This document shows positions 1 through 64,000 of a stretch of 64,000 nucleotides of DNA, in pieces. The notes beneath the pieces were generated by a model that saw nothing but the letters and a program-made list of their open reading frames with translations, had not been told where the DNA came from and did not search any database. This stretch comes from Dermabacter hominis NBRC 106157 (GTDB taxonomy: Bacteria; Actinomycetota; Actinomycetes; Actinomycetales; Dermabacteraceae): contig NZ_BCSI01000003.1 of NCBI RefSeq assembly GCF_001570785.1, positions 186,001 to 250,000 on the forward strand, read 5' to 3'. The position numbers and the translations under genes were made by a program. Position 1 is the stretch's first letter, and each line of letters begins with the position of its first letter.

Positions 1-450
1 CGCGACTGCCATGACGAGTGCGACGAGGGCGGGCACCACGGCACGAATGACATCGTTCGCCATGTCTTCGGCGTCATCGCCGATACGCGCGAGTAGATCG
101 CCGCGTTTGAGGCGCCCTGCGAGGGCTGAGGGGGCGCTCGCAAGCCCCGCGTACATGTTGGTACGCAGGCGCGCGACGCCGGTGAGGGCGGCATCGTGCG
201 TGAGCAGGCGCTCGAAATACCGAAAGACGCCGCGGGAGATGCCAAGAGCACGCACGGACACGACGGCAACGGAAAGGTCGAGAACTGGCGGCATCGTCCA
301 CGACTTCGTAATGAGGTAGCCCGACACAACCGCGAGGGCAAAAGCACTCGCGAGGGTCGCTGCACCTGCGGCGACCGCTGATGTGAGCTGACGCGGGGCG
401 ATCTCCATGAGCTCATGCATGCGCGAAAGAGCGCGCGACGATATTTTCAC
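1..450 (-). CDS. cydC: Thiol reductant ABC exporter subunit CydC (3' end outside window)
   Basis: This is the amino-terminal 150 residues of the second half of the CydDC heterodimeric ABC exporter, which moves cysteine and glutathione out of the cytoplasm and is needed to assemble cytochrome bd. The visible part is the first section of the transmembrane domain; I see a hydrophobic stretch around residues 27-47 followed by the SVRALGISRGVFRYFERL region typical of CydC. The nucleotide-binding domain lies beyond the window edge. The start is a GTG at 450-448 that overlaps the cydD stop as GTGA, so the two are probably translationally coupled. It is the last visible gene of the cydABDC operon. 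The family call is confident; the gene's completeness cannot be judged. Confidence 0.9.
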   Translation of the reverse strand, partial: MKISSRALSRMHELMEIAPRQLTSAVAAGAATLASAFALAVVSGYLITKSWTMPPVLDLSVAVVSVRALGISRGVFRYFERLLTHDAALTGVARLRTNMYAGLASAPSALAGRLKRGDLLARIGDDAEDMANDVIRAVVPALVALVMAVA

Positions 451-2165
451 GGGACTGGCACCTCCGCGGCACGCACATCGATCACCTGGTCGGCGACATC
501 GAGGAGAGCCTGTCTATGAGCGGTCACGAGGACGCTTGAGCCCTGTTCGCGCAGCGTCTCGAGCAGGCGAACGATCATCGCCTCGCTCGCCCCGTCGAGG
601 TGCGAAGTGGGTTCGTCGAGGATGACGAGCGGTTTCGCCTCGAGGAGGGCGGTTGTGAGGGCGACGCGCTGGCGCTGACCGACGGAAAGCCCAGTTCCGC
701 CGCGACCAAGTTCGACGTCCCAGCCGTGAACATCCGCGACGTGTGTGCCGAGACCGGTCGCACGTGACGCCCTCGTAATGAGGGCGCATGCCTCTTCGGT
801 TCCCGGGGCGATTCCCGCGGGAAGGGACTCGTGGAGGATCTCGCGTAGGGTGCCAGGGCCCACGACGGGTCGCTGGGGCAGCCATGCGATCTGCGCCCAG
901 AGGCTTTCTCGATCGATCTCGCTGAGTGCAATACTGTTGCCTTCCTCAGTGCGAAGCAGGACGCCGCCCGTGGTCGGCGTGAGGAGCCCGAGGATGGCGG
1001 CGATCGTCGTCGATTTTCCCTCGCCACTTGCGCCGCGAAGGGCAGTGATCTGGCCGGGTGTGATGACGGCAGTGAGGTGGGCTGGCGCGAGACGGTCGCG
1101 CCCCGCAACGCTCAGATCACGCAGGACAATACTCGTGCGTGATAGCGAGGGGGCAGCGGGGCGGGTGGCCTCGTCACCGGTATCCACTTTGCCCGCCGCT
1201 GCGGGGGCATTGAGGATCTCGAAGGCGGCGTCGACGGCCGCGAGGCCATCCGTCGAAGCGTGAAACTGCTGGCCCACAAGGCGCAAGGGGAGATACACCT
1301 CGGCGGCAAGAACGAGCACGGCGATTGCCGGAAAAAGCTCCATTGCACCGCCCACGAGGCGCAAACCGATGGAGACCGCGATGAGCGCGATGCCGAGGGT
1401 AGCGATGAGTTCGAGAGCAAAGCTCGAAAGGAACGCCCACGCAAGCGTCGTCATTGCGGACTTCTTGTGTCGCGCGCCGAGGTCCGCGACGATGCGCTCG
1501 GATCCCTGTGCGCGGCCGAGCGCACGTAGCGTCGGGAGGCCTTCGACCAGATCCAGAGTCTCGGCCCACAGCGTGCGCATGGTCGCGAGAGAGCGGGCCG
1601 AGGAGCCTTCAGTCATTTTCCCGATGAGGATCATAAAGATGGGGATGAGCGGAAGGGCGATACACGCGACGATCGCACTGGTGAGATCCCATACCGCGAT
1701 CGCGGTCAGTGCGAGTGGGGTGACCGTCGCCGATAGTGCAAGCTGCGGAACGTACCCCGTGAGATAGGGGCGGAGGTTTTCGAGCCCCGCGGTGGCGAGT
1801 GCGGCTGTCGAGGCGGCTTCGCCGGTGCGTCCGCGCGGGCCGAGACGCGCGTTCGTCTCGACGACGGCCCGCCTCAGTTCCCCGATCGTTTCGGTCGCTG
1901 CACGATGGCCCGTGGCTTGCGTGTACCACACGGCGCTCGCACGAATCACAAGCGCGATCGCGAGCACGACAAGTGGGAGGGGGTTTTCGTGCGGCCATGT
2001 TCGGTTGGCGAGGAGATCCGCGCCGAGCGAGGCGACGCACCATGCGGTCGTGATTGCGCAAACAGCCTCCACCAGGCCCAAGACAACCGTGCGGAGCACG
2101 TGCGCGCGAGCGCTGTGAACGTGACGGAGGAGTCTCGGATCAAGTGGAGGCTGTCGCTTTGCCAA
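447..2165 (-). CDS. cydD: Thiol reductant ABC exporter subunit CydD
   Basis: This is a 572-residue ABC exporter half-transporter with a membrane domain (about residues 20-310) followed by an ATPase domain. The Walker A sequence is GASGEGKSTT, the signature is LSVGQRQRVA and the Walker B region is PLVILDEPTSHLD with a downstream TAHR switch histidine. CydD pairs with CydC to export thiols into the extracytoplasmic space for bd oxidase maturation. The start is a TTG at 2165 only 7 bases after the cydB stop, without a strong Shine-Dalgarno, which suggests translation by coupling from cydB. Length and position in a cydABDC cluster match the family in Actinomycetota. An alternative downstream GTG start cannot be excluded. 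Confidence 0.93.
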   Translation of the reverse strand: MAKRQPPLDPRLLRHVHSARAHVLRTVVLGLVEAVCAITTAWCVASLGADLLANRTWPHENPLPLVVLAIALVIRASAVWYTQATGHRAATETIGELRRAVVETNARLGPRGRTGEAASTAALATAGLENLRPYLTGYVPQLALSATVTPLALTAIAVWDLTSAIVACIALPLIPIFMILIGKMTEGSSARSLATMRTLWAETLDLVEGLPTLRALGRAQGSERIVADLGARHKKSAMTTLAWAFLSSFALELIATLGIALIAVSIGLRLVGGAMELFPAIAVLVLAAEVYLPLRLVGQQFHASTDGLAAVDAAFEILNAPAAAGKVDTGDEATRPAAPSLSRTSIVLRDLSVAGRDRLAPAHLTAVITPGQITALRGASGEGKSTTIAAILGLLTPTTGGVLLRTEEGNSIALSEIDRESLWAQIAWLPQRPVVGPGTLREILHESLPAGIAPGTEEACALITRASRATGLGTHVADVHGWDVELGRGGTGLSVGQRQRVALTTALLEAKPLVILDEPTSHLDGASEAMIVRLLETLREQGSSVLVTAHRQALLDVADQVIDVRAAEVPVP

Positions 2166-2172
2166 AGGTGCT

Positions 2173-3261
2173 TTAGCTTTCCGTGTCGAAGGCTTCGCGG
2201 TAGCCCTCTTTCGCCTTTCGCGCGAGGTTCGCCGCGTGGGCGGCCGGGAAGCCCTCGCCCGTAACGCGAGCGCGGAAGACCCAGTAGGCCCAAGCCTGGT
2301 AGGCGAGAACGATCGGGAGCAAAATGACGGTCGCGATCGTCATGACCCGAAGAGTGTACTCGGTGCTCGAGGCGTTCATAACGGTCAGCGAGAGAGCCGG
2401 ATCATTGGCGGCGGGGAGCACGTTCGGGAAGATCGCGCCGAAGGCCATGATCGTGGCGAAGCCGATAGCGACCGACGTCGAAGCAAATGCGAGGCCCTCG
2501 CGCCCTGCGCGGTTCAGTACAAACGCCCCGATAAGGGCGAGCGCTGCGATGACGAGCGGGATCCACGTCCAGGCGTTGTTCGAGTAGGCGAGCTGGGCCC
2601 ACAGGACCCACGCTGCCGCTGCGACGATGGTCGGGATGGCGATGACGCCCGCGAGCTTGTTCGCGTCGTGTCGAACCTCGCCCGTGGTGCGAAGCGCGAG
2701 GAACAGCGTGCCGTGCAGCCAGAAGAGGAGCACGAACACCACACCCGCGAGAAGCGCGAACGGGTTCAGGAGATCAAAGAGCGAATCAGTGACGATGCTC
2801 TTGCCGCCGGCATTCGCCTCCATGTTGACGCCACGCACGATGTTGCCCACGGCCACGCCCCAAATGAGCGCGGGCACGAGGCCACCGATGAAGTGGCAGA
2901 TGTCCCACGCGAACTTCCACGACGCGCTCTCGACCTTATTGCGGTACTTGAACGCGCAGACGCGAACGATGAGGGCCACGAGAATGATGATGAGCGCGAG
3001 GTAGAAGCCCGAGAACATCGTCGCGTACCACTCCGGGAACGCGGCAAACAGCGCGCCACCACCCACGAGGATCCACACCTCGTTGGCGTCCCACACGGGA
3101 CCAATGGTCGTGATGATCTGATTCTTCCGCTTCTCCTCGCCCTTGCCGAGCGCGAAGACGTTCATGCCCACGCCGAAGTCGAAGCCCTCGAGAATGAAGT
3201 AGCCGAGGAACAGCACTGCGACGAGAATGAACCACAGGGTCTGTAGGAACGTTGCTTCCAT
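2173..3261 (-). CDS. cydB: Cytochrome bd ubiquinol/menaquinol oxidase subunit II
   Basis: This is the 362-residue integral-membrane subunit II of cytochrome bd oxidase, which pairs with CydA in the cytoplasmic membrane. It starts with the family-typical FLGYFILEGFDFGVGM segment and contains GPVWDANEVWILVGGGALFAAFP, shown here at about residues 53-75. Eight or so hydrophobic segments are apparent. The ATG at 3261 is preceded by a good GAAAGGAG ribosome-binding site. It lies 19 bases after cydA and just before cydD, so the four genes form one transcription unit. In an organism that also has the bcc-aa3 branch, this oxidase would serve at low oxygen tension. Confidence 0.96.
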   Translation of the reverse strand: MEATFLQTLWFILVAVLFLGYFILEGFDFGVGMNVFALGKGEEKRKNQIITTIGPVWDANEVWILVGGGALFAAFPEWYATMFSGFYLALIIILVALIVRVCAFKYRNKVESASWKFAWDICHFIGGLVPALIWGVAVGNIVRGVNMEANAGGKSIVTDSLFDLLNPFALLAGVVFVLLFWLHGTLFLALRTTGEVRHDANKLAGVIAIPTIVAAAAWVLWAQLAYSNNAWTWIPLVIAALALIGAFVLNRAGREGLAFASTSVAIGFATIMAFGAIFPNVLPAANDPALSLTVMNASSTEYTLRVMTIATVILLPIVLAYQAWAYWVFRARVTGEGFPAAHAANLARKAKEGYREAFDTES

Positions 3262-3280
3262 GATTGTCTACTCCTTTCTC

Positions 3281-4855
3281 TCAGTAGCCGAAGCTGATGG
3301 TCGGGGTATCGATCTCAGCGGGAGCTGCACTCTCCTTCGCGGAGAGCGAGCGCGGAGCCTTGATGTCCTTGCGGGCCTGGTTGCGCATGAGGTAGTACCA
3401 CACGACCGCAAGCACGCCGTACAGAAGCGTGAAGACCACGAGCGAAACGATTACCTGCCAGCCTTCGTGGCCGGAGACGCCCTGCATCGTGAGCAGCCGT
3501 ACGAGCGGGTCGCCGGTGGGTGACGGTGCGACGATCCACGGCTGGCGGCCCATCTCGGTGAAGATCCAGCCGAAGGCGTTGGCGATGAACGGCATGGGGA
3601 TCGCAAACAGGGCAAAGCGCGCAAACCAGGTCGAGCCCGAGGTGCGTGCCTTCTCGCCCTTGCCACGCGTGACCCAGAAAGCCCAGACGGCAAGGATGCC
3701 CGAGAAGATCGCGAAGCCGATCATGAGACGGAAGGACCAGTAGGTGACGAAAAGGTTCGGGCGGTAGTCGACGTCGACGGTCTTGCCGCTCGCATCGACG
3801 GCCGTGGCACCGAACTTTTCTTTGTATTCAGCGTTGAGCTCAGTCACGCCCTTGAGCGTTGCGTTCGGGTCATTCGTCGCGAGGATCGAGGTCACGTACG
3901 GGATTTCGATGATGTGCGAGATGTCGGTGCAGTCCTGAGAGAACGCGCGGGGTCCCGCGACCGAGAGGATCGAGAAGTTCGCGCCCGTTTCGGTGTGGCA
4001 CAGGGCCTCCGCCGAGGCCATCTTCATGGGCTGCTGCTCGAACATGAGCTTGCCCTGGAAGTCGCCGGATGCCAGGAGACCGACGGCGGACAGCACCATG
4101 ACGAGGACTCCGAAGCGGGTTGCCGGACGCCAGACGTTCTTCGCGAGATGGCCGGCAGCGGCCTGTTCCTCGCCCGAGAGGGTCTGGTCCTCGGCGCGCT
4201 TGTGGTTTTTCACCATGTGCCATGCGGCAATGCCGGTGACAAAGCAGCCGGCCACGAGCCATGCGCCAGCAATCACGTGAGGGAAGGCCGCGAGGGTTGT
4301 GATGTTCGTCAGGAGCGCGAAAATGCCGCCCTGCGCAGGGTCGAGCTCCGCACGGCCGGTTTCAGGGTTGAACACGGCAGCGACGGGGTGCTGCATGAAC
4401 GAGTTCGCGGCAATGATGAAGTACGCCGAAAGGGTCGTGCCAATCGCCACCATCCAGATCGTGAGGAGGTGCAGGCCTTTCGGGAGGCGGTTCCAGCCGA
4501 AGATCCACAGGCCGAGGAAGGTTGACTCCATGAAGAAGGCGGCGAGGCCTTCGAGCGCGAGCGGCGCTCCGAAGATGTCGCCCACGAAGCGGGAGTACTC
4601 AGACCAGTTCAGGCCAAACTGGAACTCCTGGACGATACCGGTCGCGATACCGATGCCGAAGTTCACGATGAGCATTGAGCCAAAGAATTTCGTGATGCGC
4701 GTCCACGAATCGGCCTTCACGGGGTCTTTTGCGCGTACAGCGATCGTTTGCATGATCGCGACAAGCAGCGAAAGACCGATCGTGAGCGGCACGAAAATGA
4801 AGTGGTAGACGGTCGTGATACCGAACTGCCACCGCGCGAGATCGAGCGCGTCCAT
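3281..4855 (-). CDS. cydA: Cytochrome bd oxidase subunit I
   Basis: This is the 524-residue catalytic subunit of cytochrome bd oxidase, carrying the three hemes and oxidising quinol while reducing oxygen to water. The likely heme b595 ligand is His18 in TTVYHFIF, and a second conserved histidine sits in AAFPHVIAGAWLV near the middle. The GRQPW motif typical of CydA is present (TEMGRQPWIV). The periplasmic loop after helix 6 carries a pair of cysteines (ALCHTETG and SQDCTDIS). The ATG at 4855 follows an AAAAGGACG ribosome-binding site. It is the first gene of cydABDC, and the dyad-rich sequence directly upstream is the likely control region. Confidence 0.97.
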   Translation of the reverse strand: MDALDLARWQFGITTVYHFIFVPLTIGLSLLVAIMQTIAVRAKDPVKADSWTRITKFFGSMLIVNFGIGIATGIVQEFQFGLNWSEYSRFVGDIFGAPLALEGLAAFFMESTFLGLWIFGWNRLPKGLHLLTIWMVAIGTTLSAYFIIAANSFMQHPVAAVFNPETGRAELDPAQGGIFALLTNITTLAAFPHVIAGAWLVAGCFVTGIAAWHMVKNHKRAEDQTLSGEEQAAAGHLAKNVWRPATRFGVLVMVLSAVGLLASGDFQGKLMFEQQPMKMASAEALCHTETGANFSILSVAGPRAFSQDCTDISHIIEIPYVTSILATNDPNATLKGVTELNAEYKEKFGATAVDASGKTVDVDYRPNLFVTYWSFRLMIGFAIFSGILAVWAFWVTRGKGEKARTSGSTWFARFALFAIPMPFIANAFGWIFTEMGRQPWIVAPSPTGDPLVRLLTMQGVSGHEGWQVIVSLVVFTLLYGVLAVVWYYLMRNQARKDIKAPRSLSAKESAAPAEIDTPTISFGY

Positions 4856-4879
4856 GGGCGTCCTTTTCTAGAGAGGGAC

Positions 4880-4916
4880 AGGGTGGTTCACCCTCAGGTT
4901 AGAAACCTCGAGGGTG
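4880..4916. promoter_or_regulatory. Candidate cyd operator: AGGGTG/CACCCT boxes around a -10
   Basis: Upstream of cydA the sequence AGGGTG occurs at 4880-4885, its complement CACCCT at 4889-4894, and AGGGTG again at 4911-4916. A minus-strand -10-like TAACCT (4901-4896) lies between them. A near-perfect dyad (arms 4890-4900 and 4904-4915, one base inserted) covers the same segment. The arrangement suggests a repressor or activator site for cydABDC. It does not match the Rex consensus. This is inference from pattern and position only. Confidence 0.4.
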
Positions 4917-5368
4917 CATGGTCGGGACTTTGGGCCCGGCTTTGCTGTTTGCCATTCTACGCCTCTAAGGCGTTTCTGGCCTGCGGTTTTTACGTGTCGC
5001 CCCCATTGTTTTATGCAATGGGCGCCTCGCGAAAAGTACGCTGCCGCGGCTGGTGCGCCGCTGGTTGCGGGGCTATTGCTGCGCCGCGCCGCCGTTCGAG
5101 AGGCGTCCGACGGCTGCCTACCTGCGAGCGATTCGTGTCATCGTGTGCGATACTTGGAGTGATGTTTGCGCCGACGCATCCGGCGTAAAGGATCCCCCGC
5201 TATCCGGTTGTCGCTCCGGCCACGCTTTGGCCGTGACGCAAGGCTTCGGGTGTCGCAGCGCTCGTGAAGAGCAGCGCGAAGGGGGAGGGTTAATTCGGCT
5301 TCCGCCCACGGGCGATGACATATGGCGGCTCCAGGATGCGCTGGGCCGCTCTAGAACGGAGCAGCCAC
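4917..5368. other. Gene-free divergent region between cydA and rne, with small hairpins
   Basis: I see no convincing gene here. It holds two short hairpins: ACGCCT/AGGCGT (4959-4964 and 4968-4973, loop CTA, followed by TTTC) and CCCATTG/CAATGGG (5002-5008 and 5016-5022). It should contain the promoter of the RNase E/G gene and perhaps a long leader, since rne genes elsewhere are autoregulated through their 5' UTR. No clean -35/-10 pair was identifiable. A shorter RNA gene cannot be excluded. Confidence 0.4.
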
Positions 5369-8335
5369 ATGGCTGAAGTGGATTCCTATAACGAATCATC
5401 GAGTAGTCAGGGCGCCTCGCGCCCGCGCCGTCGTGTCCGACGCGCCGCAGGAGCGCCCGCAGGGGCGCCTTCTGTCGCTCCGGAGCACACGGCTCCTTCC
5501 TCGAGTGCGCACACGAGCGTTGCCGCTCAAGGCAGTGCTGTCGTGAGCGACGCCAAGCCCCTTAATCTTCGCGAGCGTCGGCTTGCCGAGCGGGCCGCCA
5601 AGAAAGAGGCAGAGAAGGCAGGGAAGTCGGCAACAAGTATTCCCGCGAGCGATGCCGCACGTTCTAATTCGCCTGAGCCGTCCGCCCAAAGCTCAGTCGT
5701 GGAAAACGAGAGTGAGCCCGCGGCCTTCGATGAGGGGCGTACGAATCATGAAGAGGGTGCGTCGAGCGAGGCATCCGAATCCGCACCCGACACGGACACG
5801 CGAGAATCCGACGGCCGAGAAGAAGGCTCCTCCGGGGCTCATGACATTTCGAGTGATCTCAAGGCCCTCGCCGATTCTCGTCAGAGCGTCGAGGTAACCG
5901 AAGAGCCGTCGGCCCCCGACATGCTCGGCTTTGCCTCGCTTCTCTTCCAGGCCCCTACTCCGACCTCGGAACCGACCGCGACCGCGAGCGATATCGACGA
6001 TAGCGAAGAGGCCAGCGACCCGTTCGCCGAAGCCTCCGTTGACATTACTTTTGGCGCTCCCGATCTCGAAGCCGCACGTCGTGCAGCTATCGAGCGTGCC
6101 GAGCGCGAGTCGCGCGAGGCTGCCCGCACTGAACGCAGCGCGAAGAAAAAGGGCTCCGATTCGGAATCCGCGAGCGAAGATGAAGCGGAGACGGGCGCGA
6201 ACGACACCGAAAAGTCCGAAGAATCCGACGGTGAAGGCACGCAGCGAAGCTCGCGCCGACGTCGCCGCCGTGGCGGACGCGGCCGTCGCGGTCGCGGAAG
6301 CAAGAGTGAGGACGACTCGCCCCAGGGCGAGAATGGCGAAGAGGAGCCCAAGGACGTCGCCGATCGCGACTCGTCGACCGATGCGGATGACAGCGATGAC
6401 GAGGGTGGCACGTCGAGCCGTCGCCGCCGTCGCCGCCGCCGAACGGGCAGCTCAGGCGGCTCTGATGAGCCCCACCCCGACGATCCGCCGAACACAGTCG
6501 TCAAGGTTCGCGAGGCGCGGGACGAAGTCAAGGCTGTCAAAGGCTCGACTCGCCTGGAAGCGAAGAAGCAGCGCCGTCGCGAGGGCCGCGAATCCGGCCG
6601 TAGGCGCCACTCGATTACCGAGTCGGAGTTCCTCGCTCGCCGCGAGTCCGTCAAGCGCACGATGATCGTGCGCGAACGACCGGGCCGAACCCAGATCGTG
6701 GTGCTCGAGGACAACATCCTCGTCGAGCACTACGTGGCGCAGAAGTCGCACACGTCGATGGTGGGCAACGTCTACCTCGGTAAGGTCCAAAACGTTCTCC
6801 CATCGATGGAAGCTGCCTTCGTTGATATCGGTCGCGGTCGCAACGCCGTGCTCTACGCGGGCGAGGTCAATTGGGATGCCGCTGGCCTCGAGGGGCAGCC
6901 GCGCCGCATCGAATCCGCTCTCAAGGCGGGCGATCCCGTGCTGGTCCAGGTGACGAAGGATCCAATTGGCCACAAGGGCGCGCGCCTAACGAGCCAGATC
7001 TCTCTGCCTGGTCGCTACCTCGTTTATGTCCCGGGTGGATCGATGACCGGCATCAGCCGGAAGCTTCCCGACAAGGAGCGTGCGCGCCTCAAGAAGATCC
7101 TCAAGTCGATCGTTCCCGCGGAAGCGGGCGTTATCGTGCGCACCGCGGCTGAAGGCGCGAGCGAAGACGAACTCAAGCGTGACGTCGAGCGACTCCAGAA
7201 GCAGTGGGAGAAGATCGAAAAAGCGAGCGCCAAGGGCAAGAACGCCCCGACCGCGCTCTCAACCGAACCGGATCTCGCGATCAAGGTTGTGCGCGACATC
7301 TTCAATGAAGATTTCACGTCGCTCATCGTCGAAGGCGAAAGCGTCTACAGGGAGCTGCACGAATACATTAGCGAGGTCGCCCCCGATCTTCTCGAGCGCG
7401 TCACGAAACACGTGGGGGAGAAGGATTCCTTCGCGAAATACCGCGTGGATGAGCAGCTCATGAAGGCGATGGACCGCAAGGTCTACCTGCCCTCCGGCGG
7501 TTCGCTCGTCATCGATCGCACCGAGGCCATGACCGTCGTTGACGTCAACACGGGCAAGTTCACGGGAACTGGCGGTTCGCTCGAAGAAACCGTGACCCGT
7601 AACAACCTCGAGGCGGCCGAGGAGATCGTTCGCCAACTTCGACTTCGCGACATCGGCGGCATTATCGTGGTGGACTTCATCGATATGGTTCTCGAAGCTA
7701 ACCGCGATCTTGTGCTGCGCCGCATGATCGAGTGCCTTTCGCGTGACCGCACCAAGCATCAGGTCGCGGAAGTCACGAGCCTTGGACTCGTGCAGATGAC
7801 CCGCAAGCGCGTGGGCGCGGGCCTCGTTGAAACGTTCTCGACCATGTGCGAGGCCTGCAATGGGCGTGGCATTCAAATCGATCTCGACGGCCAGCATCAT
7901 CACGAGCCGCCCGCCTTCGACGATGAGCCCAAGAAGTCGCGCAGGCGCTCCAAGAAGTCGCGCAACTCAGACGGCGATTCGAATAAGTCGGCGAAGCGAG
8001 AGTCAAAGGGGCAGTCCGCCGAGGACAAGGCCGCCTCGGCGAAAGACGCCGTGCAGGATCTCGTCGATTCAAAGAATGCTTCGGACGTTCACAGGCTTGA
8101 AGACAACGAGGCTTCGCGTGCCCTCGCGCGCGCAACGATTGCCTCGATTGCCGCTGCGAGCACCGGTCATTCGGCCCCCGAGGTGACTGTCGACGGTCAG
8201 GTCATCGCGCCGGCTGAGGGTGGCGAACCCGTTGAATCAGCGGAGCCGCCCACGACTTCTGAGGCCCCCGCGGGTGCCTCCACTGAGACCGAGGACACTG
8301 CCGTGGGTCACAGCGGGGACTCGCAGGGCGAGTGA
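5369..8335 (+). CDS. rne: Ribonuclease E/G family endoribonuclease
   Basis: This is a 988-residue RNase E/G family protein that cleaves single-stranded AU-rich RNA in rRNA processing and mRNA decay. Residues 1-430 form a long, acidic, Ser/Glu-rich tail with arginine blocks (RRRRRRGGRGRRGRG), typical of actinobacterial RNase E. The catalytic core starts near residue 430 with an S1-like domain. The metal-binding aspartates are seen in MTVVDVNTG (about 722) and IIVVDFIDM (about 765), and the zinc-link cysteines in CEACNGRG (about 827). The C-terminus is again disordered. The start chosen is the ATG at 5369 with GGAG seven bases upstream; an upstream in-frame ATG at 5315 lacks a ribosome-binding site. 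It precedes rplU-rpmA-obg as in many actinobacteria. Confidence 0.95.
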   Translation: MAEVDSYNESSSSQGASRPRRRVRRAAGAPAGAPSVAPEHTAPSSSAHTSVAAQGSAVVSDAKPLNLRERRLAERAAKKEAEKAGKSATSIPASDAARSNSPEPSAQSSVVENESEPAAFDEGRTNHEEGASSEASESAPDTDTRESDGREEGSSGAHDISSDLKALADSRQSVEVTEEPSAPDMLGFASLLFQAPTPTSEPTATASDIDDSEEASDPFAEASVDITFGAPDLEAARRAAIERAERESREAARTERSAKKKGSDSESASEDEAETGANDTEKSEESDGEGTQRSSRRRRRRGGRGRRGRGSKSEDDSPQGENGEEEPKDVADRDSSTDADDSDDEGGTSSRRRRRRRRTGSSGGSDEPHPDDPPNTVVKVREARDEVKAVKGSTRLEAKKQRRREGRESGRRRHSITESEFLARRESVKRTMIVRERPGRTQIVVLEDNILVEHYVAQKSHTSMVGNVYLGKVQNVLPSMEAAFVDIGRGRNAVLYAGEVNWDAAGLEGQPRRIESALKAGDPVLVQVTKDPIGHKGARLTSQISLPGRYLVYVPGGSMTGISRKLPDKERARLKKILKSIVPAEAGVIVRTAAEGASEDELKRDVERLQKQWEKIEKASAKGKNAPTALSTEPDLAIKVVRDIFNEDFTSLIVEGESVYRELHEYISEVAPDLLERVTKHVGEKDSFAKYRVDEQLMKAMDRKVYLPSGGSLVIDRTEAMTVVDVNTGKFTGTGGSLEETVTRNNLEAAEEIVRQLRLRDIGGIIVVDFIDMVLEANRDLVLRRMIECLSRDRTKHQVAEVTSLGLVQMTRKRVGAGLVETFSTMCEACNGRGIQIDLDGQHHHEPPAFDDEPKKSRRRSKKSRNSDGDSNKSAKRESKGQSAEDKAASAKDAVQDLVDSKNASDVHRLEDNEASRALARATIASIAAASTGHSAPEVTVDGQVIAPAEGGEPVESAEPPTTSEAPAGASTETEDTAVGHSGDSQGE

Positions 8336-8392
8336 CGTGATGAGTTCCACAGGATTCTCGAGCGTTTTCGCAGGTCGCGATGCCTGCAACGG

Positions 8393-8421
8393 TTGATTCT
8401 GGGGAATGCATTTCGTAAGCT
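8393..8421 (+). promoter_or_regulatory. Candidate rplU promoter with overlapping 10-bp direct repeat
   Basis: A TTGATT (8393-8398) and a TAAGCT (8416-8421) are separated by 17 bases, about 155 bases upstream of rplU. The word TGCATTTCGT occurs at 8407-8416 and again at 8431-8440, so one copy runs into the -10. The remaining leader could act as an r-protein-type mRNA leader, but I cannot identify a known fold by eye. Confidence 0.45.
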
Positions 8422-8576
8422 ATACGTCGGTGCATTTCGTGCCGTAGACTTTTCCCTCCCGCAGCGGTTCTCGCGGTCGCGCTTTCGGCAGTGACCGTAA
8501 AGCCCCAACCGGTGGCCCGCGCGGTTTGAGGGAAAACACCCAGCATAATTGTCAGCAACGAGAAAAGAGCAGTGAC

Positions 8577-8885
8577 GTGGTGTACGCAATCGTCCGCGCA
8601 GGCGGTCGTCAGGAGAAGGTGTCGGTTGGTGACACCATCGTGATCAACCGCGTGGCCGGCGAGGCGGGTGACACCGTAGAGTTCGCTCCCGTCCTCCTGG
8701 TTGACGGTGACAAGGTGACCTCCGCGAAGGAAGACCTCGAGAAGGTCACCGTGACCGCTGAGAAGATCGAAGACTTCCGCGGTTCCAAGGTTCGCATCCT
8801 CAAGTTTAAGAACAAGACCGGCTACACGAAGCGCCAGGGCCACCGTCAGGAACTGACTCGGCTCAAGGTCACGAAGATCGCCTGA
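8577..8885 (+). CDS. rplU: 50S ribosomal protein L21
   Basis: This is a 102-residue L21, a large-subunit protein that binds 23S rRNA near domain V and L20. The sequence starts MVYAIVRAGGRQEKVSVGD and ends in the basic KNKTGYTKRQGHRQ segment characteristic of the family. I chose the GTG at 8577 because it gives the standard actinobacterial MVYAIV start and the usual length; a second GTG follows at 8580 and an open frame extends upstream without conservation. It sits 33 bases before rpmA and forms an operon with it, ending at a strong terminator. Confidence 0.97.
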   Translation: MVYAIVRAGGRQEKVSVGDTIVINRVAGEAGDTVEFAPVLLVDGDKVTSAKEDLEKVTVTAEKIEDFRGSKVRILKFKNKTGYTKRQGHRQELTRLKVTKIA

Positions 8886-8918
8886 GCGATCTCAAATATC
8901 GAGAGAAGGTACTGACTC

Positions 8919-9173
8919 ATGGCATCAAAGAAGGGCGTTAGCTCCTCGAAGAACGGCCGCGACTCGAACGCTCAGCGCCTCGGCGTGAAGCGCTTCGCGG
9001 GCCAGGAAGTTGGCGCGGGCGAGATCATCGTTCGCCAGCGCGGCACCCGCTTCCACCCGGGCCAGGGCGTTGGCCGTGGCGGCGACGACACGCTTTTTGC
9101 TCTCACCGAGGGCGTCGTCGAGTTCGCGCGTAAGCGCGACCGTAACGTGGTGAACGTGGTGGCCTCGGCCTGA
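8919..9173 (+). CDS. rpmA: 50S ribosomal protein L27
   Basis: This is an 84-residue L27, whose flexible basic N-terminus reaches the peptidyl transferase centre. The sequence [17 protein letters not shown] followed by [10 protein letters not shown] and [10 protein letters not shown] is diagnostic. There is no N-terminal prosequence of the kind cleaved in Firmicutes. A GAGAAGG ribosome-binding site lies at 8901-8907. It is co-transcribed with rplU and followed after 17 bases by an intrinsic terminator. Confidence 0.98.
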
Positions 9174-9190
9174 GGCTGGCCCACTTTCAC

Positions 9191-9240
9191 ACGTGAGGCG
9201 GGGAAGTGCCCAGCGGGGCTCTTCCCCGCCTCACGTTTAA
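9191..9240 (+). terminator. Rho-independent terminator after rplU-rpmA
   Basis: Arms ACGTGAGGCGGGGAAG (9191-9206) and their exact complement (9221-9236) form a perfect 16-bp stem with a 14-base loop, followed by TTTAA. It lies 17 bases after the rpmA stop and separates the ribosomal genes from obg. Confidence 0.85.
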
Positions 9241-9321
9241 CCTCCCTGCACTCCAGAGCGGATCAGCTTAGGCTGGTGCCAAGAGCGCTCTTCGCGCATC
9301 CGCTCGCGTCGAAAGGCCACC

Positions 9322-10860
9322 ATGGCAACCTTCATTGACCGCGCTGTTCTCCACATCACCGGCGGTGATGGTGGCAATGGCTGCGCCTCGATCAAGCGTG
9401 AAAAGTTCAAGCCTCTCGCGGGGCCCGACGGCGCCAACGGAGGCGACGGCGGCAACGTCATCCTCGAGGTCTCGCGCAATGTCACGACGCTCATGGACTT
9501 TCACCACCTCCCTCACCGCCGCGCCGAGTCGGGCGGATTTGGGAAGGGAGACTTCCGCGAGGGGACGAAAGGCGCGGATCTCGTGCTCCAGGTCCCCGAA
9601 GGTACCGTCGTGCGCGACAAGGAAGGAAACTTCCTCGCGGACCTCGTCGGTGAAGGTACGCGGTTCGTTGCGGCGCGTGGCGGTAAGGGTGGCCTCGGGA
9701 ACGCCGCCCTCGCGAGTTCAAAGCGCAAGGCGCCGGGTTTCGCTCTCCTAGGCGAACCAGGCGAGGAACGTTCCATCGTTCTTGAGATGAAGTCCATCGC
9801 CGACGTAGCCCTCGTGGGCTTCCCGAGCGCGGGCAAAAGTTCGCTCATCGCCGCGATGAGTGCGGCGCGCCCGAAGATTGCGGATTACCCGTTCACAACT
9901 CTCACCCCGAATCTCGGGGTGGTCGAGCAAGAGCAATTCCGCTTCACGATGGCTGACGTTCCCGGGCTCATCCCCGGCGCGTCCGAAGGCAAGGGGCTCG
10001 GCCTCGACTTCCTTCGGCATATCGAGCGTTGTCACGTGATCGTCCACGTGCTTGACGCCGCGACGATGGAAGCGGAGCGCAACCCGGTCCACGATCTCGA
10101 GCTCATCGAAACCGAGCTGCGCACGTACGCCGAACGGCTCGATTCTGAGTCGAGTCGACTTGGCCTTCCGCCCCTCATGGAGCGCCCCACGGTCATCGTG
10201 CTCAACAAAGTTGATATGCCGGACGGGTCAGACATGGCCGATATGGTGCGTGAAGAGCTCAAGGAGCGTGGTGTTCCCGTTCTCGAAGTGTCCGCCCTGA
10301 CTCGCGCGGGCCTTCGCGAGCTTGCGCTGACCCTCGGAGCCCTCGTGGAGCGCCAGCGCCTCGAGAACCCGAACCCCGAGCGCGACGAGCGCCCCACGAT
10401 CGCGATCACCCCCGAGGACCAGGATTCGGGCGGGTTTACGATCACCCCGGAGGAGTTCGAGGGGCAGCGCGTGTACCGCATCCGCGGTGACAAGCCCGAG
10501 CGATGGGTGCGTCAGACGGCTTTCGCGAATGACGAGGCTGTGGGGTACCTCGCCGACCGGCTCAATCGCCTCGGTATCGAGGACGAACTCTTCAAGAAGG
10601 GCGCGAAAGCCGGAGACACGGTCGTGATCGGCCCAGGAGACGACGCGGTTGTGTTTGATTGGGAGCCGACCATGGTCACAGGTGCGGAATTCCTCGGCCA
10701 GCGCGGTACGGACATGCGACTTGAGGAGCGTACCCGCCCGACGCGTCAGGAAAAGCGCGAGGTGCGTCGTGTGCGTGTGAAGGAACGCATGGACCGGATC
10801 AGTGCGATGGAAGCGGAGCGTAAAGCAGGACACTGGTCTGATCCTTCGAAAGACGACTAA
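9322..10860 (+). CDS. obgE: Obg family GTPase (CgtA)
   Basis: This is a 512-residue essential GTPase of ribosome assembly and stress signalling. Domains in order are the glycine-rich OBG fold (residues 1-160, with GGDGGNG and ANGGDGGN), the GTPase domain (P-loop GFPSAGKSS near 166, [16 protein letters not shown] near 211, NKVD near 294) and a C-terminal OCT domain of the actinobacterial type. The ATG at 9322 has a CGAAAGG site upstream. Its TAA overlaps the proB ATG (TAATG at 10858-10862), so obg and proB are translationally coupled. Confidence 0.97.
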
Positions 10861-12032
10861 TGACGCGAATCGACAAGGTACGTATCGGGCACGGTGTACA
10901 CGACCCCGCACGGCTCGATACGCGAGCCTCTCTCACGCGCGCACAGCGCATCGTGGTGAAAATCGGTTCGAGTTCGCTCACGCTTCCAAGCGGTGACCTC
11001 AACCGCAACGCGATTTGGGCACTCGCCTCGAGCGTGTCGCGCCTTGTTCACGAGGGACGCGAGGTCGTCATCGTCAGCTCGGGTGCCATCGCCGCGGCGC
11101 TTCGCCCGATGGGTTTTAACGCGCGACCCGAGTCGATCACCGATAGCCAGGCGCTCGCCTCGGTCGGGCAAGGCATGCTCATTCGTGAATGGTCGCAGGC
11201 CTTCGGCATGAGCAATGTGCTTGTGGGGCAGGTGTTGCTCACCGAGGACGACATGGTTCACCCCGAGAAATACAGGAACGTGCGGGCATCGCTCAACGCG
11301 CTGCTCGCCGCAGGGGCGGTCCCCATCGTCAATGAGAACGACACGGTCGCCACTCGCGAGATCCATTTCGGCGACAACGACCGCCTCGCGAGCCTCGTCG
11401 CGCAAGTGACGGGAGCCGACCTCCTCGTTCTTCTCACCGATGTCGATGGACTTTTCACACGCCCGCCTAAGGAACCGGGGGCCGAGAGAATCGCCTGCGT
11501 GAAGGATGCGGCAAAACTCGAAGGGGTCGAAATCGGCTCACGCGGGTCAACCGTCGGAACCGGTGGGATGGTGACGAAGCTTTCGGCCGCCCATAACGCC
11601 ACCATTACGGGAACCGCGTGCGTTCTCACTCTCCCCGCGAGATTCGATGCCGTTCTCTCAGGCGAAGATTTCGGCACGTTCTTTCCGGCGCGCACCACGG
11701 GTCGCCGGCGGTCTCGACTCATGTGGCTCATGTACGCGAGCCGCGGGGAGGGCACCCTGGTGCTCGACGAGGGCGCGGTACACGCGGTTGTCGAGCAGAG
11801 ACGTTCGCTTCTTCCCGTGGGAATCACGCGCGTAGAGGGCACGTTCGCGGCCGGATCTCCCGTGGACATCGCTGACGGCTCGGGGCGGGTACGGGCGCGC
11901 GGGCTCACGTATTTTTCTTCCGACGCTATCTCGCGCATCATGGGGCTCACATCGGAAGAGGTTGCTGCGCGCGAAAGCGAGATCGGGGTGCACACGGTTG
12001 TGCACAGGGACGATCTCGTGCTGCTGAAATAG
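10860..12032 (+). CDS. proB: Glutamate 5-kinase
   Basis: This is a 390-residue enzyme that phosphorylates glutamate in the first step of proline synthesis. The amino-acid kinase domain shows RIVVKIGSSSLTL near residue 30, IVNENDTVA, FGDNDRLASLVA and GSTVGTGGMVTKL; a PUA domain follows from about residue 300. It is about 20 residues longer at the N-terminus than many family members, but the ATG overlapping the obg stop is the natural start. proA lies 37 bases downstream, so the two first steps of the pathway are adjacent. Confidence 0.96.
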   Translation: MTRIDKVRIGHGVHDPARLDTRASLTRAQRIVVKIGSSSLTLPSGDLNRNAIWALASSVSRLVHEGREVVIVSSGAIAAALRPMGFNARPESITDSQALASVGQGMLIREWSQAFGMSNVLVGQVLLTEDDMVHPEKYRNVRASLNALLAAGAVPIVNENDTVATREIHFGDNDRLASLVAQVTGADLLVLLTDVDGLFTRPPKEPGAERIACVKDAAKLEGVEIGSRGSTVGTGGMVTKLSAAHNATITGTACVLTLPARFDAVLSGEDFGTFFPARTTGRRRSRLMWLMYASRGEGTLVLDEGAVHAVVEQRRSLLPVGITRVEGTFAAGSPVDIADGSGRVRARGLTYFSSDAISRIMGLTSEEVAARESEIGVHTVVHRDDLVLLK

Positions 12033-12054
12033 ACGCTTTGGTGGGAGATATGCG

Positions 12055-12060
12055 CTATAA
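12055..12060 (+). promoter_or_regulatory. Possible internal -10 (TATAAG) for leaderless proA
   Basis: TATAAG lies nine bases before the ATG at 12070. A weak -35-like TAGACG is at 12030-12035 with a 19-base spacer. Together with the absence of a well-placed ribosome-binding site this suggests that proA may also be transcribed on its own, as a nearly leaderless message. This is weak evidence. Confidence 0.3.
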
Positions 12061-12069
12061 GTGGTGCTC

Positions 12070-13350
12070 ATGAATGAGCAGTTGACGGTGACCGAGAGGG
12101 TTCACGACATTGCTGCGCGCGCCAAGCGCGCCCAACGCACGATTGCACGCGAGAATCGCACGCGAAAGGACTCCCTTCTGCGTGCGATAGCCGCGAAGCT
12201 TGACGCGGATTGCGCGCGAATCCTCGAGGCGAACGCCGAGGATCTTGCCCGTGCGGATGAGAGCGGAATCGATCCGGGCCTGAGAGATCGCCTCGCGTTG
12301 AACCCGTCTCGCGTGCAGGCGATTGCCGCCCAGGTGCGCGCGACCACAGCCCTTGCCGATCCGGTCGGCGAGGTTGTGCGTGGCGGGGTGCTCGAGAACG
12401 GGCTTTCGCTCACCGAAGTCCGCGTTCCGCTCGGGGTGATTGGCATGATCTATGAGGCCAGGCCGAACGTTACCGTTGACGCGGCAGCCCTCGCACTCAA
12501 GTCGGGCAATGCCGTCATCCTTCGGGGAGGAAGCGCCGCATCGTCCACTAATCGCGCCCTGGTGGAGTCAATCAGGACCGCGCTCACGGGCGAAGGGTTT
12601 CCCGCGGAACTCGTGGCCTCCCTCGATGACCTCGGGCGTGAGGGCGTTAGTGCCCTCATGCGCGCTCGAGGTCTCGTCGATGTCCTCATTCCTCGTGGCG
12701 GGGCGGGCCTCATCTCCCGCGTTGTCGAGGAGAGCCTTGTGCCGACGATCGAGACCGGAACGGGAAACACGCACATTTTTGTCGATGAAAGCGCGGATCT
12801 GGACCGCGCGATCGACATCGTGGTCAATGCGAAGACCCAGCGCGTGGGGGTGTGCAATGCGCTCGAAAACCTCCTCGTCCACGAACGCATCGCCCAGGAT
12901 TTCCTGCCACGTCTAGCCGAGGCGCTCGCCCCGAAAAAAGTAGTGCTGCACGCGGATGCTCGCTCCTATGCGGTGCTTCACGGCGGGCCCGCGCGCGTCG
13001 TGGAAGCTCGAGAGGAAGATTTCTTCACCGAGTACCTTTCGCTGGACCTCGCTATCAAGGTTGTTGCCGATGTGCACGAAGCGGTGGAGCACATCCGCAC
13101 CCATACGAGCGGGCATACCGAATCAATCCTTACTTCTTCCATTGAGAGTGAACGGGCCTTTATCGCGGGACTCGACTCCGCTGTCATCATGGTCAATGCG
13201 TCGACGCGCTTCAGTGACGGGGGCGAATTTGGTTTCGGCGCGGAGATCGGCATCTCCACGCAAAAGTTGCACGCGCGCGGGCCCATGGCCCTTCGTGAGC
13301 TCACGAGTACCACGTGGATTGTGCGAGGCGAAGGCCACGTGAGGGGGTGA
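12070..13350 (+). CDS. proA: Glutamate-5-semialdehyde dehydrogenase (gamma-glutamyl phosphate reductase)
   Basis: This is an NADPH-dependent enzyme of the aldehyde dehydrogenase fold, using the product of ProB in the second step of proline synthesis. The catalytic cysteine is in RVGVCNALENLL (about residue 262). IPRGGAGLI and FGFGAEIGISTQKLHARGPMAL segments are also typical. Length is 426 residues from the ATG at 12070; GTG codons at 12061 and 12064 are in-frame alternatives. A GGGAG at 12043-12047 is too far for the ATG, so the start is uncertain by three residues. Confidence 0.95.
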   Translation: MNEQLTVTERVHDIAARAKRAQRTIARENRTRKDSLLRAIAAKLDADCARILEANAEDLARADESGIDPGLRDRLALNPSRVQAIAAQVRATTALADPVGEVVRGGVLENGLSLTEVRVPLGVIGMIYEARPNVTVDAAALALKSGNAVILRGGSAASSTNRALVESIRTALTGEGFPAELVASLDDLGREGVSALMRARGLVDVLIPRGGAGLISRVVEESLVPTIETGTGNTHIFVDESADLDRAIDIVVNAKTQRVGVCNALENLLVHERIAQDFLPRLAEALAPKKVVLHADARSYAVLHGGPARVVEAREEDFFTEYLSLDLAIKVVADVHEAVEHIRTHTSGHTESILTSSIESERAFIAGLDSAVIMVNASTRFSDGGEFGFGAEIGISTQKLHARGPMALRELTSTTWIVRGEGHVRG

Positions 13351-13438
13351 GCTTCGCGGCGTAACCCTCGCGCGCGGGGCAATGTGTGGAACAATGGCAT
13401 AGCCCCTCGATGGGATGAACGATTGCGAAAGGTCTGGC

Positions 13439-13648
13439 ATGCACGCTGATTTTCTGATCCTCGCCGAAGAGGCCGCCGCACACTCTCACGGGCCGCACCC
13501 TGCCGTGTTCGGCGTCGCGGCGTTTGTGATCCTCATGCTTTTGCTCGTGATCACGTCGCTCTTCAGCGGTCTCCACCAGGAACCGTCCTCGAGCGCGAAG
13601 ACTGTCGCCGAGGTTGAGCGCGAGCACCGCAGCGGCACCTCCCGCTGA
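13439..13648 (+). CDS. Small single-span membrane protein
   Basis: This is a 69-residue protein of unknown function. After a short His-rich N-terminus ([10 protein letters not shown]) there is one strong hydrophobic segment at about residues 20-41 ([20 protein letters not shown]) and then a polar, charged tail of about 25 residues. The ATG at 13439 has GAAAGG six bases upstream. An earlier ATG at 13415 is less well placed. It lies between proA and nadD, and its stop is 10 bases before the nadD start, so it is probably in the nadD operon. I do not recognise a named family. Confidence 0.75.
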
Positions 13649-13658
13649 GGCATTCCGC

Positions 13659-14267
13659 ATGAGCGCAAAGCGCCGGATTGGCGTGATGGGTGGGACTTTT
13701 GATCCGATCCATCACGGCCACCTCGTTGCCGCGAGCGAAGTCCAGTCGGTTTTCGGCCTTGACCAGGTGATCTTCGTCCCCACTGGGCGTCCGTGGCAGA
13801 AGTCGGATAAGGAGATTTCCGACCCCGAACACCGTTACCTCATGACGGTCGTGGCAACGGCTGCGAACCCGCGCTTTACGGTTTCGCGTGTCGATATCGA
13901 TCGACCAGGGCAGACCTACACGATCGATACTCTTCGTGACCTTCGCGCGCAATTGCCGAACGACGACCTGTTCTTCATCACGGGAGCGGACGCTCTCACG
14001 AACATCCTCACGTGGAAGGATTACAGCGAGATTTTTGACCTCGCGCACTTCGTGGGGGTCACGCGCCCCGGCCACGACATCAACACCGATGGCCTCCCGC
14101 CAAGCGGGGTGACCCTCATCGAGGTTCCCGCGATGGCGATTTCGTCAACTGACTGCCGCACACGCGTCAAGCGGGGGGTACCGGTGTGGTACCTCGTCCC
14201 CGACGGCGTCGTGCAATACATCAACAAATACAAGCTCTATCTAGGAAGTGAGCATGACGGGAACTGA
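13659..14267 (+). CDS. nadD: Nicotinate-nucleotide adenylyltransferase
   Basis: This is a 202-residue enzyme joining nicotinate mononucleotide and ATP to give deamido-NAD. The nucleotidyltransferase motif [12 protein letters not shown] (HxGH-type) is at residues 10-21, and the [13 protein letters not shown] segment near the C-terminus is the family's ISSTxxR motif. The start at 13659 is backed by GAGG at 13647-13650 and gives the standard [12 protein letters not shown] beginning. Its end overlaps the following gene by 14 bases. The nadD-X-rsfS order is common in Actinomycetota. Confidence 0.96.
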
Positions 14268-15336
14268 GACGCAGCTTTCCGGTCGTCGGCACGGGCGCCG
14301 CGCTCGTGCAATGAGCGGAGACGAGAACAACACGTCGGCAACTCGCGGCGTGACGGGCGATCTCACGCTTTATGCGCGCCGCACGGCGGTGATTCCTCCG
14401 GTCGCAGACGATCAGCTTCCCGAGCTGAAGCACTACACCGGCAAGCGCGCAAAGCGCCGCGCCGACATCCTCGTGGAGCCCACGGCTGAGGCCAAGCCTG
14501 AAGCGCACGTACCCTCCGAGCCAGTCGCGGCCGTGGAGACCGAAAGAGGCAAGGCTGCGGAACAGACCGCGCCTCAGGAGGTTTCGGCAGCTACCCCGGA
14601 CCCCCTGAGTGACGATCTTCCCGCGGCTAGCGTCGGCACGAAGAAGGGTTCATGGCCCGGCGCCCGCTTCGGCCGAGAAGCCGTAACCCCTGACGAACCC
14701 GCGACTGACGCGTACGAGACCGCGGTTCTCGATCCTGAAGAGATCGGCAGCGCCGAGGATGCCGGAAATCCCGCCACGAGCGACGCCATCGACGGGGCCG
14801 AAAGCGCCGAGACCGCACCCGAAGAGCCGACCCTCGACCCCACGGAGCAAGAATCAGTCGAGGCTGGGCAGGCGTCGGCCTGGACCTCCGTGTCTGCCGA
14901 TCCCGAAACGTCGGCGCCGAGTGCTTCCGAGGCACTCGCACCCAAGCCTGCCGATCCCGAAACGTCGGTGCCGAGCGCTTCCGAGGCACTCGCACCCAAG
15001 CCTGCCGATCCTGAAACTGAACCCGCCCCCGTATACGAGACGAGCGACGGGACACCGCTCTCCGACGCCTCCGAGTGGCTCGAGGTTGGTGACCTTCCCG
15101 CCGATCAGGCACCTGAGCCCAAGCCCGCGGCTCGCTTCGACGGGACGGTGCTCGACAAGCCGAGTCGCACCTCCGGCGGAATCGGCATGTGGATCACGTG
15201 GTTGCTCGTCGCAGCGATCGCGATTACCCTCGTTGTGCTTCTCGTGACGGGCGTGATCGGCCCCGGCATCACGAAAGCAATCGCCCCCATTCCCGAGACC
15301 GTTCCCTATGACCTTTCCGGAGGACTCGCTTCGTGA
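14254..15336 (+). CDS. Acidic low-complexity protein with one C-terminal membrane span
   Basis: This is a 360-residue protein of unknown function between nadD and rsfS. The first 80 residues are basic, residues 80-305 are Ala/Pro/Glu/Thr-rich and likely disordered, and a single hydrophobic segment follows at about 310-335 ([18 protein letters not shown]) with a short tail. The topology may be a cytoplasmic disordered region anchored in the membrane, or the reverse. The ATG at 14254 is preceded by AGGAAG five bases away; a GTG at 14248 is an alternative. It contains a perfectly phased 18-residue tandem repeat. Proteins at this position elsewhere in Actinomycetota are also poorly conserved; I do not assign a function. 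Confidence 0.75.
14894..15018 (+). repeat. 54-bp in-frame tandem repeat
   Basis: Two nearly identical 54-base units begin at 14894 and 14948, and a partial third begins at 15002. Each full unit encodes 18 residues (ADPETS(A/V)[11 protein letters not shown]). The differences are a few substitutions, so the duplication is fairly recent. Its length keeps the frame open, and copy number may vary between strains. Confidence 0.9.
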
Positions 15337-15722
15337 CCGCAACCCAGGAATCCATTGACATGGCCCGCATCGCCGGGCAGGCCGCGGCCGACAAGCTTGC
15401 GGGCAACGTGATCGCACTCGACGTGTCTGAGCAGCTCGTCATCACCGACGTGTTCGTCGTGTGCTCAGGCGACTCGGAACGCCAGGTGAACGCGATCGTC
15501 AATGGCGTGGAAGAGGAAATGTTCAAAGCGGGCTACAAGCCCAAGCGGCGCGAGGGCGAGAAGGACGCTCGCTGGATCCTCCTCGACTTTACCGACATCG
15601 TCGTGCACGTCCAGCACGCGGAGGACCGCGCGTTTTACGCCCTTGAACGCCTGTGGCGTGATGCCCCGGCGATCGACTTGGATCTTGACCTCGGTCCCGA
15701 CGCGGAGGCGCAGGAGAAGTAA
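15333..15722 (+). CDS. rsfS: Ribosome silencing factor RsfS
   Basis: This is a 129-residue RsfS/Iojap protein, which binds L14 on the 50S subunit and blocks subunit joining under nutrient limitation. The VISEQLVITDVFVVCSG-like stretch (here LDVSEQLVITDVFVVCSG) and ARWILLDFTDIVVHV are diagnostic. The GTG start at 15333 overlaps the previous stop as GTGA, and its own TAA overlaps the next ATG (TAATG), so it is coupled on both sides. Confidence 0.96.
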   Translation: MTATQESIDMARIAGQAAADKLAGNVIALDVSEQLVITDVFVVCSGDSERQVNAIVNGVEEEMFKAGYKPKRREGEKDARWILLDFTDIVVHVQHAEDRAFYALERLWRDAPAIDLDLDLGPDAEAQEK

Positions 15723-16363
15723 TGGCTTCTCGCCTCATCCTCGTTCGTCACGGGCAAACTGACTACAACTATGCCGGCCGCATTCAAGGCGCTTCCGATA
15801 TTCCCCTCAACGAGGCGGGCCTCGCTCAAGCGCGTGCGGTGGGGGAGTCTCTTGCGGGTGACAAGAGCATAGCGGCCGTGTACTCCTCACCGCTTGGGCG
15901 TGCGATGGCGACGGCGGAGTCAATCGCGGCGTCTCACGGGTTAGAGGTTTCATCCGACGCTCGCCTGCGCGAACGCGGTTTTGGCGACTGGGAGGGGCTG
16001 ACCCGCGAGGAGATCGAAAAGGGGTGGCCTCTCGAGTTTGCGCTGTGGCGCGCCGGGGTCTCGAGCGGTCTCGAAAAGGCTCGAGTCGAGCACAGGGCGG
16101 ATGTCGCGCGCCGGTTTGATGCGGCCTGTCGCGAATTCAGTGATCGACACGAGACCGGCACCGTCGTCGTTGTTGCGCACGGCGCTGCGATTTCTCTTGG
16201 CCTGTCCGCGATGATTGGCGCGGGGCTAGGCGATTTTTATGGCCTTGCGAGCATGGGCAACTGTCACCGCGCTGTCGTGGAAGTCAGGCGAGCGCGCGAG
16301 GGCGCTGGGTGGGTGAGGCTCACATCACTGAACCTCCCGCCGGATTTCTCCGCTGCCCAATGA
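15722..16363 (+). CDS. Histidine phosphatase family protein
   Basis: This is a 213-residue histidine phosphatase (phosphoglycerate mutase-like fold). The catalytic LVRHGQTDYN motif is at residues 6-15 with the nucleophilic His near residue 9, the second arginine/glutamate region is RERGFGDWEG, and the second histidine is in VVVAHGAAIS. Substrate is not evident; neighbours of rsfS annotated as GpmB or glucosyl-3-phosphoglycerate phosphatase are common. It overlaps rsfS by one base and is followed after 45 bases by tRNA-Ala. Confidence 0.9.
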   Translation: MASRLILVRHGQTDYNYAGRIQGASDIPLNEAGLAQARAVGESLAGDKSIAAVYSSPLGRAMATAESIAASHGLEVSSDARLRERGFGDWEGLTREEIEKGWPLEFALWRAGVSSGLEKARVEHRADVARRFDAACREFSDRHETGTVVVVAHGAAISLGLSAMIGAGLGDFYGLASMGNCHRAVVEVRRAREGAGWVRLTSLNLPPDFSAAQ

Positions 16364-16408
16364 GCGTGTAATATTGCTGGAGTCGCTACGGCGACGCCCA
16401 AAAAATTT

Positions 16409-16481
16409 GGGGCTATGGCGCAGTTGGTAGCGCGTCTGCATGGCATGCAGAAGGTCACGGGTTCGAATCCCGTTAGCTCCA
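16409..16481 (+). tRNA. tRNA-Ala (anticodon GGC)
   Basis: This is a 73-base cloverleaf. The acceptor arm GGGGCTA pairs with TAGCTCC, with discriminator A at 16481. The anticodon stem TCTGC/GCAGA encloses loop ATGGCAT, giving GGC. The T arm is ACGGG/CCCGT with TTCGAAT. CCA is not encoded. A terminator follows after 18 bases. The 3' end borders foreign DNA, so this gene is a likely past integration site. Confidence 0.97.
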
Positions 16482-17153
16482 CGTAAGATTAGATAGTCGA
16501 AACTGCCCCGCCTGATGGCGGGGCAGTTTTGTTTCTGCGGTGAGGTGCGCCGGGGCGTTAATACCGGTGTGGGCAAGGACGCTGGCGGTGGTCGTCTCTG
16601 GTGAGTAGGTCGCTTTCCCCTCGTCTTCGTTGATGATGCGGATCAATAGGGCGCGGTTCAGGATGCGTCGTTCGGCTGGTTCGCACTTGTTGTAGAGGTC
16701 GTCGAGGTCGATCAGGAGTTCGGTGAGCTGGTCCAAGCCTGTTCGGGCTTTGGCATAGGTGTCGGTGAGGTTGTCGAGCTGTGTGGTGATCTGGTCGAGG
16801 CTGGCGCGGATGCGGTCTTGTTCGCTTTTGAGGAGGTCGTGTGGGATCGTGTCGGCGAAGTGGGCTTGGACGAGTTTGAGGCGTTCGGCTTCGAGCTTGT
16901 CGCGCTGGGCGGCCAGGAGCTTGCGTTCGTCCTCGCTGGGTCCTTCGAGCTGGTCGAACACGTCGTTGAGGACCTTCCGGACGTGCTCAGTCTGGGTTTG
17001 GGTCTGCGTCTGGGTCAGGGAGTTGCGCTGGTAGGTGCGTTCGATCTCGGCTTCGGCGCGTTCGGGGTCGATCTCAATCTCGCGGGACTCGCTTCCTCGG
17101 GCATCGGTGGTGCGGACGTTGAGGTAGCCCAGAGGCGCTTTGGTGGGGGCGCT
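16473..17153 (-). pseudogene. Large serine recombinase remnant (catalytic domain and middle lost)
   Basis: This is an open frame of about 226 codons with no plausible start; a stop lies at 17156-17154. Its first part, GYLNVRTTDARG...EIEIDPERA, matches the linker that follows the catalytic domain in large serine recombinases. It then jumps directly to the C-terminal coiled coil (EIERTYQRN, then NDVFDQLEGPSEDERKLLAAQR and a long helix). The N-terminal resolvase domain, most of the recombinase domain and the zinc ribbon are missing, so the gene has lost its 5' end and also has an internal deletion. A degenerate CTGGGT repeat gives an odd TQTQTQTQT stretch. The frame ends inside the tRNA-Ala gene. 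Confidence 0.8.
16500..16536. terminator. Strong hairpin terminator after tRNA-Ala
   Basis: Arms AAACTGCCCCGCC (16500-16512) and GGCGGGGCAGTTT (16517-16529) form a perfect 13-bp stem with loop TGAT, followed by TTTGTTTC. The open frame of the neighbouring recombinase remnant runs straight through it into the tRNA, so that frame's end is probably a junction. Confidence 0.88.
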
Positions 17154-17172
17154 TCATCCCGCTAGGTAGACG

Positions 17173-18093
17173 TCACGAGGGTGATTCGTCAGAGAGGTCC
17201 GCGGAATGCTCGGCGTGCTCTGAGTGATGGAGAGTGACGGCGTCGAGGAACGCGGTGGTGGCGGGGCTGGGGTTGAAGTCGTTCCAGGCGAGGTATTCCA
17301 CTCGCCGTGGCGCGTCCTGCACGGTGATTGCTGCCAGCGTGTGGTCTGCGGGGACAACATGGGCGGATAGGAGGGCTGTTGCCAGGCCGTTGCGGATGAG
17401 TCCGAGGATGAGATCGATGGTCATCGCTTCGAACGCCACCTCGCGTTTAAGGCCGGCCGCGCTGAATGCAAGGTCGGCCTGTGCCCGGCCGGCGGTTCCA
17501 CTGGGAAAGTCGACGAACCGTTCGTGGGTGAGGTCCTCCAGCGTCACGTGCGTGCTCGATGCCAGTGGGTGTGCTGCTGGCAGTACCGCGACCAGGGATT
17601 CTCTCGAGAGTTCCCTGGTGGTGACCCCGTGCGGGGGTGTGCTCTCGGCGAGTCCGAGGAAGGCGACGTCGAGCTGACCGGAGCGGATGTCGCCCAGGAA
17701 TTGTTTGCTGCCTCCGGTGCGTAGCGCGATGCGAACCGCGGGGTGTTTGGTGTGAAAAGACGCGAGTAGGTGCGGCACGTCGATGGCCGTGACGGTGGGG
17801 ATCACTCCGATGCTCAAAGACCCGCGCACCTCGCCGCCGGCTGCGGCGGCGTCGGCGACGGCACGCTCGGCAGCGGCCAGGCTTTGCCGTGCCGCCTGGA
17901 CGAAGGCCTCCCCCGCCGGGGTGAGTTCCACGCGGCGTGAGGTGCGCGCAAAAAGCTGGACCCCGATCTCCTGTTCGAGCGCCTTGATCTGGTGGCTCAG
18001 CGCTGACTGGACCACGAAACACCGTTCGGCGGCACGCGTGAAACTCCGCTCCTCGGCGACTGCCACGGCATAGCGCATCTGCTGCAACTCCAT
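17173..18093 (-). CDS. LysR family transcriptional regulator
   Basis: This is a 306-residue LysR-type regulator. The N-terminal winged helix-turn-helix (residues 1-60) contains SFTRAAERCFVVQSALSHQIKALEQEIG and LFARTSRRVELTPAGEAF. The remainder is a periplasmic-binding-protein-like effector domain. It is divergent from the EamA transporter gene 79 bases away, the classic layout for control of the neighbour and of itself. The likely operator is the CATGC-N12-GCATG dyad in the gap. The effector is unknown. It belongs to the tRNA-Ala-associated acquired segment. Confidence 0.92.
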   Translation of the reverse strand: MELQQMRYAVAVAEERSFTRAAERCFVVQSALSHQIKALEQEIGVQLFARTSRRVELTPAGEAFVQAARQSLAAAERAVADAAAAGGEVRGSLSIGVIPTVTAIDVPHLLASFHTKHPAVRIALRTGGSKQFLGDIRSGQLDVAFLGLAESTPPHGVTTRELSRESLVAVLPAAHPLASSTHVTLEDLTHERFVDFPSGTAGRAQADLAFSAAGLKREVAFEAMTIDLILGLIRNGLATALLSAHVVPADHTLAAITVQDAPRRVEYLAWNDFNPSPATTAFLDAVTLHHSEHAEHSADLSDESPS

Positions 18094-18111
18094 TCATCCA
18101 TGATCCCCGTG

Positions 18112-18133
18112 CATGCCAGAAATGACAAGCATG
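18112..18133. promoter_or_regulatory. Candidate LysR operator (CATGC-N12-GCATG)
   Basis: CATGC at 18112-18116 and GCATG at 18129-18133 form an inverted repeat between the divergent lysR and eamA genes. A minus-strand -35-like TTGTCA (18128-18123) with GATCAT (18105-18100) 17 bases on would place the lysR promoter over it, consistent with autoregulation. The neighbouring TGATCCCCGTGCA (18101-18113) also fits T-N11-A. Confidence 0.4.
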
Positions 18134-18172
18134 TGTTGGACTCATGACCGTGTGGGGGTCAGGATGGAACAC

Positions 18173-19087
18173 ATGGACACCACGACCGCACCAGGTACGG
18201 ACAGCGCGACGACTCCCGCGGCACGTGCCGGCTGGATTGCCACCACGGCCGTTGCGCCGATGGTCTGGGGCACGACCTACATCGTCACCACCCACCTGCT
18301 CCCACCGGGACATCCATTGTTCGCCGCGCTGATGCGCACCCTTCCGGCCGGGCTGATCGCCCTCGCGATCGCCCGCCAACTCCCCCGGGGCAACTGGTGG
18401 TGGAAGAGTCTGGTGCTGGGCGGACTGAACATGGGGGCGTTCTTCCCCTTATTGTTCGTGACAGCTCAGCGTCTGCCCGGTGGGGTCGCTGCCACCTTGG
18501 GCGCCGTGCAGCCGATCGTGATTGCGTTCCTCGCTGTCGTGATCCTGCACGAGAAACTCTCTGGTTGGCGGCTGCTGTGGGGCGTGGTCGGCATGGTAGG
18601 CGTGGGCCTCGTGGTCCTCGGACCGGAGGCCGCGCTGGACCCGCTCGGGGTGGTGGCGGGCCTCGCGGGTGCCGTGTCCATGGGGACCGGCGTCGTGCTC
18701 ACCAAGAAGTGGGGACGCCCCGTGAACGTGAGCGCCGTCGGACTGGCGGGATGGCAACTCACCGCAGCCGGGCTGATCTTGCTGCTGCCCGCGCTGGTGA
18801 TCGACGGCCCGCCCGGCATCGACGCCGCCGCGCTCGCCGGGTACGCCTGGCTCGGCCTCGTCGGGGCGCTGCTGACGTACACGATCTGGTTCGCGGGCAT
18901 CCGCCATCTGCCCGTCACGCCGACCGCCTTGCTCGGCCTGCTCTCACCCCTGACCGCTGCGGCACTGGGCGCGCTCATCGCGGGTGAAGCGCTCACCGCG
19001 ATCCAGCTTGTCGGCTTCGCCACGGCACTGATCGCCCTGGCCTCGGGGCAACTTCCACCACCGAATCGACGAAAGGACAACGCATGA
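18173..19087 (+). CDS. EamA/DMT family exporter
   Basis: This is an about 304-residue drug/metabolite transporter with ten predicted membrane segments in two EamA repeats (first about residues 20-140 with MVWGTTYIVTTHLLP, second about 155-290). Members export amino acids, metabolites or toxic compounds; the substrate here is not evident. The ATG at 18173 has AGGA eight bases upstream; ATG 18164 and longer starts are possible. The stop overlaps the next ATG, so it is coupled to the NAD(P)-binding gene. Its divergent LysR partner probably controls the three-gene unit. Confidence 0.9.
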   Translation: MDTTTAPGTDSATTPAARAGWIATTAVAPMVWGTTYIVTTHLLPPGHPLFAALMRTLPAGLIALAIARQLPRGNWWWKSLVLGGLNMGAFFPLLFVTAQRLPGGVAATLGAVQPIVIAFLAVVILHEKLSGWRLLWGVVGMVGVGLVVLGPEAALDPLGVVAGLAGAVSMGTGVVLTKKWGRPVNVSAVGLAGWQLTAAGLILLLPALVIDGPPGIDAAALAGYAWLGLVGALLTYTIWFAGIRHLPVTPTALLGLLSPLTAAALGALIAGEALTAIQLVGFATALIALASGQLPPPNRRKDNA

Positions 19088-19752
19088 AGATCGCCATTTT
19101 TGGAGCCACGGGCATGGCAGGTTCTGCCATCACCGACGAAGCCGCACGACGCGGGCACGACGTCCTCGCAGCATCCCGCCACCCGCGCGCGGACGGTGCG
19201 GCCGACGTCGCATCCCGAGCCGTTGACGTCGCAGACAGCACGTCAGTAGCAGCGGCTGTGGCCGACATGGACGCGGCTGTTGTCGCCGTCCGCCCCGCGC
19301 CTGGCCAGGAGAGTAGCCTGCCTGCCCTCACCCGGAACGTGCTCGATGCCGCCCGGCTCCACGATGTTCGCGTGATCGTGGTGGGCGGATCCGCACCCCT
19401 GTGGTCGCCCAGCTTGCCGGGCCGTCGGGTCATTGACGATCCTGCCTATGTTCCGGCAGCGTGGCGCACCATCGCTCAGGCGAGCCTGGACCAGTTCACC
19501 GCTTGTCAGCAGCACCCACATGGGTGGTGGACGTACGTCAGCCCACCAGCGATCTTCGAACCGGGACCACGAACCGGACGGTACGAACGCGGCACAGACA
19601 CGCTCCTGGTGGACGAGCGCGGAACCTCTCGCATCAATGCGGCGGACTTCGCGATCGCCATCGTCGACGAACTGGAGAACCCCGGCGAGGACATCCACTT
19701 CACCGTGGCGACGTTCAGTTCCGACAACGAGACGATGGAGAAGCGTGCATGA
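19084..19752 (+). CDS. NAD(P)H-binding (NmrA/atypical SDR) protein
   Basis: This is a 222-residue Rossmann-fold protein of the atypical short-chain dehydrogenase/NAD(P)H-binding group. The N-terminal dinucleotide motif is IFGATGMAGSA, followed by the usual ASRHPR segment. The classical YxxxK pair is not apparent, which fits redox-sensing or epimerase-like relatives. The ATG at 19084 overlaps the transporter's TGA, and its own TGA overlaps the MFS start, so three genes were once coupled. Function is unknown. Confidence 0.85.
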   Translation: MKIAIFGATGMAGSAITDEAARRGHDVLAASRHPRADGAADVASRAVDVADSTSVAAAVADMDAAVVAVRPAPGQESSLPALTRNVLDAARLHDVRVIVVGGSAPLWSPSLPGRRVIDDPAYVPAAWRTIAQASLDQFTACQQHPHGWWTYVSPPAIFEPGPRTGRYERGTDTLLVDERGTSRINAADFAIAIVDELENPGEDIHFTVATFSSDNETMEKRA

Positions 19753-20060
19753 CCGCCACTACTGAAGGTGTGTTCTCGCCCGCGCTGCGCTTGGTCACCG
19801 TCGGTCTGCTGGTCTCGGTGGGCATCGTCGCGTTCGAGGGACTGGGGGGTGACTACGGCTCTGCCGGCCATCGCCTCAGAGCTGGGAGGGATGGACACCT
19901 ACGGGTGGGCGGTCTCGGCACTGATGCTGGCCAGTGTCGCGGGCACCGTGATCTCCGGCTTCCTCGCAGACCGGCACAACCCGCGCGGACCGTACCTGGC
20001 TGGCTTCGGGATCTTTACTGCAGGACTCGTCTTGTCCGGCCTCGCCACGAGTTGGGCGCT
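19749..20060 (+). pseudogene. MFS transporter remnant (frameshift plus truncation)
   Basis: The ATG at 19749 begins TTEGVFSPALRLVTVGLLVSVG, a normal MFS first helix. At a run of six G (19844-19849) the frame shifts by one base; the continuation GVTTALPAIASELGG and the segment LADRHNPRGPYLAG with helix 2-3 features are in the +1 frame. Similarity to MFS ends near LSGLATSWA at about 20058, after roughly 100 of an expected 400-plus residues. The gene is therefore broken twice. Removing one G would restore the first part but not the lost three quarters. Confidence 0.8.
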
Positions 20061-20407
20061 TCAGAATGGAATGGCACCGGCGCCAAGCTCGCTCACTGCA
20101 ACAACGTGGCGGTCTCTCCAGTCGGAGGCTGGTGGAAGAACAACAGCAGGAAGGACCGACGGGACCTGCCGGTCCGGTACTCGCTAGTCCTGTCGCTTCA
20201 GACACAGGATCAAGGCGTCGACCTCTACACCCCCATCGCCACACAGTTGCCAATCCCAGTTGCCACGCCGATTCCCATCCCCGTTGCTTTGCAGATCCTG
20301 GGGTCCTGCAAGAATCAGCCAGCAAAGACCTCCTACTGGCGATCGCCATGATCACAGTTGCGCAGACGAGCGGCTGTCATCACCACGCCACTCCATCTCA
20401 ACCAGTC

Positions 20408-20518
20408 GCCGCGAGTCAGGTCCTCCAGGTCGAGGGGCTGGTCGAACTCGCGGTCGATCCGGTCCCGGACGCGCCGCAGCCGCGCGAGGTCGTGACGGCG
20501 CTGTTCGGGCGTGGGCAT
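20408..20518 (-). pseudogene. AraC-family regulator N-terminal fragment
   Basis: From the start at 20518 the frame reads HDLARLRRVRDRIDREFDQ then PLDLEDLTRG, which is the beginning of small AraC-type regulators just before the first helix-turn-helix. After about 37 residues the similarity stops and the rest of the frame (to 20333) is unrelated. The DNA-binding domain is absent, so this is a truncated remnant at the edge of the acquired segment. Confidence 0.6.
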
Positions 20519-20660
20519 GTGCTCATCGTGCCATGGTCCCGAGAGACCTCACGGCCGACCGAGTCGCCTGTGCGGCGCCGGATCGCGTCGTGCATTGAAC
20601 TCATCCGTGCTAACGGCGGGGCAAGTTTCGACAAGCCTTCCGCTAGGTCCACGTCGAACT

Positions 20661-20700
20661 AAAGCCCCAGGTTGCAGGTACGGGCACCCGGGGCTTTTCG
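20661..20700. terminator. Hairpin terminator
   Basis: AAAGCCCC (20661-20668) pairs with GGGGCTTT (20690-20697), followed by TCG and preceded by A residues, so it could work in either direction. It isolates the decayed segment from the downstream S9 peptidase. Confidence 0.7.
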
Positions 20701-20759
20701 TTTGTCGCGGGCCGACTTCCTCTGGGTGAGACGCGCGGCACACTGTGCGCTTTTCTCGC

Positions 20760-20765
20760 TAGGCT
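20760..20765 (+). promoter_or_regulatory. -10 element of a leaderless start (S9 peptidase)
   Basis: TAGGCT lies exactly six bases before the ATG at 20772, and no ribosome-binding site is present. This places the transcription start on or next to the start codon. Confidence 0.55.
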
Positions 20766-20771
20766 TGCTCC

Positions 20772-22799
20772 ATGACTGAGACAGCATCAATTTTTCATGA
20801 CCTGACACAGTTCGTCGCCGAGCCGCGCTTTTCGGGCCTGGCGCTTTCTCCCGCAGGGGACCGCCTCATTGCGGTACGCACCGAACTCAACCAGAAGAAA
20901 AACGCGTACGTGAGTGCCCTGTGGGAGCTTCCGTGCGGAGAAGGCGACACCCGCAAGCCACGCCGCCTCACGCGCGGCCTCGAAGGGGAGGCCCTCGCGG
21001 GCATCACCAATGAGGGCGACATTCTTTTCACCGCGAAGCGGGAGACGGGCGAGGACGACAGCGAACAGCGCCTCTTTCTTCTTCCGAACGGCGGGGGAGA
21101 GGCCCGCGTCGTCGCGAAGCGCCATTCAGGCTTTGCTGGACTCAGCATCGCGCGCGAAAGCGGTCACATCGCGCTCGTGAGCGGGGTGCATCCTCACGCG
21201 AAAGACGCCGAAGACGACGCTCGCATCGCGAAAGAGCGCGAAGACAAGAAATTTACGGGCATCCTCCACACCGGCTATCCCGTGAGGGCGTGGGATCACG
21301 ACCTTGGCCCCACCGTGAGCCAGATCTTCGTTGCCGAGCCGCTCGATACCGAGGACGGCGACGCCGAGCTCGAGCTTCGCCAGCTCACCCACTTTGCTCC
21401 TTATGAACGGGTCTCGGGTGCCCAGATTAGTTCCGACGGTCGCTTCATTTACGCGACGCTGAATCGCACGGTGCGCGGGATCAACGCTTTCAGTACCGTG
21501 GTCAAGATCGAAGTTGAGTCGGGATCCGTCACGACACTTGCCGAAGAAGACGGCGCCCATCACATGCTCGAAGCGGTGAGCCCCGCGGGGGATTACCTCC
21601 TCCTTGCCCGTGAGCAGGCGGTGAGCCGAACGGTGCCGCTGAAGCTCGAGTACTCGATCTACAACCTTGAAACCGGCGAGCGCACTATGACGGCGACGAA
21701 TTTCGCCGACTGGATTGGCTGCGTCGCGATCACGCCTTGTGGCAAAAACATTTACTTTACGGCCGACCATGAGGGTCGCGGCGGAATCTTCCGTCTCGAT
21801 GTCGATAAGGGAACGGTTGAGCTCTTCACCGAGGGGAAGTTCCACTACGACGCCCTCGCGCTCGCCGAGCGCGACGGGAGCCTCGTCGCCCTTCAAGATG
21901 CAATCGACCAGCCGCCTCTTCCCGTGCGGCTCGATCCCGACGCACGCGAGGTGAGCCGCATCGATGCTGCGCTTGAGGCCCCGGCGGTTCCGGGCGACCT
22001 CACCGAGTTCAGCATCGAGGCAGAAGACGGCACGAGCGTGCGCTCGTGGCTGTGCGTGCCGAAGGGCGCGAGTGAAACAAACCCTGCGCCGCTTCTTTTG
22101 TGGATTCACGGTGGCCCCTTCGGCTCGTGGAACAGCTGGAGTTGGCGCTGGAACCCGTGGACGGCCGTCGCCCGTGGCTACGCGGTGCTCCTTCCCGACC
22201 CCGCCATCTCGACCGGGTACGGCCAAGGCATGATCGACCGCGGTTGGGACCAGCTCGGCGGAAGCCCGTTCGACGACATCATGCGGGCCACGAAGGCAGC
22301 ACTCGAACGCCCCGAGATTGACGAAAGTAAGAAGGCCGCGCTTGGCGGATCCTACGGCGGCTACATGGCGAACTGGGTAGCGGGCCACACGGGAGACTTC
22401 TTCGACTGCATCGTCACGCATGCGTCCCTGTGGAATATCGACCAGTTCCGCCACACGACCGACGCTGGCCAGCACTGGGGTGCCCACCTCGATGATGCTC
22501 ATGTGGCCGAATACAACCCCGCTGATTCAGTGGGGGAGATTGTCGCGCCCATGCTCGTGATCCACGGCGATAAGGATTACCGCGTTCCGATCGGAGAGGG
22601 TCTGCGTCTCTGGTACGAGCTGCTTGAGGCCTCGGGCAAGAGCCCCGAGGAGAACCCTCACAGGTTCCTCTACTTCCCGAATGAGAATCACTGGGTGCTG
22701 ACGCCGAACAACGCGTTCACGTGGTACTCGACTGTCCTCGCGTTCGTGGACCGCCACGTCAAAGGGGTAGAGACCGACTACCCAGACCTGCTCGGTTAG
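20772..22799 (+). CDS. S9 family prolyl oligopeptidase/acylaminoacyl peptidase
   Basis: This is a 675-residue cytoplasmic serine peptidase. Residues 1-390 form a beta-propeller-like domain; the alpha/beta hydrolase domain follows. The catalytic serine is in GGSYGGYMANW (about residue 527), the aspartate in VIHGDKDYRVP (about 601) and the histidine in PNENHWVL (about 640). Such enzymes cleave short peptides or N-acylated residues; there is no signal peptide. The ATG at 20772 appears leaderless. It stands alone between terminators. Confidence 0.93.
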   Translation: MTETASIFHDLTQFVAEPRFSGLALSPAGDRLIAVRTELNQKKNAYVSALWELPCGEGDTRKPRRLTRGLEGEALAGITNEGDILFTAKRETGEDDSEQRLFLLPNGGGEARVVAKRHSGFAGLSIARESGHIALVSGVHPHAKDAEDDARIAKEREDKKFTGILHTGYPVRAWDHDLGPTVSQIFVAEPLDTEDGDAELELRQLTHFAPYERVSGAQISSDGRFIYATLNRTVRGINAFSTVVKIEVESGSVTTLAEEDGAHHMLEAVSPAGDYLLLAREQAVSRTVPLKLEYSIYNLETGERTMTATNFADWIGCVAITPCGKNIYFTADHEGRGGIFRLDVDKGTVELFTEGKFHYDALALAERDGSLVALQDAIDQPPLPVRLDPDAREVSRIDAALEAPAVPGDLTEFSIEAEDGTSVRSWLCVPKGASETNPAPLLLWIHGGPFGSWNSWSWRWNPWTAVARGYAVLLPDPAISTGYGQGMIDRGWDQLGGSPFDDIMRATKAALERPEIDESKKAALGGSYGGYMANWVAGHTGDFFDCIVTHASLWNIDQFRHTTDAGQHWGAHLDDAHVAEYNPADSVGEIVAPMLVIHGDKDYRVPIGEGLRLWYELLEASGKSPEENPHRFLYFPNENHWVLTPNNAFTWYSTVLAFVDRHVKGVETDYPDLLG

Positions 22800-22992
22800 C
22801 GCGATACCCGCTGCGCGGCTCGGCGGTTCTTAGGGTGCCGTCGGGCCGCGTTTTTCCTGCTGCAAGCGGAGCGATTCAACCAACACTCGCCGCTGCGTAA
22901 CCGTGCGTTTACCGGGTGGGGCAAAGATGGGGGTGCGTGAAATTTTCCCCGGCGCGCGTGAACGATCCCGCATCTCTTAGAAAGTCAAAGAC

Positions 22993-25647
22993 GTGAAGCG
23001 TACCTCCTCAATCTTCGCGGCAAGTGCCCTCGTGTGCTCGCTCGGCCTCGGCCTTGCTATCCCCGCTCTCGCCGAGGGCGACGAGAACGTCGAAAGCCCC
23101 TTCGCACGCACCGCGACGTACCCGGTGTATATGAATGCCCCCGAGGGGGTTGATCCCGCGGATGAAACCGTCGCCGAAATTTCGACCGTGAGTGAAGACG
23201 GCAACACCCTCATCTACACCGACGCTGCAGGTAAGCGCATCGGGTTCCTCGACATCACCGACCCGAACGCCCCCAAGGGAGCTGGCAGCGTTTCGCTCGC
23301 CGAGCTTGGCCACGCCGATGACCAGCCCACCTCGGTTGCCGTCGCCGGAGATTACGTGCTCGTCGTGATCGATGAGACCGGCGGCGACTTTGAGCATCCG
23401 AAGGGACGCGTCGACGTACTCAAGGTCAGCACGCGAGAAAAGGTCGCCTCGATCGACCTCGAAGGCCAGCCCGACTCGATCGCTATCAACAAGGATGGCT
23501 CGATTGCCGCAATTGCGATCGAGAACCAGCGCGATGAAGAACGCAAGGACGTCGAGGGCGGTTTGCCGCAAATGCCCACCGGTTTCGTGCAAACACTCAA
23601 GCTCGAGGGCGACCCCTCGACCTGGACGGCCGTCCCCGTGCGCTTCACAGACAGCAACGGTGAGGTTCTCGACATCGTGAAGAAGGCCGGCCTCAACACG
23701 CCCGAGGACCTCGAGCCCGAGTACGTGTCGATCAACTCGAAGAACGAGCTCGCCGTCACGCTCCAGGAGAACAACGGCGTCGCGATTATCGATCTCAACA
23801 CGAACGAGATCACGAGCGTGTTCACCGCCGGCACGGTGAACCTCGACGGCATCGACGAGAAGAAGGACGGCGATATCCAGCCGACCGAATCGCTCACTAG
23901 AATTCCGCGCGAACCCGACGCGATTGCGTGGATCGATGACGAGCACGTTGCCACCGCGAACGAGGGCGACTGGAAAGGCGGCTCGCGAGGCTGGACCGTC
24001 TTCGACACCAAGGGCACCGTCGTGTGGGATGCCGGCAATTCGATCGAGGAAATCGCAAACAAGTACGGTCTGCACAACGAAAAGCGCGCCGGCAAAAAAG
24101 GCCCCGAAATTGAAGGGCTCGCCGTGGCTGAAATCGAAGGCGTCCGCTACGCCTTCGTTGCTTCCGAGCGTTCCAACTTCGTTGCGGTCTACAACGTGGA
24201 GAACCCGGCCGCACCCACCTTCGAGCAGTTGCTGTTCACAACGAACGGCCCCGAAGGAATTCTGCCGATCCCCGGCCGCAATCTTCTCGCCGTCTCGAGC
24301 GAAACCGACGACGCGTCCGCTCGCGTGCGCAGCGCCGTGAACCTGTACAAGCTCGGTGCCGATGCCCCCGAAACCGCCCAGCCGAGCATCGTCTCTGTGA
24401 AATCCGAAGATGGCCACGCGGTTCCGTGGACGGCGCTCGGTTCCCTCGCCGCGAGTAAGTCCGACGCCTCCACGCTCTACGCAGCGTCCGACGCGGCCCT
24501 GGATGTCGCCTACGTTTACACGATCGATGCCTCGAAAGAACCTGCTCTCATCACCGAGCGCCGCGCCGTCAAGCGCGATGGCGCAGTTGCCGAAGGCCTC
24601 GACATCGAGGGACTCAGCCAGCGCGAAGACGGCGGCTTCTGGCTCGCGTCCGAAGGCAAGACGGGCGACAAAAACCGCATCGTGCGCACCGATGCCGACC
24701 TCAACATCCAGGAAGAAATCGCACTTCCCGAGGACGTTTCCGCGCACATTGGCAAGTGGGGTCTCGAGGGCATCGACGCACGCATCAACGAGAAGGGCGA
24801 AGAAGAGGTCTTCGTCGCGATCCAACGTCCGCTGTGGAAAGACGCGAGTGCGAAGCCTCTCGAGGCCCAGGAGGGAAACGTCGCACGCATCGGTCGCTAC
24901 AACACCACGACCAAAGCATGGAACTGGTACACGGTCGAGCTCACCGCGACCGACACGAAGGGTGACTGGATGGGCCTTTCTGAGCTCACCATCGTCGGCG
25001 ACACACTCGTGCTCATCGAACGCGATAAGCTCAACGGCCCCGACGCCGAGGTGAAGCAGCTCGTTCAGGTATCGCTTCCCAGCGAAGACGAAGTCGCAGC
25101 CGCGAACGGCGCGCCGATCGCGCTCGATAAGGGCAAGGTCCTCGATGTTCTGCCGAAGCTGCGTGCAACCAACGGCTGGACCCAGGAAAAGCTCGAAGGC
25201 TTCACCGTCGCAAAGGACGGCTCGATGTACGCCGTCACCGATAACGACGGCCTCGATGACGCAACTGGCGAGACGCTCTTCCTCCGCCTCGGCAAGGTCG
25301 GTGACGCCTTCGATGTCGCCTCCGATGAAGGCGAACAGCCGTCGGAAGACCTCCCTGCCGATCCCGCCGATGACGAAACAGGCGAGGATGAGGGCGCGGG
25401 TGAAGCACCTGAGAAGCCTGCCCCCGCGCCTGCCGATGGGCCGTCGAACTCGGTCGAAGCGCCAGCGAAGACACCGGCGAAGGCTGATGAACCCACTCGC
25501 CTGACAAGTCAAGGAAAGAAGAAGGCCCACGTGCCGCTTCCGCGTACAGGCGTTGAAGGCAGCGCCTACCTCGTGACCGCGCTCGGAGCTCTCGTGCTGC
25601 TCGGCGTTGGCGGAACGCTCGTCGCTCGCTCCGTACGCAAGCGCTAA
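22993..25647 (+). CDS. Cell-wall-anchored esterase-like (phytase-type propeller) protein with LPRTG motif
   Basis: This is an 884-residue surface protein. A Sec signal peptide spans residues 1-27 (KRTSSIFAASALVC to PALAEGD). The body resembles choice-of-anchor/YncE-like beta-propeller repeats in the first half and the 'esterase-like activity of phytase' domain in the second half (GLDIEGLSQREDGGFWLASEG). A Pro/Glu/Asp-rich spacer follows from about 780, then the sorting signal LPRTG, a hydrophobic segment (VTALGALVLLGVGGTLVA) and the basic tail RSVRKR. Sortase would therefore link it to peptidoglycan. The GTG start at 22993 has AGAAAG seven bases upstream. It may hydrolyse phosphate esters outside the cell, but activity is only inferred. 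Confidence 0.88.
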   Translation: MKRTSSIFAASALVCSLGLGLAIPALAEGDENVESPFARTATYPVYMNAPEGVDPADETVAEISTVSEDGNTLIYTDAAGKRIGFLDITDPNAPKGAGSVSLAELGHADDQPTSVAVAGDYVLVVIDETGGDFEHPKGRVDVLKVSTREKVASIDLEGQPDSIAINKDGSIAAIAIENQRDEERKDVEGGLPQMPTGFVQTLKLEGDPSTWTAVPVRFTDSNGEVLDIVKKAGLNTPEDLEPEYVSINSKNELAVTLQENNGVAIIDLNTNEITSVFTAGTVNLDGIDEKKDGDIQPTESLTRIPREPDAIAWIDDEHVATANEGDWKGGSRGWTVFDTKGTVVWDAGNSIEEIANKYGLHNEKRAGKKGPEIEGLAVAEIEGVRYAFVASERSNFVAVYNVENPAAPTFEQLLFTTNGPEGILPIPGRNLLAVSSETDDASARVRSAVNLYKLGADAPETAQPSIVSVKSEDGHAVPWTALGSLAASKSDASTLYAASDAALDVAYVYTIDASKEPALITERRAVKRDGAVAEGLDIEGLSQREDGGFWLASEGKTGDKNRIVRTDADLNIQEEIALPEDVSAHIGKWGLEGIDARINEKGEEEVFVAIQRPLWKDASAKPLEAQEGNVARIGRYNTTTKAWNWYTVELTATDTKGDWMGLSELTIVGDTLVLIERDKLNGPDAEVKQLVQVSLPSEDEVAAANGAPIALDKGKVLDVLPKLRATNGWTQEKLEGFTVAKDGSMYAVTDNDGLDDATGETLFLRLGKVGDAFDVASDEGEQPSEDLPADPADDETGEDEGAGEAPEKPAPAPADGPSNSVEAPAKTPAKADEPTRLTSQGKKKAHVPLPRTGVEGSAYLVTALGALVLLGVGGTLVARSVRKR

Positions 25648-25668
25648 GCGGTCTTTCCCGCGAACACG

Positions 25669-25707
25669 AGGGCCGGCGATCTCCCCGGGGAGGCCGCCGG
25701 CCCTTTC
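25669..25707. terminator. Bidirectional terminator between convergent genes
   Basis: AGGGCCGGCG (25669-25678) and CGCCGGCCCT (25695-25704) form a perfect 10-bp stem followed by TTC, between the LPRTG protein gene and pepT, which converge here. Confidence 0.75.
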
Positions 25708-25726
25708 ACGGCTCAGAACACGGGCG

Positions 25727-26980
25727 TTACTGCTGTGCCGCCTGTCGAATGAGCGTATTGACCATCTCGAAACTCTTCTCAAAGGCGTTAAGCGGCAAAA
25801 ACTCGAACACCGAGTGAAAATTATGCGCGCCCGTGAAGAAGTTCGGCGTGAAGATTCCCTGACGCGAAAGCCACGAACCGTCCGTGCCGCCGCGCATCGA
25901 CAGGTGGATCGGCTCGATGCCGAGCTGTGCCATTGCCTTCACAATGCTGTCGGTTGCGACCGCGTTCTCTTCTGTTTTCGCGTCCTCGATGTTGCCGTAC
26001 ACGTCCTCAATGTCGACGGTGACCTTCGCGCGAGGATGCGCCTGCGACACGCGCGCCGCACTATCGCGGATACGCTGCTTCTTTTCTTCATAGCCGGCAC
26101 GGTCGTGGTCCCGCACAGCGATACCGATGTGCGCCGTGGTCTGATTCCCCTCGACCGCGTTCACCCAAATGTAGGACTCGCGGCCCTCCGTGCACTCCGG
26201 GGTCTCCCGCCGGTCGAACTGCGCAATGATGTCGTGCGCGATCAGAATTGGGTTGACCAAGTTCCCCTTCGAGTTCATGGGGTGAGCGGAAACACCAACG
26301 ATGTCGATTCTTACGCTCGCCGCGTTGAAGGTCGACTCCACAACCTCCCCAAGCTCGCACGAATCGAGCGTGAACGCGTACTCGACGGGGAAGCGCGCGA
26401 GGTCCATCGTCCGCACGCCCCGCAAACCAATCTCCTCGTCCGGCACGAAGCTCAGGTACACGTCGCCGTGGGGAACCGTCGGATCCTGCAGCAGACGCAC
26501 CGCTGTCTCCATGACGGACGTGACCCCCGCCTTATCGTCCGCGCCGAGAACGCTCGTACCGTCCGTCACGAGGATCCTTTCGCCCTTGTAACGGGCGATC
26601 TCGGGGTGTTCACGCTCGCGCATCCAGACGTCGTTTGCCTCATTGAGGCACACATCCCCGCCGCCGTACTCGATCACGCGGGCTTTCACGTCCGGGGAAA
26701 GATTCACATCGACCGTGTCGAGGTGGGTGCAAAAACCAATCGCGGGGGCCGCGGCATCTCCGGGAAGGTTCGAGGGAACCTTGGCGGTGAGCACACACGT
26801 GTCGCTGAGGTGAATCGCCTCGGCCCCTGCCTCCTCGAGTTCGCTCTTGAGTAAACGCGCAAGCTCCCACTGCCCCTCACTTGTGGGAACGGTTGTCGAA
26901 GACGCATCAGACTGGCTCGAAATCGCCGAGTAACGCAGGAAACGCTCGGCGAGGGCATCTTGGATTGACTTTGCTGTCAT
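25727..26980 (-). CDS. pepT: Peptidase T (tripeptidase)
   Basis: This is a 417-residue M20B zinc aminopeptidase that removes the N-terminal residue of tripeptides in the cytoplasm. Metal- and catalysis-related segments are IGFCTHLDTVD (His and Asp), GADDKAGVTSVM, SFVPDEEIGLRG (general base Glu) and HNFHSVFEFLP with the C-terminal His. MRGGTDGSWLS is typical of PepT. The length equals the family norm. It is followed on the same strand, 26 bases away, by nothing related: the two secreted paralogs lie upstream. Confidence 0.96.
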   Translation of the reverse strand: MTAKSIQDALAERFLRYSAISSQSDASSTTVPTSEGQWELARLLKSELEEAGAEAIHLSDTCVLTAKVPSNLPGDAAAPAIGFCTHLDTVDVNLSPDVKARVIEYGGGDVCLNEANDVWMREREHPEIARYKGERILVTDGTSVLGADDKAGVTSVMETAVRLLQDPTVPHGDVYLSFVPDEEIGLRGVRTMDLARFPVEYAFTLDSCELGEVVESTFNAASVRIDIVGVSAHPMNSKGNLVNPILIAHDIIAQFDRRETPECTEGRESYIWVNAVEGNQTTAHIGIAVRDHDRAGYEEKKQRIRDSAARVSQAHPRAKVTVDIEDVYGNIEDAKTEENAVATDSIVKAMAQLGIEPIHLSMRGGTDGSWLSRQGIFTPNFFTGAHNFHSVFEFLPLNAFEKSFEMVNTLIRQAAQQ

Positions 26981-27006
26981 CGGCGGTTCTTTCGTACGAG
27001 TCGGGG

Positions 27007-27633
27007 TCAGCCTCGGACGGCCTCCGCGACCTTAATGATTTCCTCCATCGACGCATCGCGAGACTGCACTGAAAACACGGTGTCGGGGAGGTCCTTGGGC
27101 CATACCCAACACATGAAGCCTCCGCGTCCATCGGGATGCGGCGCGCACACACCGCGGTCGAAAACCTTCTCACCTTCGAGCCCCCACGAGGGATTTTCCG
27201 CGGTGGCTTTACCGTCGGCGATGTCGGAGATGAGGATCGAAATGGTGTTTTCGCCTCGCGCGTAGATGGGCCTTGTGCCGATGTGGGCGAGATCCCACTC
27301 ACCGACGGTGTCGGGAAGGCGGGCGTTTATGGTGTCGTCGGTGTTATCTCCCGTGTTCATTGACGGACGGCCCGGCGTCGGCTGAGGGACGCCAGGCGTT
27401 GGGGAGGCAGGTGGGTGTGAGGTTTCATCGGCCGACGCCGACGGGCTAAACGATGACGTCGACGTACTAGACGTTGGTGCCGGCGGGTTTGCGGCTTTGG
27501 GCATACCGATGATGATCGCGGCGACCGCGACCATGATCCCTGTTATACCTGCGGCGATGAGGCAGCCGCAGGCCGCAAAAGTAATCGCCAGCGGCGATCG
27601 TGTCCGATTCTGCAGGTTGTGCGGGCCAGCCAT
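27007..27633 (-). CDS. Secreted/membrane-anchored protein of unknown function (paralog A)
   Basis: This is a 208-residue protein with an N-terminal membrane anchor (about residues 16-45), a Ser/Thr/Pro-rich spacer (about 50-95) and a compact C-terminal domain of about 100 residues outside the cell. The C-terminal domain has two cysteines spaced C-X11-C (GVC...MCW), suited to a disulfide, within the pattern LPDTVGEW...ISILISD...EGEKVFDRG. It is a clear paralog of the next gene upstream, sharing the anchor-spacer-domain layout and the cysteine spacing. AAGGGGAAA precedes the ATG. I know no function for the family. Confidence 0.8.
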   Translation of the reverse strand: MAGPHNLQNRTRSPLAITFAACGCLIAAGITGIMVAVAAIIIGMPKAANPPAPTSSTSTSSFSPSASADETSHPPASPTPGVPQPTPGRPSMNTGDNTDDTINARLPDTVGEWDLAHIGTRPIYARGENTISILISDIADGKATAENPSWGLEGEKVFDRGVCAPHPDGRGGFMCWVWPKDLPDTVFSVQSRDASMEEIIKVAEAVRG

Positions 27634-27667
27634 GGTTTCCCCTTATCTTTACGCGCGCTTCGTGGGA

Positions 27668-28348
27668 CTACTTACCCTCGATCACGGCTTTCGAAATACG
27701 AACCATTTCCTCCATATCGGAGTACTTCGATGTCATGTAATACGCGGTGTTTCCTGTTGCGCGCGGAAAAATCAGGCAGGTGATCGCATCAGGGTTGTGG
27801 GCATTTGCGCCGCAGCTGCCACGCTCAAACACCTGTTCGCCCTCACGGCCCTGTGAGGGGTTCGATGGGTCCTCGGAAAGGCTGACCACCATGAAGCTGA
27901 TCCGTCGGTCCCCGTCCTTATAGATCTTGTCCCCACCAACATCCTTGAGGACCCAGTTTTCGATCTTCTCCGGCAGTGCCGAGTGCAGTGCCGCCTTCGC
28001 TTCTTCAGCAGACTTCGGCGTTGGTGCGGAAGGCGTGTTGGTCGTTGGTGGTGCGACAGGCGTCGGCGATTCAGTTTCGTCGGGCGGGGAAGTGGGGCCC
28101 TCGGAGGTGGGGTCAGAGGGTGCCGGTGACGGCGACGTTTGAGTCGTCGCGGGTGCGGCTGGAGGCTCTTCTTTCGAGCCGTTCCACAATAGAAATGCAA
28201 CGACTGCCACCACCGCAAGAATGAGGAAGAGGCCCGCTGCCGCGATACACGACCAGATGACGACTGCTCGCCTTCCCGACGACTTTTCGGGCCCAAGTGG
28301 CGGTTGCGGGTAGCCCTGCGTTTGCTGGGGTGGTTGCTGTGCTGACAT
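27668..28348 (-). CDS. Secreted/membrane-anchored protein of unknown function (paralog B)
   Basis: This is a 226-residue protein with a short Pro/Gln-rich cytoplasmic head, one membrane span at about residues 28-53, a long Pro/Thr/Ser-rich spacer and a C-terminal domain that aligns with paralog A (LPEKIENWVL, ISFMVVSL, EGEQVFERGSC, SDMEEMVRISKAV). The C-X11-C pair is kept. The ATG at 28348 has AAAGGGAAGG just upstream; a TTG five codons earlier would overlap that site and is rejected. It is 34 bases upstream of paralog A on the same strand, so the two are co-transcribed. Confidence 0.8.
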   Translation of the reverse strand: MSAQQPPQQTQGYPQPPLGPEKSSGRRAVVIWSCIAAAGLFLILAVVAVVAFLLWNGSKEEPPAAPATTQTSPSPAPSDPTSEGPTSPPDETESPTPVAPPTTNTPSAPTPKSAEEAKAALHSALPEKIENWVLKDVGGDKIYKDGDRRISFMVVSLSEDPSNPSQGREGEQVFERGSCGANAHNPDAITCLIFPRATGNTAYYMTSKYSDMEEMVRISKAVIEGK

Positions 28349-28500
28349 CGCCTTCCCTTTCAACCCGCGTGGCGCCGCTTGAACGAAGCCGGAAAACGTC
28401 GGTTACGTCACACACTACCCGGGTAACTGGCTATTAGGCCACAGCACGGTTCGAATAGCTAGAGGCTTGCATTTCTCTCCGCCACGAAAGGGGGTGCCAC

Positions 28501-28932
28501 TTGCGGCTGTGGTCTTTGAATCCCGCCTACCTCGATCGGATGGCACTCGTCGCCTGCTGGCGTGAGGCACTCTTGGCGCAAAAGGTGCTCGCGGGCCTCA
28601 CTAAGGGGTACACGAAGCATCCCCAACTCGAACGTTTTCGAGAGAGCGCCGATCCCCAAGGGAGCATCGGGGCATTCCTTTTAGGGATCGCACGTGAGGC
28701 AGATTCCCGTGGATACTCGTTTGATCATTCGAAAATTCACGCGCCCGGGTAACTCGACGGCTCTCTCTCGGTTACTACCGGGCAGCTAATGTTTGAAGTC
28801 GAGCACTTACGAAGGAAGGTGCGAGAACGCGAACCAGGCTGGCAAGGGGTCCCGCCCGAGGGTGCTGTGCTTGAGCCCCATCCCCTTTTTCGCGTGAGGG
28901 AAGGACACCTTGAATCGTGGGAGAGGCCGTGA
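28501..28932 (+). pseudogene. Pyrimidine dimer DNA glycosylase family gene with one in-frame TAA
   Basis: The frame starts with a TTG after AAAGGGGG and reads MRLWSLNPAYLDRMALVAC, then AQKVLAGLTKGYTKHPQL, characteristic of the Pyr_excise family that nicks DNA at UV photoproducts. A TAA at 28750-28752 would end it after 83 residues. The same frame continues without shift: GSLSVTTGQLMFEVEHLRR, then EPHPLFRV...ESWERP, ending at TGA 28930-28932, which is how the full-length family ends (about 142 residues in total). Thus a single nonsense codon (for example CAA to TAA) interrupts an otherwise intact gene. Sequencing error or readthrough are alternatives. The final TGA overlaps the next gene's GTG. 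Confidence 0.82.
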
Positions 28933-29525
28933 ATACATCGGAGCTTGACGCTCGTGCGCGTCGAATAATACTCATCGTCGCGCTCCTCAACCTTGCCGGT
29001 TGCCTCGGCGAGGCGATCCTCGCCTTCGCGATCGGCTCCGCCTCTCTGCTCGCCGATGCAGCAGACTTTCTCGAGGATTTCCTCATCAACTCCCTCGTTC
29101 TCCTCGCCCTCGCATGGCCGCTGGAGAGCAGACGGAAAGCCTCCTACGCGCTCGCAGGGCTCATCCTTATTCCCGCGGGCGCTGCGTTCGCGATGGCGAT
29201 TCACAAGCTCCTCACGGGACTGCCGCCGGAACCATTTGCGCTTTCAGGAACAGCCCTTGCAGCGCTCGTGATTAACGCTTGCTGTGCCGTGCTCCTCGTG
29301 CGCCTGCGCGCGGGTCACAACGCGCTCGTGCGCGGCGCATGGCTCGCCGCCCGCAACGATGTGCTCGCGAACGTCCTCATCATTGCGGCAGGCGTTCTCA
29401 CCCTCGTGTGGCATTCGGTTCTCCCCGACGTCGCCGTGGGCACCGTCATTGGGCTCGTCAATCTCGGTGCGGCAAAAGAGGTGTTCGAGCAGGCCCGAGC
29501 GGAGGAGCCGGAGCTGGAGGCTTAG
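28929..29525 (+). CDS. Cation transporter, CDF-like
   Basis: This is a 198-residue membrane protein with five to six hydrophobic segments. The segment GSASLLADAADFLEDFLINSL in helix 2 matches the metal-binding stretch of cation diffusion facilitators, with Asp residues where Zn(II) is bound; helix 5 has AARNDVLANVLIIAAG. There is no C-terminal cytoplasmic domain, so it is shorter than ZitB/FieF. The GTG at 28929 has GGGAG six to seven bases upstream and overlaps the stop of the glycosylase gene, indicating co-expression. Substrate cation is unknown. Confidence 0.8.
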   Translation: MNTSELDARARRIILIVALLNLAGCLGEAILAFAIGSASLLADAADFLEDFLINSLVLLALAWPLESRRKASYALAGLILIPAGAAFAMAIHKLLTGLPPEPFALSGTALAALVINACCAVLLVRLRAGHNALVRGAWLAARNDVLANVLIIAAGVLTLVWHSVLPDVAVGTVIGLVNLGAAKEVFEQARAEEPELEA

Positions 29526-29584
29526 GGCACTCGTTGGCGTCACGGAATGGTTGATCGGACCCTTGAGAGCTGGGGGATCGCCCG

Positions 29585-30418
29585 CTAACGCGAGAGCTTC
29601 TGAGCCGTCTTTCGAAGATTGTGCGTGAGATACGGTTCGATTACGCGCTGGCCGAGACCAGGTACGAGGGCGAGGGCCGAAAACGCCTTCGGTAGCACCA
29701 CAACTCGTGAGCGACGCTCGATGTTTTTGACGATCGCGGCAACGACGTCCTCGCGTTTGATCGGGGTGAAGAGCCCGCCGAAGTTACCGCTTGCGCGATT
29801 CAGGAGCGGAGAGGTGGTGAGTGCATCCCCGAGAGCAGATTCGAAGAACGAGGGGTGAATGGTTCCGACGCTCACTCCGCTTCCATCGAGCTCAAGCCTG
29901 AGTGAATTAGCGAGCGCGAGCACTCCGGCCTTCGAGGCTGAATATGCGGACATCTCCGGCATGTGAATGAACGAGGCGAGGGACGCAATGATGCACACGT
30001 GCCCCTTTGCTTTGCGAACGTAGGGGAGTGTGGCCTTAATGGTGCGCCACACCCCGTTGAGGTTGGTGTCAACGTCATCCACGAAGCCCGTCGCCGAGTA
30101 GTCCTCGACCAATTCAGTCGTCACCATGCCTGCGCCGGCGACGAGGATATCGATGCCGCCAAAGTGGTCGGCGGCGCTCTTCGCCGCAGCCTCGACCGAG
30201 GCGAGGTTGCGGACGTTCATCTCGATCGCGAGGGCCTTCTCAGGGCCACCGAGCTCGCCGGCGAGAGTCTCGAGCTTGTCGGTGTTGCGGCCCAGGAGAG
30301 CGAGCCGAACTCCGCGGGCGTTAAGGGCCCGGGCGGCGTCGGAACCAAGTGCGCCGGAGGCGCCGGTCACGAAGGCGACTTTGCCGCGCAGCCCTTCGGG
30401 GGAGAGGTGTGTGCTCAT
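29585..30418 (-). CDS. Short-chain dehydrogenase/reductase
   Basis: This is a 277-residue classical SDR. The cofactor motif is TGASGALGSDAARAL, the NAG-like motif is VAGAGMVTTE, the catalytic Ser is in IIASLASF and the YxxxK pair is YSASKAG. The C-terminus is longer than usual with a hydrophobic segment (SALALVPGLGQRV), suggesting membrane association, as in DHRS-type relatives. The ATG at 30418 has AGAGGCAAAGG upstream. A 54-residue gene ends 14 bases before it on the same strand. Substrate is unknown. Confidence 0.9.
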   Translation of the reverse strand: MSTHLSPEGLRGKVAFVTGASGALGSDAARALNARGVRLALLGRNTDKLETLAGELGGPEKALAIEMNVRNLASVEAAAKSAADHFGGIDILVAGAGMVTTELVEDYSATGFVDDVDTNLNGVWRTIKATLPYVRKAKGHVCIIASLASFIHMPEMSAYSASKAGVLALANSLRLELDGSGVSVGTIHPSFFESALGDALTTSPLLNRASGNFGGLFTPIKREDVVAAIVKNIERRSRVVVLPKAFSALALVPGLGQRVIEPYLTHNLRKTAQKLSR

Positions 30419-30432
30419 GGTGCCTTTGCCTC

Positions 30433-30597
30433 TCACGCGAGCTTCTCGAGCCGCCACGCCTGAAGGAGCGTTGCGAACTGAGGGGGAGTGATCGCACCCT
30501 TACCCGCGATTCGCGCCTCGACTCGAGCGTTGGCGGCGGTGATGTTCTGCTCGGCGGTCGCGCTCGGGAACGCCTGGGCGTACTTCGGCGGGGTCAT
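30433..30597 (-). CDS. 54-residue small protein in operon with the SDR gene
   Basis: This short gene has an ATG at 30597 and a near-ideal AGAAGGAGG six bases upstream, and it ends with TGA at 30435-30433. It encodes MTPPKYAQAFPSATAEQNIT followed by AANARVEARIAGKG and ends in TLLQAWRLEKLA. It is soluble and slightly basic, with a predicted amphipathic C-terminal helix. It lies 14 bases upstream of the SDR start, so the two are probably co-translated. I do not recognise a family; the ribosome-binding site and spacing are the main support. Confidence 0.7.
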   Translation of the reverse strand: MTPPKYAQAFPSATAEQNITAANARVEARIAGKGAITPPQFATLLQAWRLEKLA

Positions 30598-30750
30598 GGG
30601 CGCCTCCTTCTCGGTTGGGGTGATGCCTCCACTCTACCGGTCGCGTCATACCCTCCTTGATGCCCCCAATGTGCTAGGTGCGGTTGCGATAGGTGCGCAA
30701 GAGGGTGTGGCATGATTGTGGTGAGCGGGTAAGCAAAAGGAGACGAATCG

Positions 30751-31104
30751 ATGGCGATCGAGGTCAAGGCCACGCGAAGCGGACGAGAGTGGGATGCGAC
30801 CCTCTCTATAGGCGGCGAGAGCATCCGAGTCCGTGCTCGTACGTTCGCGCAGATCAGGCCCCTCGTGCAGCGCGCTCTCGCGGACGCCGGTCACACTGGT
30901 CGAGAGGTGCGCGTGGTAACCGAGTACGACGACGCCAAACGCGGAGCCGACCACGCAAGCGCAGAAGCGGAGGCAGCGGCAAAAATGGCCTCGGAAATCC
31001 GCCGTTCGATCATCAGAAAAATGCGAGCCGACGGCCTTAGCCAGGACGACATCGGCGCGATCCTCGGGATCTCGCGACAACGCGTCTCTCAGCTGAGCAG
31101 CTGA
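30751..31104 (+). CDS. HicB-like N-terminal domain plus helix-turn-helix protein
   Basis: This is a 117-residue protein. Residues 1-60 have the beta-beta-alpha pattern seen in HicB-like partner domains (REWDATLSIGGESIRVRA then a helix). The C-terminus is a sigma-like/Xre-like helix-turn-helix, GLSQDDIGAILGISRQRVSQ. This is the architecture of HicB-type antitoxins, but no small HicA-like toxin gene is adjacent, so I treat it as an orphan regulator. AAAAGGAG precedes the ATG. It is divergent from the small gene/SDR unit, with about 150 bases between. Confidence 0.75.
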   Translation: MAIEVKATRSGREWDATLSIGGESIRVRARTFAQIRPLVQRALADAGHTGREVRVVTEYDDAKRGADHASAEAEAAAKMASEIRRSIIRKMRADGLSQDDIGAILGISRQRVSQLSS

Positions 31105-31127
31105 CGCCCCACGCAAAAAGGGCGTCA
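31102..31127 (+). terminator. Weak hairpin overlapping the stop of the HTH gene
   Basis: TGACGCCC (31102-31109) pairs with GGGCGTCA (31120-31127), loop ACGCAAAAA-like, without a U-tract. It may attenuate read-through between this gene and the convergent helicase gene. Confidence 0.4.
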
Positions 31128-31203
31128 CCCGACCCCGAGGACCTGCACAGGATTAACTGCGCGACTGCATTCGAACGGTAGGGGCGTGAAAAGTCTCGCC
31201 TCT

Positions 31204-33102
31204 TTACCAGCGATTGGACTTCTTCGCGCCGCGGTCCTCGAATCGCTTGCCCTTACGGGTCTTGAATTTTCCGCCCTTCTTTGGACCCTGATCGACCTGA
31301 ATGCGCATCGGCTTGCCGCCCACGCGCGCGCGGCCAATGCGGGCGAGCGCTGCCTCGTCGACGCCATCGCGAAGCTCGACGAGCGAGAACGAGGGGAAGA
31401 GATCGATCTTGCCGACATCCTGACCATTGAGTCCGCCCTCACCGGCGATCGCCCCAACGATCGCCTGCGGGCGCACGCCGTTATTCTTACCGACTGCGAT
31501 GCGGTAGGTCGTGAAGCCAGCACTCGAGCGGCGTGAGCGCTTCTCGCCGCGGTTGCGATCTCCCCGGTCGCCACGATCTTTGCGATCGCCGCGATCTCCC
31601 TTGGCTCCCTTATCGCGGAAGCTTGCACCCGTAAACTCATCATCGCTCGCGCGTGGGCCGTCGTCGCCGACCGTCATCGCACCAAGCGCCGCTGCTACCT
31701 GTTCAATCGAGACATTGTTTTCGCTCAAAAACTCGTTGAGGAGGTCGTAGTAGAGGTTGAGCCGTCCCTTCTCCAGACGTGCGGGCACCTCACTCAGCAC
31801 CTTCTTCATCTTGTGGCGGGAAACGTCGAGCGGCGAGGGGATCTGCACCTCCTCGAGTTCCTGACGAGTCGTGCGCTCGATGTTGCGCAGCTTCCGCTTC
31901 TCGTGAGGTGCGACGAAAGTAATCGCCTGCCCCGTGCGGCCAGCGCGGCCAGTGCGGCCAATGCGGTGGACGTATGCCTCGGGTTCCGAGGGAATGTCAA
32001 AATTGACCACGAGGCCGATGCGTTCGACGTCTAGACCTCGGGCGGCAACGTCGGTCGCGACGAGGACCGTGAGTGAACCGTCGCGCAGGCGCTCGACGAT
32101 ACGCTCGCGCTCCTTTTGTGGGACGTCGCCCGAGATGGTCGCAGCCACGATGCCGCGAGCAATGAGCGCCGTTCCTACTTCTTCGGCCGCGCTACGCGTG
32201 CGCACAAACACGATCGTGGCATCGGCATCCGTCGTCTCAACGATGCGAGTGAGGGCACCCGTCTTGTGGCGGAACGGCACGACCGCGTACTTCTGGTCGA
32301 CGCTCGTGACGGTCGTCGACTGTCGGGCGACGGCGACGCTGACCGCATCGGGCATGTGCTCCTCCGCAACGCGCTTAATCGCGGGAGGCATGGTTGCGCT
32401 GAAAAGTGCCATGCGCTTCTGCTTCGGGGCGAAACCGAGGATTTCGTCGACGTCCTCGGCGAAGCCCATGCGGAGCATTTCATCGGCCTCGTCCAGCACG
32501 AGTGTTGAGAGGTCGTCGAGCACGATATTGCCGCGCTTGAGATGGTCGATGACGCGCCCGGGCGTGCCGACAATGACATGGGCGCCGCGCTCGAGTGCTC
32601 TTTCCTGCGGGCCGTACGGGGCGCCGCCATACACACTCACGACGTTCACACCATCGAGCTTCGCGGCGAAGGATTGGATTGCATCGGCCACCTGCATGGC
32701 GAGCTCTCGCGTTGGGGCAAGAACGAGTCCCTGGGTTGAGCGATTCGATGCTCGGATCTCAGCGAGCAGCGGCAGACCGAACGCGGCGGTTTTACCCGTA
32801 CCGGTCTGGGCGACGCCGAGGACGCTTCGCCCTTCGAGCAGTGCGGGGATGGCGCGCTCTTGGATGGGGGAGGGATGCGTGAACCCGAGGTCGTGGACGG
32901 CCGCGAGAAGCTCCGGCGGAAGGCCGAGTTCATCGAAGCGCATGCGCTCGTCGTTGCTTGTTTCTTCGGGGGCGTCTGTATCCGTGCCGCCGTCGGCGGC
33001 GGATGTACCGGCCTGCGCCATGCCATCCATTTCGAGCGCTTCCGCGATTTCTTCGCGGTTTTCCAGGGCGATTTCCGTGTCGTTGTGGTTGTCGGTCGTC
33101 AT
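31204..33102 (-). CDS. DEAD/DEAH-box ATP-dependent RNA helicase (CsdA/DeaD type)
   Basis: This is a 632-residue RNA helicase for ribosome assembly and RNA unwinding, often cold-induced. Motifs run in order: the Q-motif region FDELGLPPELLAAV, AQTGTGKTAAF (Walker A), PTRELAMQV, TPGRVIDHL, VLDEADEML (DEAD), SATMP, then helicase-C with ATDVAARGLDV and HRIGRTGRAGR. A low-complexity RGD-rich linker (about 510-545) follows, then a DbpA-type RNA-binding domain (TYRIAVGKNNGVRPQAIVG) and a basic tail. A 50-residue acidic N-terminal extension is present. GGAAGGACC precedes the ATG. Confidence 0.95.
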   Translation of the reverse strand: MTTDNHNDTEIALENREEIAEALEMDGMAQAGTSAADGGTDTDAPEETSNDERMRFDELGLPPELLAAVHDLGFTHPSPIQERAIPALLEGRSVLGVAQTGTGKTAAFGLPLLAEIRASNRSTQGLVLAPTRELAMQVADAIQSFAAKLDGVNVVSVYGGAPYGPQERALERGAHVIVGTPGRVIDHLKRGNIVLDDLSTLVLDEADEMLRMGFAEDVDEILGFAPKQKRMALFSATMPPAIKRVAEEHMPDAVSVAVARQSTTVTSVDQKYAVVPFRHKTGALTRIVETTDADATIVFVRTRSAAEEVGTALIARGIVAATISGDVPQKERERIVERLRDGSLTVLVATDVAARGLDVERIGLVVNFDIPSEPEAYVHRIGRTGRAGRTGQAITFVAPHEKRKLRNIERTTRQELEEVQIPSPLDVSRHKMKKVLSEVPARLEKGRLNLYYDLLNEFLSENNVSIEQVAAALGAMTVGDDGPRASDDEFTGASFRDKGAKGDRGDRKDRGDRGDRNRGEKRSRRSSAGFTTYRIAVGKNNGVRPQAIVGAIAGEGGLNGQDVGKIDLFPSFSLVELRDGVDEAALARIGRARVGGKPMRIQVDQGPKKGGKFKTRKGKRFEDRGAKKSNRW

Positions 33103-33407
33103 TATTCGGGTCCTTCCGGGCCATCACACACGCCCGCCCCGGAATACGCACGTGAACATTTTCGGACCGTTCATCGGCCCCTCATCTTGTCGAGCACGTC
33201 CCCGCGGGAATCCCGCACAAAAAATGCGCCGTCCGGATCGGCGCTAAGTCCTCATCGCGCCCACATGGCGCTCACACGTGCTGGCACCAGCTTACGGAAA
33301 ACAGGGGCGCAAGGGGAGGGGGGAAGGGCGCGACAATGGTCACCTCCGCAAGATTTCTCTGCTGGCCTCACGCATTGTTCGTGTGGCTTTTGGTCCCATT
33401 TCTCTTG

Positions 33408-33440
33408 CATCGCCCCTTGAACGCTCTCATCGCCCCTTGA
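33408..33440. repeat. 13-bp direct repeat CATCGCCCCTTGA, 20-bp period
   Basis: The exact word occurs at 33408-33420 and 33428-33440 in gene-free DNA. The 20-base period equals about two helical turns, so two proteins could bind the same face. No binding protein is known. Confidence 0.6.
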
Positions 33441-33732
33441 TCTCGCTGCTCGGGCACCCCCAATCCTCTCGCCCCTGGGGCCGCCTTGCCCCCTATCGCC
33501 CCAGAAGATTCGGTGAAAGTGGTGAAAAATCGCCGCCTCACGATGCTAATCAGGTCCTTAGCGCCAAAAATCACCGCTTTCGTTGCGGGAGCGGCGTGGA
33601 ACGGAGGCAGGGGCGACCTAAGGAGCGAGGAGACACGGGCCGGGGGAGTTGGAGCGCGGCTAGAGCGGAGTGGGTACGGGAGAAAGTAACAGGGGACGGG
33701 GCAGGGGTAGGTGGCGATGAGATTTGGGGCAG

Positions 33733-33761
33733 GTCCGACGGTTGCGCGGCAACCGTCGGAC
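33733..33761. repeat. Perfect palindrome, full copy of the dispersed CCGACGGTTGC element
   Basis: GTCCGACGGTTGC (33733-33745) and its exact complement (33749-33761) flank the loop GCG. It abuts the expected -35 position of the TAAACT -10 for aspS. Single arms of the same element occur at 36441, 38351, 44103, 58614 and 63493, and a variant palindrome at 50490. It could be an operator or a REP-like extragenic repeat. Confidence 0.8.
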
Positions 33762-33783
33762 TGCACCCGCTAGCCGTGCGCGC

Positions 33784-33789
33784 TAAACT
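33784..33789 (+). promoter_or_regulatory. Candidate -10 (TAAACT) for aspS
   Basis: TAAACT fits TANNNT and would start transcription near 33796, about 95 bases before the aspS ATG. The palindrome at 33733-33761 ends where the -35 should be. Confidence 0.4.
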
Positions 33790-33890
33790 GGTGCGGATTG
33801 CGGCTGATCGCCGAGCGCACCGCACCCGTACGGTGCCCGCGCATGCATGCGCCGCACACGACCGACCACCTCGAAGTCAAAGGAATCTTC

Positions 33891-35702
33891 ATGCTTCGCA
33901 CCCACCGCGCCGGTGATCTGAGGGCAGATCACATTGGCCAGGACGTCACTCTCGCCGGCTGGATTGGAAGGCGCCGTGACCACGGCGGTGTGGCCTTCCT
34001 CGATCTGCGTGACGCCTCGGGGGTGTCGCAGGTCGTTGTTCGCGAGGAAGACGCACACCACCTGCGAAACGAGTTCGTGCTCAAGGTCACGGGAAAGGTC
34101 GAGCGCCGCCCCGAAGGCAACGAAAACCCGGCCCTTCCCACGGGCGACATCGAGGTCATCGCATCCGAGGTTGAGGTGCTCAACCCCGCCGCTGCGCTCC
34201 CGTTCCAGCTCGATGAGCACAGTGAGGTGGGCGAGGAAGCTCGCTTGCGCTACCGCTACCTGGACATGCGCCGTGCGGAAACGGCCTATGCGTTGCGCCT
34301 GCGCTCGAAAGTCAATCAGGCCGCGCGCGAGGTGCTCCTCAACGAAGACTTCGTCGAGATCGAAACGCCGACCCTTACCCGTTCGACACCCGAGGGTGCG
34401 CGCGACTTCCTCGTGCCGGCACGCCTCGCTCCCGGATCGTGGTACGCACTTCCGCAGTCGCCGCAGCTTTTCAAGCAGCTGCTCATGGTGGGCGGCATGG
34501 AGCGCTACTTCCAGCTCGCTCGCTGCTACCGCGACGAAGACTTCCGCGCTGACCGTCAGCCCGAGTTCACGCAGCTTGACGTCGAAATGAGCTTCGCCGA
34601 TCAGGAAGACGTGATCGCGCTTGCCGAGAAGATCCTCGTGAACGTGTGGAAGCAAATCGGCTACGACATTGAAACGCCGATCAAGCGCATCACCTACCAC
34701 GAATCGATGGCTCGCTACGGCTCCGATAAGCCAGACCTCCGTTTCGATCTCGAGATCACCGAGATGACCGAGTTCTTCAAGGACACGCCGTTCCGCGTGT
34801 TCCAGGCGCCGTACGTTGGCGCGATCGTCATGAAAGGCGGCGCCTCGCAGCCCCGCCGTACCCTCGATGCGTGGCAGGAATTCGCGAAGCAGCGCGGCGC
34901 AAAGGGCCTCGCTTACGTCCTCTTCCAGGAGGATGGTTCGCTCGGCGGCCCCGTTGCCAAGAACCTCTCCGACGAGGAGAAGGCCGGCCTCGCCGACGAG
35001 GTCGGCGCGAGCGCTGGCGACTGCGTGTTCTTCGCAGCAGGCGAGGCCAAGAGCTCGCGCGCCCTTCTTGGCGCCGTGCGCAACGAGATTGGCGACCGCC
35101 TCGGCCTGATCAACCCCGACGAGTTCGCTTTCGTGTGGGTTGTGGATGCGCCCATGTTCGAGCCCGCCGGCGACGCCGAAGCGGCCGGTGACGTCGCGGT
35201 TGGTCACGGCGAGTGGACCGCCGTTCATCACGCCTTCACGTCCCCGAAGCCGGAGTTCCTCGACACGTTTGACACCGACCCTGGCTCGGCGCTCAGCTAC
35301 GGCTACGACATTGTGTGCAACGGCAACGAGATTGGCGGCGGCTCGATCCGTATCCACCAGGCCGACGTCCAGCAGCGCGTCTTCGCACTGATGGGCATCA
35401 GCGAAGAAGAAGCGCAGGAGAAGTTCGGCTTCCTCCTCGAGGCGTTCAAGTTCGGTGCACCGCCCCACGGCGGCATCGCGTTCGGTTGGGATCGCATCGT
35501 GTCGATCCTCGCGAAGACCGACTCGATCCGCGATGTCATCGCCTTCCCGAAGACCGGTAACGGTTACGACCCGCTGACGGCAGCTCCGGCGCCCATCACG
35601 CCGCAGCAGCGTAAGGAAGCTGGCGTGGACTTTAAGCCTGAGAAGAAGGCGAAGGATAAGGACTCGGCGAAGGCCGAGCAGCCGTCGGACACCGCCAAGT
35701 AA
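33891..35702 (+). CDS. aspS: Aspartate-tRNA ligase
   Basis: This is a 603-residue class II aminoacyl-tRNA synthetase of the bacterial type. It has an N-terminal OB-fold anticodon-binding domain (residues 1-110, [19 protein letters not shown]), the catalytic core with motif 2 ([24 protein letters not shown] region) and a GAD insertion domain (about 290-420), then motif 3 (GIAFGWDRI). The ATG at 33891 has AAAGGA six bases before; an upstream in-frame extension has no conservation. The tail after residue 570 is Lys-rich. Whether it also charges tRNA-Asn cannot be told here. Confidence 0.97.
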
Positions 35703-35715
35703 CCCGGACCTGCAC

Positions 35716-35760
35716 AAAGCCCCCGGTTACCGAACGACATGTTCGGGCCGGGGGCTTTCG
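35716..35760 (+). terminator. Terminator after aspS
   Basis: AAAGCCCCCGG (35716-35726) and CCGGGGGCTTT (35748-35758) form a perfect 11-bp stem, with an inner CCGAAC/GTTCGG (35730-35735, 35741-35746). It serves aspS and, from the other side, the convergent DUF3043 gene. Confidence 0.85.
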
Positions 35761-35776
35761 CGTGGGCGAAGTAAAT

Positions 35777-36376
35777 CTACGGACGAGGGTCCTCGCCGTG
35801 CTTGATCTGCGGTTTGGGCATGCGCCACGGGCGGATGTTCGTTGAGCGAAGGAGCCCGTACGACACCATTCCGGCCGGGACCACGCCGAACCGTTCCATG
35901 AGTGCCTTGCGAATTTTGCGCCGCACGAGGAACGTATCGATCACCACGACGATGATGCCTGCCCACAGCACGGCGAGGAACACAATCGAAACGACCTGGA
36001 ACTTTACCGGGTCGATGAGCTGCATCACGAACGGGAACAGCATCGCGATCAGGGCGAGTGGCAAGAAGTACTCGGCGACGTTATGGCGCGAGTCGACGAC
36101 GTCACGCACGAGACGGCGATCGGCACCTCGGTGCTGTACCGGGTAGTGCGCCTCATCGCCGGTGAGGAGAGCCTGGTGCTCGCGGTTGGCCGCCGCGCGG
36201 TCCTTCTGCTTAGAACGGCGCTTCGCCTCCTTGCGGTCCTTCGGGACGAGCGGCGTGCGGCGCGCAGCCTGGGCGTCCTTACGCGAGCGGGTCGGGCGCC
36301 CCTTCTTCGGGGTCGTCGCAGAATGCTCGGCTGGGGCAGGGTTGGGGGAGTGCGCGGAAGTAGAGTCGGTATTCAC
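35777..36376 (-). CDS. DUF3043 domain membrane protein
   Basis: This is a 199-residue protein. Residues 1-80 are polar and strongly basic (RPTRSRKDAQAARR, EAKRRSKQKDRAAANREHQ), followed by the family's HRGADRRLVRDVVDSRHN segment, then two membrane helices (about 118-135 and 142-162) and a basic tail with PAGMVSYGLLR. This is the actinobacterial DUF3043 family; function unknown. The start is a GTG at 36376 preceded at seven bases by TAGAAT and by no ribosome-binding site, so it appears leaderless. Confidence 0.88.
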   Translation of the reverse strand: MNTDSTSAHSPNPAPAEHSATTPKKGRPTRSRKDAQAARRTPLVPKDRKEAKRRSKQKDRAAANREHQALLTGDEAHYPVQHRGADRRLVRDVVDSRHNVAEYFLPLALIAMLFPFVMQLIDPVKFQVVSIVFLAVLWAGIIVVVIDTFLVRRKIRKALMERFGVVPAGMVSYGLLRSTNIRPWRMPKPQIKHGEDPRP

Positions 36377-36383
36377 CTGCCCA

Positions 36384-36389
36384 ATTCTA
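36384..36389 (-). promoter_or_regulatory. -10 element of a leaderless start (DUF3043 gene)
   Basis: TAGAAT on the minus strand (36389-36384) is separated by seven bases from the GTG at 36376. This matches the TANNNT-N6/7-start pattern seen at seven other genes here. Confidence 0.5.
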
Positions 36390-36440
36390 GACTCCCGGTG
36401 CCCGGACACGCACAGCAGGCACGGGGTTTCGTGAGGAATT

Positions 36441-36462
36441 CCGACGGTTGCAGGGATACGGT
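36441..36462 (+). promoter_or_regulatory. CCGACGGTTGC element within a candidate promoter of the M20 peptidase
   Basis: The exact 11-base element is at 36441-36451. A -10-like TACGGT is at 36457-36462, 47 bases before the M20 start, so the element would lie in the spacer between -35 and -10, where a bound protein would repress. Confidence 0.4.
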
Positions 36463-36508
36463 GGAGCAAAGACCACTAACGCGCCAGCGGCGCGGAAGGA
36501 GAAGAGGA

Positions 36509-37882
36509 ATGTCGCTCAGCGTCGACGCAATCAATGAGAAGGTCAAAGCCCTTCAACCGCAAGCACTCGAGGACCTCACGGCGCTCGTCGCGATTCCCTC
36601 GATCGCTTTTGACGGTTACGACCAGTCGCACGTGAGGGCTAGTGCCGAAAAAGTAGCCGCGCTCCTCAAGGATGCCGGTATGCCCGAGGTGAGCATCGAG
36701 TCCGTCGAGGGCGGCGCGCCGGCCGTTCTCGCGCGACGTCCCGCGAAGCCAGGTAAGCCGACGGTCATGCTGTACGCCCACCACGACGTGCAGCCCGTCG
36801 GCGATGAATCCGAATGGACAACTCCGCCGTTTGACGCGACCGAGCGCAACGGCCGCCTGTACGGCCGCGGCGCTGCCGACGACAAGGCTGGCGTTATGGC
36901 TCACGTGACCGCCCTGCGCGCGCTCAAGGACGAGCTCGAAGAATCCGGCGTCGGCATCGTCGTGTTTGTGGAAGGTGAAGAGGAATACGGCAGCGAGACC
37001 TTCCGCCCGTTCCTCGAAAAGCACCAGGACATCATGCGCAGCGACATCATCGTCGTTGCCGACTCCTCGAACTGGGCCGTCGGCCGCCCCGCCCTCACGA
37101 CGAGCCTTCGCGGCGTTGTTGCCTTTGAGCTTGACGTTCAGGTTCTCGACTACTCCGTGCACTCGGGCATGTTCGGTGGGCCCGTGATCGATGCTCTTAC
37201 CCAGCTCTCGCGCGTCCTCACGACCTTCCACAACGAAGACGGCACGATCGCCGTCGACGGTCTTCACGTGGCCGATGCCCCCGAAGTTGACATGGACGAA
37301 GCGGACTTCCGCCGCGACGCCGGTGTCCCCGAAGGGCTGCCGCTCGCCGGCGACGGATCGATCACCTCGCGTCTGTGGACGAAGCCCGCGATCTCGGTCA
37401 TCGGCATCGACGCACCGGCCGTGCAGCAAGCCTCGAACACGCTCGTATCGAAGGCTCGCGCGAAGGTCAGCGTGCGCATCGCGCCTGGCGAAGACCCCGC
37501 ACACGCCACCGAGGTTCTTAGAAAGCACGTTGAAGCCCACACGCCGGCCGCCGCGAAGGTCACCTTCACGCCCGTCGATGCCGGCAAACCATTCCTTGCA
37601 CCTGCGAGCAGCGCGGGAATGGATCTGGCTCGCCGCGCGTTTCATGACTCGTGGGGCGTCGAACCCGTCGATACGGGCCTCGGTGGCTCGATCCCCTTCA
37701 TCTCCGATCTTCTCGAGCTGTTCCCGAAAGCGGATGTGCTCGTGACCGGTGTTGAAGACCCGGATTCGCGCGCCCACGGCGTCGACGAGTCGCTCCACCT
37801 CGGCGACTTCGAACGCGTCTGCGTCGCTGAAGCACTCATCCTGCTCGGCGCCGCCGAGCTCGAACCGAAAGAAACCGCGTAG
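36509..37882 (+). CDS. M20 family dipeptidase/peptidase
   Basis: This is a 457-residue cytoplasmic zinc peptidase of the M20/M25/M40 family. Metal-binding residues appear in MLYAHHDVQPVGD (His, Asp), GRLYGRGAADDKAG (Asp), VFVEGEEEYGSETF (catalytic Glu pair) and ADSSNW (Asp), with a dimerisation domain between about 190 and 320. GGSIPFI and the final VDESLHLGDFERVC contain the last His. Close relatives hydrolyse dipeptides such as Cys-Gly or carnosine-like substrates. The ATG at 36509 has AAGGAG seven bases upstream; the longer upstream frame is not conserved. Confidence 0.94.
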   Translation: MSLSVDAINEKVKALQPQALEDLTALVAIPSIAFDGYDQSHVRASAEKVAALLKDAGMPEVSIESVEGGAPAVLARRPAKPGKPTVMLYAHHDVQPVGDESEWTTPPFDATERNGRLYGRGAADDKAGVMAHVTALRALKDELEESGVGIVVFVEGEEEYGSETFRPFLEKHQDIMRSDIIVVADSSNWAVGRPALTTSLRGVVAFELDVQVLDYSVHSGMFGGPVIDALTQLSRVLTTFHNEDGTIAVDGLHVADAPEVDMDEADFRRDAGVPEGLPLAGDGSITSRLWTKPAISVIGIDAPAVQQASNTLVSKARAKVSVRIAPGEDPAHATEVLRKHVEAHTPAAAKVTFTPVDAGKPFLAPASSAGMDLARRAFHDSWGVEPVDTGLGGSIPFISDLLELFPKADVLVTGVEDPDSRAHGVDESLHLGDFERVCVAEALILLGAAELEPKETA

Positions 37883-37925
37883 GCTTTGACGCACACGTGA
37901 CATACCGGACCACGACGGAGGACCA

Positions 37926-38282
37926 ATGACCGACACCGCAACTAAAGCTGTTCCCGCACACGGTGTGACCCTCACCGAGGTTGCATCCGACAAGGTGAAA
38001 CAGCTTCTCGCGCAAGAAGGTCGCGATGACCTGCGCCTTCGTATCGCCGTTCAGCCTGGCGGCTGCTCGGGGCTCATCTATCAGCTCTACTTCGATGAAC
38101 GTCTCCTTGAGGGCGATGCGACCGTTGACTTCAACGGCGTCGAGGTCGTTGTCGACAAGAACTCGATCCCGTTCCTGTCGGGGGCAACGATCGACTTCTC
38201 CGACACCATCGAGAAGCAGGGCTTCACGATCGACAACCCCAATGCGTCGAGCTCGTGCGCATGCGGAGACTCCTTCGCCTAA
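37926..38282 (+). CDS. erpA: Iron-sulfur cluster insertion protein (ErpA/HesB family)
   Basis: This is a 118-residue A-type carrier that passes Fe-S clusters to target enzymes. The three ligand cysteines are in QPGGCSGLIYQ and SSSCACGDSF, exactly as in the family. A GGAGGACC lies just before the ATG. In Actinomycetota this gene commonly sits upstream of ctaC, as here, which may reflect co-evolution with respiratory complexes such as the Rieske protein encoded nearby. Confidence 0.95.
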   Translation: MTDTATKAVPAHGVTLTEVASDKVKQLLAQEGRDDLRLRIAVQPGGCSGLIYQLYFDERLLEGDATVDFNGVEVVVDKNSIPFLSGATIDFSDTIEKQGFTIDNPNASSSCACGDSFA

Positions 38283-38350
38283 ACGCGCTCGTTCGTTCAG
38301 TTCTCGAGTGGGCTGCCGCGCACGCGGCGGCCCACTTGCGCGTTAATCGG

Positions 38351-38364
38351 GCATCCGTCGGACC
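38351..38364. repeat. Single arm of the dispersed element (one mismatch)
   Basis: GCATCCGTCGGACC differs at one base from GCAACCGTCGGACC at 44103 and 63493. It lies in the 337-base gap between erpA and ctaC. Apart from this and a -10-like TATGAT, I see nothing else in that gap. Confidence 0.5.
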
Positions 38365-38479
38365 CCAAAACTTCGCGCTGGACCTTCGTGCCCGTTCCGA
38401 ACGGCCCAAACGTGACTGAGCAAACCCCACCGAATCTGCAAAAAGCGACGGTGAAGGCAACATTTGGTGGCAAGTCGCG

Positions 38480-38485
38480 TATGAT
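38480..38485 (+). promoter_or_regulatory. Candidate -10 (TATGAT) for ctaCDF
   Basis: TATGAT is the best -10 in the gap, giving a leader of about 130 bases before ctaC. No good -35 is seen 16-19 bases upstream, so confidence is limited. Confidence 0.4.
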
Positions 38486-38619
38486 GACTAAGGACTCTCG
38501 TCCCGATTAGTGTGCGCACCCCGTGCCACGCCGGGAGCGAGGTAGCCCGTAACAACCGCACAATCGAGAGCGAATCTCCCCACAACCGATTCGCCACGCG
38601 ATACATGGAAGGTCAGCCT

Positions 38620-39528
38620 GTGATCCCCCAAACCCCGGAACGCAGCCGCCGAATGCCGAAGGCCATCGCAGCCTTCGGCCTGACGGCGCTTGCTCTCGTG
38701 GGCTGCACGGAAGAGCAGCAGCGAGGATTCCTCCCCGGTGACACCACTCACCAGATCACGAACCAGACAGACCGCATCATCACGATGTGGACCGGTTCGT
38801 GGATTACCCTCCTCGCCGTCGGCCTTCTCGTGTGGGGCTTGATCTTCTGGTGTGCCATCGCCTACCGCCGCAAGAAGGGCGACAAGGGCTTCCCCGTCCA
38901 GCTGCGCTATCACGTTCCGATCGAGCTGACGTTCACGCTCATTCCGGTCATCATGATCATGACCCTCTTCTACTTCACGCAGCGTGACATCTCCGAGATC
39001 GAACGTCTCGACCCGAACCCGGATGTCACCGTCAATGTCGTTGCGAAGCAGTGGAGCTGGGACTTCAACTACGTTGACGCAGACGTCCACGAAGACCCAG
39101 GCGTCCAGTCCTTCCGCACTGGCGAAGAAGGTGCCGCTGAAGACCTTCCCACTCTTTACCTTCCCGTTGGCGAAACCGTTGAGTTCCAGCTCGACTCGCG
39201 CGACGTCATCCACTCGTTCTGGGTCGTGGACTTCCTCTACAAGAAGGACATGTTCCCCGGTCACACAACCGCCTTCCAGGTGACCCCGCAGATCGAAGGC
39301 ACCTACGCCGGCAAATGCGCCGAGCTGTGCGGTGAGTTCCACTCCGACATGCTCTTCAACGTCAAGGTTGTCTCCAAGCAAGAGTTCGAAGCGCACATGG
39401 AAGAGCTGCGCGCGAAGGGGAACACGGGTCAGCTGTCGAACGACCTCAACCGCCTCCAAAAGTCCTGGAACATGAAGGACGATTCCGACCGCCGCATCGA
39501 AAACCGTCGTGAGGATGCCAAAAAGTGA
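38620..39528 (+). CDS. ctaC: Cytochrome c oxidase subunit II (CuA)
   Basis: This is a 302-residue aa3 oxidase subunit II. A lipoprotein-type signal ends in ALVGC (cysteine near residue 27), followed by two membrane helices (about 50-75 and 95-120) and the extracytoplasmic cupredoxin domain. The CuA ligands are in HSFWVVDF (His) and [16 protein letters not shown] (Cys, Glu, Cys, His, Met). The start chosen is the GTG at 38620 with GGAAGG seven bases upstream; ATG 38605 would overlap that site. Its TGA overlaps the GTG of ctaD. Confidence 0.95.
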
Positions 39529-41237
39529 GCACTACAACCGCAGAGACCACGAGCCGCTTCACCCCGGCCACGCCTGAGACGAAGAAGGGCAACCAGCTCT
39601 TCAAGCTGCTCACCACGACCGATCACAAGACGATCGGCATCATGTACATGGCGACCGCCTTTTTCTTCTTCTGCTTCGGCGGCGTGCTTGCGCTCCTGAT
39701 CCGCGCTGAACTGTGGGAGCCCGGCCTCCAGGTTGTCGTGTCGAAGGGCCAGTACAACCAGCTCTTCACGATGCACGGCACGATCATGCTCCTCATGTTC
39801 GGCACACCGCTCTTTGCCGGCTTCGCAAACTACCTTCTGCCGCTTCAAATCGGTGCGGTCGACATGGCGTTCCCGCGACTGAACATGTTCTCGTACTGGC
39901 TCACCGGATTCGGCTCACTCATTGCCTGCGCCGGATTCCTCACGCCTCAAGGTGCGGCGTCCTTCGGCTGGTTCGCCTACGCGCCGCTTTCTGACACCAC
40001 CTTTACGCCGGGGCTCGGCGGCGACCTGTGGGCCTTCGGTCTGTGCATGCAGGGCTTCGGCACCATCCTCGGCGCGGTCAACTTCATCACGACCATCATC
40101 ACAATGCGCATGCCCGGCATGACCATGTTCCGCATGCCGATCTTCACGTGGAACGTCCTCATTACGTCGATCCTTATCCTCATGGTCTTCCCGCCTCTCG
40201 CAGCCGCGCTTTTCGCCCTCGGCGCTGACCGCGTGCTCGACGCCAATATCTTTGACCCTGCCAACGGCGGGCCAATCCTCTGGCAGCACCTCTTCTGGTT
40301 CTTTGGCCACCCCGAGGTTTACGTTCTCGCACTGCCGTTCTTCGGCATCGCCTCTGAGATCATCCCCGTCTTCAGCCGCAAGCCCATCTTCGGCTACAAG
40401 ACCCTCGTCTACGCGACGATCTCGATCGCTGCCCTCTCCGTGACCGTGTGGGCACACCACATGTTCACAACCGGCGCAGTGATGCTCGACTTCTTCGCCT
40501 TCATGACCATGATGATCGCGGTTCCCACAGGCGTGAAGTTCTTCAACTGGGTCGGCACCATGTGGCGCGGTTCCCTCACCTTTGAATCGCCAATGCTGTT
40601 CACGCTCGGCTTCATGACCACCTTCCTCTTTGGTGGCCTCACCGGCGTCATCCTCTCCACCCCGGTGCTCGACTTCCACCTGAGCGACACCTACTTCGTT
40701 GTCGCCCACTTCCACTACGTCATCTTCGGCACGGTGGCCTTCGAAATGTTTGCGGGCTTCTACTTCTGGTGGCCCAAGATGTTTGGCTACAAGCTCCGCG
40801 AAGACCTCGCAAAGGTGCACTTCTGGCTCCTACTCGTCGGCTTCCACATGACCTTCCTCATCCAGCACTTCATGGGTGTCGAGGGTGCACCGCGCCGTTA
40901 CATGAACTACCTCTCCGAGGACGGTTTCCAGTGGATGAACCAGTTCTCCACGATCGGCGCCTTCATCCTTGGTGCCTCGACTCTTCCGTTCTTCCTCAAC
41001 GTGATCCTCACCCACATGAAGGGCGAGAAGGTCACCGTGAACGACCCCTGGGGCTACGGCGCTTCCCTCGAGTGGGCAACCTCGTGCCCGCCGCCGCGCC
41101 ATAACTTCGTCGAGCTGCCGCGCATCCGCTCCGAACGTCCGGCCTTCGACCAGAAGTTCCCGGAAGTCGCCGCGATCGACCAGGTCCACGTCAACCGCGA
41201 CGAGACAGCCCTCGTTAGCGCCCACGGAGGTAAGTAA
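39525..41237 (+). CDS. ctaD: Cytochrome c oxidase subunit I
   Basis: This is a 570-residue heme-copper oxidase subunit I with twelve membrane helices. It carries the low-spin heme a and the heme a3-CuB site that reduces oxygen. Family segments include [12 protein letters not shown] near the N-terminus, [18 protein letters not shown] (heme a His), [14 protein letters not shown] (CuB His and the His-Tyr region), WAHHMFTTG (CuB His pair) and the [12 protein letters not shown] heme ligands. The GTG start overlaps the ctaC stop. Confidence 0.98.
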
Positions 41238-41239
41238 GA

Positions 41240-41656
41240 ATGCGCACCAACGTCATCATCTTCGCCCTCATCGGCTGCTTCGTGACCGTCGTCGGCGTTG
41301 TTTACACCCTCCTCACCCTCAACGTCGATCCCGGCGGGATCGAATGGGTCGGCGTTCCCGCGCTCTTTGCCCTCGCGGCGATGTGCTGGATGATCGCCAT
41401 CTACGTGTGGATGAGCGAGCGCCGCTTCGGCGGAGGTGCTCAAGACGACGACAACGCCGAAGTTCACGAAGAAGCCGGCCACAAGGGCGTCTTCGCTCCC
41501 TACAGCTGGGCGCCACTCGTATGTGCGGTCGGTGCTTCCCTCGCGTTCGGCGGTTTCCCAATCGCCTACTGGATCACCGCGCTCGGAATCGTGATCGGCA
41601 TGATCGGCGTCATCATGTGGGTTATGGCCTACTCGGTGGGGCACAACAGCCACTAA
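41240..41656 (+). CDS. ctaF: Cytochrome c oxidase subunit IV (actinobacterial CtaF)
   Basis: This is a 138-residue membrane protein with four helices in two hairpins (about 5-30, 35-58, 90-110, 112-135) and a charged loop between them. This is the actinobacterial-specific subunit IV found in the bcc-aa3 supercomplex. It starts two bases after ctaD and ends the operon before a strong terminator. Confidence 0.93.
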   Translation: MRTNVIIFALIGCFVTVVGVVYTLLTLNVDPGGIEWVGVPALFALAAMCWMIAIYVWMSERRFGGGAQDDDNAEVHEEAGHKGVFAPYSWAPLVCAVGASLAFGGFPIAYWITALGIVIGMIGVIMWVMAYSVGHNSH

Positions 41657-41712
41657 GAGTAAGGCTCCGAGACGCCCGTGAAATAGGGCGCTGATCTCGG
41701 CGACATAGCGAA

Positions 41713-41749
41713 TGCCCGGCTGACTCGAAAGAGTTGGCCGGGCACTTTG
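41713..41749 (+). terminator. Terminator of ctaCDF
   Basis: TGCCCGGCTGACTC (41713-41726) and GAGTTGGCCGGGCA (41731-41744) form a 14-bp stem (two G-T pairs) closed by a GAAA tetraloop and followed by CTTTGC. Confidence 0.85.
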
Positions 41750-42202
41750 CTCGATATCGCGAAACCCTCGATGCCTCGTGGATGAGCTTGCCGTAAGTGG
41801 TGGGACGCAAGATGGATTGGCCAGGCTAGTTGTGGATGGCGTGATTACGGAGATTAGAAAATGCGCAATCTGCCCACGAAGCCATCACGCCATTCATCCT
41901 TGCTAAGGCGGGTAAGAACGTAACCCTTGCCCGACAGGGAAAGGCTGGCAGCGAGGGTGATGGCGACAAGGAGACATCCACTGCCGTGGATGAGTCGGTA
42001 TTGCGGAGGTGTTGGTAGGTCGTCAGCTGCGGTTCCACTTGGACTGCCTTAGGTGCGAGTGATGCGCTAGCGCTTCGCTGTCGGCGAGGCCCCCTGGCAG
42101 TCGGGGGGGGAGAGAGAGAGAGGGCTTGGGCGCTGGGCGAGTTCTAGTAGAGCGCGGGCTGTTGAATCGAGAAGCGATGTAGTGGCTTGAAAACGTGTTG
42201 GG
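41750..42202. other. Gene-poor region with a start-less open frame
   Basis: No intact gene is seen. One plus-strand frame (about 41845-42017) is open for 57 codons and looks protein-like (SAHEAITPFILAKAGKN) but has no start codon and no recognised similarity, so it may be a remnant. The simple repeat at 42103-42122 follows. Composition differs from the oxidase genes to the left, marking the start of an accessory stretch. Confidence 0.4.
42103..42122. repeat. Simple sequence repeat G8(AG)6
   Basis: Eight G residues are followed directly by six AG units. Such tracts are prone to slippage. It lies about 80 bases beyond the 3' end of the MFS gene, outside any gene I can support. Confidence 0.85.
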
Positions 42203-43348
42203 TTACGCGTCTACGCTTTGGAATCCCACCCGTTGTCGAACAATCTGGCAGAGCAGTGCGAGTGCGGCAACGCCAGCTGCGGAACCGCATAGCACGTCTG
42301 GCGCCACGTGCGCAGCCACCAACAGCGAGCCAAGAGTCGCCCCTAGTGCCGATCCCAGGTAGTTGGCTGATGCGTTAGCAGCCACAGCCGTAGCACCATC
42401 TGCTGGATTCGCCTGCAGGAGCACATGCTGCTGGGGCGCGAGGGATGACCAACCACACAGCCCCCAAATGAACAGGCTCACCACGGTGACCCCTGGCAGA
42501 TGCCCCTGAGTCATGCCGATCAGCGCGCATGTCAGGCCGGCGAGGATGACAGCGCTCAAGCGCAAGGGGTCACACCTGTCCACGAGCCATCCGATGCCTA
42601 GAGCCCCGAGCGCCCCACCGAGTCCCCAGACCCAAATCCCAAGGCTCTGATGCGACGCTAGGCTTCCGGCGGACAGCACGACGGTCAGGTAGGTGTAGAG
42701 CCCCAAGGAAGCCACTGCGGTGAGAAGCGTTACTGAAATCGTGAGGAGATTCCGTGGGCTTGTGATGGATCGAAGTCGGTCAGCAGCGCTAGACGCCGGA
42801 ATCGACGGTAGTTCGCCGCCGCGCAGCGTTATGCCTGCTAGTGCAGCGCAGCCGATTATCACGATCAGTAGTATCGCCGCGCGCCACCCCCATAGTCGGG
42901 CCAGGAAAAGTCCGATGGGCACGCCGAACACGGTACCGACTGCCAGACCGGCAAGAACCATAGCCACCGCACGACCTCGACGCTGTTGATCCACAACCTC
43001 TGAGGCCACCGCGGACGACAGTGGCGAATACACGCCTGCTGCCGCGCCAGCGACTATACGAGTGGCTAGGAAGACCCCAATCGTTGGTGACAGTGCTGTG
43101 ATCAGGTTCGCTACCGTGAATACCAGTAAGGCTGTAACCAAACTGCGTCGCGACCGCTGCCCAGCGCGTCCCGCAAGTAAGGGGCCCGAGACTGCGTAGG
43201 AGCCCGTGAATGCCGCAACGCTTAACCCAACATCGGCTTCCCTAGTTTCCAATGATGATGCGACGTCGGGTAGAAGTCCCGCCACAACATAGGCGTCTAG
43301 GCCGAGGGCAACGCTGCCCAACACGAATGGCCACAGTCGACGCATCAT
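42203..43348 (-). CDS. MFS transporter
   Basis: This is a 381-residue major facilitator of the drug:H+ antiporter type with about 12 helices. The loop 2-3 motif is present as GPLLAGRAGQRSRR and the helix 4-5 region reads ATRIVAGAAAGVYSPL and VLAGLAVGTVFGVPIG (antiporter motif C-like). The ATG at 43348 overlaps the stop of arsR (ATGA) with GGGAGG upstream; a longer frame is not conserved. Its lower G+C than the flanking oxidase genes suggests acquisition. Substrate unknown; control by the adjacent ArsR is likely. Confidence 0.9.
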   Translation of the reverse strand: MMRRLWPFVLGSVALGLDAYVVAGLLPDVASSLETREADVGLSVAAFTGSYAVSGPLLAGRAGQRSRRSLVTALLVFTVANLITALSPTIGVFLATRIVAGAAAGVYSPLSSAVASEVVDQQRRGRAVAMVLAGLAVGTVFGVPIGLFLARLWGWRAAILLIVIIGCAALAGITLRGGELPSIPASSAADRLRSITSPRNLLTISVTLLTAVASLGLYTYLTVVLSAGSLASHQSLGIWVWGLGGALGALGIGWLVDRCDPLRLSAVILAGLTCALIGMTQGHLPGVTVVSLFIWGLCGWSSLAPQQHVLLQANPADGATAVAANASANYLGSALGATLGSLLVAAHVAPDVLCGSAAGVAALALLCQIVRQRVGFQSVDA

Positions 43349-43671
43349 TCCTGTGCCTCCCTGGAGTCTGCGCTTGCGAGTACTGCCGAGAGAACCCCTG
43401 GGAACAACTGGTCCAGATCCTCGCGCCGCAACTGTATTAGGCATGAGCGTCCCTCGCTCCTCGTCCAGGTCATTCCTGCCTCTCGCAGCATGCGCGTGTG
43501 GTACGTCAGCGTCGAACGGGGGAGATCGTCCGCGAGCTCAAGGCTGTCGTGCTCTTGACCGTCGGCCAGGCGGCAGATCATTTCTAACCGCGTAGGGTCG
43601 CTTAGGGCGGCAAGCACCCTAGGCAAACTGATTTCGTCAGGATTCGGGTGGTGATATTTGCGGGGTGCCAT
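43345..43671 (-). CDS. ArsR family winged-helix repressor
   Basis: This is a 108-residue winged helix-turn-helix protein: LPRVLAALSDPTRLEMICRL, then SLELADDLPRSTLTYHTRML as the recognition segment and GRSCLIQLRREDL as the wing. The usual metal motif ELCVC in helix 3 is replaced by SLELADDL, and there are no paired cysteines, so it may sense an organic ligand or redox state rather than arsenite. It is co-transcribed with the MFS gene (ATGA overlap) and preceded by two matching inverted repeats, so autoregulation is likely. Confidence 0.93.
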   Translation of the reverse strand: MAPRKYHHPNPDEISLPRVLAALSDPTRLEMICRLADGQEHDSLELADDLPRSTLTYHTRMLREAGMTWTRSEGRSCLIQLRREDLDQLFPGVLSAVLASADSREAQE

Positions 43672-43683
43672 CGTACCTCCATG

Positions 43684-43732
43684 AATCGTGCAGCAATAAT
43701 TGCACGATTATCGTACAGGAATCACTGCACGA
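43684..43732. promoter_or_regulatory. Double ArsR operator
   Basis: Site 1 is AATCGTGCA-N8-TGCACGATT (43684-43709), a perfect 9-bp inverted repeat. Site 2 is TCGTACA-N8-TGCACGA (43711-43732), one mismatch. Their centres are 25 bases apart. They lie 13 bases upstream of the arsR start, over its expected promoter. Confidence 0.75.
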
Positions 43733-44331
43733 TCCCGAGCGCTGTCAGTGAATTGACGCCGCCCCATTCGGGCGATTTGAGGTCTCGCGCTGGCGTCTAG
43801 AAGTGCCGCGGCGGGCCTAGACTTGGGATGCGTGATTGATCGGGGGCTCTAACGCAATATCGCGAGTTTTCTTGCCGTTGGCTGGTAGATCCGATTTTCC
43901 GTTCGAGCGCTGTGCTTGTGTGAAGCGCAGGACGCTCAGGGCGGGGGCGACAAACTATCTTCTGGTGGGATAGGGGGTAGAAAGGTTCACTTGGATGCTC
44001 GGGCAGACTTGGGTTCTTTTACTGTGGTGCGAGCGAAATGGCTGTGCTCTCTCTAGACCTCTTGCCAGTTTCGTGCGCGAGGCGCCCACACATGAAAGCC
44101 CAGCAACCGTCGGACCGCCGGCTTAAAACCGCCACGCGAACTAACGAAGTTTGACTGCCCTCAATCCGGTTAGGTGGGAAGAGGGGGACAGAAGAGAAGG
44201 GAACGGAGGCGTGGTAGGGAAGCAAGAGGCGAAGCAGAAGAAGCCCTGGCACACAGAAGTGGGGGCCTGCCCGAGCCGAAGCTCAGTGGCAAACCCCCAC
44301 AACCTCTATGGAATTCGGGACGGGCGTTCGA
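43733..44331. other. Gene-free region between arsR and the 3' end of qcrB
   Basis: I see no supported gene. It contains one arm of the dispersed element at 44103-44116 and purine-rich stretches (44170-44240). No convincing terminator for qcrB was found. Confidence 0.45.
44103..44116. repeat. Single arm of the dispersed element
   Basis: GCAACCGTCGGACC is identical to 63493-63506 and matches the right arm of the palindrome at 33749 in 13 of 14 bases. No left arm is present nearby. Confidence 0.6.
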
Positions 44332-45963
44332 TCAGCTGCCGACGAGAGCCTTGATTTTATGCTCCTCGTGGCCCGAGTGCTCGAGCGCCTCGCGGAGCTC
44401 CGCAGGCGTAGCAGGCTCCACACGGTCCTTGAAGAAGAAGCTCGAGGCCTTTGCTCGAAGCGACGAGACGCCCTCGCCCTTCTTGAGCGGGCGGTGGTTG
44501 TCGTAGCTCACGAGAACCCAGCGATCATACTCGCTGAGAGGCTCGTGGATCTCGAGCGTTTCACCGTTCTCCATGCGCACAACCTTGCCGGTTTCAACGC
44601 CGTGGAGGGCGATCTGCTTCTTGTGCTTCTGGATTGAGAGGCACACGCGCTTCGTCACGATGAACGAGATGACCGGGATCGCGAAGATGCCGATGCGGAA
44701 GAACCACGTGAGGTTGTTCAGCGACATGTGGAAGGCGACGGCCATGAGGTCGTTCGCGCCGGCAAGCATCGAGACGACGTAGGCAGAAATCCAGGCGACG
44801 CCGAAGCCCGTGCGCACGGGCGTGTTGTACGGAAGGTCGAGAACGTGGTGTTCGCGGTCGTCGCCGGTGACCCACTGTTCAATGAACGGATACAGCGCGA
44901 GGCTGCCGAACATGATGCCCGGGAAGATCATGCCGGGAATGATGATGTTGAGCGAGATTGGGTAGCCGAAGATCGTGGGCTCCCAGCCCGGCATGAGGCG
45001 CAGCGAGCCTTCGAGGAACAGCATGTACCAGTCGGGCTGCGAACCAGCCGACACGGGGGAGGGGTCGTAAGGACCGTAGTTCCATACCGGGTTCATGGCG
45101 ACGGTGGCGCCCACGAGGGTGAGTACACCGAACACGATGAAGAAGAAGCCGCCGGCTTTCGCCGTGTAAACGGGGAAAAGCGGGTAGCCGACCACGTTGC
45201 GATCGGTGCGACCCGGGCCGGGGTACTGCGTGTGCTTGTGCATCACGAGGAAGAACATGTGCAGTGCGATGAGCGCCAGGATCGCACCGGGGATGAGAAG
45301 GATGTGGACGGTGAAGAGTCGCGGGATGATGTCATGGCCCGGGAATTCACCGCCAAACATGAGCATCGAACCGTAGGTGCCGAGGATCGGGATGGCCTTC
45401 ATGACGCCGTCGGCAATACGCAAACCGTTGCCCGAGAGAACGTCGTCGGGAAGCGAGTACCCGGAGAAGCCAGCAAGCATGGCGAGCACCATGAGGCCGA
45501 AGCCGATGAGCCAGTTCAGCTCACGCGGCTTGCGGAAAGCACCCGTGAAGAAGACGCGGAACATGTGCACGAAGATCGCCACCATGAACGTGAGCGCTGC
45601 CCAGTGGTGGATCTGCCTGAAGAGGAGGCCACCCCACACGTCGAATGACAGGTGCAGCGTCGAGTTGAACGCTGCTGACATGTGCGAGCCCTGGAGCGCC
45701 GTGTAGGAGCCTTCGTAGACGACTTCATTCATCGAGGGAACGAAGAACATCGTGAGGAAGATGCCCGAGATTACGAGAACGACGAAGCTGTAGAGCGCGA
45801 CTTCGCCGAACATGAACGACCAGTGGTCGGGGAAGATCTTCCGTGCGAAACCTTTGACGATGTTGGCGCCGCTCGTACGCTCATCGAGCCAGCTAGCGCC
45901 TACCGAGCCGAGCTTGAAGGCCTTCGAGTTGCGGTCGAGGCCGGTGGTCTGGGTGTCACTCAT
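44332..45963 (-). CDS. qcrB: Cytochrome bc1 complex cytochrome b subunit
   Basis: This is a 543-residue menaquinol:cytochrome c oxidoreductase cytochrome b. The N-terminal part contains the four heme-binding histidines in IHHWAALTFMVAIFVHMFRVFF and ALIALHMFFLVMHKHTQYP, and the quinol-site PEWY-type motif appears as PDWYMLFLEG. Eight membrane helices are followed by a C-terminal extension typical of Actinomycetota. It is the last gene of ctaE-qcrC-qcrA-qcrB, starting six bases after qcrA. Confidence 0.97.
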   Translation of the reverse strand: MSDTQTTGLDRNSKAFKLGSVGASWLDERTSGANIVKGFARKIFPDHWSFMFGEVALYSFVVLVISGIFLTMFFVPSMNEVVYEGSYTALQGSHMSAAFNSTLHLSFDVWGGLLFRQIHHWAALTFMVAIFVHMFRVFFTGAFRKPRELNWLIGFGLMVLAMLAGFSGYSLPDDVLSGNGLRIADGVMKAIPILGTYGSMLMFGGEFPGHDIIPRLFTVHILLIPGAILALIALHMFFLVMHKHTQYPGPGRTDRNVVGYPLFPVYTAKAGGFFFIVFGVLTLVGATVAMNPVWNYGPYDPSPVSAGSQPDWYMLFLEGSLRLMPGWEPTIFGYPISLNIIIPGMIFPGIMFGSLALYPFIEQWVTGDDREHHVLDLPYNTPVRTGFGVAWISAYVVSMLAGANDLMAVAFHMSLNNLTWFFRIGIFAIPVISFIVTKRVCLSIQKHKKQIALHGVETGKVVRMENGETLEIHEPLSEYDRWVLVSYDNHRPLKKGEGVSSLRAKASSFFFKDRVEPATPAELREALEHSGHEEHKIKALVGS

Positions 45964-45969
45964 GAGGAA

Positions 45970-47055
45970 TTACTTCTCCTTGTGAATGTCCCAGAAGCTG
46001 GGACCGATGGGCTCGGGGAAATCGCCGGTTGCGACAAGGTAGCCCTCGTCGTCAACCTCGATGGGAAGCTGCGGGAGCGGACGGTGCGCCGGGCCGAAGA
46101 CAACCTTGGCGCCGTCGGTGACATCGAACGTCGATTGGTGGCACGGGCACAGCATGTGGTGGGTCTGCTGTTCGTAGAGCGCGACGGGGCAACCGACGTG
46201 CGTGCAGATCTTCGAGAACGCGAGGATTCCCTCGTGGCCAGCCTCAAGTGAAGCCTCATTCTTGCCGTCTGCAGGATCGATGCGCACGAGAATAGCTGCT
46301 GCTTTCGCGCGCTCCTCGATCCAGTCGGGAGTCTCCTCGGTGAGGCCCTCGGGCATCACGTGGAAAATCGAGCCGACGGTGACGTCCGAAGCCTTGATGG
46401 GCGTCTGGTCATGGTCGCGTGCGATACGAACGCGCTTCTTGTTTTCCGTGGCGCGGCCCCAGAACGTGTGGTGGAGCTTGTTGCCGGGAAGGGGGCCGAG
46501 GGTCGAGATCGGGAAGAGCACGGCGATAGGAAGGGCCGCCAGCGCACCCACGAGCGAGGCGACGACCAGCGGGCGGCGGGCGATACCGGACTCATTGATG
46601 CCGTCGACAAGAATCTTCGACGCAGCCTCGCGCGTTTCTTCATCGCCGCGCTGTGCGTGACGCTCCTCGGTGACTTCGTGATCGGGCATGAGCGTCTTTG
46701 CCCAGTGGATCGCACCTGCACCGATGAAGAAGATGCCAACAGCGAGGCCGATACCCATGGTGAGAGTTGACCAGTGCACCGCTGAGAGGGTGCCCTCTTC
46801 TGCAAGGAGGTTTGTGCCCGTGGGGCTGAAGAGGAAGTAGGAAGCGATGAAGAATGCCGTGCCGAGAATCGAGATGACGAACAGCAGCGACACGATGCGC
46901 TCAGCCCGCTTTTCAGCTTTGGGGTCGAGATCTGCTTGGCGGTACTCGTGCGGCGGAATGCCCGGGTTGCGGAAACCGCCCTCTTCCGCGCGGGCGACAG
47001 TGCTTACGCCTGTGCGCGGCGAGGTGCCGTCGATGTTGTGTGTCAGTTCGTTCAC
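45970..47055 (-). CDS. qcrA: Rieske iron-sulfur protein of the bcc complex
   Basis: This is a 361-residue Rieske protein with three N-terminal membrane helices (an actinobacterial feature, about residues 55-80, 95-115 and 165-185) and the [2Fe-2S] domain with CTHVGC and CPCHQS as ligand motifs. It passes electrons from menaquinol to the diheme cytochrome c. The GTG at 47055 overlaps the qcrC stop (GTGA). Confidence 0.96.
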   Translation of the reverse strand: MNELTHNIDGTSPRTGVSTVARAEEGGFRNPGIPPHEYRQADLDPKAEKRAERIVSLLFVISILGTAFFIASYFLFSPTGTNLLAEEGTLSAVHWSTLTMGIGLAVGIFFIGAGAIHWAKTLMPDHEVTEERHAQRGDEETREAASKILVDGINESGIARRPLVVASLVGALAALPIAVLFPISTLGPLPGNKLHHTFWGRATENKKRVRIARDHDQTPIKASDVTVGSIFHVMPEGLTEETPDWIEERAKAAAILVRIDPADGKNEASLEAGHEGILAFSKICTHVGCPVALYEQQTHHMLCPCHQSTFDVTDGAKVVFGPAHRPLPQLPIEVDDEGYLVATGDFPEPIGPSFWDIHKEK

Positions 47056-47852
47056 TTTGCCTTAGCTCCCAACCAGATAGCGCAGCCGAGCAGAATCGCG
47101 AGAATCGCCGTCCAGGCGAAGAGGCCCTCGGTGACCGGGCCGAGCGCGCCGAGGGAGTAGCCGCCGGGCGAGCCGTTCTCTTCAAGCTGGTTGAGGTAGG
47201 CGATGACGTCGCGCTTGTCTTCGGGGCTCAGGTTGTTGTCGTTAAACACCGGCATGTTCTGCGGGCCGGATTCCATGGCTTCGTAGATGTGCTTGTCCTC
47301 GACATCGCGAAGAGTCGGGGCCCACTTGCCTTCCGTAAGTGCGCCGCCGGCAGCAGACGCGCTGTGGCACATGGCGCAGTTGATGCGGAAGATCTCGCCA
47401 CCTTTGGTGATGTCGGCGCCTTCCTTGCTCAGCTGCTCCTCAGTGGGAATCGACGGGCCGGGGCCCAGCGAGGCCACGTAAGCGGCAAGCTGGGAGATCT
47501 GCTTATCGGTGAACTGCACGGGCTTGCGCTGCGCCTGCGGGCCAGACTCCTGCATGGGCATGCGGCCCGTGCCCACCTGGAAGTCGACGGCAGCGGCGCC
47601 AACGCCGATGAGCGAGGAGCCAACCGTGTTGCCGTCACTGTCTTTGCGACCTTCGCCGTTCATGCCGTGGCACGTCGCGCAGTTCGAGACGAAGAGCTTC
47701 TTCCCTTCGGCGACGTCGGAGGCCGAGAAGGCCTCGGCGGATGCGTCTTTGGGGGAGAGGACGGCAAACAAACCGCCCGTGGCGATCAACGCCATCAAGA
47801 TGATGGCAAGGAGCGCCATCGGGTGATGGCGGTGTGTGGCCAGAGCCTTCAC
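47052..47852 (-). CDS. qcrC: Diheme cytochrome c subunit of the bcc complex
   Basis: This is a 266-residue protein with an N-terminal signal/anchor (residues 12-32), two heme-binding sites (CATCH at about 58-62 and CAMCH about 100 residues later) and a C-terminal membrane helix (ILAILLGCAIWLGA). Both hemes face the outside and relay electrons directly to CtaC in the bcc-aa3 supercomplex. A GTG start is used. It is the second gene of the ctaE-qcrCAB operon. Confidence 0.97.
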   Translation of the reverse strand: MKALATHRHHPMALLAIILMALIATGGLFAVLSPKDASAEAFSASDVAEGKKLFVSNCATCHGMNGEGRKDSDGNTVGSSLIGVGAAAVDFQVGTGRMPMQESGPQAQRKPVQFTDKQISQLAAYVASLGPGPSIPTEEQLSKEGADITKGGEIFRINCAMCHSASAAGGALTEGKWAPTLRDVEDKHIYEAMESGPQNMPVFNDNNLSPEDKRDVIAYLNQLEENGSPGGYSLGALGPVTEGLFAWTAILAILLGCAIWLGAKAK

Positions 47853-47900
47853 TGTGAGGACCTCGTTTCGATAAAGGGTGCGAATCCGAGTAGGGGAGCT

Positions 47901-48578
47901 TTAGAAGAAGGCCCAGTTGCCTTCAACGGTGTGGAGAACAAGCGGGTCAAGCAGGTAGACCACGAAGAAGAGGGCTACCCAGATGACGTCGACGAAGTGC
48001 CAGTAGTACGACACGCAAATCGCGCTGACCTCTTCGTGGTGCGTGAAATTCTTCGCGGAGTAGGCGCGCGCGAGGACGAAGAGGAAGGCGATAAGCCCGC
48101 CAAGGACGTGGAGGCCGTGGAAGCCCGTGGCGAGGTAGAAGATTGAGCCATGAGGCGTGCTCGAGATGGTGAGGCCCTTATGCACGAGCTCGGCATATTC
48201 GAAGGCCTGGCCCGACACGAAGATCGCGCCGAGAATGAAGGTGAGGGTGTACCACTCGATGAGGCCCCAGCCGGCGATGTTGACGATCGAGCCGGTGCGG
48301 CGCTTGCGGCGCTTTTCTGCGGCGAATACACCCATCTGGCACGTGATTGAGCTCGTGACAAGGATGAGGGTGTTGGTGATGGCGAAGTTGAGCGTGAAGT
48401 TCTTCTGACCCTCGTAGAAAACCTCGGGTACGACGCCGTACAGCGTGAAGTACATAGCAAAGAGCGCACCGAAGAACATGATTTCGCTCGCGAGCCACAC
48501 GATGGTGCCGACCTGAGTGGTGTTCGGCCTGCTCACGGGGGAGGTGCGAGGGGCGGAGGAAAGAGTCGCAGTTGTCAC
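47901..48578 (-). CDS. ctaE: Cytochrome c oxidase subunit III
   Basis: This is an about 225-residue subunit III with seven membrane helices, including VGTIVWLASEIMFFGALFAMY, GFHGLHVLGGLIAF and YYWHFVDVIWVALFFVVYL. It stabilises the oxidase core and its proton uptake. The start taken is the GTG at 48578 (family-like TTATLSS start); ATG 48587 and a longer frame are alternatives. It is the first gene of the operon with qcrCAB, whose likely promoter lies 115 bases upstream, and it is divergent from trpD, a common actinobacterial arrangement. Confidence 0.95.
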   Translation of the reverse strand: MTTATLSSAPRTSPVSRPNTTQVGTIVWLASEIMFFGALFAMYFTLYGVVPEVFYEGQKNFTLNFAITNTLILVTSSITCQMGVFAAEKRRKRRTGSIVNIAGWGLIEWYTLTFILGAIFVSGQAFEYAELVHKGLTISSTPHGSIFYLATGFHGLHVLGGLIAFLFVLARAYSAKNFTHHEEVSAICVSYYWHFVDVIWVALFFVVYLLDPLVLHTVEGNWAFF

Positions 48579-48693
48579 GGTTCTCATTCGTCGTTGGTCG
48601 GGTTGCGAGGCCATGCACGGCACATGGTCTCGGCCGCTGCGGGCAAGGCCCGTGCGACCCTGCTGGGACAAAAGTCCGTGCGCAGGTTTTTTC

Positions 48694-48722
48694 AGCATAC
48701 CTGTTGGAGCCGCGATTGTTGA
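48694..48722 (-). promoter_or_regulatory. Candidate ctaE-qcrCAB promoter
   Basis: On the minus strand TCAACA (48722-48717) and TATGCT (48699-48694) are 17 bases apart. Transcription would start near 48687, giving a leader of about 110 bases. Confidence 0.5.
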
Positions 48723-48811
48723 ATCGAACGGGGCTTTTGTCCCGGTTTTTTCCGTGATCTAAGCCGTGTTCCGTCTGGTGGGCTTGCTCTACGTCACGAG
48801 CGTTCACGCCT

Positions 48812-48817
48812 TAATAT
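48812..48817 (+). promoter_or_regulatory. -10 element of a probable leaderless trpD message
   Basis: TAATAT lies seven bases before the ATG at 48825 and overlaps the alternative ATG at 48816, which argues for the downstream start. No ribosome-binding site is present. Confidence 0.45.
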
Positions 48818-48824
48818 GACCGCC

Positions 48825-49913
48825 ATGACGGATCAAGAAATCTATACGTGGCCCGCGCTGACCCACGCCCTCATCAAAGGGCGCGATCTCACGTCCGAAG
48901 AGGCGTGGTGGGCGATGCAGCAGATCATGCGCGGCGACGTTGGTCCGGTCCCTCTCGCCGGTTTCCTCGTGGCGCTTCAGTCGAAGGGGGCGGTGACCCA
49001 TGAGGTCAACGCTCTCTCCTCCTCTATGCTCGAGCACTCGAGGATCATTAGTGCGCCCACTGGCGCCGTCGACATCGTGGGGATGGGCGGAGACGGCGCC
49101 AATACCGTCAATATTTCGACCATGGCCTCGCTCGTGATCCGCGGCGCGGGGATTCCTGTGGCGAAGCACGGCAACCGTGCCGTGAGTTCGAAATCGGGTT
49201 CGGCGGACGTACTCGACGCGCTCGGGGTGCGCCTGAATCTTCCCGTGGAGGGCGTGCAGCGCGTGCTTGACGAAGCGGGAATCTCGTTTTGTTTCGCCCA
49301 GGTTTTTCATCCGTCGATGAAACACGGTGCGGTTGCCCGAGCCGGTCTCAAACTGCCCACGGTTTTCAACGTGCTCGGTCCCATCACCAATCCCGCCGGG
49401 GTTCGTGCTCATTCCGTCGGCGTGGCATTCGAGGAGATGGCGCCTGTCATCGCGGGTGTCTTTGCAGACCGCGGCGCGTCCGCAATCGTCGTGCGCGGGC
49501 GCGACGGCCTCGACGAGCTGAGTATCTCCGCCGAAACCGATGTGTGGGAGGTAAGGGACGGCTCCGTTACGTCGCACGTTGTCGCACCCGAAGACTACGG
49601 ACTCTCACGCGCACGTATCGACGCGTTGCGCGGTGGCGACCCCTCCTACAATGCCCAGGTGGCGCGAGACCTGCTTGCCGGCAAGACTGGGCCCGTGCGA
49701 GATGCCGTCGTGCTCAATGCCGCTTCTGGCATCGTCGCAGCCGAGGGGCTCAGGGAGAGTTCCGACGCCAGCCCGGCCTTCGCCGAGCGAATGCTCAGCG
49801 CCGTGAAGCGGGCCGAAGACTCACTCGATTCCGGAGCCGCCAAGGCCGCGCTTGAGCGGTGGATCAACGTATCGCAGAGCGTCGAAATACCCGCTGAAAC
49901 TCTTCGATCGTAA
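48825..49913 (+). CDS. trpD: Anthranilate phosphoribosyltransferase
   Basis: This is a 362-residue enzyme that transfers phosphoribose from PRPP to anthranilate in tryptophan synthesis. The PRPP-binding segment GMGGDGANTVNISTM (usually GTGGD, here Met in place of Thr), KHGNRAVSSKSGSADVL and FNVLGPITNPAG are diagnostic. It stands apart from the other trp genes next to ctaE, a known actinobacterial placement. Its last 50 bases overlap the convergent exonuclease gene. Confidence 0.95.
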   Translation: MTDQEIYTWPALTHALIKGRDLTSEEAWWAMQQIMRGDVGPVPLAGFLVALQSKGAVTHEVNALSSSMLEHSRIISAPTGAVDIVGMGGDGANTVNISTMASLVIRGAGIPVAKHGNRAVSSKSGSADVLDALGVRLNLPVEGVQRVLDEAGISFCFAQVFHPSMKHGAVARAGLKLPTVFNVLGPITNPAGVRAHSVGVAFEEMAPVIAGVFADRGASAIVVRGRDGLDELSISAETDVWEVRDGSVTSHVVAPEDYGLSRARIDALRGGDPSYNAQVARDLLAGKTGPVRDAVVLNAASGIVAAEGLRESSDASPAFAERMLSAVKRAEDSLDSGAAKAALERWINVSQSVEIPAETLRS

Positions 49914-51636
49914 AGCGGGCGGTCGACGGCATCGACCACTCGCCCTCCACGTGAACGATCCGGATGCCAGGTTTCGCGAGCCATTCGAGGATGAGCTCAG
50001 CCTCGTGGTGGTAGCCGAAGCAAAGCGGGGTGCACAGGGCGGCCTCCGCTTCGCTTTCGCGAGCAAGTGCCTCGATAGCCGAAAGCGGGTCGCTCCACGC
50101 CGGCATCGTGCGCGCTGCCCCAAGCCGCCCGTGTCGTACGGCAAGAATCTCCCACTGCCAGGGCGATTCAGCCGAAGCGTCGTGGGACGAGATTTTGCGC
50201 GCCGCGACGAGGAGTGGAACCTCCGCGATCGATCGCAATCGTGCGGCACGCCGTGCGGCATCAGCAAACAACTCGACCCTTGTGCGCAGCGCCTCGGCGT
50301 TCTCGTAGAGACCACGCCCCACGAGCGTGCGCATTTTCTTAGCCGCGTACTCAAATACATCGCTCGGATCCTCGGTGAGGGCCCGGTACATACGTGCGTG
50401 GAAGCCTGCGCTGCCGTGCACGGGCTCCGACGGTTCTGTGGCAAGCGTCGGTCCATAAACCGGTGGCACCGGCAGACCACCCACGGCAGCCGACGGTTCC
50501 CGGGGAACCGTCGGACTTTCGGTCCCGGCGCGACCTTCCGCGGCACCAGCGTTGTCCTCTTCAGCCCCGATAGCCGCAGTCAGCGCCGCGTACACGAGGG
50601 AGCGAATTGGCTCGACGTCGTGGCGCGAGCGAAGCGGGCCGATATAGGCGTGGAGCGACGTTTCACTTTTCACAGTGCGCGCGAGGCGCAGCCCATCGGT
50701 CGTGACCCGAAGCCAATTGCCCTTAGAGGGACGGATTCCCTGACGGTTGGCGATGGGGCGTTCACTCGCGATTGCGCGCAGCTCGCGGATAGCGGCCTCG
50801 GTTTCGCTCGAACACTGCACAACGTCGATGCGCTCGGTCACGGGAATGATGTCGAGGACGGCGCGCCTTGTCTCGTTCGGTGAAAAATAGGTGCGCACGC
50901 GCGAGCGGAGATTGCCCGACTTGCCGATGTACAGCGTTGAACCGTTGGCGTCGACGAAGGAGTACACGCCGGGCACGGGCGGGATGTCCGCCGCGAGGTG
51001 GCGTTTGCGGATTTGGGCGGGGCTTGCTTTCTTCCCGCTCGAGGTGAGATCCGAGAGATGGCTTGCGCCACCGACAGAAAGTCGCGCGATGATCTCATGG
51101 AGCACATCGACCGTTGCTCGCGCATCCGAAAGCGCGCGGTGGTTGGGCACCGTAGTTGCCCCAACCGCCCCCGCGAGAGTCGAAAGCTTGTGGTTCTTCA
51201 CTTCGTCGCGTCCGAAAACGCGGCGTGCAAGCGTGAGTGTATCGACGACCTCGAAGGGAGGCCACCGGTAATCGAGCCGAAGAGCAGCCGCCTTTAGGAA
51301 ACCGATGTCGAAGCGTGCGTTGTGCGCGACGAGAACCGAGGTGCGCGCGAACTCGAGGAACGCGGGGATGACCGCTTCTGCCGACGGCGCATCGCGAACC
51401 ATGTGGTCAGAGATCCCCGTGAGCGCGGCGATGTACGCAGGTATCGGGCGTTCGGGGTTGACGAACGTCTGAAACTCCTCGACAACCTCGCCGCCCACGA
51501 CCCGCACGGCGCCAATTTCCGTAATGGCATCCAGCTCGGTATTCGTTCCGGTGGTCTCGAGGTCGACGACAACGAACTCGACGTCGATGAGCTCCGGGCC
51601 AAGATCCTCGAATGCCCGCTGCGCAGCCCGAGCGAT
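49864..51636 (-). CDS. DEDD exonuclease-GIY-YIG (UvrC-like) fusion protein with non-canonical start
   Basis: This is an about 590-residue fusion. Domain 1 is a DnaQ-like 3'-5' exonuclease: FVVVDLETTG (Exo I), VLVAHNARFDIGFL (Exo II), NHRALSDARATVDVL (Exo III). Domain 2 (about 200-280) is a GIY-YIG nuclease fold, GVYSFVDANGSTLYIGKSGNLRSR, and the remainder resembles the UvrC-like extension of actinobacterial 'DEDD exonuclease' proteins. The first ATG/GTG/TTG (GTG 51507) would cut off Exo I. Between the upstream stop and that GTG there is no canonical start. An ATC at 51636-51634 with AAGGCGG seven to eight bases before it is the best candidate. Likely role: DNA repair or proofreading. Confidence 0.85.
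   Translation of the reverse strand: MARAAQRAFEDLGPELIDVEFVVVDLETTGTNTELDAITEIGAVRVVGGEVVEEFQTFVNPERPIPAYIAALTGISDHMVRDAPSAEAVIPAFLEFARTSVLVAHNARFDIGFLKAAALRLDYRWPPFEVVDTLTLARRVFGRDEVKNHKLSTLAGAVGATTVPNHRALSDARATVDVLHEIIARLSVGGASHLSDLTSSGKKASPAQIRKRHLAADIPPVPGVYSFVDANGSTLYIGKSGNLRSRVRTYFSPNETRRAVLDIIPVTERIDVVQCSSETEAAIRELRAIASERPIANRQGIRPSKGNWLRVTTDGLRLARTVKSETSLHAYIGPLRSRHDVEPIRSLVYAALTAAIGAEEDNAGAAEGRAGTESPTVPREPSAAVGGLPVPPVYGPTLATEPSEPVHGSAGFHARMYRALTEDPSDVFEYAAKKMRTLVGRGLYENAEALRTRVELFADAARRAARLRSIAEVPLLVAARKISSHDASAESPWQWEILAVRHGRLGAARTMPAWSDPLSAIEALARESEAEAALCTPLCFGYHHEAELILEWLAKPGIRIVHVEGEWSMPSTARFTIEEFQRVFRRSAIR
50490..50514. repeat. Variant palindrome inside the exonuclease gene
   Basis: CCGACGGTTCC (50490-50500) and GGAACCGTCGG (50504-50514) flank CGG. 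It resembles the palindrome at 33733-33761 and sits in a low-complexity linker (TVPREPSAAVGG) of the protein, as if a mobile extragenic repeat had inserted in frame. Confidence 0.6.
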
Positions 51637-51649
51637 GGCGCCGTCCGCC

Positions 51650-53449
51650 TTACTTCTTCGTGTAAATGCGGTCGATGACCTCGGAGAAATCCTTCACAAC
51701 AGCGGCACGCTTGAGCTTGAACGACGGGGTGAGGTAACCGTTTTCCTCCGTGAAATCCGCATCAATAATCTCGAACTTGCGGATCGACTCGGCGCGAGAG
51801 ACCGAGGTATTCGCTTCGTCAACGGCTTTCTGGACCTCGGCGATGACCTGCTCGTTCGTAATGGCTTCGGCAAGTGACATCGACCCGAGCCCCTGGTTCT
51901 TGAGCCACCGGGGGAGCATTTCGCGGTCGAGAGTCACGATCGCGGACACGAACGGCTTTTGGTCGCCAAGAACGATGCACTGGCCAACGACGGGGCTCTG
52001 GCGAACGGTGTCCTCGAGCTGGGCAGGCGACACGTTCTTGCCGCCTGCGGTGACGATGATTTCCTTTGAACGGCCCGTAATCGTGATGTAGCCGTCCTCA
52101 TCGATGCTCGCGGTGTCGCCCGTGTTGAACCAGCCGTCCTGGAGGGCCAGCGCGGTGGCGTCGGGATTGTTCCAGTAGCCCTTGAAAACCATGACGCCCT
52201 TGACGAGCAGCTCGCCCTTGTCGTTGAGCTTGACTTTGGCGCCTGGGAACGGGGGGCCGACGGTGCCGACCTTGACATCCCACGGATTGTTGACGCCTAC
52301 GGGGGCGGTCGTTTCCGTGAGGCCATAGCCTTCCAGGATCGTGACACCGATGCCGCGGAAGAAGTGGGGGAGGCGGTCGCCAAGTGGTGCACCACCCGAG
52401 ATTGCGTAGGTGAGCTTTCCACCCATGAGATTGCGCAGCTTCGAGTACACGAGCGTGTCGAACAGCTTGTACTGGGCTTTCACGTGCAGGGGAATCTTGC
52501 CCGTGTCGAGGCCCTTCGAATACTGGATGGCCACCTCGACGGCACGGTGGAAGATCTTACCCTTACCGTCTCCAACAGCCTTTTGCTCGGCGCCGTTGTA
52601 GACCTTTTCGAACACGCGAGGGACTGCGAGCAGGGACGTGGGCTTGAACGAGGCGAGATCGTCGAGGAGGTGCTTCGCATCGGGGGAGAAACCTGTCGTG
52701 CACCCGCACACGATGGTGATGAACGTGATGTCGCGTGCGAACACGTGCGCGAGCGGAAGGAACATCAGCAGGCGCGAGCCAGGGGGCATAACCGCTTCAC
52801 CCAGAAGGCCCACTGCGTTGAGGGACTGATCCATGAAGTTTGCGTGCGTGAGCTCCACGCCCTTGGGCCGGCCGGTCGTGCCGGAGGTGTAGACGATCGT
52901 CGCGGTGTCTGACTTGTGCCGGCTCTTGCGCGCCTTCTCGATCGCGTCGTCGTCGATGTCGGCTTCTGCGACGGAGAGCTGCTCGATGATGCCCTCTTCG
53001 ATGACCCACACCTGCTCGAGGTCCGAGAGCGAAGGGCGAACTTCGTCGATATCCTGCGCATGGCCGGCGTTCTCGCAAAAAATGAAGCGTGCACCGGAGT
53101 CCGAAGCGATCCATTCGATCTGCCCGGGGGAGGACGTTTCGTAGATCGGCACGCTGATCGCCCCGGTGAACCACAATGCCCAGTCGATGAGTACCCATTC
53201 GAAGCGCGTGCGAGACATGATCGCGACTCGGTCGCCTGGCTGGACGCCTTCGTTGATAAGCCCCTGTGCGAGACGCTTCACGAGCGTGATGAATTCAGGT
53301 GCGTACATGGGCGACCATGTGCCGGGGGTGAGCTGACGTTCCCACAGGGGAATGTCGGCGTACTTGGTGCGGCGTAGAAGGAGGAAGTCGGTGATGTTTT
53401 CGTCTGGCTTCGACTCTGCGATTTGCGGCGTTTCGAACTCGCGTGACAC
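51650..53449 (-). CDS. Long-chain acyl-CoA ligase (AMP-dependent)
   Basis: This is a 599-residue FadD15-like enzyme that activates long-chain fatty acids to CoA thioesters. The AMP-binding motif is ATIVYTSGTTGRPKGVELTH, with YGLTETTAPV and the C-terminal ITGRSKEIIVTAGGKNVSP. The GTG at 53449 with AAGGAG nine bases upstream is preferred over the GTG at 53485, which has no site. It lies between the exonuclease and an acyltransferase on the opposite strand, an arrangement similar to the fadD15-Rv2182c neighbourhood of mycobacteria. Confidence 0.93.
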   Translation of the reverse strand: MSREFETPQIAESKPDENITDFLLLRRTKYADIPLWERQLTPGTWSPMYAPEFITLVKRLAQGLINEGVQPGDRVAIMSRTRFEWVLIDWALWFTGAISVPIYETSSPGQIEWIASDSGARFIFCENAGHAQDIDEVRPSLSDLEQVWVIEEGIIEQLSVAEADIDDDAIEKARKSRHKSDTATIVYTSGTTGRPKGVELTHANFMDQSLNAVGLLGEAVMPPGSRLLMFLPLAHVFARDITFITIVCGCTTGFSPDAKHLLDDLASFKPTSLLAVPRVFEKVYNGAEQKAVGDGKGKIFHRAVEVAIQYSKGLDTGKIPLHVKAQYKLFDTLVYSKLRNLMGGKLTYAISGGAPLGDRLPHFFRGIGVTILEGYGLTETTAPVGVNNPWDVKVGTVGPPFPGAKVKLNDKGELLVKGVMVFKGYWNNPDATALALQDGWFNTGDTASIDEDGYITITGRSKEIIVTAGGKNVSPAQLEDTVRQSPVVGQCIVLGDQKPFVSAIVTLDREMLPRWLKNQGLGSMSLAEAITNEQVIAEVQKAVDEANTSVSRAESIRKFEIIDADFTEENGYLTPSFKLKRAAVVKDFSEVIDRIYTKK

Positions 53450-53569
53450 GGGGGAATGCTCCTTGACTTCTAGGCGGGGCTGCACTCGAGTGTACGCGCC
53501 TCACGACCATTGAGGGATGTAGGAGGCTTCGTGTGGCGCGTTCCTTCCCTCACGATGGGCGCTGCCCTA

Positions 53570-53575
53570 TAGGGT
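53570..53575 (+). promoter_or_regulatory. -10 element of a leaderless start (acyltransferase)
   Basis: TAGGGT is seven bases before the GTG at 53583; no ribosome-binding site is seen. Confidence 0.5.
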
Positions 53576-53582
53576 TATCCCC

Positions 53583-54308
53583 GTGCATCTCTATCCCGTC
53601 TTGCAACCCATCGTTAAATTTCTCCTCACGCTCCTTTGGCGGCCCACCGTATCGGGCCTCCAGCACGTTCCATCCTCGGGACGCATGATCATGGCGTGCA
53701 ATCACACCTCCGCGTTCGAAACCTATTTTGTGCCGTGCATGATTCCGCGCGAGATCCACTGGCTTGGAAAGGATGCTCTTTTCAAGGGCAAAGGGGTCCC
53801 AGGGAAGTTTTTTGCGTGGCTCATGCGTTCGGTCAATGTGATTCCCGTGGATCGTTCGGGAAGCGGTGGCGCGAGCTCGGCGCTCGACGCGGGGATCGCG
53901 GTGCTCGAAGGTGAGCACGCTCTCGGTGTGTTCCCCGAGGGCACGAGGAGCCATGACGGGCGGATGTATCGCGGTAAGACGGGCGCGGTACGCCTCGCGC
54001 TCGCGACGGGTGCGCCCATCCTTCCCGTCGCCGAACTTGGCGCCTTTGAGGCGCAGCGCTCGAAGAATTCCATCGTGCCGAAGTTCCGTTCAAAGCTCCA
54101 TACACAGATCGGCCCCACGATCGACATGCGCGCGCAGTTGTCGACGTTGAGGGCAGACAATCCGAGCGACGCACCCGCCACGCGCGAAGAACTTCGCGCG
54201 CTCACGCGCTCGCTCATGGAGGCGATTCGCGAGCTATCCGGCCAGGAGTATGTGGACGAGTACGCCGCGGACGTGAAGAAAAGACTCAAGGACGCGAACG
54301 CTTCGTAA
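53583..54308 (+). CDS. 1-acyl-sn-glycerol-3-phosphate acyltransferase family (PlsC-like)
   Basis: This is a 241-residue membrane-associated acyltransferase. Motif I reads NHTSAFE, motif II region VIPVDRSG, motif III FPEGTRS and motif IV about ILPVAELG. In motif I the catalytic pair is H-X4-E instead of the usual H-X4-D. It should transfer acyl chains to lysophospholipids, fitting the neighbouring acyl-CoA ligase. GTG start at 53583 is leaderless by its -10. Confidence 0.9.
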   Translation: MHLYPVLQPIVKFLLTLLWRPTVSGLQHVPSSGRMIMACNHTSAFETYFVPCMIPREIHWLGKDALFKGKGVPGKFFAWLMRSVNVIPVDRSGSGGASSALDAGIAVLEGEHALGVFPEGTRSHDGRMYRGKTGAVRLALATGAPILPVAELGAFEAQRSKNSIVPKFRSKLHTQIGPTIDMRAQLSTLRADNPSDAPATREELRALTRSLMEAIRELSGQEYVDEYAADVKKRLKDANAS

Positions 54309-54366
54309 GTTCCGGTCGTGAGAGCGACGCTGAGCGGATCCACATGCCGCACTCGTGACTTTCGCC

Positions 54367-54372
54367 TACTAT
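54367..54372 (+). promoter_or_regulatory. -10 element of a leaderless start (aroG)
   Basis: TACTAT lies six bases before the GTG at 54379, which supports that codon over the in-frame GTG at 54355. Confidence 0.55.
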
Positions 54373-54378
54373 GACCGG

Positions 54379-55779
54379 GTGAGTTATCAGAACCGTAACG
54401 TTGCCGCGACATTCCATCCGTTCGAGCTTTCCGAATCATCCGCGCATCTCGAGGCGCTTTCGTCGTGGCGCGACTATCCGAGGGTCCAGCAGCCAACGTG
54501 GCCGAACGAGCAGGAGCGGGCGCGGGTCTTCGATGAACTGAGGGCAGCGCCCCCACTCGTGTTTGCGGGCGAAGTTGACCTCCTTCGCACCCACCTCGCT
54601 AAAGCGGCGCGTGGCGAGGCGTTCCTCCTTCAGGGAGGTGACTGCGCAGAAACCTTTGCGGACTCGACTGCCGACCGCATCAAGAACAAGGTCCAGACGA
54701 TCCTCCAGATGGCGGCGATCTTGACCTACGGCGCCTCGCTTCCCACGATCAAGATGGGGCGCATGGCCGGTCAGTTCGCCAAACCTCGCTCGAGCGACAC
54801 CGAGACGATCGACGGCGTGAGCCTCCCGAGCTACCGCGGCGATGCGGTCAACGGCTACGAGTTCACCTCCGAATCCCGCACGCCCGATCCCTCGCGCCTG
54901 TGGAAGATGTACACGACCGCTTCGCAGACCCTCAACCTTCTGCGCGCGTTCACGGGCGGCGGCTTCGCGGACCTGCGGCAGGTGCAGGCCTGGAACAAGG
55001 GGTTCGTGGAGTCCGACGCCTACTCGAAGTACGTGCGAGTCGCGGAAGACATTGAGCGAGCCGTGCGTTTCATGGAGGCCATCGGTGTGGACTTCGACCC
55101 GATTCGCATGGTCGAGTTTTATTCGTCGCACGAGGCGCTTCTCCTCGACTACGAGGAGGCCCTCGCGCGCGTCGACTCTCGCACGGGTGAGATCTACGGC
55201 TGCTCTGGCCACTTCCTGTGGATCGGTGAGCGAACGCGCCAGCTCGACGGTGCGCACGTGTACTTTATGTCGCAACTGCGCAACCCGATCGGCGTGAAGC
55301 TCGGCCCGAACGCGAGCGTGGATGACATGCTTCGGCTCGCAGAGGTCCTTGATCCGGAGCGCGAGCCGGGCCGTCTCACCTTTGTGACCCGCATGGGCGC
55401 CACGAACGTGCGCGAGAAGCTTCCCGTGCTGCTCACGGCAGCAAAGCGTGAAGGAATCGAAGCCGTGTGGGTGACAGACCCGATGCACGGCAACACGATC
55501 ACGAGCTCGAACGGTTATAAGACTCGCCGTTTCGACGACATCATGGACGAGGTGCGCGGGTTCTTTGAGGCGCACTGGGAGGTTGGCACAACCCCGGCTG
55601 GTCTCCACATGGAGCTCACGGGCGACGACGTCACCGAGGTTCTAGGCGGTTCTAGCGAGCTTGACGAAGAGGGCTTGCACCGCCGCTATGAGACGCTCGT
55701 CGACCCGCGCCTCAATCACTCGCAGTCGCTTGAGCTCGCGTTTCTCGTCGCCGACATGCTTGGCGATCGGCCGAGCTGA
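54379..55779 (+). CDS. aroG: 3-deoxy-7-phosphoheptulonate synthase, class II
   Basis: This is a 466-residue plant/actinobacterial-type DAHP synthase, the entry enzyme of the shikimate pathway, condensing phosphoenolpyruvate and erythrose 4-phosphate. QPTWPN, GEAFLLQGGDCAETFADST (metal-binding Cys), KPRSSDTE, YSSHEALLLDYEEAL, WIGERTRQLDGAHV, GPNASVDDML and DPMHGNT are conserved segments. Its 3' end is six bases from the convergent kinase gene. The neighbourhood order (aroG, PASTA kinase, Rv2175c-like) matches mycobacteria. Confidence 0.96.
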   Translation: MSYQNRNVAATFHPFELSESSAHLEALSSWRDYPRVQQPTWPNEQERARVFDELRAAPPLVFAGEVDLLRTHLAKAARGEAFLLQGGDCAETFADSTADRIKNKVQTILQMAAILTYGASLPTIKMGRMAGQFAKPRSSDTETIDGVSLPSYRGDAVNGYEFTSESRTPDPSRLWKMYTTASQTLNLLRAFTGGGFADLRQVQAWNKGFVESDAYSKYVRVAEDIERAVRFMEAIGVDFDPIRMVEFYSSHEALLLDYEEALARVDSRTGEIYGCSGHFLWIGERTRQLDGAHVYFMSQLRNPIGVKLGPNASVDDMLRLAEVLDPEREPGRLTFVTRMGATNVREKLPVLLTAAKREGIEAVWVTDPMHGNTITSSNGYKTRRFDDIMDEVRGFFEAHWEVGTTPAGLHMELTGDDVTEVLGGSSELDEEGLHRRYETLVDPRLNHSQSLELAFLVADMLGDRPS

Positions 55780-55785
55780 TCGCCG

Positions 55786-57915
55786 CTAGTACACCGTGAT
55801 CGTCACGGTCGAGCCGCGCGGTACTTTTGTGCCGCCCGGCTGCGACTGCTGGGACACGAGGCCAAAGACGGGCGTGCCTCGCTCGTAGACGACCTGGACC
55901 TTGAGCCCGGCTTTTTCGAGCGCCGCGCGGGCGTCGGCTTCGCTCTTGCGGAAGACGTCGGGAACCCCGACGAGGTTGGGGCCGAGCGAGATGGAGATCT
56001 TGACTTCGCTGCCGGGAAGCACCGACGTGGCCCCGGCGGGATCTTGCGAGATGACCTGGCCGGCGGGCACGTTCGAGTTGTACTGCTCGTTCACCTTTGG
56101 CACGAGGCCCGCGCCTTCAATGGCCTTGATTGCCGCTTTGCGCTCACTTCCCGCGACGCTCGGAACCTCGACCGGCTCGGGTCCGTCACTGACCGTGAGC
56201 GTGACGTGCGCGCCCGCAGGCAGAGACGCGTCTGCGGGGTTTTGGCTGATGACGGTGTCTTTCGGCACGTCTGCCGAGTATTCGCGGGTCTCGGTGACCT
56301 GAAAACCCGCGTCAGTGAGGGCTGAGGTGGCGTCGGAAACCGCCTGGCCCTTCACCTGCGGAACGTCAAAGAGTTCCTGCCCGAGGGAAATGGTGAGGCG
56401 CACGGAACTGCCTTTGCGCACCTCCGCTCCCGTGGCGGGATCCGAGGATATAACGTGGCCCTTCGGGACGTCGTCGCTGTAGGCCTGTGCCGTTGTCACC
56501 GTAAGTTGTTGCGCCGTTAGCGCGGCTTCAGCGTCGCTGAGAGTTGCGCCCGCAACGAGCGGCACGGTGCGCGCGCCGCCGGGGCCTTCTGTGTCGTACC
56601 AGTGCACGCCGCCAAAGACGAGCGCTGCGACGAGTGCAAGGACGCTTGCGAGCGCGAGGAAGCGCAGGGCTGGCGAGGGGCGGGACTCGCTCGCATGGGC
56701 ACCGCGCGAGCGGCGAGGGCCCGTGAGGGTTACTTCCCGGATGCTTTCGTCGGCATCGGGGGAGTCCGACGGCTGCTCGCGGAGCTCGAACTTTTTCCTG
56801 ACCGCCGCTCCCGCACCACTTCCGGTCGTGGAAAGTTCGCGACCTGGGGTGTCGTTTTCCCAGAACTTTTCTGAGGTTTTGTCATCGAAGAGGGCTTCGT
56901 TCGACGGCGATGCCGGTGATACCGGTGATACCGGGGAGGCTGGTGACGAAGCGGAATCGGTGCGCGCCGTTGAGGGTGAGAACTGGCGTGTGAGTCGAGG
57001 AACGCCGGCCGTCTCGGCATTGGCCTTGACGTTCGGTGCGGGATGCGCGCGGTAGGCGAGTTCGGTGGGGCTTAGTGTGTCGAGAGCCTCGTCAAGGGCG
57101 AGGAGTACTTCGTGGGCGCGCGTGGGCCTCGAGGCGGGCAAACGCGAGGCCGCCCACGTGATGATGGAGTCAACAGAGGCGGGGATGCCCGGCGCAAATT
57201 GTGACGGCGCGGGGATGTCCTCATGCGCGTGCTGGTAGGCGATATGCACGGCCGAGTCGCCCTGGAAAGGAGTGCGGCCCACGAGCATTTCGAACATCAT
57301 GATGCCCCACGAGTACAGGTCGCTTCGGGCATCGCTCACGCCGCGTGTGACGACCTCTGGGCTGACATACGCGACCGTACCGAGCAAGGTGCCGGTGGCG
57401 GAGGTCGTCGCGGATCCAACGGCGCGTGCGAGGCCAAAGTCGGCGACGAGGATGTCGCGCTCGGCGTTCACGAGAACGTTTTCGGGCTTGATATCGCGGT
57501 GGATAATGCCGGAGCGGTGTGCGGCATCAAGCGCGGCGAGGACGTCGCGGCCAACACGCAGTGCGCGTTTGAGGCTGAGGGTTTTGTCGCGGCGGAGTTC
57601 GTCGCGCAGTGTCTCGCCCTCGACGAGTTGCATGGCAAGGTACACGCGCCCCTGATCTTCGCCCTGGTCGTAGACATTGACCACGTGGGGGTGGGTGAGC
57701 CGGGCCGCGCTTCGGGCTTCGCGAGAGAAGCGCGAGATGAATTCAGGGTTGTCCGCGAGATGCGGGTGCATGATTTTGAGCGCGACAGGGCGATGCAGGC
57801 GCTCGTCGAAGCCGCGATACACCGTGGCCATGCCACCGCGCGCGATCAGATGCTCGACGCGGTAGCGGTTGCTAAGGACGAGGCCGATGTCTGGGGAAGA
57901 AGACTCGGTACTCAC
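55786..57915 (-). CDS. Ser/Thr protein kinase with four PASTA repeats (PknL position)
   Basis: This is a 709-residue transmembrane sensor kinase. The kinase domain (about 15-275) has the glycine loop ARGGMATVYRG, VALKIMHP (Lys), HRDIKPENVLV (catalytic Asp), DFGLARAVG and the activation loop TSATGTLLGTVAYVSPE. A Pro/Ser-rich juxtamembrane region follows, with a nine-base repeat giving SPVSPVSP, then one membrane helix (about 418-440) and four PASTA repeats outside, which bind peptidoglycan fragments in the family. A GTG start at 57915 with TAGACT six bases upstream is leaderless. It is divergent from a likely substrate gene. Confidence 0.94.
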   Translation of the reverse strand: MSTESSSPDIGLVLSNRYRVEHLIARGGMATVYRGFDERLHRPVALKIMHPHLADNPEFISRFSREARSAARLTHPHVVNVYDQGEDQGRVYLAMQLVEGETLRDELRRDKTLSLKRALRVGRDVLAALDAAHRSGIIHRDIKPENVLVNAERDILVADFGLARAVGSATTSATGTLLGTVAYVSPEVVTRGVSDARSDLYSWGIMMFEMLVGRTPFQGDSAVHIAYQHAHEDIPAPSQFAPGIPASVDSIITWAASRLPASRPTRAHEVLLALDEALDTLSPTELAYRAHPAPNVKANAETAGVPRLTRQFSPSTARTDSASSPASPVSPVSPASPSNEALFDDKTSEKFWENDTPGRELSTTGSGAGAAVRKKFELREQPSDSPDADESIREVTLTGPRRSRGAHASESRPSPALRFLALASVLALVAALVFGGVHWYDTEGPGGARTVPLVAGATLSDAEAALTAQQLTVTTAQAYSDDVPKGHVISSDPATGAEVRKGSSVRLTISLGQELFDVPQVKGQAVSDATSALTDAGFQVTETREYSADVPKDTVISQNPADASLPAGAHVTLTVSDGPEPVEVPSVAGSERKAAIKAIEGAGLVPKVNEQYNSNVPAGQVISQDPAGATSVLPGSEVKISISLGPNLVGVPDVFRKSEADARAALEKAGLKVQVVYERGTPVFGLVSQQSQPGGTKVPRGSTVTITVY
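56909..56944. repeat. Nine-base tandem repeat in the kinase juxtamembrane region
   Basis: Four units related to GATACCGGT occupy 56909-56944, the middle two nearly identical. On the coding strand they give repeated Ser-Pro-Val/Ala triplets, potential phosphosites and a variable-length linker. Confidence 0.75.
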
Positions 57916-57921
57916 GCCGCA

Positions 57922-57927
57922 AGTCTA
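57922..57927 (-). promoter_or_regulatory. -10 element of a leaderless start (PASTA kinase)
   Basis: TAGACT on the minus strand is exactly six bases before the GTG at 57915. Confidence 0.55.
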
Positions 57928-57967
57928 TGCGGGCAGCCACCGGGTGCCCGCGCACGACACCCTGGAA

Positions 57968-57973
57968 TATGCT
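57968..57973 (+). promoter_or_regulatory. -10 element of a leaderless start (Rv2175c-like gene)
   Basis: TATGCT is exactly six bases before the GTG at 57980. With the kinase -10 at 57922-57927 the two divergent promoters share a gap of only 64 bases, so they probably share regulators. Confidence 0.55.
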
Positions 57974-57979
57974 GAAGGC

Positions 57980-58354
57980 GTGAATATCTCAGCTGACGAC
58001 ATCGACCGGCTCGACTCTCTCGTAGAGGCGTGGCTTCCACTGCCCGACGTCGCGGAGATCCTCGGTATCTCGGTGACCAAGGTGCAGCGCTTGATTGAGG
58101 ACTTCCACCTCGTCGAGGTGCGCCGCGGAACCCCTAAGGTCCGTTCTGTGCCCGCCGAATTCCTGCGTGACGGGGCGGTCCTTCCGCACCTGCGAGGCAC
58201 GATCATGCTTCTCCACGACCAGCATTTCGCCGACCACGAGATCATCGAGTGGCTGTTTACCGACGATGCTTCTCTGCCCGGCCGGCCTATCGACCATTTG
58301 CGAAGCGGGCAGCGTGGCGAGGTGCGCCGGCGCGCCCAGTCGCTCGGCTTTTAG
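57980..58354 (+). CDS. Rv2175c-like helix-turn-helix protein
   Basis: This is a 124-residue DNA-binding protein with an N-terminal winged helix-turn-helix (WLPLPDVAEILGISVTKVQRL) and a C-terminal domain with HDQHFADHEIIEWLF. In mycobacteria its homolog Rv2175c is phosphorylated by the neighbouring kinase PknL, which abolishes DNA binding; the divergent kinase here suggests the same circuit. It starts at the leaderless GTG 57980. A Thr/Ser-containing N-terminus as phosphosite is not obvious (MNISADD). Confidence 0.88.
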   Translation: MNISADDIDRLDSLVEAWLPLPDVAEILGISVTKVQRLIEDFHLVEVRRGTPKVRSVPAEFLRDGAVLPHLRGTIMLLHDQHFADHEIIEWLFTDDASLPGRPIDHLRSGQRGEVRRRAQSLGF

Positions 58355-58405
58355 CCGTAGTTTTCGGGCACGGTCCGAGCGTCTTCACTCATCTGGGAAC
58401 GGGGC

Positions 58406-59488
58406 TCAGCGGTCCGTTCGGGCGAGTTTTCGCACGAGCGAGTCGAGGAGTTCGCACGATTCGTTCGAGGTGAGCGATGAGAGCTCGTTCGCGATAACTT
58501 CGCGCGCGTCGTCCTCGCGTTGACGAATGAGGTTCTCGACGCTCTCGCGGGCCCCCGTGGCCGTCATGATCTCGCGCACGCGTTCGATGCTCTCCGTATC
58601 TGCGTCAGGGTTTCCGACGGTTGCTGCGAGAACGCGGCGGTCGGTTTCGCCTGCGCGCTCCTGCGCGAGAGCGAGGAGCATCGTGCGCTTGCCTTCACGG
58701 ATGTCTGAGCTTGTGGATTTCCCAAGGGCGGCCTCGTCCCCGAAGACTCCGTCGAGGTCGTCGCGGAGCTGGAAAGCTTCGCCAGCGGGAAGTGCGTAGG
58801 CGCCGAGGGATTCGAGGAGTGCGGGAGAAGCGCCGCAGCGGGTCGCACCGATCATGAGAGGCCTGTGGACCGTGTAGGAGACGGTCTTCCAGCGCGTCAC
58901 GAGGGAGGCGGAATCCGTTGCAGATTTCGTGGAGGTGATGGCGCCGGACTGGTTCAAGATGTCGAGGTACTGGCCGGCCATCACCTCTGCACACAGCGCG
59001 TGGAAATGAGAGCGGTCGTCGGCTCCGGCAAAAGCGTGAGAGGCAAGCTGATGGGCGAGCGCAAGGGCGAGATCACCGAGGATGACCGCGGTCGCGATAC
59101 CGAAATCCTCCGCGCTTCCCGCGAGGTTGCGTGCCTCGTGTGCGTGGGTGGCGGCGGCATGTATAGCGGGGCGTCCCCTGCGGGTCGGCGAGTGATCGAG
59201 AACATCGTCGTGGATGAGGGCCGCTGCTTGCACGAGTTCGACGGCCGCGCCGAGCGTCGCCACGTCATTCGCATCTGCGTCTCCGAGCGAAGGGTTGGCA
59301 GCACACGCGCCCGCGTGCACGAACATCGGTCGCAGGCACTTGCCTCCCTCAAGAAAACCCGTGAGGAGCGCGGCAAGATCTGCAGCTTCCGGCGCGATTG
59401 TCCCCAGGGCGTCGCTCTCGGTTTCGAGGAAGCGCGTGAGGGTTGTGGTGACGCTCTCGCGAACGTCGTCGAAAGGGGGGTGATGCAC
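58406..59488 (-). CDS. Polyprenyl diphosphate synthase (GGPP/FPP type)
   Basis: This is a 360-residue trans-isoprenyl diphosphate synthase. The first aspartate-rich motif is LIHDDVLDHSPTRRG, the second QLRDDLDGVFGD, with GGKCLRP as the substrate-binding start and DIREGKRTMLL near the C-terminus. It makes isoprenoid precursors for menaquinone and cell-wall lipid carriers. The GTG at 59488 has an ideal AGGAGG six bases upstream; longer in-frame starts are rejected. It is often called idsA in actinobacteria. One exact copy of the 11-base CCGACGGTTGC word falls inside it (58614-58624). Confidence 0.94.
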   Translation of the reverse strand: MHHPPFDDVRESVTTTLTRFLETESDALGTIAPEAADLAALLTGFLEGGKCLRPMFVHAGACAANPSLGDADANDVATLGAAVELVQAAALIHDDVLDHSPTRRGRPAIHAAATHAHEARNLAGSAEDFGIATAVILGDLALALAHQLASHAFAGADDRSHFHALCAEVMAGQYLDILNQSGAITSTKSATDSASLVTRWKTVSYTVHRPLMIGATRCGASPALLESLGAYALPAGEAFQLRDDLDGVFGDEAALGKSTSSDIREGKRTMLLALAQERAGETDRRVLAATVGNPDADTESIERVREIMTATGARESVENLIRQREDDAREVIANELSSLTSNESCELLDSLVRKLARTDR

Positions 59489-59650
59489 GCGGATCCTCCT
59501 CGGCTCGGTGTGGCGTGCTCTCGCCGTGCTGTTGTGAATTTCCATCGTGCCACAGAGCGACGAACTGCGGTTCGGGCCCCACAGACGCAGGCCTCCACAA
59601 GCGAGGATCTCAGGCGTGCACGCTCGGTCAACAGCGGTAACGCTTGAGGC

Positions 59651-60946
59651 ATGACACATAAAACACAGCATTTTTCATGCGAGTCACAAGCGCTTGCTCC
59701 CACCGTTAATCTGCTTGATGCACGCGATGTTTTTGCGGCAGTCGCCATGCACTTTGACCGCCTTGATATCGATTCCTCACTCATCGTTTTTGGATGTGGT
59801 GCGAGTCCAAACGGCGAGGCGGGGGTCATGCTCAGCAGGATGCGCATTGACGAGGGCACAGAGCCCGAATGGGCAGCCTTTGAGGTGTCGCGGCTCGCAC
59901 TCAACCTCCAGGCGCTCGGCGCAACTCACCTTGCCATCCTCGCTACGGGTTCGCCGGTTCCCGGCGAATGCAAAGAGTGCCCGGGGGAGAGGGCCGAATG
60001 CTTCGATAGAGATCGTCACGACACGCAGACCATCGATCTGCTCGTTGCGCTGTGCGACCTTGTCGCCGAGGCGTGCCTCATGCGCGGTCTCACTATCCCC
60101 TGTGCCTTACACGCCTATGAAGGGCCGTGGGCGCTCAGTACGACGGCAGATGGCGACTACTGGAAAGTCACGCACCTTGGTCTGCTCGAAGAAAGTCAGT
60201 TCGCTGCGAGCGCGGTCGCAAGCGGCATTCCCTTTCGCGAAAAAGTCGAGAGGGAGGCGATGGACGATGCTTTCCTTGCCTCCGTTCGCTCGCTGTGCGA
60301 GAGCGATACCGAATTTCGCACCTTCACGTGCCTCGAGGGGCCGAGTCGTAGCGCGCTCGAGGAACTGAGTGCTCAGCACGCGCGTCAAGAACGAGAGGGC
60401 GGGCGCATCGGGGATGGTGACTCCAAGCGCCTTCAGGACGCCGTTCACGTGCTCGCATCGCTAGCGGCATTGGGGCCCGGGCGTGACCACATCATCGCGC
60501 ACGTCGTGGAATCTGAACAGGACGCTTTTGCGAGCCCCTCGGTGGCCATCGCTTCAGTGTTCGAGGACCCAGAGTTTCTTCCGGGGCCGCATCTCATGCC
60601 CGGCGGCCAGGGCGATCGTGTGATCGAGGTGTTTAAGGGCCTGTGGCGAAGGTCGAATGCGTGGGATTGTTCGCCTCGCTACCGCGAGGCTCTCGCCAAT
60701 CTTGGGGCGATTGCCGCCTTCCTCCTGTGGTTCAGCGGGCGTATGGGGGAGGCCTTCCGCTTGGCGGATGACATCCTCGCAGCCGGAGACCACTGCGATA
60801 TGGCTGAACTCGTTCTGGGTCTCGCGCATGCGGGAATATGCCCGCTTTGGCTTGAAAAACGTATGCCTCGACTCATGGATAACTGTGGTCAGAGCAAGAG
60901 TCCGGGACCGCGTGTACGTGTGACGAACCGGGCCGAAACTCAGTAG
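59651..60946 (+). CDS. DUF4192 family protein
   Basis: This is a 431-residue cytoplasmic protein matching the actinobacterial DUF4192 family. The N-terminal half contains SLIVFGCGAS and the C-terminal part has FLLWFSGRMGEAFRLADD and ILAAGDHCDMAELVLGLAHAG, typical helical repeats of the family. No catalytic motif is recognised and the function is unknown. The ATG at 59651 has no clear ribosome-binding site (GAGG is too close). It is divergent from the polyprenyl synthase gene. Confidence 0.85.
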   Translation: MTHKTQHFSCESQALAPTVNLLDARDVFAAVAMHFDRLDIDSSLIVFGCGASPNGEAGVMLSRMRIDEGTEPEWAAFEVSRLALNLQALGATHLAILATGSPVPGECKECPGERAECFDRDRHDTQTIDLLVALCDLVAEACLMRGLTIPCALHAYEGPWALSTTADGDYWKVTHLGLLEESQFAASAVASGIPFREKVEREAMDDAFLASVRSLCESDTEFRTFTCLEGPSRSALEELSAQHARQEREGGRIGDGDSKRLQDAVHVLASLAALGPGRDHIIAHVVESEQDAFASPSVAIASVFEDPEFLPGPHLMPGGQGDRVIEVFKGLWRRSNAWDCSPRYREALANLGAIAAFLLWFSGRMGEAFRLADDILAAGDHCDMAELVLGLAHAGICPLWLEKRMPRLMDNCGQSKSPGPRVRVTNRAETQ

Positions 60947-61020
60947 ACTTGCTCCGCACGATTATTGAGCTTCCCCCGCGTGCTCACTACTCGAGCGCGC
61001 TGTTTGTAGAAAGGATCGCC

Positions 61021-61446
61021 ATGGTTGTCGTCGCCGCCTATGCCCCGACGTCTCAGGGAGATGCCGCGCTCGAGGCTGCGATCCGCGACGTGGCCGTCAC
61101 TGACCGCGAGCTCCTCGTAGCTTCGTTCCCGTACGCGGATCCTTTCGAAGGTGCGTGCTGCGCGAATGCCGAGGAAGTCCAGGAAGCGATCAACCGCGTG
61201 TCTGCACGCATGAGCCACGACGAGCGTGCCTACCTCGAAACTCTCAAAGTGCGCGTGCGTGAGGCGGGAGCTGAAAGCAGCAAAGACATAGGTGATTTTC
61301 TTCTGCGGGTTGCGCGCGAGGAGAACGCAAGCGTCATCGTGATCGGCCTTCGGCACAGCGCCCCCGTAGGCAGACTCATGCTCGGCCAAACCGTGAAACG
61401 GCTCCTACTCGAGGCGCCGTGCCCCGTTCTCGTGACAAAAGACTAG
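61021..61446 (+). CDS. Universal stress protein (UspA family)
   Basis: This is a 141-residue UspA-like protein. The ATP-binding G-2x-G-9x-G(S/T) motif near the C-terminus reads GLRHSAPVGRLMLGQTVKRL, followed by APCPVLVTK. The ATG at 61021 with AAAGGA upstream gives MVVVAAYAP. It lies just before sigA, with 127 bases between, and a stress-type promoter follows its stop. Confidence 0.93.
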   Translation: MVVVAAYAPTSQGDAALEAAIRDVAVTDRELLVASFPYADPFEGACCANAEEVQEAINRVSARMSHDERAYLETLKVRVREAGAESSKDIGDFLLRVAREENASVIVIGLRHSAPVGRLMLGQTVKRLLLEAPCPVLVTKD

Positions 61447-61454
61447 GTGCGCCT

Positions 61455-61485
61455 GGAATAGATCCGAATATCGGGCCGTTATAAT
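61455..61485 (+). promoter_or_regulatory. sigA promoter: GGAAT-N18-GTT with overlapping TATAAT
   Basis: GGAAT (61455-61459) and GTT (61478-61480) are 18 bases apart, the SigR/SigH stress-sigma consensus. TATAAT (61480-61485) overlaps and is a perfect vegetative -10. The principal sigma gene in Streptomyces (hrdB) is known to have a SigR-dependent promoter, so dual control is plausible. Confidence 0.55.
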
Positions 61486-61573
61486 TGTACGGTTCGTGCG
61501 CGATTCGCCCGCCGCCACACGGTGCGAGAGCTGAGCCCGCGCACCACCCTCGGATCCCAACTGAAGGAAGCCT

Positions 61574-63109
<1,536 letters not shown>

Positions 63110-63122
63110 GTCGAGTCAAGAG

Positions 63123-63165
63123 AAGAACAGTGGCCGCACCGTGTGGTGCGGCCACTGTTCTTTTC
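63123..63165 (+). terminator. Terminator of sigA
   Basis: AAGAACAGTGGCCGCACC (63123-63140) pairs perfectly over 18 bases with 63145-63162, loop GTGT, followed by TTTT counting the arm end. It also faces the convergent DUF7455 gene. Confidence 0.92.
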
Positions 63166-63199
63166 TAAGAGCTTTTGGGCTTCCCGCAGTAACTGCGCC

Positions 63200-63400
63200 C
63201 TATTCGGCGCTCAAGCGCTCGGTTTCGTCGACAACGCGAGTGGCGATTCCCTCGAGCGCCTCGGCGTTTGCGCGCGCGTGGTGGGCGCAAAACAGAAGCT
63301 CGCCGCCCACCTCAAGTTCGAACTTCACGTAAGCCTGCGCGCCGCAGCGATCGCAGCGATCGTGCGCGGTCAAAGTGCGTTCTTCAAGCATCGTTTCCAT
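63200..63400 (-). CDS. DUF7455 small zinc-ribbon-like protein
   Basis: This is a 66-residue protein with a short N-terminus, then ADRC-type start (HDRCDRCGAQAYVKFELEVGG) and ELLFCAHHARAN. The cysteines and histidines (CDRC, CAHH) look like a zinc-binding knuckle. It is a conserved neighbour of sigA and the topoisomerase gene in Actinomycetota; function unknown. The ATG at 63400 follows GGGGG. Confidence 0.88.
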   Translation of the reverse strand: METMLEERTLTAHDRCDRCGAQAYVKFELEVGGELLFCAHHARANAEALEGIATRVVDETERLSAE

Positions 63401-63492
63401 GCCCCCATTCTCGCCTTGACGCGCCCCCGAAGCGAGCAGTAACGATCCCGGTTCGCTCGCAGCGCAATCGCCTGTGGTACGCCTAACGCGGG

Positions 63493-63506
63493 GCAACCGT
63501 CGGACC
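63493..63506. repeat. Single arm of the dispersed element upstream of the topoisomerase gene
   Basis: GCAACCGTCGGACC matches 44103-44116 exactly. It lies about ten bases upstream of the expected -35 of the leaderless topoisomerase promoter. Confidence 0.6.
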
Positions 63507-63538
63507 TAAAAATCCACCGAAACAGGCGCGTTCCCGCC

Positions 63539-63544
63539 TAAGAT
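63539..63544 (+). promoter_or_regulatory. -10 element of a leaderless start (topoisomerase B subunit)
   Basis: TAAGAT is exactly six bases before the GTG at 63551, and no typical ribosome-binding site fits. Confidence 0.55.
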
Positions 63545-63550
63545 CGGAGC

Positions 63551-64000
63551 GTGGCACGAAAGACAAACTCCCAGACGGCAGCCTACGATGCAGCGAACCT
63601 TCAGGTCCTCGAAGGCCTCGAAGCCGTACGCAAACGCCCAGGTATGTACATCGGCTCGACAGATTCGCGCGGCCTCATGCACTGCCTGTGGGAGATTCTT
63701 GATAACGCGGTTGACGAGGCCCTCGGCGGTTTTGGCGACGAGATCACGATCATCCTCCACCCCGACGGCTCGATCGAAGTTCAGGACAAAGCGCGAGGCG
63801 TCCCGATCGACAAGGAGCCGCGCACGGGGCTCACGGGCGTCGAAGTCGTTTACACCAAGCTGCACGCGGGTGGGAAGTTCGGCGGCGGTTCATACTCGAA
63901 TTCGGGCGGCCTCCACGGCGTCGGTGCATCGGTCGTCAACGCGCTGAGTTCTCGCATGGACGTCGAGGTTGACCGAGGCGGCAAAACCTACGCCATGAGT
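63551..64000 (+). CDS. Type IIA DNA topoisomerase B subunit (ParE/GyrB-like; 3' end outside window)
   Basis: These are the first 150 residues of a GHKL-ATPase topoisomerase subunit. [30 protein letters not shown] (catalytic Glu and Asn), [11 protein letters not shown] (ATP-binding loop in the actinobacterial ParE-like form rather than DNGRGIP) and [23 protein letters not shown] are present. The location beside sigA and the DUF7455 gene marks it as the second, topoisomerase IV-like B subunit of Actinomycetota rather than GyrB near dnaA. Leaderless GTG start. Confidence 0.9.

Follow-up and report, generated by a model that had tools for sequence, protein, structure and literature searches.

A putative AUC start codon for an exonuclease-GIY-YIG gene of Dermabacter hominis and candidate non-canonical starts in its closest relatives

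Results

A nuclease gene with a putative AUC start

Our analyses favour, at a probability of about 80%, a natural AUC start at position 51636 for the gene encoding a DEDDh exonuclease with a GIY-YIG domain in Dermabacter hominis NBRC 106157, a start that would keep expression of the nuclease low and sensitive to IF3. This reading draws together the recurrence of ATC in related species, the homologous position of the codon, a coding signal downstream of it, a match to the family NF005907 that begins at residue 3, the use of ATC by infC in the same bacterial family, the grouping of the non-canonical starts in one clade and the loss of a promoter there. The window, that is the whole stretch of 64,000 nucleotides analysed, is part of a 2.16 Mb genome (G000). 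The comparisons centre on the five genomes of what we call the Dermabacter clade, namely G000, G001, G002 and G003, all Dermabacter, and G004 from a sister genus.

The open exonuclease/GIY-YIG frame spans 51693-49864 on the minus strand (609 codons) and is preceded by an in-frame stop, TGA, at 51696-51694. The initial annotation had stated that no ATG, GTG or TTG lies between this stop and a GTG at 51507, and had proposed AUC as the start; on re-reading the frame we found the same, with GTG 51507 as the first canonical start and already past the Exo I motif FVVVDLETTG (Table 1). Given the codon usage of the nuclease gene, a run of about 42 codons with no canonical start has a chance of about 15%, so that what exceeds chance is the translation of the frame in this stretch together with the recurrence of the pattern in four related genomes. 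The AAGGCGG reported ahead of the ATC is indeed there, and it overlaps the TAA of the long-chain acyl-CoA ligase gene (51652-51650), which ends 13 nt before the ATC. Paired with the 16S tail of the D. hominis genome, which is standard (CACCTCCTTTCT), this Shine-Dalgarno (SD)-like sequence is predicted to form a duplex of -7.3 kcal/mol, which beats chance only moderately (within the best ~10-11% of random 20-mers from the window). It is imperfect, and in D. hominis it is predicted to be largely paired.

Translated from the ATC, the protein scores 594 bits against NCBIfam NF005907, a family of DEDD exonuclease domain-containing proteins (curated cut-off 454), and is matched from residue 3 to residue 581. 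It thus resembles the actinobacterial DnaQ-like exonucleases with a GIY-YIG domain over its whole length.

Table 1. Features of the nuclease locus in the window
Feature	Coordinates	Strand	Basis
Long-chain acyl-CoA ligase gene, upstream neighbour	51650..53485	-	Pfam AMP-binding, 9.6e-73
SD-like AAGGCGG, 8 nt ahead of ATC	51645..51651	-	TAAGGCGG identical in G001 and G003
Candidate AUC start codon of the nuclease	51634..51636	-	Equidistant from the motif with the ATG in most Brachybacterium and the G008 GTG; ATC in G003 and G001
DEDDh exonuclease + GIY-YIG gene, 590 aa from ATC	49864..51636	-	NF005907, RNase_T, GIY-YIG
Exo I motif FVVVDLETTG	51547..51576	-	Sequence
Exonuclease domain PF00929 (RNase_T), residues 22-179	51100..51573	-	Pfam, above cut-off
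GIY-YIG domain PF01541, residues 223-294	50755..50970	-	Pfam, above cut-off
First canonical start GTG, downstream of Exo I motif	51505..51507	-	Frame inspection

Two further features of the locus were seen. The 3' end of the nuclease gene overlaps a convergent trpD-like gene (plus strand, end at 49913) by 50 bases, 49864-49913, and a small GC hairpin of the AGCG-CCAT-CGCT type, recognized by eye, lies at the ATC (51625-51645) and is also present in G003 and G001. A search for further hidden starts across 56 conserved frames of the window gave a noisy result because of overlaps between neighbouring genes; one frame that it flagged (37890-38279) has an ordinary ATG.

Candidate non-canonical starts recur in the Dermabacter clade

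The nuclease proteins of two other Dermabacter species, G003 and G001, are 85% and 82% identical to that of D. hominis, and both genes have an in-frame ATC following TAAGGCGG, with a spacer of 7 nt as against 8 nt in D. hominis. In none of the five genomes of the clade does the nuclease frame hold a canonical start ahead of the conserved N-terminus. In G001 and G003 the TAA of the ligase gene is itself in frame, 12 nt ahead of the ATC, which confines the start to the 26 codons between this stop and the motif, a stretch that holds no canonical start. In the third other Dermabacter species (G002) and in the sister genus (G004), a single near-cognate candidate clearly precedes the conserved F[ED]DLG stretch, ATT in the former and CTG in the latter. 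The non-canonical codon at the start position is hence ATC in three species and another near-cognate in two. Sequencing error, one of two objections named with the proposal, was rejected on the strength of this recurrence.

The ATC is 22 codons ahead of the motif, at the distance where most Brachybacterium have ATG and G008 has GTG; in this shared start column the N-terminus reads MARAAQRAFEDLG after ATC and MSARRQLSFDDLG in the relatives with ATG or GTG. Of the order-level outgroups whose motif could be located, almost every one has a canonical start, either at the homologous position or upstream of it. In the protein tree, the five species with non-canonical starts form one supported clade that adjoins G008.

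A start at some other nearby non-canonical codon, for example the second ATC at 51588, or at several weak starts, is unlikely in our estimation. The stretch does contain several near-cognate codons, and G002 and G004 must use different positions, but of the near-cognates before the motif 51636 alone is conserved across G000, G003 and G001; where the second ATC stands, G001 has GTC. No other of these codons combines an SD-like sequence with the homologous position. The assignments in G002 and G004 are less sure: the proposed start of G002 is shifted 8 codons upstream of the ATC column and that of G004 2 codons downstream of it, their SDs are weaker, and both genes have a GTG four codons ahead of the motif, the use of which would truncate the conserved N-terminus.

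In a more distant family member, G006 (L078), the EDL stretch is likewise not preceded by a canonical start; its nuclease frame has a sole GTG nine codons before the motif and an ATC ATC further up. Among the records used, the title of L032 carries both Helcobacillus massiliensis and Dermabacter indicis, a conflict of naming.

The stretch upstream of GTG 51507 evolves as coding sequence

Between G000 and G003, codons 2-43 differ at 17 synonymous and 2 non-synonymous sites, with 19 of 21 changes in third positions; the comparison with G001 gave 19 synonymous and 5 non-synonymous differences (third positions, 23/27). If changes were equally probable at the three codon positions, an excess of this size would arise with P of about 8e-8 (G003) and 4e-8 (G001). 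This bias shows that the stretch upstream of GTG 51507 is translated in the nuclease frame in all three species.

As the first canonical start, GTG 51507 is the default and probably the pick of automatic annotation, and initiation there would yield a shorter protein that lacks the Exo I motif and is chiefly a GIY-YIG nuclease. We consider this highly unlikely: in three close species the preceding 42 codons change as coding DNA does, the catalytic Exo I residues D and E are among them, and the NF005907 match from residue 3 also argues against it.

Promoter and start were both lost in one lineage, as would be expected if the gene were decaying or nearly silent after mutation of its start, with the AUC devoid of function. 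The frame is nevertheless intact in five species, and the 300 codons compared downstream between G000 and G003 differ mainly at synonymous sites (137 synonymous, 23 non-synonymous), which indicates a product under selection and makes decay very doubtful.

The ligase-nuclease junction and the loss of a damage-type promoter

The ligase gene lies directly upstream of the nuclease gene in the relatives as well. In G001, G003, G002 and G004 the ligase stop and the nuclease frame share one register, as a ligase-nuclease fusion made by stop-codon readthrough or frameshifting would allow, but we give this hardly any credence, since the stops (TAA, TAA, TAG and TGA) and the +1 frame of G000 leave no single mechanism for all, and since in G008 and Brachybacterium the two are separate genes with an ATG or GTG of their own. 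The same difference in register removes the other objection to an AUC start, that of an upstream start joined by a frameshift, and excludes any readthrough or frameshift shared by the clade.

An addition to the initial annotation is the loss of a promoter in the Dermabacter clade. The start codon of G008 and of many Brachybacterium species follows, at 6-7 nt, the end of a TGTCR-N11-TANNNT motif, which agrees with the consensus of the PafBC damage response (PMC5656591, PMC8151990); loci with such a PafBC-type promoter 6-7 nt before the nuclease ATG or GTG include L011, L012, L015, L018, L077 and others. The short distance is consistent with a transcript that is probably leaderless, and the arrangement suggests that nuclease mRNAs of Brachybacterium and other relatives are damage-induced and leaderless. 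The strict pattern was present at 18 of 40 family loci, where the reversed pattern was never seen (0/40), and at 33 of 54 loci in a set that included order-level outgroups and excluded the Dermabacter clade; by eye, several loci that fail the strict pattern carry a one-letter variant. The distance from ligase stop to nuclease start is 42-181 nt in the relatives as opposed to 6-18 nt in the five species of the clade. Of the NF005907 relatives examined outside the clade, almost all have a canonical start and many a PafBC-type promoter, whereas the clade has neither.

None of the five clade loci (fetched stretches of 5.5-6.2 kb) has a PafBC-like motif on its coding strand, and no sigma-70-like site was found within the ligase region of D. 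hominis (51500-53700); a promoter of the nuclease's own inside the ligase gene was rejected on these grounds. Loss of PafBC from Dermabacter was likewise rejected as the reason for the promoter loss, since the genus retains paired WYL regulators of the PafBC kind. The simplest account would be an ancestral deletion in the Dermabacter clade that removed promoter and start together, after which the nuclease would have depended on the ligase transcript and on a weak start.

Discussion

Comparison with infC and sigR

The infC gene of E. coli starts with ATT. To our knowledge, very few well-characterised bacterial genes have an AUC, AUU or GUC start. In Dermabacteraceae, infC begins with ATC AGC GAA/GAG in all 12 genomes checked (loci L060-L071), each time preceded by GGAG or a close variant as SD, and the ATC codon is therefore in use within the family. 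The parallel with infC that had been drawn at the outset is, then, stronger than first noted. Streptomyces infC also starts with ATC, and Streptomyces sigR has a GTC start that is repressed by IF3 (PMC5472188). In a defined translation system, IF3 disfavours start codon/initiator tRNA pairs with a weak third base (among them AUU/CAU, AUC/UAU and AUC/AAU) (PMC10158994), while in E. coli overexpression of IF3 lowers re-initiation downstream of a stop codon, with a smaller effect where there is an SD (PMC2268962). Switches from AUG to codons of the AUU/CUG type are extremely rare: 61,358 reconstructed AUG starts included one AUG-to-AUU and two AUG-to-CUG switches (PMC5622118). The literature that we found on ATC start codons deals mostly with mitochondrial genomes, and none of the titles listed is on such a nuclease.

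Like infC, which has ATC in Dermabacteraceae too, the nuclease would have a start of the ATC/ATT class after an SD-like sequence. Unlike infC, which regulates itself, the nuclease would be a target alone, and its SD is weaker and overlaps the upstream stop codon. It would share with Streptomyces sigR the situation of an actinobacterial gene other than infC whose non-canonical start is missed by annotation and conserved within a genus; sigR, however, has GTC instead of ATC, an extensive SD (AGGAGGTG) and experimental proof.

A proposed mechanism

We infer the following course of initiation from AUC. A ribosome would re-initiate after the ligase stop, which would couple the nuclease to ligase translation, or would bind the SD-like AAGGCGG, and place fMet at the AUC. 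Since the AUC would face the CAU anticodon of the initiator tRNA with a third-base mismatch, IF3 would reject the complex most of the time. Expression of the nuclease would be low and would rise as free IF3 falls, as for infC and Streptomyces sigR; low expression through AUC is plausible. In evolution, a PafBC-type promoter and a probably leaderless start would have been lost by deletion, the nuclease gene would have moved up to the ligase gene, and the start codons retained since then would all have been weak and non-canonical.

A single C-to-G change would restore ATG, which is a counterpoint to an AUC start, and selection or chance must account for the absence of ATG. It is conceivable, although we think it rather doubtful, that the Dermabacter clade shifted the nuclease from transcriptional damage control, by a PafBC-type promoter with a leaderless start, to translational control by weak starts, that the codon drifted from one to another of AUC, AUU and CUG under selection against canonical starts, and that the nuclease and IF3 form a small IF3-tuned set of genes.

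Implications

With a start at AUC, automatic annotation would shorten the nuclease and drop its catalytic motif. The nuclease of Dermabacter, a genus of skin bacteria, is of a DNA-repair type, and a clade-wide case outside infC that goes together with the disappearance of a damage-type promoter offers a natural test of selection for weak starts, and likewise of whether the level of IF3 sets the amount of a repair enzyme.
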